A stretch of DNA of 35,897 nt from an uncultured Sutterella sp. (lineage in GTDB: Bacteria > Pseudomonadota > Gammaproteobacteria > Burkholderiales > Burkholderiaceae_F). Shown piece after piece: positions 1-35,897 of the stretch; position 1 is the stretch's first letter; every line of letters starts with the position of its first letter. A model generated the notes under the pieces. It searched no databases. It worked only from the letters and a program-made list of their open reading frames with translations, and was not told the DNA's origin. The DNA is taken from the NCBI GenBank assembly GCA_934249275.1, contig CAKQKT010000006.1, forward strand, positions 1 to 35,897. Reading direction: 5' to 3'. The position numbers and the translations under genes are program-made.

Positions 1-76
1 AAATTTGCTTGATTTCCAAGGCAGTCGAACTTGTTGGCTCCGGCGGGGCATTAGTTCAAACGCTTGGGAAAGCTTT

Positions 77-107
77 AAAAAAAGGCGCCCTTTCGGCGCC
101 TTTTTTT
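77..107. terminator. Bidirectional rho-independent terminator
   Basis: A 6-bp GGCGCC stem (84-89 with 95-100) and 5-nt loop are flanked by seven A residues on the left and seven T residues on the right, so the structure can stop transcripts from either side. It lies 3 nt beyond the stop of the leftward phosphoesterase gene. The 76 bases to its left belong to a neighbour that I could not identify. Confidence 0.85.
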
Positions 108-109
108 CA

Positions 110-1234
110 TCATCGTTCCTGATTTTGCTGCGGCTTTCTGGAGCGCCGCCTGCGATCGCGATAGACGCGAGAGCGAGATGAACGATTGGAACGAGTTCTC
201 CTTTCGTCATTCACCGGCTTGCCGCCTGCCTGTTTTGCAGGACCGTTGGCCGTCTTTTGAGAATTCTGCATTTCGCCGTCGGACGAACCGCCGGCTTCCA
301 TCTCCTCGCTCGCCTTCTTGAGACTGGCAATCAATCGATCGCAGACCGGGAGAATCGCAGGAATGCACTCGCGGCCTTCGGGAACAAGTGAAATATGTCC
401 GTCCTCATCACGAACAATGATCGGATTGCGATCGGACATATAGCGCCACTCGTCGGTCGCATGAAGCGCAGCCTCCTCTCTCGGATCAAGCTTGGCCGCG
501 ATGACCACTTCGCCCTTGAGGTTCACGACACCCTGATAACCCACGGCTCGCGTAAAAATCGACCCTTGCACGCCGTAGGCGCGGTCCTCATGCTGATGAC
601 CATGGAAAATCCATTTGACGTCCATCGAGCGAGCAAGCCTGTCGATCGCAGGGAACCCCTTCTTGTGGCATGACGGAGCTTCGTGCGTCACGAGAATGTC
701 GGCCTTCTGCCTCTGCAGGTTGCTGAATACTGAAGGAAAGATCGTCGAGCGATGACGGCGAGGAACGCCGCCGCGCCAAATATTGCCCTGTCCGACTCGG
801 CGCATGAAGGTCGCCGGGCTGTAGTAATTCGGATTGCCGTCCGGCATCCAGATCTGACCGCGAAAAACGCCGCCGAGACCGCCGATGCGCAACCCGGCCA
901 CACAGGCAACTCGCCCGTGCAGATTATGTCCTGCGAGTTCGCTGCGCCAAAGGCGGTCGTAGAACTCGTCCGAATCCGTATCATGGTTGCCCGGAATCCA
1001 CCAGATATCCGTGTAGGCAAGCGCCTCCTCGAGCACGACCTGCAAGGGCGCAGGCGGCTGAAGGTCACCGAGAATGACCATGGCATCGGGCGAGTAAAGA
1101 CGCGCGGCCTCGTTGATCTGATCAAACGTGCCGTGCGGATCGCCGCAGAAAAAGATGTCTGGCAGATCTCGAAGATTCGGTCGGCGATGACGCCTGCCGC
1201 GATGTCTTCTCGCCCTGGCCTTCTCTTCCGTCAT
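110..1234 (-). CDS. Calcineurin-like metallophosphoesterase with arginine-rich termini
   Basis: This 374-residue protein carries the metal-binding motifs of the calcineurin-like phosphoesterase fold in order: GDPHG (D-x-H), GDLQ, GNHD, a THEAP histidine and GHQH. That pattern supports a dinuclear-metal hydrolase acting on a phosphomonoester or phosphodiester; the substrate cannot be read from the sequence. The first 20 residues and the last 30 are dense in Arg, Ser and His, unusual for the family and suggestive of nucleic-acid or membrane-phosphate contact (inference). No signal peptide or membrane segment is visible, so it is probably cytoplasmic. It starts 56 nt after the stop of the WYL regulator on the same strand, with an AGGA sequence about 10 nt before the ATG, and the two are probably cotranscribed. 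The enzyme class is secure and the biological role unknown. Confidence 0.85.
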   Translation of the reverse strand: MTEEKARARRHRGRRHRRPNLRDLPDIFFCGDPHGTFDQINEAARLYSPDAMVILGDLQPPAPLQVVLEEALAYTDIWWIPGNHDTDSDEFYDRLWRSELAGHNLHGRVACVAGLRIGGLGGVFRGQIWMPDGNPNYYSPATFMRRVGQGNIWRGGVPRRHRSTIFPSVFSNLQRQKADILVTHEAPSCHKKGFPAIDRLARSMDVKWIFHGHQHEDRAYGVQGSIFTRAVGYQGVVNLKGEVVIAAKLDPREEAALHATDEWRYMSDRNPIIVRDEDGHISLVPEGRECIPAILPVCDRLIASLKKASEEMEAGGSSDGEMQNSQKTANGPAKQAGGKPVNDERRTRSNRSSRSRVYRDRRRRSRKPQQNQER

Positions 1235-1289
1235 GATTGAAGTTCCTGTATGTCGTCAATGCTCAAAGCGAGCCGCTCTAGAAAGCGGC

Positions 1290-2274
1290 ATCAGTCTTTG
1301 TATCGACTCAATGTCTTTAGGAGACAATCACGGACTTCACGGCGCAGTTCTTCGGGTCCCTCCACAACAACATGCTCGCGCCAGCGGAAGATGTCGCCGA
1401 TGAGCTCCGTCGGGTTCGTATACGGAACCGTCAGAACCACCTCGTCTCCCTGCTCGGCGAGCGTCTGCTTCGGATGCCACGTTTCTCGCTTGAGATACGG
1501 CGCCGCATCGGAATCAAACCTCAGCACGGCAAGCTTCGGATCGCCGCTCATGAAGAGACCGTAGCTTCGATCAAGCTGAGACTCGATCGCATGAAGCGGC
1601 ACGCGCTTGGCCGGCGTCGCCATCACGGTGACGCGGCGGATGTTGTCGATTGCGAACGTTCTCAAAGCGTTCGTGACATGGCAGAAGGCGTCGAGGTACC
1701 AGTGGTTTCGGTAATGAACCAGACGCAGAGGCGAGATCTCGCGATAGGATTCGGCCTTGCGTGTGCGGCTGTAATAGGCGATCTGCAGACGCTTGTGCTC
1801 GAGCAGCGCGCTTCCAATGGTCAGAAAGGCTTCGGGTTCTCCATGGATCACCGCATGATCAATGACCTTTACGCGGCCGAGAATTTCACGCGGGCTCTTT
1901 CCTCCGAGATTCAGCAGTCCCGCCACGCGGGAGCGCAAGGGCTCGAGATCCTTGAGAATGACTGAAGACTTGTCTTTCGAAAGCGCCTTGAGCATGTCGA
2001 CCGTCTTCACCACGACATAAAGCTCCTGAGCGGAAAACCAGAATCTCTGGCGCTCGGGCCCCATGCGGGGCTTGCCCGCCGGCAGGTCGTACAAATAACC
2101 GCCGCGAGTTCGCGAATAGACAATCGGCGCTCTCAGCTCTTTGCGCATGTAGCGCAGATCGCGCTTGATCGTGGGCACGCTGACCTTCAGAACGTCCTGC
2201 AGTTCCTGAAGAGTCACGACGCTTTTGTCAGAAAGCAGTCGATCAATCAGAACTCTGCGCATGTTGTCCTGCAT
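1290..2274 (-). CDS. WYL-domain transcriptional regulator (DeoR/YafY-like)
   Basis: This is a 327-residue DNA-binding regulator. Residues 1-60 form a winged helix-turn-helix of the DeoR/YafY type, with the TLQELQDVLKVSVPTIKRDL segment as the reader helix region. The middle and C-terminal parts are a WYL domain, with NHWYLDAFC at about residues 190-200, followed by the usual C-terminal (WCX-like) extension. WYL domains are thought to sense ligands, often nucleic acids or nucleotides, and many such regulators control stress or defence genes; the target here is unknown. It lies just upstream of the metallophosphoesterase on the same strand, which makes that enzyme a candidate target or partner. 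An in-frame ATG four codons downstream is an alternative start; no strong ribosome binding site separates the two. Confidence 0.85.
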
Positions 2275-2292
2275 ACCGGCTCACCCAAAACA

Positions 2293-2308
2293 GTCCGCCG
2301 AAGCGGAC
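2293..2308 (-). terminator. UUCG-capped hairpin between lolA and the WYL regulator
   Basis: On the minus strand GTCCGC-TTCG-GCGGAC forms a 6-bp stem closed by the stable UUCG tetraloop and is followed by TGTTTT. It could end the ftsK-lolA transcript. It lies only 18 nt before the WYL regulator's start codon, so it could equally be a leader hairpin. The imperfect T tract leaves the terminator call uncertain. Confidence 0.4.
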
Positions 2309-2374
2309 CTTGCTGATACTTCAAAAAAAACTGTGCCGGGTATAGCCGTAAATGCTTCCCCTGCTATAGGGTTC

Positions 2375-2383
2375 ATTGTATCA
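2375..2383 (-). promoter_or_regulatory. Possible extended -10 promoter for the WYL regulator
   Basis: The minus strand reads TGATACAAT, an extended -10 element, about 100 nt before the regulator start. No convincing -35 lies 16-18 nt upstream, so the call is weak. Confidence 0.25.
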
Positions 2384-2450
2384 GCTCAAGACACGATCCT
2401 CGGTGAGGCTTTCCCGTACCGACAGCTTCCAAAACGCGATTCGGACGATC

Positions 2451-3089
2451 TTAGAATGCGGACTTGACGACGTCTGTACCTTCGGGAATTTCCAGCTTGA
2501 AGGAAGCGGGATCCATTGTCTCGCGCACGATATTGCCAAAGGTCAGAACCGTGCTCTGAGCAAACATGTCCACCAGCTGCATTCCGACGAGTTCTCCGCG
2601 CCCGTCGAATTCAACCCGCACGGACTCGAAGGAGCCGTCAGGACTCTTGGGACGAGCTTCCAGCACAGAATCCGAAAACTCCTTCACGCTCCAGTCCTGC
2701 TCGAAATCGCGATCACCGAAAAGAATGGCGGCGGGCGTCGACGGCAACGCACCATCGAGCGCCTTCTCGGTCACTTGAAAAAGTTCCGGATCATGAATCC
2801 AAAGCGTCCGCCCGTCGCTCATGATTCGCTGAACGTAGGGCTTCTCATATGTCCATTCAAAACGCCCCGGCCTCATGAAGCGGAAATAGCCTGAAGAGGG
2901 CTTCGCCGCCTCCAGCCCCATTCGATCCCTGACAGTCTGGGTAAATGTCCCGCGGGCGCTCGTCGTCGCCTTCAGGAACTTCTTGAGCTTAGCGAGCGAT
3001 CCCGTCGGCGCCGGACTGCTTCCGGCAAAAGATGAAACGGGCGCGAGACAGAGCCCGAGAATAACGGCTCGGCGCATCAGATCGGTCAT
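2451..3089 (-). CDS. lolA: Outer-membrane lipoprotein carrier protein LolA
   Basis: LolA is the periplasmic chaperone that takes lipoproteins from the LolCDE transporter in the inner membrane and hands them to LolB at the outer membrane. The 212-residue protein has an N-terminal signal peptide (basic MRR, hydrophobic stretch, likely cleavage after SFA near residue 22). The mature part has LolA family features: the TSARGTFTQTV strand, SGYFRFMRPGRFEWTYEKPY, and DGRTLWIHDPELFQVT. Its ATG directly follows the ftsK stop codon (TAA-ATG, no gap), which indicates translational coupling. The ftsK-lolA pair is conserved in proteobacteria. Length and motifs are normal for the family. Confidence 0.95.
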   Translation of the reverse strand: MTDLMRRAVILGLCLAPVSSFAGSSPAPTGSLAKLKKFLKATTSARGTFTQTVRDRMGLEAAKPSSGYFRFMRPGRFEWTYEKPYVQRIMSDGRTLWIHDPELFQVTEKALDGALPSTPAAILFGDRDFEQDWSVKEFSDSVLEARPKSPDGSFESVRVEFDGRGELVGMQLVDMFAQSTVLTFGNIVRETMDPASFKLEIPEGTDVVKSAF

Positions 3090-5621
3090 TTAGTTCTCCG
3101 GTACAAGAATTTCACGGCGGCCCATGCTGTTGGCCTTGCTTACCACACGAGCCTCCTCCATGGCTTCAAGAAGATTGGCTGCGCGGTTGTAGCCGATGCC
3201 GAGATGACGCTGAACAAAGGAAATGGTCGCACGGCGCTCGCGGAGCACCAGATCAACCGCCTTGTCGTAGAGCGGATCGGACTCGCCAGAGCTCCTGCCG
3301 CCGCCCGCACCTGAATCGGCATCACCGTCATCGTCTCCGGAATCCTCGGTCACGCCGTCGATATAAGCGGGCTCGCCCATCTTTTGAAGCTCCGTAACGA
3401 CGCGAAGCACCTCATCGTCAGCCACGAAGCAGCCCTGAATGCGGGTCGACTGCGGAACTCCGGGACGCCTCAGAAGCATGTCGCCCCAGCCCAACAGGGA
3501 TTCAGCGCCGGCCTCGCCCAGAATAACCCGGCTGTCGATGCCGGATGCCACCTGGAACGAAATGCGCGTAGGAACGTTGGCCTTGATGAGACTGGTCACC
3601 ACGTCAACGGACGGACGCTGCGTCGCAATGATCAGATGGATGCCGGCAGCACGAGCCTTCTGCGTCAGTCGAGTGATTTCGCCCTCGACCTCCTTGCGGT
3701 TTGTGAGCATCAGGTCGGCAAGCTCATCGACGATGCAGACGATGAAGGGCCAGACCTCAAGCGGCTTCTGAATCGGATCATCAGGCGCCTGCAGCGGATC
3801 GGGGATCGTCTCACCGTTTTCTGCGGCGCGGCGGATCTTTTCGTTGTAGCTGTTGAAGTGGCGCACGCCCAGCTTGCTCATCACCGCATAGCGGCGGTCC
3901 ATTTCGCGGGTAAGCCACTTAAGAGCGGTGGCCGCCTTGTTCATGTCGGTGACAACCGGACAGAGCAGATGCGGAATGCCGTTGTAGAGCGAAAATTCAA
4001 GCATCTTCGGGTCAATCAGGACCAGCCTCAGATCCGCCGGCGAATTGCGGTAGAGCATTGAGAGAATCATCGCATTGATGCCCACGGACTTGCCCGAGCC
4101 GGTCGTGCCGGCAACAAGCAGATGAGGCATCTTTGCAAGATCGATCACAAAAGCTTTGCCGCCAATGTCCTTGCCAAGAGCAAGCGTGAGCGGCGCCGTG
4201 CTTTCACGGAAGGCCTTGCTGTCCAGAATCTCCTTGAGCCGAACGGTTTCACGGATCGGATTCGGAACCTCAAGTCCGATGAAGCTCGTGTTGGGAATGC
4301 TGGGCACCACTCGAACAGCCTGCACGCCGAGCGTTCGGCGAAGGTCGTCGCGCACATTGTCGATCTGGGACCCCTTGACGCCCGGACCGGGCTCAAGCCA
4401 GTACTGAGTGATGACCGGACCGGGCTGGATTCCGCCGATCGAAGACTCAATGCCGTAGCTCTTCAGCTTGGAGACAATCAGGCGGCCCGTCATCTGCAGA
4501 TCTTCCGCACTGTTGGCCTCCTTGCGTTCGGCGGGTTCGTCGAGAAGCGACATGCTGAGCGAACAGGCTGCCGGCTTGACCGCAGCCTTGCTCTCGGCGC
4601 GTGCCGCAGTTTTGACAATCGGCTGTCGAGGTTCGACCGGAGACTCACCGGGAGCATGCGACACAACAGGAGAGGCCGGCGCCGAATCTTCGGCGCTGCG
4701 CACAATCGGAACGATGCCGACCTCGGCACTCTCTGCATCGGACTCGTTCTGACGCACAAGTTCCTCTTCACGCCCCTTGACCTTGAAGAGGCGCATGACG
4801 GGATCAACAATCCATCGGCAAATGACGCTGCCCACGCGTTCGGCGACATCCCCCCACTGGAAGTCCATCAGAAGCGAAAGGCCTACGGCGATGAGGGCCG
4901 CAAAGAGCACCGTGGAAAGGCCGACGCCGATATAGTGGCGAATGCCCCAGGCAAGCGAGTCTCCAAGAATGCCGCCTGGCTCTCCCGGAAGAATCATCTG
5001 AAAACGGCGAAGACGCAAGGCTTCAAGACAGGTGGAGCCGACAAGAACAGCCAGGAAGCCCACGGCCGCAGTAATTTTAGGCGGATTGATGCGAAGCGGA
5101 TCCGTCTCGCCGTTCATGCGGCGCCAGGCCGTGCGAATGGCAAAGAATCCAATCATCGCGCTGCCGAGCACGAACCACCAGGCAGAAAAGCCGAAGGCCG
5201 AAAGCATCAGATCCGCCGTCCAGGCACCAAGCGCACCGCAGAAGTTTTCCGGATTGCGGCTCGTCGAAACAGAGAAGGACGGATCATTGAGCGAATAGCT
5301 GCCAAGCGTCAGCGCCAGAACCACGGCAAGAAACACGGACAGCAGCCAGCTCCACGCCCAGAGGGTGCGGACCGTACTCATGACCCAGGCGCACAACAAC
5401 CCCTTGAGGTCGCGCCCGGGCGCAACCGGAGCCATCGGCTCTATTCCATGCTCCTCAACGTTTTTCTTCTGCTTGCGGGTGCCTTTTTTCGTTTCTCTTG
5501 CCATTTTTTGTGCTTGACGTGTCGGGAGGCTTCTCTTTGCCTCCTCCGTATCGTTCATTCTAAAAAGTTCGGACGGCGACGTCGCCCATTTTCCTGGTTC
5601 CAACGACGATTTGCCGTACAT
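3090..5621 (-). CDS. ftsK: DNA translocase FtsK
   Basis: FtsK is the septal DNA pump that directs chromosome-dimer resolution at dif by XerCD and helps assemble the divisome. The 843-residue protein shows four hydrophobic membrane segments (about residues 90-260), a variable linker, and the RecA-like motor with Walker A GTTGSGKS (about 503-510) and Walker B IVDELADLM (about 626-634). It also has the LTQKARAAGIHL and ATQRPSVDVVT signatures and a C-terminal winged-helix gamma domain (last 63 residues) that reads KOPS sequences. None of the candidate starts (5621, 5558, 5504) has a clear Shine-Dalgarno sequence; I keep the longest, and the true N-terminus may be up to 39 residues shorter. It precedes lolA in an operon and is divergent from trxB. 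Confidence 0.96.
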   Translation of the reverse strand: MYGKSSLEPGKWATSPSELFRMNDTEEAKRSLPTRQAQKMARETKKGTRKQKKNVEEHGIEPMAPVAPGRDLKGLLCAWVMSTVRTLWAWSWLLSVFLAVVLALTLGSYSLNDPSFSVSTSRNPENFCGALGAWTADLMLSAFGFSAWWFVLGSAMIGFFAIRTAWRRMNGETDPLRINPPKITAAVGFLAVLVGSTCLEALRLRRFQMILPGEPGGILGDSLAWGIRHYIGVGLSTVLFAALIAVGLSLLMDFQWGDVAERVGSVICRWIVDPVMRLFKVKGREEELVRQNESDAESAEVGIVPIVRSAEDSAPASPVVSHAPGESPVEPRQPIVKTAARAESKAAVKPAACSLSMSLLDEPAERKEANSAEDLQMTGRLIVSKLKSYGIESSIGGIQPGPVITQYWLEPGPGVKGSQIDNVRDDLRRTLGVQAVRVVPSIPNTSFIGLEVPNPIRETVRLKEILDSKAFRESTAPLTLALGKDIGGKAFVIDLAKMPHLLVAGTTGSGKSVGINAMILSMLYRNSPADLRLVLIDPKMLEFSLYNGIPHLLCPVVTDMNKAATALKWLTREMDRRYAVMSKLGVRHFNSYNEKIRRAAENGETIPDPLQAPDDPIQKPLEVWPFIVCIVDELADLMLTNRKEVEGEITRLTQKARAAGIHLIIATQRPSVDVVTSLIKANVPTRISFQVASGIDSRVILGEAGAESLLGWGDMLLRRPGVPQSTRIQGCFVADDEVLRVVTELQKMGEPAYIDGVTEDSGDDDGDADSGAGGGRSSGESDPLYDKAVDLVLRERRATISFVQRHLGIGYNRAANLLEAMEEARVVSKANSMGRREILVPEN

Positions 5622-5684
5622 GGAAATCGTTACAGCGTATTGCCCCGCTTAGCCGGACCCGGACGTTTTAAGGCATAGCTATTA

Positions 5685-6747
<1,063 letters not shown>

Positions 6748-6764
6748 TTTCACTCAAAGAAAAA

Positions 6765-7415
6765 ATGCCTGTCATCAACAACTTCGCCGACCTCAAGAAG
6801 GTCAGCCAGACCCTCAAGGAAGAGGCCAAGGCCCGCGAGGCGGCCGAAAAGAAGCGTCGTGCGGAAGAAATCCGCCGCAAAGCAGAAGCGAACCAGTTTG
6901 CCGCCGCCATGGCGGAATTCGGCGTTCGCAAAATGACTCAGAAAAATCTCGCCGACACCAAGGCGCCGAAGCCCCGTCCCGTTGCCCTCAACCTCGGCAC
7001 CGGTAAAGACAAGGAGCCCGAGTCTCAGATGTCGGATCTTCTCGATGCGACGATCTTCCTTGAAACCGAAGACGGCCGCATGATGCACCGCAAGGGTGTC
7101 TCGCCCGACATTCCCCGCAAGCTTTACCGCGGCGAATGGCCGGTCGAAGCCGCCATTGACCTGCACGGCATGCGCGTCGACGAAGCCCGCGAAGCCGTCG
7201 CCCGCTTCATCGTAGAGAATCACATGCGCGGCCATCGCTGCCTGCGCATCGTTCACGGCGTCGGCTACGGCAGCAAGGGCCAGGGCGTTCTCCGCGACAT
7301 GGTCCGCCGCTGGCTCAAGCAGCGCCCTGAAGTGATGGCCTTCGTTCAGTGTCCGCCCGAGGATGGCGATGACGGAGCAGTTCGCGTGCTGATCACGCAG
7401 CAAAAGCGTGACTGA
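6765..7415 (+). CDS. Smr-domain protein (Smr/MutS2 family)
   Basis: This 216-residue protein has a charged, Ala/Lys/Glu-rich helical N-terminal half (residues 10-50 look like a coiled coil) and a C-terminal Smr domain. The domain has the DLHGMRVDEA motif (about 132-141) and HGVGYGSKG (about 163-171), matching the DxH and HGxGxG motifs of the Smr nuclease fold. Stand-alone proteobacterial Smr proteins (SmrA/SmrB type) act on nucleic acids; E. coli SmrB cleaves mRNA at collided ribosomes. Assignment to SmrA or SmrB is not possible from sequence alone. It follows trxB at 17 nt and the pair ends at a strong terminator, indicating a two-gene operon. Confidence 0.88.
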   Translation: MPVINNFADLKKVSQTLKEEAKAREAAEKKRRAEEIRRKAEANQFAAAMAEFGVRKMTQKNLADTKAPKPRPVALNLGTGKDKEPESQMSDLLDATIFLETEDGRMMHRKGVSPDIPRKLYRGEWPVEAAIDLHGMRVDEAREAVARFIVENHMRGHRCLRIVHGVGYGSKGQGVLRDMVRRWLKQRPEVMAFVQCPPEDGDDGAVRVLITQQKRD

Positions 7416-7433
7416 TTCGAGCAGTCAGCATAG

Positions 7434-7476
7434 AAAGCAATGGGGGATCGGCCAAAGCCGATCCCCCATTGCTTTT
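7434..7476. terminator. Strong terminator between smr and glnB
   Basis: A 19-bp perfect stem (7434-7452 with 7457-7475) has a CAAA loop. T residues follow on the right and A residues precede on the left. It sits between convergent genes and can serve both. Confidence 0.9.
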
Positions 7477-7520
7477 ATTGCTTGAGCATCCCGTCATTTC
7501 AGGTGACGCTGCGAAAGACG

Positions 7521-7874
<354 letters not shown>

Positions 7875-7908
7875 TCAAGGGCCGGAGAAAAAACAGATGA
7901 TGCTCGAA

Positions 7909-7936
7909 AGTCTATCAAAAGCGAAAGGACTTGCAA
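7909..7936 (-). promoter_or_regulatory. Putative sigma-70 promoter of glnB
   Basis: The minus strand reads TTGCAA, 16 nt, TAGACT, ending about 50 nt before the glnB ATG. No sigma-54 GG/GC element was seen there. Confidence 0.45.
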
Positions 7937-7962
7937 GCACCCGCTGAAGATTTTTCATAATC

Positions 7963-7997
7963 AAAAAGCCGAACTGCTCAAGAACAGTCCGGCTTTT
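7963..7997. terminator. Terminator after the 111-residue orphan gene
   Basis: A 13-bp stem with one mismatch (7964-7976 with 7985-7997) and an 8-nt loop is followed on the minus strand by five T residues. It lies 24 nt past the orphan gene's stop. Confidence 0.8.
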
Positions 7998-8020
7998 CGA
8001 GTGCGGATACGCGACGAAGC

Positions 8021-8356
8021 TTAGGCCTGAGCCTTGGCTTCAGCAGCAACTTCGGCTTCAACCTTTTCGGCTTCAGCCTTCGGAGCGGCCGGCTGGCCAA
8101 CGCGGTATTCGTACATGGACACATCGCTCACGCGGACGCCGAAATGAACGTCGTTGTTGGGGCTGTGCCAAACGTCCTTCTTGGCGCGCCAGGCATTGAT
8201 GAAGGCCACGACATTGGTCGGGACTTCGGGGGAGTCCGTCACTTCGTTAAGGGTGAACTGCTGGCCACCAACGAGGTAGAAGCGCAGCGAGTGCACAAAC
8301 GGACCCTTGACGGGCTGCTGGACCGGAGCTTCGGCCGTCTTTTTCTTCTGAGGCAT
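8021..8356 (-). CDS. Hypothetical protein of 111 residues
   Basis: I do not recognise this protein. Residues 1-18 are basic and Gln/Pro-rich. Residues 20-85 look like a small folded domain with alternating strands (FVHSLRFYLVGGQQFTL, then a helix around NVVAFINAWRAKKDVW, then VHFGVRVSDVSMYEYRV). The last 25 residues are an Ala/Glu/Lys repeat-like helix or disordered tail. It has no signal peptide, membrane segment, cysteine or obvious catalytic motif. A GGAAGAG ribosome binding site precedes the ATG by 4 nt. It is a single transcription unit between glmM and glnB with its own terminator and a possible promoter, so it is probably expressed. Normal codon and base use argues for a real gene. Confidence 0.75.
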   Translation of the reverse strand: MPQKKKTAEAPVQQPVKGPFVHSLRFYLVGGQQFTLNEVTDSPEVPTNVVAFINAWRAKKDVWHSPNNDVHFGVRVSDVSMYEYRVGQPAAPKAEAEKVEAEVAAEAKAQA

Positions 8357-8419
8357 TTTTCTCTTCCCTATCGAGTCAAACGTTATTAATTACCATCAGC
8401 TTATAGTTAAGCATTCTGC

Positions 8420-8449
8420 AGTTTAGCAGGTTGGATTCCAAAATGTCAG
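8420..8449 (-). promoter_or_regulatory. Possible promoter of the 111-residue orphan
   Basis: The minus strand reads CTGACA, 18 nt, TAAACT, about 65 nt before the ATG. It is the best pair in this A/T-rich gap. Confidence 0.3.
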
Positions 8450-8487
8450 GTTGATTATAAACTTCATTGGGACTTCACTAGGTCCCT

Positions 8488-9825
8488 TTAGGAGACAGAT
8501 AGGCTGTCTGCCATGCGGGACGCGAGTTCCGAAGCCAGATGAGCGTCGTCAGCCTCGACCATGATGCGCAGCAAAGGCTCGGTGCCGGACGGGCGAATCA
8601 GCACTCGACCTCGACCCTCAACCTCTGTGCGACAAGCTTCCACAGCGCGGGAGAACTCGCGGTCATTCTGCCAATCATAGCCGGCGGGGATGCGCTTGTT
8701 GACGAGCACCTGCGGCAGAAGCTGCAGATCCGACGTCAATTCAGCAAGAGTTTTACCGGAACGGCGCATCGCAGAGAGAACCTGCAGGGCGCTGACAATT
8801 CCGTCGCCCGTCGTCTGTCGATCGAGTGCAAGAATGTGACCGGAGGACTCGCCGCCATAGAGCCAGCCGTTGCGCTTGAGCTCTTCGAGCACATAGCGGT
8901 CGCCCACCTTGGCACGCGCAAACGGTATGCCGAGCTCGCCGAAGCGGCGCTCAAGAGCATAGTTGGTCATCAGAGTGCCGACGACACCAGCAACCGGCCC
9001 CTGGAGCATGCGGTCGCGCACGATCACATAGAGAAGCTCGTCGCCATTGTAAACATGGCCGGAGGGATCCGCCATGATCAATCGGTCCGCATCGCCGTCA
9101 AGGCTCACGGCAACATCGCAGTTGTTCTCGGCGCAAAGGCGCGAGAGGTTTTCAGTATGGGTTGCACCCACGCCGTCATTGATGTTGAGGCCGTCGGGCG
9201 TATTGCCAACAGCAACCACTTCGGCGCCAAGTTCATGGAAGACATCGGGCGCAATGTGATATGCGGCGCCGTTGGCACAGTCGACGAGAATGCGCAGGCC
9301 CTTGAGGTCCGTGCTGAAATCAATCGTCGACTTGCAGAACTCAATATAGCGGCCGGAGGCGTCGTCAAGACGGCGAGCCTTTCCAAGTTCGGCAGAAGGC
9401 ACGCAGACACAACCGGAATCGAGTTCGTCCTCAATGCCAAGCTCAACGGCGTCCGGCAACTTTGTGCCCTCACCGGAGAAGAACTTGATGCCGTTGTCAT
9501 CATAGGGATTGTGACTGGCGGAAATGACGACACCCGCATCGAGACGCAGTGCACGCGTAAGATAAGCAACGGCCGGCGTCGGAATCGGGCCGCACAGGAC
9601 GATGTCAACGCCCGCGCTCGAGAACCCCGCCTGGAGCGCAGCCTCAAGCATGTAGCCGGAAACTCGCGTGTCCTTGCCGATCAGCACGGTTGCATGCCCC
9701 GTAAGACTCTGACGGCGAAGAACCCGGCCGGCAGCCTGTCCGAGACGAAGCACGAAGTCGGGCGTGATCGGCGCCTTGCCGACACGGCCTCGCACGCCGT
9801 CCGTTCCGAAATATCGACGAGTCAT
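8488..9825 (-). CDS. glmM: Phosphoglucosamine mutase
   Basis: GlmM interconverts glucosamine-6-phosphate and glucosamine-1-phosphate, feeding UDP-GlcNAc for peptidoglycan and LPS. The 445-residue protein starts with the family signature [11 protein letters not shown]. It has the phosphoserine loop [12 protein letters not shown] (catalytic Ser104 by alignment to E. coli Ser102), the Mg-binding DGDADR, the sugar-binding GGESSGH and the C-terminal phosphate loop [10 protein letters not shown]. An AGGAG ribosome binding site lies 8 nt before the ATG, and folP ends 26 nt upstream, so the two are one operon as in most proteobacteria. A weak GGGAC/GTCCC hairpin follows its stop. Confidence 0.96.
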
Positions 9826-9851
9826 AACTATTCTCCTTTGGTTGTTCCTTG

Positions 9852-10703
9852 TCAGCGTCCGCAGGCTTCCTCGGACGCGCGCCAGACGGCAATGGCGTCC
9901 GCGGTCTGGCGGCAGTCATGCACGCGAACGACCTGAGCACCCTGCTGAACGGCCAGAAGCGCGCCGGCAACGCTGCCGACGATTCGATCGAGCGGCGCCT
10001 TCTGCCCCGTAGCCGCCCCGATGGACGACTTGCGGGAGAGCCCCATCAGATAGGGCTGACCGGATGCAACAAATCTATCCGTAGTGCCAAGCAGCTGGAA
10101 ATTCTGCTCGACGGTCTTGCCGAACCCGAAGCCCGGATCCCAGCAGATTCGGTCTGCAGAAACGCCGAGAGCCTCGAGACGGCGCTGTCGTTCCTGAAGA
10201 TATCTTTCAACATCGGCCACGACGTCTTCGTAGTCAGTGGTGAACGAACGATGCATGACGACCAGCCCGCAATCCGTAGCGGCAGCAGCCTCCATTGCCC
10301 CGGGCATTTCGAAGCCGCGAATATCGTTGAGGATGTGGGCGCCGAGCGCCGCCACCTCGGTCATGATCTCGGGCTTGGAGCTGTCGACGCTGACGATGAA
10401 TCCCTCCTTCACAAGTCGCTCGACCACGGGAATGACGCGACGGCGCTCCTCTTCGAGCGTAACGCCGGTTTCGTCAAAGCCCGGCCGCGTGGATTCGCCG
10501 CCGACGTCGATAATGTGCGCACCTTCGTCATGCATGCGGCGCGCCCAGGCAACGGCATCCTCAAGACCGTTATGCGTGCCGCCGTCGGAAAAGGAATCCG
10601 GTGTCACATTGAGAATGCCCATGATGAGCGGGTGGTGGCGATCGATCTTGAAGATCTTGGAGCCGCAGCGCCAGGTGTCGGCGCGCTCGTGAAGTTCTCT
10701 CAT
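9852..10703 (-). CDS. folP: Dihydropteroate synthase
   Basis: FolP joins p-aminobenzoate to 6-hydroxymethyl-7,8-dihydropterin diphosphate in folate synthesis and is the sulfonamide target. The 283-residue TIM-barrel protein has [13 protein letters not shown] (about residues 30-42), the [10 protein letters not shown] loop, [26 protein letters not shown] and the closing RVHDC motif, all at family spacing. It lies between ftsH and glmM, the usual order, but a strong terminator separates it from ftsH. There is no obvious promoter in the 30 nt between that terminator and the ATG, so it may depend on read-through. Confidence 0.95.
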
Positions 10704-10732
10704 CTTGCTTTTATCGCTTCATTGTTTAATTG

Positions 10733-10770
10733 AAAAAAGGCTGCAGAGCCTCTCTTCTGCTCTGCAGCCT
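10733..10770 (-). terminator. Rho-independent terminator between ftsH and folP
   Basis: An 11-bp perfect stem AGGCTGCAGAG (10738-10748 with 10760-10770) with an 11-nt loop is followed on the minus strand by a run of T residues. It lies 20 nt after the ftsH stop and 30 nt before folP. Confidence 0.85.
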
Positions 10771-10789
10771 ATCTTAGCCTGTTCCGTCG

Positions 10790-12823
<2,034 letters not shown>

Positions 12824-12999
12824 AGTTTGTCTCCTGACGGCAGGCCCGAACCTGAAGTCCGGCGCCGTCATCTTCCGTAGTCGTGTTTGAAGTCCCTCGC
12901 CTCGAAAGCCTTACGGCATCGGCAAAGGCGTGATTGGCATATTTTAGCCGCTCAATCTGCGCGAATGTCGCAGCCAAACCTCTTTTGCCTGCGCCTCAT

Positions 13000-13046
13000 T
13001 GTGCGCGGAAGGGAAAAATCGTGACCGATTATTTCGGCCGCGCACA
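13000..13046 (-). repeat. Long two-tier hairpin between rlmE and ftsH
   Basis: TGTGCGCGG (13000-13008) pairs perfectly with 13038-13046, and inside it AATCG (13017-13021) pairs with CGATT around a 4-nt loop. It abuts the rlmE stop codon and lacks a T tract, so it looks more like an mRNA stabiliser or processing site than a terminator. Confidence 0.45.
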
Positions 13047-13700
13047 TTACTTGCCGGGCTTGAGCTCGCGGGCAACGAGATAGACCTCGGCCGACGTGTC
13101 GCGGGAAGCGGCCGGCTTGCGCGAATAAACCTTCTTGAAGGTCTTCTTGAGCGCTTCGACGAACTGCGAGAATCCCGAGCCTTGGAACGACTTCGTCACA
13201 AAGACGCCGTTGGGCTTGAGATGCTCGAGACAGAACTCGTGGGCAAGCTCATTGAGCAGGAGCGAGCGAGCGGCGTCGGCGGCGGCAATGCCCGAAAGAT
13301 TCGGAGCCATGTCACTTAAAACGACGTCGACCTTGTCTCCGTCGAGAATTTCTGCTAATTTGTCCGCGATTTCCTGCTCGCGGAAATCTCCCTGCAGGAA
13401 TGTCACGCCGTCGATCGGATCCATCGGCAGGATGTCCATGGCTATGATGCGGCCCTGGACACGGCCGTCCTTGTCCGACAAACGCTCGCGGACGATCTGC
13501 GTCCAGCTTCCCGGCGCTGCGCCGAGCTCAACCACGGTCATGCCGCGGCGAAGCAGATGTTCACGATCATCAAGTTCAGTCAGTTTGTAGACCGAGCGGG
13601 CACGATATCCTTCGGCCTTGGAACGCTTCACGAACGGATCATTGATATGACGTTCGATCCAGGCGCGGTTGGAGCGCAATTTTTTAGTTGCTACAGGCAT
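13047..13700 (-). CDS. rlmE: 23S rRNA 2'-O-methyltransferase RlmE (RrmJ/FtsJ)
   Basis: RlmE uses S-adenosylmethionine to methylate the 2'-OH of U2552 in the 23S A loop during late 50S assembly. The 217-residue protein has the SAM-binding loop VVELGAAPGSW (about 56-66) and the K-D-K-E catalytic tetrad in recognisable context: Lys39 in RSVYKL, Asp in LSDMAPN, Lys in VTKSFQGSG and Glu in SAEVYLV. I chose the ATG at 13700 because it gives normal length; the longer frame starting at 13769 would reach to within 11 nt of the divergent yhbY start. The rlmE-ftsH order with divergent yhbY is the standard proteobacterial arrangement. Confidence 0.94.
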   Translation of the reverse strand: MPVATKKLRSNRAWIERHINDPFVKRSKAEGYRARSVYKLTELDDREHLLRRGMTVVELGAAPGSWTQIVRERLSDKDGRVQGRIIAMDILPMDPIDGVTFLQGDFREQEIADKLAEILDGDKVDVVLSDMAPNLSGIAAADAARSLLLNELAHEFCLEHLKPNGVFVTKSFQGSGFSQFVEALKKTFKKVYSRKPAASRDTSAEVYLVARELKPGK

Positions 13701-13780
13701 TTTTTCCAGCCAACTTTGTTTATCCGCACCCCGCAGCGAACGCTTCCCATTGAAGCGACGCGGGGGCACAACTGTTTATT

Positions 13781-14314
13781 ATGAAAGAAATCATTCTCGC
13801 GCGCGATGCGCGTCTGGCCCTTCGTTCCCAGGCCCACCATCTTGACCCTGTCGTCCTTCTCGGCGCCAACGGCCTCACCGACGCCGTTCTGCACGAAATC
13901 GACCGTGCTCTCAACGACCACGAACTCATCAAGGTTCGCGTTCCGTCCGACGACCGCGAAGAACTTCAGTCCATCTACGCTGAGATCGCCGAAAAGCTTG
14001 GCGCCGCACGCGTCCAGATGATCGGCAAGCTTCTCATCTTCTGGCGTCCAGCCGATGAAAGCGAACGCCTTGATCCGGACGAGGCCGCACGCGTCGCCAT
14101 TCTCGCCATGAAGACCGCCTCGATCGCCGGCAAGAAGGAAGCCGAGTCGGCTCCCGCCAAGCGCGTTCCGCTCAAGGCCGCCGCCAAGCCCGCCAAGAAG
14201 GTTGCCTCCAAGAAGCCCGGCGAAAAGAAAAAGAAGGCCGCCGCTCCGATTCCCGTCCGCTCCCGTTCCAAGAAGAACCGCGTGACGAAGAAGGGCGCAG
14301 GCTCCCGCTCCTAA
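13781..14314 (+). CDS. yhbY: YhbY-type ribosome assembly RNA-binding protein with Lys/Ala tail
   Basis: Residues 1-97 are a CRS1/YhbY (CRM) domain with the LGANGLTDAVLHEID segment (GxxG loop) and the closing IGKLLIFWRP. E. coli YhbY is about 97 residues and associates with pre-50S particles. This protein is 177 residues: about 75 extra residues form a Lys/Ala/Pro-rich, strongly basic tail that is probably disordered and binds RNA. The tail has normal codon use, and the gene ends at a clear terminator, so it is not a fusion artefact. It is divergent from rlmE, another 50S maturation factor, with about 80 bp between the starts. Confidence 0.9.
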   Translation: MKEIILARDARLALRSQAHHLDPVVLLGANGLTDAVLHEIDRALNDHELIKVRVPSDDREELQSIYAEIAEKLGAARVQMIGKLLIFWRPADESERLDPDEAARVAILAMKTASIAGKKEAESAPAKRVPLKAAAKPAKKVASKKPGEKKKKAAAPIPVRSRSKKNRVTKKGAGSRS

Positions 14315-14344
14315 GCGAAGGCCTCCCGGAGCCAGGCACCGAAC

Positions 14345-14376
14345 AAAAGAGCGCAGTCATACGGCTGCGCTCTTTT
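14345..14376. terminator. Terminator between yhbY and greA
   Basis: A 12-bp stem AAAAGAGCGCAG (14345-14356 with 14365-14376), an 8-nt loop and a following T run form a strong hairpin. The A-rich left arm lets it also serve the convergent greA transcript. Confidence 0.88.
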
Positions 14377-14402
14377 TTATTCAGGGCTTCGAAGAATCCG
14401 AA

Positions 14403-14885
14403 TCAGATGTATTCGACGGATTCGATTTCGTAGGAGACGAGTCCCTTGGGTGCCATGAACTGGACGCTGTCGCCCTCGAACTTGCCGATGAGCGCTCGGG
14501 CAATCGGAGAGGAAACCGAAATGCGGTTTTCCTTGATGTCGGCTTCGTCGTCGCCGACGATCTGGTACGTCACGCTCACATCATCCTCTTCGTCATAGAG
14601 ACCGACCGTTGCGCCGAAAACGATGCGTTCGCCGGCATTAACAGTCTTCGGATCAATGATCTGAAGAGCGGGAATCTTGCCTTCGAGCTCGGCGATGCGG
14701 CCTTCAATGTGCCCCTGTTCTTCACGAGCGGCGTCGTACTCGGCGTTTTCGGAAAGGTCGCCCTTTTCACGGGCTTCGGCAATGGCGGCCACCACGTTCG
14801 GGCGGGCAACTTTCTTGAGATAGTCAAGTTCGGCCTTCAGCTTTTCAGCGCCTCGGGTCGTAATGGGAATTCGGGTCGAGATCAT
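14403..14885 (-). CDS. greA: Transcription elongation factor GreA
   Basis: GreA enters the secondary channel of RNA polymerase and stimulates cleavage of backtracked transcripts. The 160-residue product has the N-terminal antiparallel coiled coil with [12 protein letters not shown] (acidic tip residues of the [15 protein letters not shown] motif), followed by the FKBP-like C-terminal domain ending in [10 protein letters not shown]. The ATG at 14885 gives the family's normal length; the frame stays open further upstream but that part covers an intergenic hairpin. It is last in the carA-gmhA-carB-greA run, 140 nt after the carB stop. Confidence 0.95.
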
Positions 14886-14924
14886 GTTGTCAATTCTCGA
14901 AAAGAGAAACTCTGAATGAATTGA

Positions 14925-14956
14925 AACGTCCGGCGAGACGATGCTCGCCGGACGTT
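14925..14956 (-). repeat. 13-bp hairpin between carB and greA
   Basis: AACGTCCGGCGAG (14925-14937) pairs perfectly with 14944-14956 around a 6-nt loop. On the minus strand the stem is followed by TCAATTC, not a clean T run, so it may be a partial terminator of carB or a greA leader structure. Confidence 0.5.
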
Positions 14957-15025
14957 CTAGAAAATCCGGACGGTCGGGCCGCACATCGGCAGCCCGGTCT
15001 GTGTGGCGTTAGTTTACCAAATCCG

Positions 15026-18250
<3,225 letters not shown>

Positions 18251-18253
18251 GTT

Positions 18254-18844
18254 TTACTCGTAGTTTTGCCCATCGAGCCTTCTTTCAATCAGCTCGATAA
18301 GGATGTGGATGCACTTGATGTGAAGCTCCTGCACGCGGTCGGCCCAGCGTCCGGCCGGGGTCACGATCGCCACGTCGGCGAGTTCCGTGATGGGCGTGTT
18401 GTCCTTGCCCGTCAGCGCCACGACCTTGACGCCCTTCCTGCGGGCGGCCTCGGCCGCCTTGACGACATTGCGGCTCGTGCCGGACGTGGTAATGGCAAGA
18501 AGCACGTCTCCCTTTCGGCCGTGCGCCTCGACATAGCGTGCGAAGACTTCCTCGTAGCCGTAGTCGTTGCCGACGCAGGCCATGTGGGAAACATCGGAAA
18601 TAGCAAGCGCGGCGTAAGGACGGCGGTTGCTGCGGTAGCGGCCCGTCATCTCCTCGGCGAAGTGCATGGCGTCGCAAAGGCTGCCGCCGTTGCCGCAGCT
18701 CATCACCTTGCCGTCGCCCTCGACGGCATCCGCCATGAGATTGGCCGCCGCCACGACGGCATTGATCGTCTTGTCATTGGCGATCAGAGCGTCAAGCGCA
18801 TTTCGCGCGTCATTCAGCGCGGCCAGAACGTTTGCTTTTTCCAT
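18254..18844 (-). CDS. gmhA: Phosphoheptose isomerase (SIS domain)
   Basis: GmhA converts sedoheptulose-7-phosphate to D-glycero-D-manno-heptose-7-phosphate, the first step toward ADP-heptose for the LPS inner core. The 196-residue SIS-domain protein matches GmhA throughout: [58 protein letters not shown] and [19 protein letters not shown]. The substrate-binding SGTS loop has Thr where E. coli has Asn (SGNS). An AGAGGA ribosome binding site precedes the ATG by 6 nt. It sits between carA (39 nt upstream) and carB (3 nt downstream) on the same strand, an unexpected location. The related DnaA-initiator protein DiaA is the main alternative, but the heptose-isomerase signature is stronger. Confidence 0.88.
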
Positions 18845-18883
18845 GTTGGTCCTCTTTGAGTCTTTGCGGAGCTCATGGGACGG

Positions 18884-20071
18884 TCAGGCTGCGCGATGCT
18901 TCTCGATCAGTTCACGGAAGTGGTCAAAAAGCGGGGCGATGTCATGAGGCCCGGGGCTTGCCTCAGGATGTCCCTGAAAGCAGAAGGCCGGCGCATCTGT
19001 GAGTTCGAAGCCCTGCAGCGAACCGTCGAAGAGCGATTCGTGTGTCGGCACGGCGTTGACGGGAAGCGTCTTGGCATCCACGGCAAAACCATGATTCTGG
19101 CTTGTAATGTACACGTGTCGCGTTCGCAAATCCACCACCGGGTGATTTGCGCCGTGATGACCGAACTTCATCTTGAGCGTCTTGGCGCCGACGGCAAGGC
19201 CCATGATCTGGTGACCCAGGCAAATGCCGAAGAGCGGAATCTTTTTGGCGATGAGCGTTTGTGCGGCCTTGATGGCGTACGTACAGGGCGCCGGGTCGCC
19301 GGGGCCGTTCGAAAGAAAGACGCCGTCCGGATTCATGGCCAGCACTTCCTCGACCGGAGTCTGGGCGGGAACCACGGTTACGCGCATGCCGCGTTCGACG
19401 AGCATGCGAAGAATATTGGTCTTGACGCCGAAGTCGTATGCAACGACGTGATAGGGCAGAGAAGCCGGCGTCACGAAGCCGGGCTTTCCGTCGGAAGCCT
19501 TCATGCTGAAGGCGCCCTCGCTCCATTCATGCGAAGCTTTGCAGGTCACGACCTTGGCAAGATCCTGGCCGGCCATGCCCTTCCAGGCGGCGACAGCCTT
19601 TCGGCCCTCAGCGATCTCGTCCTCGGAAAGCTTTCCGGACCGAGCCGTGACAATGACGCCGGCCTGTGCGCCCTTGGTGCGCAAAATGCGGACAAGACGG
19701 CGAGTATCCACGCCGGCAATGGCGGGGACGCCCTGTTCTGCAAGATACTCCGGCAGAGACTTTTGACCGCGGAAATTGGAATAAACGGCAGGAATGTCGC
19801 GAACGACAAGGCCTGCCGCATGAACAGCGGATCCGCCTTCGCAGTCCTGATCATTAACGCCGACATTGCCCACATGAGAGCCTGTGAGCGTAACGATCTG
19901 GCCGGTATACGAAGGATCCGTCAGGACCTCCTGATACCCGGTCATCGCTGTATTGAACACGACTTCGGCGACGTTGCTGACGTCTGCACCGAAGCTGCGG
20001 CCGAGGAGCACCGTGCCGTCCGCAAGAATGAGTGCGGCTTCCGGACGCGGATCTTGGAAGAGAGAGTGCAT
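18884..20071 (-). CDS. carA: Carbamoyl-phosphate synthase small subunit
   Basis: CarA is the class I glutamine amidotransferase subunit that hydrolyses glutamine and channels ammonia to CarB. The 395-residue protein has the N-terminal CPSase domain ([29 protein letters not shown]) and the C-terminal amidotransferase with the nucleophile elbow FGICLGHQ and the catalytic His-Glu pair in GHPEASPG. The segment usually written LTYPHIGN reads LTGSHVGN here, a mild divergence. It begins the carA-gmhA-carB-greA cluster. The 270-bp region before it holds only weak promoter-like elements. Confidence 0.96.
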
Positions 20072-20341
20072 CTGATTGTCTCGAGGCTCTTTTTTATTCT
20101 TCCCCTATTGTCTAGCTGAGCCGATAGCGACAAACGGGTTTCTGAGTTCTGTCATTCTATGGGCGGTAAGTCCCCTTTTTATGACAGTCGTCTGAGCAGA
20201 AAACCCTAGCCGCATTGTCCGAAATCTGAGGATTCGAAAGTAATTTCTTTTCGTCCTAAAACTGTTCAACAACAGAAGAAATTGGCGACAAATGCACTCT
20301 TTTTGCCGCCGATGGCCGACCCCTCGATTCTTTCAAAAAAA
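20072..20341. other. Gene-free region between recR and carA
   Basis: These 270 bases contain no convincing gene, tRNA or strong terminator. On the minus strand a small CTGTT-GTTG-AACAG hairpin followed by TTTT (20262-20275) might weakly end the recR transcript. A TTGAAC element lies there but has no good -10 partner. A carA promoter must lie here unless carA is read through from recR. Confidence 0.4.
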
Positions 20342-20962
20342 TCAGGCGTCCCGTCGGGCGTACACCGCATTGGCGATGGTGCTTAAATCCGTGTACTCGA
20401 TTTCAATGCCCGCCGGCAGGCCTCTCGCAAGCCGCGTGACGCGAAGCTGCGGCCATCGCTTCTTGAATGCGTCGATAAGGTAGTAGGCGGTTGCATCGCC
20501 TTCTGGCGTATAGCTCATTGCGATGACGACTTCGCGCAGCACGCCTTCCTCCACGCCGGCGCCGACACGCTTCAGAAGCAGCGGCATTCCGATTTCAGCC
20601 GGACCTATGCCGTTCACCGGGCTCAAGCGTCCGGAAAGAACGAAGTAATATCCCGGCCAGGAAAGAGAGGCATCGAGCGCCATCTGATCGGCCGTGCTTT
20701 CCACGACGCACAAGAGTCCGCTGTCCCGCTCCTCGTCCAGACACACCGGGCAGATGTCTCCTTCGGTGAAGGTGTTGCAGAGGCGGCATCGGCTGACACC
20801 GTGCCGAACCCGATCAAGCGCCTGAGAGAGTTCGTCGAGCGAATCGTCACGATTTTGCAAAAGATGGAAAGCCGCGCGTTGGGCGGACCGAGGTCCGAAG
20901 CCCGGCAGCTTTCCAAGAGCCTCAACGAGTTTCTGAACCGCAGGTGAAAGTCGAATGCTCAT
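20342..20962 (-). CDS. recR: Recombination mediator protein RecR
   Basis: RecR works with RecO (and RecF) to load RecA onto SSB-coated single strands in gap repair. The 206-residue protein has the N-terminal helix-hairpin-helix (LGKLPGFGPRSAQRAAFHLL), a four-cysteine zinc finger (Cys59, Cys62, Cys71, Cys74), a Toprim domain (LLCVVESTADQMALD, then FVLSGRLSPVNGIGP) and a C-terminal ATYYLID-like segment (ATAYYLID). The ATG at 20962 gives family length and lies 5 nt after the modD stop, implying coupled translation. Conserved gene order would put recR directly after ybaB; modD intervenes. Confidence 0.95.
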   Translation of the reverse strand: MSIRLSPAVQKLVEALGKLPGFGPRSAQRAAFHLLQNRDDSLDELSQALDRVRHGVSRCRLCNTFTEGDICPVCLDEERDSGLLCVVESTADQMALDASLSWPGYYFVLSGRLSPVNGIGPAEIGMPLLLKRVGAGVEEGVLREVVIAMSYTPEGDATAYYLIDAFKKRWPQLRVTRLARGLPAGIEIEYTDLSTIANAVYARRDA

Positions 20963-20967
20963 AGCTT

Positions 20968-21804
20968 TTATGCCGCAGGCAAAAATTGCATCTTGATGTC
21001 GGCAGGCTTGCCGAAATAGGGCCAGCTCGTCACGAGAACATCGCAGCCGGCATCCGCATACTCCGCTACGTTCTCGCCATTGACGCCGCCGGCCGCATTG
21101 ATGATGACGGCCGGATGAGCCGCCTTCACTTCGCGCACGAAGGCGGCAAGGACTTCCGGAGAAAAGCGTTCGCACTGGATGACGTGCACGCCCTGATCGG
21201 CCCAGAACATGCCGTCCTCAGGCGTATCAACCTCAACACATACCTTGCGTTCGGGCTCCATCATCATGAGTCTTTGGACAGCCTGAACAGGATCGTCCGA
21301 AAGCACCCGGTGCTGGTCAAAGACAAGAATCGAGTCGGAGAGGCTGGCACGGTGAATGATGCCGCCGCCCGCGCGCAGGCCGACGATCGAGATAATCTTG
21401 CCGCCTGGAAAGTGCTTGCGGGTTCCCGCCACTTGAATGCGCTCGCAGCGGCTTTGGGCAATGCTCACCATATGGTGCGTGCGCCGCGCAATGCCCGTGG
21501 CGTATTCCATGACGCACTGAGCGATCTTGTAGGACGCATGCAGCTGCTCGGGCGTCCCCGAGGCACGCAAAACGGGCGTGTTCATGAGCACGTGATCGCC
21601 GTCCGCGTGAAGCTTCTCGGTTTTGAGGCCCACGGTCTGGAATATGCGCTCGGCGATGTCAATGCCGGCAACAATGCCGGTCTGCTTTGGCCATGCAGTG
21701 ACAAGACAATCGCCCCGAAGGCCCATGCCTTCGGTCGTGACGTCATGGAGAGCCCAGTCGCTCTCCAGAAGAGAATCAATAAAGGACTGAGGTACACGCA
21801 GCAT
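20968..21804 (-). CDS. modD: ModD-like NadC-family phosphoribosyltransferase
   Basis: This 278-residue protein resembles nicotinate-nucleotide pyrophosphorylase (NadC) but more closely the ModD branch. Features include DVTTEGM near the N-terminus, ATGIARRTHHMV, the GTRKHFPGGK region, GGGIIHRASLSDSILVFDQH and the barrel end INAAGGVNGENVAEYADAGCDVLVTS. ModD proteins are usually encoded with molybdate-transport genes and their reaction is not established; none of those genes is here. The ATG at 21804 is preferred because GAGGAG lies 9 nt upstream and it gives family length; a GTG at 21885 would add 27 residues and overlap a hairpin. It sits between ybaB and recR. NadC itself is the alternative call. 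Confidence 0.78.
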   Translation of the reverse strand: MLRVPQSFIDSLLESDWALHDVTTEGMGLRGDCLVTAWPKQTGIVAGIDIAERIFQTVGLKTEKLHADGDHVLMNTPVLRASGTPEQLHASYKIAQCVMEYATGIARRTHHMVSIAQSRCERIQVAGTRKHFPGGKIISIVGLRAGGGIIHRASLSDSILVFDQHRVLSDDPVQAVQRLMMMEPERKVCVEVDTPEDGMFWADQGVHVIQCERFSPEVLAAFVREVKAAHPAVIINAAGGVNGENVAEYADAGCDVLVTSWPYFGKPADIKMQFLPAA

Positions 21805-21830
21805 CTCGCGGCACTCCTCTAGAAAGACAA

Positions 21831-21861
21831 CAGCCGCCGACCCTTGCGGCATCGACGGCTG
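21831..21861 (-). repeat. GCAA-capped hairpin in front of modD
   Basis: CAGCCG pairs with CGGCTG and the stem continues through a G-T wobble and CGA/TCG to a CC-GCAA-GG tip. On the minus strand it is followed by TTGTCTTT and then modD's ribosome binding site. It may be a weak terminator of dnaX-ybaB or an attenuator of modD-recR. Confidence 0.45.
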
Positions 21862-21893
21862 ATTGAATGTCGGTTGTCTGATCACTTAGAAAA

Positions 21894-22229
21894 TCAGAAC
21901 GGCAGCTTCATGCCCGGAGGAAGCGGAACTTCCTTGCGCATGCGCTCTTCGGAAACTTCCGCGAGACGGTTCTGCGCGTTGTTGAAGGCGAGCTGAACCA
22001 GATCTTCAAGCATTTCGACATCGTCCGGGCTCACGGCCGACGGATCGATGGAAATGCGCACGCACTGGTGCTTGCCGTTGATTCGGACCTTGACGGCGCC
22101 ACTGCCGGCTTCACCGTCGATTTCCATTGTAGCGATTTCTTCCTGCACCTTGGCAAGCTTGGCCTGCATCTTCTGAGCCTGAGCCATGAGGCCGCCCATG
22201 TTGCCCATGCCACCGCCGAATCCACGCAT
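21894..22229 (-). CDS. ybaB: Nucleoid-associated protein, YbaB/EbfC family
   Basis: YbaB/EbfC proteins are small dimeric DNA-binding proteins encoded next to dnaX in most bacteria. The 111-residue protein has a glycine/methionine-rich N-terminus (MRGFGGGMGNMGGLMAQAQKMQ), a long helix, the strand VKVRINGKHQCVRISIDPS and the C-terminal helix ending in MKLPF, all typical. It starts 34 nt downstream of the end of the tau reading frame and is probably cotranscribed with dnaX. Confidence 0.93.
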   Translation of the reverse strand: MRGFGGGMGNMGGLMAQAQKMQAKLAKVQEEIATMEIDGEAGSGAVKVRINGKHQCVRISIDPSAVSPDDVEMLEDLVQLAFNNAQNRLAEVSEERMRKEVPLPPGMKLPF

Positions 22230-22263
22230 ATTGTGTTCCTTTATTCAGTAAATCAGTAACCCG

Positions 22264-24013
22264 TCAATCTTCATTCGCCTTGACGGAAGCGTCGTCAATC
22301 GTACCATGAAACAGAGCCTGAACCTGCTTCACGAAGGGATCGTTTCGGAACCCTTCAATGAGTGCGCGCCTGGCCTCCTCGCGCTCGTGCTCCTCCTGAT
22401 CGGCGACGGTGCCGCCCTGAACGTCGCCCACCTCGAACTCCACCATGCAGTGGCTGCCGAAATAGGCGGAAAGCGCGTGCGAAAGAAGCTCGCGCCCGGT
22501 TTCGGTCGCGAATGCCGCGACGCGAAGGCGCAGCTTGACATGGCTGCGGGTGAGCTTGAGCACCTGCGCCGATGCGGCGAGGTTTCTCAGCGGCCCCGTC
22601 AGCTTTGCTCCTGCAATGATCGACCGCCAGTCGAGAGAAGATTCACCGTAGTCCGGATCCGGACCGCCCTGTGGAATCTCCGGAGCGTACTCAACTGGCG
22701 GAGGGTTCTCCCCAAGGAGGGGTATCGTCGCTGAGGGAGTCGGCAGCCGGGACGGACAGCCCGGGAGGCGGCGCCGACGGACGAGGCAGAGGCGGCATGC
22801 CGGAGCTGCGTCCCACCGTCTGCACGCCGGCAGAAGGCGAAGCCGGTGCAGGAACAGGTTCAGGCGTCCTGCCCGCATCCCTGGCCGGCACGCGTGTGAC
22901 GGCGCGAGCACCTGCCGGCTTGAAAGCCAGCATGCGCAGGAGAGCCATCGTAAAGCCCGCGTATTCATCAGGCGCGAGATTCAGATCGTTTCGGCCGTGA
23001 AGCGCGATCTGATAGTAAAGCTGGATCTCTTCAGGAGTAAATGCGTCGGCAAACTCTCGAATCGAAGCACAGTCCGGATCGTCCTCGCTCACGGCGGCGG
23101 GCACGCGCTGAACGAGCGCAATGCGATGCAGAAGTCCCGCCAGATCGCGAAGCGCCTGAGCAAAGGAAAGGCCCTGCGTCTGCATGCCGTCGGCAACGGC
23201 AAGCATGCCGGCGCCGTCTCCGTCGGCGAGCGCATGAAGAATGCGGGTGAGCGTCTCGCCGCCGCTCATGCCGAGCATGCGTCGCACGCCGTCCTGAGTC
23301 ACGCCGTCGCCGCAGTAGGCAATGGCCTGGTCAAGAAGCGAGAGGCCGTCGCGCATGGAGCCGCGGGCTCCCTGAGCAAGGACGCGAAGCGCGCCTTCCT
23401 CGAAGGGAATCTTTTCTTCCGTGAGGATTCGGCTCATGTGCCCCACAACGTCCTGAGGCGTCATGTTGCGCAGGTTGAACTGCAGGCAGCGGGAAAGCAC
23501 CGTAATAGGCACTTTCTGCGGATCCGTCGTGGCAAGGATGAACTTCACGTATTCGGGCGGCTCCTCAAGCGTCTTCAACATTGCATTGAAGGCCGTCGAA
23601 CTCAGCATGTGGACTTCGTCGATCATGTAGACCTTGAAGCGCCCCTGAGTCGGCGCGTACATCGCACGTTCGAGAAGCGCGGTCATATCTTCGACCGAAC
23701 GATTGCTCGCCGCGTCCATCTCGATGTAGTCGGGGAAGCGGCCTTCGTCGATCGCGCGGCAGGCAGGGCATACTCCGCAGGGATGAGCTGTCATATCCCC
23801 CTTGCCGTCCGCGCCCTGACAGTTAAGCGCCTTGGCGAAGATGCGGGAGATCGTCGTCTTGCCCACGCCTCGGGTTCCCGTAAAGAGATAGGCGTGGTGA
23901 AGACGCTTTTCCGTCAGAGCGCGCGTGAGCGCGGTCACGACGTGCTCCTGGCCGACGATCGTCTCAAAGTCATGAGGCCGCCACTTTCGAGCGAGCACCT
24001 GATAACTGCTCAT
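22264..24013 (-). CDS. dnaX: DNA polymerase III tau/gamma subunit, tau in two frames
   Basis: DnaX is the clamp-loader ATPase; tau also tethers the polymerase core and DnaB. The zero frame (24013-22691) codes 440 residues: Walker A GTRGVGKT (46-53), zinc-site Cys65, Cys79, Cys82, Cys85, Walker B IDEVH (131-135), SRC with the arginine finger (174-176), then a proline-rich linker. It stops at about the length of E. coli gamma (431). The tau-specific C-terminal domain (DYGESSLDWRSIIAG to ASVKANED) continues in the +1 frame to 22264. Reading CCC at 22705-22703, skipping one base and resuming at 22701 gives a 582-residue tau. Programmed frameshifting, a real mutation and an assembly indel are all possible; the coding content of both parts looks intact. 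AAGGA precedes the ATG by 7 nt. Confidence 0.9.
22691..22713 (-). promoter_or_regulatory. dnaX: Candidate +1 frameshift site in dnaX
   Basis: On the minus strand a Shine-Dalgarno-like GGGGAG (22713-22708) is followed by two bases, then CCC-T (22705-22702), and the zero-frame TGA comes three codons later (22693-22691). A proline tRNA on CCC can re-pair with CCT after a +1 slip. The close SD-to-slip spacing resembles the prfB recoding site. Function is inferred, not shown. Confidence 0.5.
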
Positions 24014-24063
24014 CCTGTGTCCTTAGTTCTGAGTGATTGTGCAAGAACCTATATTCTAGCGGC

Positions 24064-24562
24064 TCAACGTCCGGCCGCCTTGAGGAGCGCATCGCCCGAA
24101 AGCCTGCAGATGCGCCAGTCGGGCATCACTTCGGCGCCCAGGCCTTCATAGAAGTCGATGGCAGGCTGATTCCAGTCGAGCACACTCCAGTCAAAGCGTC
24201 CGCATCCCTCTTCAAGCGCCTTCTGCGCAAGGTGGCGGATCAGCGCCCGGCCGTATCCCTTGCGACGAGCGTCTTCCACGACAAAAAGGTCTTCGAGATA
24301 CAGCCCGCGGCGTGTCAGGAACGTTGAAAAATTGAAGAAATAGAGCGCAAATCCCACCGGGCGCTCAACCCCCGTCTCTTTATTTTTTTTCCCAGGCAAG
24401 CACGCAGTCGATCACGGCACGAGGCCCGAAGAGCTCTTCATAGAGATACTCGGGCTTGGCCTTGCATTGAGATTCGAGACGCTCGTAACGGGCGAGCTCA
24501 TGAATGAGGTCGCAGACGACCTCAACGTCCTCTTTTCGGACGGGGCGAATTTCCAAACTCAT
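24064..24562 (-). pseudogene. GNAT N-acetyltransferase, frame broken at an A8 tract
   Basis: Two frames together make one GNAT acetyltransferase of the family with the YLEDLFV motif. The first (from ATG 24562) codes MSLEIRPVRKEDVEVVCDLI to CVLAWEKK and stops at TAA (24380-24382). The second, in the +1 frame, runs from the same place through GFALYFFNFSTFL, GLYLEDLFVVEDARRKGYGRAL (the acetyl-CoA loop) and DWNQPAIDFYEGLGAEV to 24064. The break coincides with eight A residues (24383-24390, minus strand); removing one A gives a continuous WEKNKETGVERPVGF reading. This could be transcriptional slippage, phase variation, recent decay or an assembly error. Such enzymes acetylate small amines or amino acids; the substrate here is unknown. 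It lies just upstream of dnaX. Confidence 0.8.
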
Positions 24563-24660
24563 AACGTCAGGCAATTCCGGCAATAGAAAAATGTTCCCGG
24601 CCCGCCGGATGAGTCGGACACATGTCGAAACATTCTAGAGGAAGGCGAAGGAGGAATAAC

Positions 24661-24693
24661 AAAAAAGGCGCGATTCTCTCATGAACCACGCCT
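24661..24693 (-). terminator. Terminator downstream of the 4.5S RNA gene
   Basis: AGGCGTG and CGCGCCT (24687-24693 with 24666-24672) pair across a 14-nt loop, with one G-T wobble, and are followed on the minus strand by six T residues. Confidence 0.6.
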
Positions 24694-24734
24694 GAACGCC
24701 TTCCGCCTCAACGAAAGCGGAGAAAAAATGAAAA

Positions 24735-24834
24735 TGGCGAGCCTTGTCCTCGGCACTGCTGCTGACCAGTATGGCTGCTTCGTTCCCGACCTGACCAGGT
24801 TCCTGGGGACAGCATGCGAGGGGACCCGCCAAGC
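24735..24834 (-). ncRNA. ffs: Signal recognition particle 4.5S RNA
   Basis: The minus strand contains the SRP core CCAGGTCAGG followed by a GGAA tetraloop and the internal-loop motif GAAGCAGCC, the hallmarks of bacterial 4.5S RNA that binds Ffh. Its 5' segment (GGCGGGTCC, CCTCGCA, TGCTG) is complementary, with the usual interruptions, to its 3' segment (CAGCAG, TGCCGAGG, GGCTCGCC), closing the long hairpin. Compared with E. coli, the base pair closing the tetraloop is G-C instead of C-G, a compensatory change. The ends are estimated from the promoter and the closing stem and may be off by several bases. It lies upstream of dnaX, as in many proteobacteria. Confidence 0.92.
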
Positions 24835-24839
24835 ACGAC

Positions 24840-24868
24840 AGTGTACAGAAATACGAAGATTTTTGCAA
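24840..24868 (-). promoter_or_regulatory. Sigma-70 promoter of the 4.5S RNA gene
   Basis: The minus strand reads TTGCAA, 17 nt, TACACT. Initiation 6-7 nt downstream would fall at about 24834, exactly the expected RNA 5' end. Confidence 0.7.
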
Positions 24869-24897
24869 AATATCCTTTTTAACGCAGTCGAGAACCC

Positions 24898-24926
24898 CTG
24901 CAAGCACGTCATCTTGGTGCTACTAT
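24898..24926 (+). promoter_or_regulatory. Possible trxA promoter
   Basis: CTGCAA, 17 nt, TACTAT lies about 190 nt before trxA. The predicted leader holds two hairpins: GCGGA/TCCGC (24943-24958) and GGCACGGATT paired with AATCC and GTGCC (24972-25003). The -35 match is poor. Confidence 0.3.
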
Positions 24927-25113
24927 AGACGCACTTTCAGGCGCGGATTCGAGTCCGCCGCCCTCATCCCTGGCACGGATTCATTCAAAATCCTTCAAGT
25001 GCCGCTTTCCCAAATACATCGTCCTTCACTCAGCCCTGAGGCATTCCTGTCCGTGCACCGTGCGGTTCAAGACCGGAGCATGCCGGGGCAGTATCTCACA
25101 CACCGGAGTCATC

Positions 25114-25437
25114 ATGAGCGAAATCATTCACGTCACCGACGCAAACTTTGAAGAAGTCGTTTCTCAGCCCAACGTCACCGTTCTCGTGGACTTCTGGGCC
25201 CCCTGGTGCGGCCCCTGCCGCATGCTTGCCCCGCGCCTTGAACAGGCTGCCGAAACGTTTGACGGCCGCGTTGTGATCGCCAAGTACAACTGCGACGAAT
25301 CCAGCCGCTTTGCCGCCGAATACAACGTTCGCGGCATTCCGACCGTGATCGCCTTCAAGAATGGCGAACACGTTGGCGAGCGCACCGGCCTTTGCGATCA
25401 GGAAACGCTCAACGCCTTCATCGAATCCCATCTCTAA
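25114..25437 (+). CDS. trxA: Thioredoxin 1
   Basis: Thioredoxin is the general cytoplasmic disulfide reductase, recycled by TrxB. The 107-residue protein has the active site WCGPC (residues 31-35, redox Cys32 and Cys35), the preceding VLVDFWAP strand, the NVRGIPT cis-proline loop and the FKNGE strand, all canonical. The ATG at 25114 is chosen for its GGAG 6 nt upstream and family length; an upstream ATG at 25060 would add 18 unrelated residues. rho follows on the same strand 101 nt downstream, the usual proteobacterial trxA-rho order. Confidence 0.96.
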   Translation: MSEIIHVTDANFEEVVSQPNVTVLVDFWAPWCGPCRMLAPRLEQAAETFDGRVVIAKYNCDESSRFAAEYNVRGIPTVIAFKNGEHVGERTGLCDQETLNAFIESHL

Positions 25438-25538
25438 TCCGCAACCGCGGATGACGGAGCCGCACCAGCAGCGCGGTTCCGCACCTTTTCTCAACAAGCC
25501 CCTCCGACGGACCGTCTTCTCGGACCGCCAAACCCGCT

Positions 25539-26795
25539 ATGCATCTTTCCGACCTCAAGTCCCTTCACATCTCGCAGCTGCTCGACATCGCCTACGCGCT
25601 TGAAATCGACAACGCCCAGCGCATGCGCAAGCAGGAGCTCATGTTCGCCATTCTCAAGAAGAAGGCCAAAACGGGCGAACAGATTTTCGGCGACGGCACG
25701 CTTGAAGTGCTCCCCGACGGCTTCGGCTTCCTTCGCAGCCCCGACACCTCCTATCTTGCGAGTACGGACGACATCTACATCTCGCCTTCCCAGATCCGCC
25801 GCTTCAACCTCCACACCGGCGACTCAATCGAAGGCGAGGTTCGCACCCCCAAGGACGGCGAACGCTACTTTGCCCTCGTGCGCGTCGACACGGTCAACGG
25901 CCTGCCGCCCGAGAACATCAAGCATCGCATGCTCTTCGAGAACCTGACGCCGCTCTTCCCGAACGAGCATCTCGTTCTTGAACGCGACATGCGAGGCGAC
26001 GAAAATCTCACGGGCCGAATCATCGACATGATCGCCCCGATCGGCAAAGGACAGCGCGCCCTGATCGTCGCCCCTCCGAAGTCCGGCAAGACGGTCCTGA
26101 TGCAGCACATCGCCCATGCGATCATCGCCAACCACCCCGATGTCACGCTCTTCGTGCTCCTGATCGACGAACGTCCGGAAGAAGTGACCGAAATGCAGCG
26201 CTCCGTCAAGGCCGAGGTTGTCGCCTCCACCTTCGACGAACCCGCCGCACGCCACGTCCAGGTGGCCGAAATGGTGATCGAGAAGGCCAAGCGCCTTGCC
26301 GAAAGCAAGCGCGACGTCGTTATTCTTCTCGACTCCATCACGCGCCTCGCCCGCGCCTACAACACCGTGATCCCGTCCTCGGGCAAGGTGCTCACCGGCG
26401 GCGTGGATGCAAACGCCCTTCAGCGTCCGAAGCGCATCTTCGGCGCCGCCCGCAACCTTGAGGAAGGCGGCTCGCTCACAATCATCGGCACAGCGCTCGT
26501 CGACACGGGTTCCCGCATGGACGACGTGATCTACGAAGAATTCAAGGGCACGGGCAACAACGAAATCCATCTCGAACGCCGCATGGCTGAAAAGCGCGTT
26601 TACCCCGCCATCAACCTCAACCGCTCGGGCACCCGCCGCGAAGAACTTTTGCTCAAGCCGGATGTCCTGCAGAAGGTCTGGATCCTCCGCAAGTTCCTCT
26701 ACGACATGGACGAACTCGAGGCAATGGAATTCCTGCTCGACAAGATGAAGGCTACGAAGACCAACACCGAGTTCTTCGAGCTCATGAAAAAGTAA
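25539..26795 (+). CDS. rho: Transcription termination factor Rho
   Basis: Rho is the hexameric RNA helicase that ends transcription at C-rich, unstructured sites. The 418-residue protein has the N-terminal helical and OSB RNA-binding domain ([14 protein letters not shown] primary-site motif, about residues 60-75), Walker A APPKSGKT (about 179-186), the Q-loop and R-loop region ([20 protein letters not shown]) and [11 protein letters not shown] with Walker B preceding it. Length matches E. coli (419). There is no insertion in the RNA-binding domain of the kind seen in actinobacteria. It is followed by a strong terminator. Confidence 0.97.
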
Positions 26796-26812
26796 GTCCC
26801 GCCGGGACCTGC

Positions 26813-26847
26813 AAAAAAAGGCACTGCCGGCGGCAGTGCCTTTTTTT
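26813..26847. terminator. Bidirectional terminator between rho and hemD
   Basis: A 9-bp perfect stem GGCACTGCC (26820-26828 with 26832-26840) with a 3-nt loop is flanked by seven A residues and seven T residues. It serves the convergent rho and hemC-hemD units. Confidence 0.92.
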
Positions 26848-26895
26848 AGTTTTTCAATCCAGCCGATCAGCTGCGCTGTCGGCTCCCACTGCTCT

Positions 26896-27672
26896 TCAGG
26901 GCAGGTTCGCGCGAATGTGCGAAGCCACGGCCTGATCGTCGGTGGTTGTCACCTCGATATGGCGGAATCCGGCTTCCTGAAGCCTGCGGACGATGCGCGG
27001 ATGAAGCGTGACGGCAATGCCGTTCGTAACCCAGTCTCGAACTTCCGAAACGGGACGGATCGCATGAAAGAGCGCCGCCACCGCATCCGTGCTCGTAATG
27101 TAGACAATGGGAGACGGACCATGGGCGGCCATGAGGATGTCGCTTCGCTGCTCGGGCGTAAGCTCAAGCGGCACACGGACGTAAGTGCACATGGTGACAA
27201 CGTCCGAACCGATGCTTCTAAACTGCTCGGGCAACCATTCACGGCCGGTCTGGCCGCGCAGGAACAGCACTCGAGAAGGAGCGCCGCGATGCTTGAGAAT
27301 ATCCCAAAGCGCCTCGCTGCCGGAATTTTCAGCATCTCCCTCGGGATAAATGAGCTTTACATCATCACCCCAGGCAGCACGAATCACCTTTGCCGTGCCC
27401 TCGCCCACCGTGGCAAGCGTGACATGCTCCGGCCAGGACTTCACCCAGTGAGCGGCAGCCGCTACCGACGCCGGACTGGGAAGCACGACCATTTCGACAT
27501 CGTCGAGGTTGTCCAGACGGGCCTGAACAAGCTCGCAGTCCTCCTTTCCGGGCAGCTCAATCCTGAACGCCGGCCAGCGCCAGGATTCAATACCCTCCTT
27601 TTGGAGAACGCCGGCAAGGCGATTGTTTGCTTCGCCGGGGCGCATCAGAATGACGGGCCTTTGTAAAGCCAT
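26896..27672 (-). CDS. hemD: Uroporphyrinogen-III synthase
   Basis: HemD closes hydroxymethylbilane to uroporphyrinogen III with inversion of ring D, the branch point to heme, siroheme and corrinoids. The 258-residue protein shows the loosely conserved two-lobed pattern of the family: an N-terminal RPVILMRPGEANNRLAGVLQ segment, VVLPSPASVAAAAHW, VATVGEGTAKVIR-like TLATVGEGTAKV, RVLFLRGQTGREWLPEQF, YVRVPLELTPEQ, ITSTDAVAALF and AVTLHPRIVRRLQEAGF. Family sequence conservation is low, so context matters: it starts 19 nt after the hemC stop. The hemX and hemY genes that often follow in betaproteobacteria are absent. Confidence 0.9.
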   Translation of the reverse strand: MALQRPVILMRPGEANNRLAGVLQKEGIESWRWPAFRIELPGKEDCELVQARLDNLDDVEMVVLPSPASVAAAAHWVKSWPEHVTLATVGEGTAKVIRAAWGDDVKLIYPEGDAENSGSEALWDILKHRGAPSRVLFLRGQTGREWLPEQFRSIGSDVVTMCTYVRVPLELTPEQRSDILMAAHGPSPIVYITSTDAVAALFHAIRPVSEVRDWVTNGIAVTLHPRIVRRLQEAGFRHIEVTTTDDQAVASHIRANLP

Positions 27673-27691
27673 AAATTCCTCTTGACCGAAA

Positions 27692-28621
27692 TTAACCGAG
27701 AACAGCCTTCAGTATAGCGTCTGCGCCCTGTCGACGCAGATCTTCAACCACGCGCGCAGCAAGCGCTTCAGGCTCCGTCCACGGTCCGCGGGCTTCGCTG
27801 CGGATGGCTTCGCCGGTCTTATGGTTGCCGACAAGCGCACGAAGATAAAGCTCTTCGCCCTCAACAATGCCGTAGGCGGCAAGCGGAACCTGGCAGGAGC
27901 CGCCGAGTGCGCGGGAAACGGCGCGTTCGGCCGTGCAGCAGGCGCGGGTATGAGGATCGTTGATAAAGGCCAGAGCCTCATGCATGACGGCATTGTCGGA
28001 GCGGATCTCGATGCCGAGCGCCCCCTGCCCCGGAGACGGCAGGCTCACTTCAGCCGGAATAATCGAACGGATGCGATCATGAAGCTCGAGTCGTTTGAGA
28101 CCGGCGGAAGCCATCACCAGAGCATCGTACTCGCCGTTGTCAAGCTTGCGAAGACGCGTGCCGACATTGCCGCGCACGGGAAGCACTTCGAGATGCGGAT
28201 AGTTCATTCGAAGCATGAGCTCGCGGCGAAGGCTGGCGGTGCCGACGCGGGCGCCGGCAGGCATGTCGTCGAGACTTGCGTACTTCGGAGAAACGAATGC
28301 GTCGCGCGGATCCTCGCGTTCGCTAACGGCGACAAGATCAAAGCCTTCGGGAAGCTCCATCGGAACGTCCTTGAGGGAATGAACGGCAAGGTCGGCCTCG
28401 CCCGACTCCATGGCGACTTCAAGCTCCTTCACGAAGAGGCCCTTGCCGCCCACCTTGGAAAGGGTGCGGTCGAGAATCTGGTCGCCTCGCGTGGTCATGC
28501 CGAGAAGTTCGACGCTCGCGGACGGGTAACGTTCACGAAGCACAGACTGAATGTGAAGGGCCTGCCACATGGCAAGAGGGCTTTCGCGAGTGGCGATGAC
28601 ACAACGTTCGAATTTGGACAT
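27692..28621 (-). CDS. hemC: Hydroxymethylbilane synthase (porphobilinogen deaminase)
   Basis: HemC polymerises four porphobilinogen units to hydroxymethylbilane. The 309-residue protein has [12 protein letters not shown] at the N-terminus, the [12 protein letters not shown] loop, [15 protein letters not shown] with the catalytic Asp, the substrate-binding [11 protein letters not shown] and [12 protein letters not shown], and [11 protein letters not shown] carrying the cysteine (about residue 242) that anchors the dipyrromethane cofactor. The ATG at 28621 gives the family length; an upstream frame would add 24 atypical residues. No strong ribosome binding site is visible. It leads a two-gene hemC-hemD operon. 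Confidence 0.96.
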
Positions 28622-28801
28622 GATGCTGAATTTGACGATCTGGCGTCCGTGCTGAAGCGGACGTTTAAGAATAGGAAAACCGAAAGACGACAAGCGCCAT
28701 TCCGGCCAATTTAATTATTGTAACAGTCCAACTTTGCATGACTCTTAACACGACGAATGCGCATCGCCCGCCGGCGAAGCCTCAAAACCCCGCCGCGCCG
28801 C

Positions 28802-28830
28802 TTGCACATGCATTCAGGACGTGACATAAT
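28802..28830 (+). promoter_or_regulatory. Sigma-70 promoter of rpmE2
   Basis: TTGCAC, 17 nt, CATAAT gives a near-consensus promoter about 118 nt before the L31 start, implying a leader of roughly 110 nt. Confidence 0.65.
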
Positions 28831-28948
28831 TTCGTCCTTTCCCAGTTGGCACGTGGACTGGCATGCCTGTCGTAAGACCCGACGCATTCGGGCGGATTCG
28901 CAAGGCCGTCAGGGCGACCGACAACAAAAACTAGGAATTACCTTAAAA

Positions 28949-29236
28949 ATGAAGAAAGGCATTCACCCCGAATATCGCGAAGTTGCTTTCGTCGACCTCT
29001 CCATCAACAAGACGTTCATCATCCGTTCCGCCGCTCAGACGCGTGAAACGGTTGAAATCGACGGCGTGACCTACCCGATGTTCAAGCTCGATACGTCCTC
29101 TGCCAGCCACCCGTTCTACACGGGCGCTCAGACGCGCATCGTCGAAGCCGGCCGCGTTGAAAAGTTCCGCGCCAAGTTCGCCGCCAAGCAGCAGGCCATG
29201 AACGCCGCTGCCGAAGCCGCCAAGGCCTCCAAGTAA
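28949..29236 (+). CDS. rpmE2: Ribosomal protein L31, type B
   Basis: L31 bridges the two ribosomal subunits. The 95-residue protein begins MKKGIHPEYREVAFVDLS and has the SASHPFYTGAQ motif of the type-B form. It lacks the CxxC zinc-binding cysteines of type A, so it needs no zinc. In many bacteria type B is the zinc-starvation paralogue, but I see no Zur-like site upstream. Whether a type-A copy exists elsewhere cannot be judged here. The last 15 residues form an Ala/Lys helix. The ATG at 28949 matches the family start; the frame is open further upstream but that part is leader. The nearest Shine-Dalgarno-like AGGA is rather far (about 12 nt). Confidence 0.95.
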   Translation: MKKGIHPEYREVAFVDLSINKTFIIRSAAQTRETVEIDGVTYPMFKLDTSSASHPFYTGAQTRIVEAGRVEKFRAKFAAKQQAMNAAAEAAKASK

Positions 29237-29282
29237 TCTTGCCGGCTCAGGCCCGTGCGGCTGGTCCGCACGTCGCTTCTCG

Positions 29283-29317
29283 AAAGGGCAGTCTCCGATT
29301 CGTCGGACTGCCCTTTT
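29283..29317 (+). terminator. Terminator after rpmE2
   Basis: AAAGGGCAG pairs with CTGCCCTTT and, past a 2-nt bulge, TCCGA pairs with TCGGA around a TTCG loop; a short T run follows. Confidence 0.8.
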
Positions 29318-29370
29318 CATTTGCTCAGAAAAAACGGACAATGTCCGAAACCACATCCTAGGAGCCTTCC

Positions 29371-31080
29371 GTGCTCAGCCAGCGATCCACTCCCGTCAAA
29401 ATGTCTCAGGAAGCCGCCCGCAAACTCCCGCGATGGAGTCTGCTTCTGCTTCTGACCATCTTCGCCTTCAGCAGCTTCTGGGCGACCGGGCTCTGGACTG
29501 TTCGCGACGCACAAAGCCTCGGAACCGCCTCGTCGATGCTTGACGGCGGCCTCTCGGCCTGGCTGATGCCCATGATGGCCGATTCTCCGATCACGGAAGC
29601 CGGTCCGCTTACGGGCTGGCTCACAGCCATCATTCTCGCCGTCAGCCGCTTCACAGGCCTCATGGGCGACATCTCGGCGTTGCGCTTTGCCGCCTGTCTC
29701 CTCTTTGCATTTACGACGGCCGCTCTCTGGTACGGCACCTATAGCCTTGCCCGCCGCCCCGAAGCGCAGCCCATCGCATTTGCCTTCGGCGGAGAGGCGA
29801 GCCCGCGCGACTACAGCCGAGTCGTGGCCGACACGGCCGTGCTTCTCTTTGTATCGACCTTCGGCATTCTGACGCGCCAGCATGAGGCGCTTCCCGACAC
29901 CACGCTCCTCACGATGGCGGCGCTGAGCTTCTACGGGCTCACGCTCGGCCTCAGGCGTCCGGTGCCCGGCGCATTCATCGCCGGCCTTGCAGCCGGCCTC
30001 GCCGTCGTCTCCTCGACGCTCTTTGCGGGATGCTGGCTGCTCCTTCTTGCGCTTGTCACCGTCCAGTGTCTCAAGGGCTTCTCGCACCATCGTCCCAAGC
30101 GCCTTCTCATCACGATCGCCGGTGCCATCGCCGGCTTCCTGCCCTGGCCTCTGCTTGCCTTCGCAGTCGATCCGTCTCAAGCCTCGGCATGGTTCTCCGA
30201 ATGGCTTCCCGTCCAGCTTTCCCATTTCGCGCTTGCCGGTTCTGAAACCTACCTCTGGTTCGCACGTAACGCTCTCTGGTACCTCTGCCCCATTTGGCCG
30301 TTTGCCCTTTGGGGCCTCTACGTCTGGCGCCGCCAGATCCGTCAGACCCACATTCTTCTGCCTGCAGCCGCGCTGATGGCCGGCATTCCCGCCATCGTTT
30401 TTTCCTCGTTTCAGGCTTACGACACGGTCTTTCTCGCCTTTCTGCCGATGCTCGCCGTCATTGCGGCCTTCGGCCTCGTGACGGTTCGCCGCGGATACGA
30501 AAACGTTCTCGACTGGTTCTCGCTCACGATCTTCACTCTCGGACTTCTCGTGCTCTGGGCCTACTGGTTCGCCTGGCTCACCAGCTTTGCCCCCAAGATG
30601 GCCAACTCGCTGCAGATGCTTGCTCCGGGCAGCACTCCAACCTTCGACTCAGGCTTTGTGCTCTCGGGCATTGTTTCAGTCATCTGGTTCGGCTTCGTCG
30701 GCTGGCGTCTTACTCATCGCCCGGTCGTCGCCTGGCGCGGCCCCTGGCTTTCCGCCGTCGGCATCACCGCCTTTTCCGTTTCGCTCATCGGTCTTTACCA
30801 TGCCGCAATCGACATCAACCGCTCGTACGAACCAGTCGTCAAGGCGGTTGCTCTCAGCCTTCAGGAAAGGGGCATGCCGCCCGATGACTGCGTTCAGGGC
30901 ATCAACATGAATCACGGCCTCCAGAGCCTCTTCAAGCACTATGCCGACATGGACGTCCTCGTCCGTGCCGAACCCGGCCGTTGCCGCTTCGCAATCAAAC
31001 GCACGCGCGGCATCAACCATCCCGACAGCTTCAGCCGTCCGCATACCGAAGAAGCCTTCACCGTCATTCAAAACCGCTAA
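29371..31080 (+). CDS. GT-C membrane glycosyltransferase, ArnT/GT39-like
   Basis: This 569-residue integral membrane protein has about 11-13 hydrophobic segments and a soluble C-terminal tail of some 90 residues. The layout and the first periplasmic loop, VRDAQSLGTASSMLDGG followed by PLTGWLTA, resemble the DETRYAEISREML and KPPLGYWL region of ArnT-type polyprenyl-phosphate sugar transferases. The catalytic-type Asp is kept but the following acidic residue is replaced by Ala. It may transfer a sugar from an undecaprenyl carrier to an envelope acceptor, but donor and acceptor are unknown. The start is GTG at 29371, supported by AGGAG 6 nt upstream. The MATE gene follows 12 nt after its stop, suggesting one operon. 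Confidence 0.72.
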   Translation: MLSQRSTPVKMSQEAARKLPRWSLLLLLTIFAFSSFWATGLWTVRDAQSLGTASSMLDGGLSAWLMPMMADSPITEAGPLTGWLTAIILAVSRFTGLMGDISALRFAACLLFAFTTAALWYGTYSLARRPEAQPIAFAFGGEASPRDYSRVVADTAVLLFVSTFGILTRQHEALPDTTLLTMAALSFYGLTLGLRRPVPGAFIAGLAAGLAVVSSTLFAGCWLLLLALVTVQCLKGFSHHRPKRLLITIAGAIAGFLPWPLLAFAVDPSQASAWFSEWLPVQLSHFALAGSETYLWFARNALWYLCPIWPFALWGLYVWRRQIRQTHILLPAAALMAGIPAIVFSSFQAYDTVFLAFLPMLAVIAAFGLVTVRRGYENVLDWFSLTIFTLGLLVLWAYWFAWLTSFAPKMANSLQMLAPGSTPTFDSGFVLSGIVSVIWFGFVGWRLTHRPVVAWRGPWLSAVGITAFSVSLIGLYHAAIDINRSYEPVVKAVALSLQERGMPPDDCVQGINMNHGLQSLFKHYADMDVLVRAEPGRCRFAIKRTRGINHPDSFSRPHTEEAFTVIQNR

Positions 31081-31092
31081 GTTCCGCCCAAT

Positions 31093-32502
31093 ATGACGAC
31101 GCTTACGCCTCCAAAAACTTCGTTTTCGGCGCTCATGCGCCTTGCCGGCCCCATCTTCGTTGCCAACATCGCCATTGTCGGCAGCGGCACGATCGACACC
31201 ATCATGGCCGGCCAGATCGGCAAGGATCACCTTGCCGCCATTGCCGTTTCCATCGCCGCCACGATCTCCGTGCTCATGGGGCTTGCAGGCATTCTTCAGA
31301 GCCTCTCCCCCATTGCAGGACACCACTACGGCGCCCGCAAATACAAGGCCGTAGGCGAAGAACTCCAGCAGAACCTCTGGCTCGGCGGCTTTCTGTGCAT
31401 TCTGGGCGTGCCGCTTCTCATGTATACGGACCTCTGGATCTCGCTCGGCAAGGTCGAAGGCGACGTTGCGCGCATGGCCGCCGAGTTCCTGTTCTTCACA
31501 GCCCTGAGTCTTCCTGCCTGCCTCTTTGCACGCACCTTCATTTCGGTCAACGCCGCACTTTCGCGCCCGCGCATCACGATGTGGGTATCGCTCGCCCTGC
31601 TCACCCTAAAAGTCCCCCTGAACGGCGTATTCATGTACGGCTGGCTCGGCTTCCCGGCCATGGGCGGTTCGGGCGCCGGCGTGTCCTTCTGCATCCTCAA
31701 CTACTTGGCCTTCTTCTGCTACCTCCTCATTTGGAAAAAGGACGCCTTCTACCGCACCATGCATGCCGACCGCATCTATGGTCCCCGATGGGCGCTCATG
31801 AAGGAACAGCTCCACGTCGGCATTCCCATCGGACTGAGCACCTTCTTCGAGGTCTCGAGCTTCACGCTGATGGCGATCTTCGTGGCGCGCTTCGGTTCCG
31901 AAGCGGTTTCAGCTCACCAAATCGTGGCAAACATCACGAGCCTCTGCTACATGCTTCCCCTCTCGATCGGCATCGCCTCTTCTGTGCTGATCTCGCAGTG
32001 TCTTGGCGCGCGATGGCCGGCCGTTGCCTACACAGTTCTCAAGCGCACGCTCAAGGTCTCCGTGATCATCGCCCTGTGCATCGTCAGCGTTCTTTTCTTT
32101 GCCCGCCACTACCTCGTCACGCTTTATTCGTCCGACATGGGCGTATGCTCGATGGCTGCATCACTTCTCATTTTCGGCTGTCTCTACCACGTCTTCGACG
32201 CCATGCAGTCGGTGAGCTCCTTCGCGCTTCGCGGATACCGCGTCACGAGACTCCCCATGATCATCTACGGCGTCATGCTTTGGGGCGTCGGCCTGGGCGG
32301 CGGTTACATGCTCGCCTTCGGCAATCCCCTGACAGGCGAACCCATGGGAGCCTATGGCTTCTGGACCGCAACTGCAGCCGGTCTCTGGCTCACAGGCATC
32401 TCGCTTGCATGCATGGCCCTATGGGTTGGCCGCCAGTTCGCACGCGACGACAACCATACGCCCGAAGAAATCGATGCCGCCATCAAGGCTTCTCGGGCCT
32501 GA
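31093..32502 (+). CDS. MATE family multidrug efflux transporter (NorM-like)
   Basis: MATE transporters export cationic drugs and dyes in exchange for Na+ or H+. The 469-residue protein has about 12 hydrophobic segments in two similar halves. N-terminal signatures are RLAGPIFVANIAIVGSGTIDTIMAGQIG and QSLSPIAGHHYGARK; the second half has VGIPIGLSTFFEVSSFTLMAIFVARFGSEAVSAHQIVAN and SSVLISQCLGA, matching NorM-type members. A long open frame overlapping it in another register is a shadow of its codon bias. It is 12 nt downstream of the GT-C gene, with no good ribosome binding site, consistent with coupled translation. The substrate is unknown. Confidence 0.93.
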   Translation: MTTLTPPKTSFSALMRLAGPIFVANIAIVGSGTIDTIMAGQIGKDHLAAIAVSIAATISVLMGLAGILQSLSPIAGHHYGARKYKAVGEELQQNLWLGGFLCILGVPLLMYTDLWISLGKVEGDVARMAAEFLFFTALSLPACLFARTFISVNAALSRPRITMWVSLALLTLKVPLNGVFMYGWLGFPAMGGSGAGVSFCILNYLAFFCYLLIWKKDAFYRTMHADRIYGPRWALMKEQLHVGIPIGLSTFFEVSSFTLMAIFVARFGSEAVSAHQIVANITSLCYMLPLSIGIASSVLISQCLGARWPAVAYTVLKRTLKVSVIIALCIVSVLFFARHYLVTLYSSDMGVCSMAASLLIFGCLYHVFDAMQSVSSFALRGYRVTRLPMIIYGVMLWGVGLGGGYMLAFGNPLTGEPMGAYGFWTATAAGLWLTGISLACMALWVGRQFARDDNHTPEEIDAAIKASRA

Positions 32503-32516
32503 CCTCTCGCCTTACC

Positions 32517-32548
32517 AAGGCGTCGGAAAGAATGCCGACGCCTTTTTT
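32517..32548 (+). terminator. Terminator after the MATE gene
   Basis: A 10-bp perfect stem AAGGCGTCGG (32517-32526 with 32535-32544), an 8-nt loop and a T run follow the stop by 14 nt. Confidence 0.88.
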
Positions 32549-32603
32549 CAGGCTCCAGCCTTTGCGCTATCATTGACAATTCAGTTTCCATCCGGAGCCA
32601 GGC

Positions 32604-33380
32604 ATGTCAACCATCCTCTTTCCCAGTCCGATCTTCGGCCCGGTTCACAGCCGCCGCCTTGGCGTTTCGCTCGGCGTCAATCTGTTGCCCGCCGACGGAA
32701 AACTCTGCAGCTTCGACTGCATCTACTGCGAGTGCGGACTCAACGGACAGCACCGTCCCGAGCTGAGGATGCCCACCCGCGAAGCTGTTCGGGACGCGCT
32801 GCGCAACAAGCTTGAAGACATGAAGGCGAAAGGCGTTCTTCCCGACACAATTACCTTCTCCGGCAATGGAGAACCAACCTCGCATCCGGATTTCGAAGGC
32901 ATCATTGACGATACTCTTGCCCTTCGCGCCGAATACGCTCCTCAAAGCCAGGTCAGCGTTCTTTCCAATGCCACCCACATCATCAAGGACAGCGTCTTCC
33001 GCGCGCTTCTTCGCGTCGACAATGCACTTCTCAAACTCGACACCGTCGATGAAGACTACATTCACCTCGTAGATCGTCCGACCAGCCGCTACGACCTTCC
33101 GAAGCTCATTGAGCGCATGAAGGCCTTTAACGGCCGCTGCATCATCCAGACGATGTTCATGTCCGGAGAATGGGAGGGCCGCTCCGTGGACAACACAGGC
33201 GACGAATTCGTCACTCCCTGGCTTGACGTCATCAAGGCTATCAAGCCGAAACTCGTGACGATCTACACGCTCGACCGAGAGACGCCCGGGAAGAATCTAC
33301 TCAAGGCTCCACGGAGCCGTCTCGACGAGATCGCCGGCCGCGTCAATGCGCTCGGCATTTCAACGACCGTGAGCGGCTGA
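32604..33380 (+). CDS. Radical SAM protein, COG0731 type
   Basis: This 258-residue enzyme has the radical SAM cluster motif CSFDCIYC (Cys35, Cys39, Cys42), with an extra Cys44. It also has the SAM-binding glycine-rich FSGNGEPTSHPDF (GGE-like motif), SNATHI, LLKLDTVDEDYIHLVDRP and QTMFMSGEWEG. These match the COG0731 family, named for archaeal wyosine synthesis (Taw1). Bacterial members have no established reaction, since bacteria lack wyosine. GGAG lies 8 nt before the ATG. It appears monocistronic, with a terminator on either side. There are no SPASM-like or second-cluster cysteines near the C-terminus. Confidence 0.87.
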   Translation: MSTILFPSPIFGPVHSRRLGVSLGVNLLPADGKLCSFDCIYCECGLNGQHRPELRMPTREAVRDALRNKLEDMKAKGVLPDTITFSGNGEPTSHPDFEGIIDDTLALRAEYAPQSQVSVLSNATHIIKDSVFRALLRVDNALLKLDTVDEDYIHLVDRPTSRYDLPKLIERMKAFNGRCIIQTMFMSGEWEGRSVDNTGDEFVTPWLDVIKAIKPKLVTIYTLDRETPGKNLLKAPRSRLDEIAGRVNALGISTTVSG

Positions 33381-33393
33381 CCATCCGCGCAAT

Positions 33394-33431
33394 AAAAAAA
33401 CTCCGCCGAACCAAGTCGAGCGGAGTTTTTT
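33394..33431. terminator. Bidirectional terminator between the radical SAM gene and htpX
   Basis: ACTCCGC (33400-33406) pairs with GCGGAGT (33420-33426), extended inward by CGA/TCG past a one-base bulge, and is flanked by A7 on the left and a T run on the right. The genes on either side converge. Confidence 0.88.
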
Positions 33432-33470
33432 GCAGCCTGTCAAAGCCGCCGTGAAGGGCGGCTTTCAGAC

Positions 33471-34367
33471 TTAATAACGACGGCTTTCAAGCGCAGCAAT
33501 GCGATCCTCAATGGACGGATGCGTTGCGAAAAGAGAGCCGATGCCGCCAGAGATGCCGAACCCCTTGACGGCGCCCGGAAGTTCATTCTGGGCTTCCATG
33601 CCGCCGAGACGGCGGAGCGCGTTGATCATGGGCTGATTGTTCTGCATGATTTCAGCAGCTCCGGCGTCAGCGTGGTATTCACGCCAGCGAGAGAAGTAAG
33701 CGACGACCATGCCGGCGAGGAAGCCGAGGCAGATGTCGAGCACAAGGCTGGTGACGTAGTAGCCAACGCCCGGAGCGTCGTCTTCATTGCGAAGAATCTG
33801 ACGGTCGACAACCCAGCCAATGACGCGGGAGAAGAATACGACGAAGGTGTTCATCACACCCTGAAGCAGGGTCTGCGTGACCATGTCGCCGTTCTTGACG
33901 TGCGAGATTTCATGCGCAAGCACGGCCTCGACTTCATCGCGGTTCATGATGTTGAGCAGACCAGTCGAAACTGCAACCATGGCGCTCGATGCGGATGCGC
34001 CGGTCGCAAAGGCGTTCGGTTCGCCGTCATAGATGCCGACCTCCGGCATCGGAATGCCGGCCCTTTCTGCCTCGTGGCGCACCACGCCGACAAGATAGGC
34101 TTCAAGACCAGGCTGAGGGTTGTTCGTATCGATCATCTGAACGCCCATGGACATCTTGGCCATCTGCTTGCTCATGAGAAGCGAGATGATCGAGCCGCTG
34201 AAGCCGACAACCATCGAGAAAATGAAGAGGGCGGAAAGGTTGAGGGATGAACCCGCCATGGTGCCGAAGTTGACGCCGAACAACATCTGCACGACCGTGA
34301 GGATCACGCTGAGCATGATGAAGACGGCAAGATTGGCAAGCACCAACAGACCAATGCGCTTAAACAT
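33471..34367 (-). CDS. htpX: Protease HtpX
   Basis: HtpX is an inner-membrane zinc metalloprotease that, with FtsH, handles misfolded membrane proteins and is induced by envelope or heat stress. The 298-residue protein has two N-terminal membrane segments (about residues 5-25 and 38-60), the zinc motif HEISH (about 150-154) with SHVKNGD, two more hydrophobic segments and the third zinc ligand in [11 protein letters not shown]. The C-terminus [15 protein letters not shown] is diagnostic of the family. Its 204-nt upstream region holds several competing inverted repeats but no clear sigma-32 promoter. Confidence 0.96.
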
Positions 34368-34571
34368 ACTGTTCCAATTTCCTTTTTTTTCTGTGTGGAC
34401 AGAATGAGCGATGCTTGTTCAAGAATCGGCGGACGTTCCATCGCTCGTACAGCCGCCGTTCATTGCTTAATTGTATGAAGATGCAGAGTTCAATACGTTC
34501 TGCATCTTATTGTCAATTGTAACAAAGGTCTCCATTTGCTTTATGAAAGTCCTTGAGCCGCAACGGACGGC
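34368..34571 (-). promoter_or_regulatory. htpX leader with inverted repeats
   Basis: Three dyads lie here: GAGCGATG (34406-34413) with CATCGCTC (34439-34446); CGGCGG (34427-34432) with CCGCCG (34453-34458), which crosses the first; and a 10-bp AAGATGCAGA repeat (34478-34487 with 34499-34508). The last may be a lapB terminator, although no T run follows. A TTGACA element is at 34511-34516 on the minus strand, without a good -10. Confidence 0.4.
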
Positions 34572-35735
34572 CTACTTGACGTCATCGATGCGGCGGGGCG
34601 GGAAGCTGTCCCATGCCCCGCAGCCGAGACAATGCCAGGAGAATGACGACGCAAGGAAGCCGCAGTTCGAACACTGATACTTGGTAAAGCGGCGTCCGTG
34701 GCGCTGCAGGAGCGTAGCAAGAAGCTTCGTCTCCTCGTCATCAGGGCGCTCCTTCTGACGAAGCGTCATCATGGTCGCAAAAGCAGAAAGGCTAGGCCGG
34801 CTGGCAAGCATCCGGACAATGCTTTCCTTGGCCTTTTCCACGCCTTCCCAGGCGGCAATGCGCTTGACCGACTCCTCCATCACGTCGGCGCTGCCGTTTT
34901 CAGCCAGCGCCTTGTGCAACAGAGCAACCGCCTCGTCTCGGCGGCCAAGGGCATCAAAAGCATCTGCCACGCGTCCGACAACGAGCGGAAGATAGGCGGG
35001 CGCCCGGTTCATGACCTCCGTCCAGTGACGAAGAGCTCGTTCAGGATTGCCCAGCGCAAGAGACACCGCACCAGCGGCAATGCCTGCACGTGTAGATTCA
35101 GGACACTTGTCAAGAGCGTGTCGAATGTGATCGTCGGCGAGTTCGAAGTCCTTGCGTCGAACCGCCTCCTCAGCCAACTCGCAGTAATAATGGGCAATCG
35201 TGGAGGCGCAGTTTTCGCCCGCCTGAACCTCAAGCTGGCGCGAAATATCAATGGCGGACGTCCACTCGTGCTCGACACAGTAAATTTCAAGAAGCGCGCG
35301 CAGGGCGTCCAAATGTTCGGAGGGATTGAGCAGAAGGCGGCGATAGGTCTCCTCCGCCCGATCGAAGAGACCGGCCGTCATGTAGTCCTCGCCAAGCGCC
35401 TTGAGCGCCTTGACGCGATCCTCTTCGGGAATGTCCTCTCGATTGACGAGATGATTGTGCAACTTGATGGCTCGCTCGAATTCGCCGCGGCGACGGAAGA
35501 GCGTGCCGAGCACGTGATGAAGCTCAATCAGTTCGGGGTCAAGCCGGACAACTTCGATGAAGGGATCAATGGCCTTGTCTGGATGATCGCTCATGAGCAT
35601 GGCCACCCCGCGCGAATACGCCTCGGGAAGCTGCTTGGAATTCCGTTCGCGTTCGCCCGCATCAAGCCCGCGGGCCCACCAGCCGGCGGCGAATAGCACG
35701 GGAATGATGACCAGATACCAAAGTTCGGAATCCAT
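34572..35735 (-). CDS. lapB: LPS assembly protein LapB (YciM)
   Basis: LapB is an inner-membrane TPR protein that links LPS synthesis to assembly and, in E. coli, directs LpxC to FtsH for degradation. The 387-residue protein has an N-terminal membrane anchor (LWYLVIIPVLFAAGWWARG, about residues 5-23), a run of TPR repeats (EAYSRGVAMLMSDHPDKAI, HHVLGTLFRRRGEFERAI, KALGEDYMTAGLFDRAEETY and others) and a C-terminal rubredoxin-like metal site, CSNCGF and CLGCGAW. The ATG at 35735 matches the family start and length (E. coli 389), with AGG about 6 nt upstream. In many proteobacteria lapA lies directly upstream; no lapA-like frame is present in the 162 nt to the window edge. Confidence 0.95.
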   Translation of the reverse strand: MDSELWYLVIIPVLFAAGWWARGLDAGERERNSKQLPEAYSRGVAMLMSDHPDKAIDPFIEVVRLDPELIELHHVLGTLFRRRGEFERAIKLHNHLVNREDIPEEDRVKALKALGEDYMTAGLFDRAEETYRRLLLNPSEHLDALRALLEIYCVEHEWTSAIDISRQLEVQAGENCASTIAHYYCELAEEAVRRKDFELADDHIRHALDKCPESTRAGIAAGAVSLALGNPERALRHWTEVMNRAPAYLPLVVGRVADAFDALGRRDEAVALLHKALAENGSADVMEESVKRIAAWEGVEKAKESIVRMLASRPSLSAFATMMTLRQKERPDDEETKLLATLLQRHGRRFTKYQCSNCGFLASSFSWHCLGCGAWDSFPPRRIDDVK

Positions 35736-35897
35736 ATAAAGCCTTTTGCCTATCGTTTGACCAGAATCGGAGACATTGTTGCACGCGGCGCATGGTTTGG
35801 ACAAATCGCCCGCGCGCATCATGAAAAAAAGGCTCTTCCGACTTTTTGGGGTAACCAGGCGCATTGGTCGATGTCAGAACTGGCTCTTGAGAAGGAA

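Follow-up and report, generated by a model that had tools for sequence, protein, structure and literature searches.

A candidate programmed frameshift signal in dnaX of two Sutterellaceae genera, with tau probably reached by a -2 tandem slip

The dnaX gene of an uncultured Sutterella sp. is split between two reading frames in the stretch of DNA analyzed here (35,897 nucleotides, contig CAKQKT010000006.1; hereafter, the window), and this frame break is genuine, with read error excluded. We consider it likely that the split reflects a programmed ribosomal frameshift signal, with gamma produced by default and tau through a -2 tandem slip. The break is conserved, an octamer lies in register with the zero-frame codons, a downstream stem covaries, the tau frame is under purifying selection, and the switch of frame is confined to a short zone. 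From these sequences we infer the occurrence of the shift in cells, its direction (-2 rather than +1) and its frequency. An earlier note on the window had proposed that tau hinges on a shift out of the gamma frame and that the short form is the default, and the break, the stem and their conservation support that proposal.

All features of the locus lie on the minus strand. The zero frame (24013..22691) encodes the 440-amino-acid gamma form, which ends TPPWGEPSAS, as the earlier note had read it, at a TGA stop codon (22691-22693), and profile searches of the window matched this frame to the DnaX ATPase, lid and domain III models (PF13177, PF22608 and PF12169). A second frame, one base on, matched PF12170, which is tau domain V. 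This tau-specific part, as read after the shift (22264..22707), comprises 147 codons, the first being AAC at 22707, and a stop, and the sequence PPVEYAPEIPQ and what follows it are open in the +1 frame through to the stop at 22264, in agreement with the first description. If the shift is -2, tau would be 436 + 147 = 583 amino acids long. The shift octamer, GGGGAGAA, occupies 22706..22713 and contains the zero-frame codons GGA (22709-22711) and GAA (22706-22708); the GGGGAG-AA-CCCT string that had drawn attention to the site is indeed present. Four nucleotides past the octamer is the 5' arm of the stem, CCGCCAGTTGAG (22690..22701), with the gamma stop codon inside it, and a loop of 54 nt (22636-22689) separates it from the 3' arm, CTCGACTGGCGG (22624..22635). 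Downstream of dnaX, and mentioned for context only, is a YbaB/EbfC-family gene (21894..22229; PF02575, E 1.6e-30).

Genomes of the family of G007 (n = 67), which include the genus of G003 (n = 10) and the genus of G063 (n = 12), were searched for the same arrangement. The element was found in 22/22 species genomes of these two Sutterellaceae genera, 12/12 in the genus of G063 and 10/10 in the genus of G003. The break, with the end of gamma in the zero frame and tau in another, was present in 21/21 genomes that could be read across the site, in both genera; G060, the remaining genome, has its gamma part truncated at the edge of a contig and carries the element on a different one. Counts out of 22 rows given below refer to the window plus the genus of G063 (11 of 12 genomes) and the genus of G003 (all 10), and alignment A1 is composed of the corresponding loci (the window, 11 and 10). 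Locus L094 was left out of these counts, as its contig ends before the site and the element of its genome is on another contig. Thirteen loci of other genera have a single continuous dnaX frame of 580-709 amino acids, and the remaining 32 family genomes fall outside that count; among those 32, several lack dnaX or have it split or truncated at a contig end (G011, G012, G028, G030, G034, G038, G044, G045 and G051). Automatic open-frame length did not serve as a test: it was 713 for G023, though the frame of G023 ends 474 amino acids along the query.

The nearest row to the window is L089 (97% identity over 370 columns). The closest named loci include L003 (Duodenibacillus sp.) and L007 (uncultured Sutterella sp.), in both of which the zero frame is likewise short and the +1 frame carries the tau part. 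Among the best 120 of 7992 database proteins, 76 end in xGE plus 0, 1 or 4 residues (11, 1 and 64 proteins, respectively), and the other 44 include continuous proteins of other genera as well as P0031 and P0075. Compared by eye, the Sutterella wadsworthensis short form P0073 (437 amino acids, 219 member sequences, 236 contigs) ends as L100 does, and P0045 of S. massiliensis ends as L092 does. P0075 (518 amino acids) and P0031 (540 amino acids) are Sutterella-like continuous DnaX proteins, the first without the site-bearing linker and the second with an odd one; they weigh against the proposed shift, and we regard them as rare variants or assembly faults. The break is beyond chance, since two genera have it in common, along with the octamer and a stem that covaries.

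The position of the switch was delimited by comparison among species. Within the window, taken by itself, 270 nt of open +1 frame precede the octamer, and the interval of about 30 nt given in the earlier note is not derivable from it; the last upstream tau-frame stop of each of the other species does bring the switch down to a narrow zone, from -24 to +8 nt relative to the first G, on the supposition of one common site in all species. The gamma stop codon (TGA in 17, TAA in 3 and TAG in 2 of 22) lies 12, 3 or 0 nt past GAR in 15, 2 and 5 of the 22 rows, respectively. Since a stop directly follows GAR in those five, the shift must take place at or before the last codon of the octamer. The note had also suggested aligning dnaX of relatives; the frame break proved to be conserved (21/21), and the CCC-T part did not, as CCCT makes up the next four bases in 4/22. 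In the aligned part of the switch zone, which begins at -7, the octamer alone is conserved, and no conserved SD-like element was seen in the seven aligned upstream bases (A1 columns 1-7).

The octamer follows the pattern GGGG(A/G)GAR, in the register GG_GGR_GAR, in 22/22 rows of A1. It is GGGGAGAG in 16, GGGGAGAA in 5 and GGGGGGAG in 1, the last being L096, whose octamer is shared by its close relative G060. The run of G at the octamer is 4 to 6 bases long. The preceding base varies (C in 10, T in 8, G in 3 and A in 1), so that four kinds of codon precede GGR, and the Gly and Glu codons are constant throughout the 22 rows. Within the best 120 of 7992 database proteins, S or L stands before GE in 3 of the 76 with xGE ends (P0083, P0109 and P0118), and GG ahead of GGA may not be universal.

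These features fit a -2 tandem slip. Ribosomes that keep frame would terminate at the TGA that lies in the stem, yielding gamma. In others, the stem would hold the ribosome while GGA occupies the P site and GAR the A site; the ribosome would slip two bases back, and both tRNAs would re-pair, Gly-tRNA moving from GGA to GGG and Glu-tRNA from GAR to GAG. Reading would then run on into the tau domain, with PPWGENPPPVEY as the junction peptide. As judged from the octamers, re-pairing after such a slip is possible in the P site in 22/22 rows and in the A site in 21/22. The exception is L096, and with it G060: at GGGGGGAG, Glu-tRNA would face GGG after a -2 slip, which counts against this direction. 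One base back, Glu-tRNA would face AGA, and one base forward, Gly-tRNA would face GAG, and both would mispair. The -2 slip gives the same frame as a +1 shift and fits the octamer better. Access to that frame by -2 adds one residue relative to +1, and in one studied cassette a shorter spacer raises the ratio of -2 to -1 shifting, according to the available text of PMC5009743. The stem by itself is no marker of the -2 type, since the continuous-frame loci L081, L083, L101 and L105 keep 9 to 10 of 10 pairs.

A programmed +1 shift at the same octamer, in which a peptidyl-tRNA on NGG or GGR steps forward under stimulation by the stem, or in which GGGGAG acts as an SD-like element and the slip occurs after it, would reach an identical net frame, and a GGG_G slip would re-pair fully in L096 and G060 (GGGGGGAG). 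GGGGAG can pair with the anti-SD, which we count in favor of this explanation. On the other hand, four kinds of NGG codon precede the octamer, so that different tRNAs would be needed, two of them slipping onto a mismatch, and the AGAR half of the octamer is left without explanation. A slip past GAR is impossible in the 5/22 rows with a direct stop. Taken together, we consider a +1 shift unlikely. In prfB, an SD element lies at a fixed distance before the slip codon, and UGA occupies the A site. The dnaX site resembles prfB in its net +1 frame and in the G-rich, SD-like stretch near the site, whereas the codon that comes next and the place of the stop differ among species and there is a stem, an arrangement that is not that of prfB. 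The prfB-like mechanism proposed in the earlier note is not supported as the general one, given the variable codon past GAR, the restriction of CCC-T to 4/22 and the direct stop in 5/22.

The downstream stem was examined in several ways. A direct search identified a contiguous stem of 10-14 bp (G-U allowed), starting 3-6 nt past the octamer and closing loops of 28-67 nt, in 22/22 rows. For a 12-bp stem, 94.7% of alignment cells pair, and sliding the arms by 1-3 columns lowers this value to 21-43%. Compensatory changes were seen as 31 cells altered on both sides, a number reached in 0/500 shuffles. Two further measures of covariation showed no excess: 6 pairs had changes on both sides (equaled in 121/500 shuffles) and there were 8 further pair types (equaled in 500/500). 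RNAalifold, run on the alignment, returned the identical helix. Because the two arms are also part of the tau coding sequence, the observed pairing was compared with that after 2000 shuffles of synonymous codons; 219/220 core pairs were observed, versus a mean of 149 (standard deviation, 5.1) and a highest value of 167. Each row alone gave 0.025 or less, and as the rows are related, the total is not to be read as a probability. An origin of the stem as a by-product of protein coding is ruled out by these shuffles. Single-sequence folds of 76-nt pieces did not contain the common stem in most rows, because the 3' arm fell outside the pieces in many of them. Pairing of GGGGAG with a CTCCCC in the loop, noticed by eye in some Sutterella rows, was dropped as a candidate, since other rows do not have it. 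The stem was also seen by eye in L102.

A covariance model built from A1 and run with strict filters gave one match per genome in 22/22 genomes and matched 0/45 other family genomes; across the order it matched 6/399, all six known beforehand. As the window and 21 of the 22 genomes went into the model and match it by construction, the match in G060 and the absences are the sole independent results.

The tau part has been retained. In seven pairs, a hand-chosen subset of all pairs, dN/dS was 0.11-0.39 for the tau frame and 0.05-0.19 for gamma. A scan of 10 of the 22 tau parts found PF12170 in every one, with 7 matches exceeding the curated cut-off. By tblastn, 19/22 match the tau part of the window, the window itself included, and the three that do not (L104, L107 and L116) nevertheless match PF12170. 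In one of the 19 matched rows, L090 (G058), there is a second frame break in the tau part, about 40 codons past the octamer. Seventeen database proteins that match the window's tau part are tau parts entered separately, some named hypothetical protein, including one in a Sutterella record. These entries, which gene callers give as tau parts alone, and the many loci with a start codon somewhere upstream in the tau frame would suit gamma and the tau domain being two separate proteins, the second made from an internal start. We judge this very improbable: between the last upstream tau-frame stop and the gamma stop, the interval scanned for ATG, GTG and TTG (rarer starts or starts further down lie outside the scan), L092, L099, L100 and L116 (4/22) have none of the three, and neither the register of the octamer nor the stem would be explained.

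Neither gene decay nor an error of sequencing or assembly is a credible explanation. Single breaks do occur, as the extra one in L090 illustrates, but here the identical break is seen in 21/21 genomes of two genera, together with a covarying stem and a tau part under purifying selection, and short forms number hundreds of member sequences (219 in P0073 alone). The one-base deletion in the reads that the earlier note had held to be an equally good explanation fails on the same conservation across genera and on the same stem. Transcriptional slippage on the G run, altering mRNA length, is known for Thermus dnaX and suspected for poly-A dnaX genes (as given in the available part of PMC3711429), but the chance of it here is negligible, as the run of 4 to 6 G is below the eight or more described in that source and slippage has no need of the AGAR half, the codon register or a stem 3-6 nt away.

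Dependence of tau on recoding is already known from other bacteria: GeneTack identified 17 two-ORF dnaX genes in 12 genera, which are -1 at the DNA level, and in 12 of them poly-A runs of 7-10 suggested transcriptional slippage (PMC3711429, available part). As in the two genera studied here, gamma is the plain zero-frame product of these genes and tau needs a change of frame near the gamma end; in contrast, the site in the two genera has no poly-A, and it has a G-rich octamer, a +1/-2 frame and a stem at 3-6 nt. A Chlorobium two-ORF dnaX with E. coli-like signals has been described, and a reversal of roles through a single-nucleotide change was foreseen (PMC5009743, in part). The E. coli gene has the same two products and a stem just past the shift site, yet in that gene tau comes from plain reading and gamma from a -1 shift at A_AAA_AAG, so that site and direction are unlike those in the two genera. 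Neither A_AAA_AAG nor a gamma made by shifting was found in the genes of the two genera, and a stem a few nucleotides on was found in 22/22. The natural examples of -2 shifting that are named in the available part of PMC5009743 come from phage Mu, from arteriviruses (nsp2TF) and from Trichomonas vaginalis virus 1. At the arterivirus site, RG_GUU_UUU, two tRNAs slip in tandem (PMC11818727), and stimulation comes from bound proteins, not a stem (PMC8915115), as far as the available text of each goes; a mammalian antizyme cassette shifts by -2 solely in a foreign host, budding yeast (PMC11818727 and PMC5009743, in part). The viral cases, like the shift proposed here, reach the +1 frame by two bases back, whereas dnaX is cellular and its site is associated with a stem. 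PRFect left -2 shifts out of its training, according to the accessible part of PMC10885494. Within a literature search that most subscription papers lay beyond, no paper was found on Sutterella with dnaX or with ribosomal frameshifting, -2 frameshifting returned viral cases and reviews, and an octamer attributed to phage Mu had no match. What is new is the lineage, the signal of GG_GGA_GAR plus stem and, probably, the -2 direction in a cellular gene.

Relatives outside the two genera carry variants of the site. In the tree, each of the shift genera is a clade (100/99) within an unresolved fan that also contains three continuous clades, and a single origin of the element was not rejected (p-AU 0.19). 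In the genus of G002 (Parasutterella secunda), six of the eight loci with dnaX found (L084, L110, L112, L138, L142 and L143) have a continuous frame in which a G stands before GGG GAG. A -1-frame TGA comes 3-4 codons on, and a candidate hairpin lies 4-14 nt after the site, with helices of 9-12 contiguous pairs in 4/6. The site is possibly comparable to the -1 signal by which E. coli makes gamma. Of the continuous-frame loci mentioned above, L083 and L105 keep 10/10 stem pairs and L081 and L101 keep 9/10, values equaled in 0.003-0.04 of synonymous shuffles. All four have a -1-frame TGA within or just ahead of the stem, and no slip site was recognized in them. The signal may be older than its present polarity. 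We are inclined to think that the two genera hold a natural -2 shift in a cellular housekeeping gene, on which tau depends, and that dnaX in the family has switched between this arrangement and the -1/gamma arrangement of the Parasutterella secunda genus.

Other short or unusual dnaX forms were encountered along with these. A set of DnaX proteins of 402-406 amino acids (P0117, P0119, P0122, P0123, P0125, P0126, P0130 and P0133-P0136), together with P0112 (430 amino acids), end in PGKP, PGKS or PGK, not xGE, and perhaps mark another recoding site of a relative. In L073 (Oxalobacteraceae MAG, JAJTGE010000003.1) the zero frame stops at 439 amino acids, just past a run of nine A; this may be another case of the poly-A, two-ORF type already published, or else an assembly error. 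In the linker of L113 (G064), the frame is continuous and includes ten consecutive A, a stretch at which slippage during transcription might yield gamma.

Tau links the polymerase to the helicase (PMC11470591, in part), and a core replisome component of common gut bacteria would therefore depend on recoding. Annotation hides this tau, because the S. wadsworthensis entry is the 437-amino-acid short form and a tau part in a Sutterella record is named hypothetical protein. As a simple bacterial case of an octamer plus a stem, the site would be a direct test bed for the rules that set -2 apart from -1 and +1 shifting. The family would also supply a series of natural variants, with both products of the gene kept and the default one seemingly changing.
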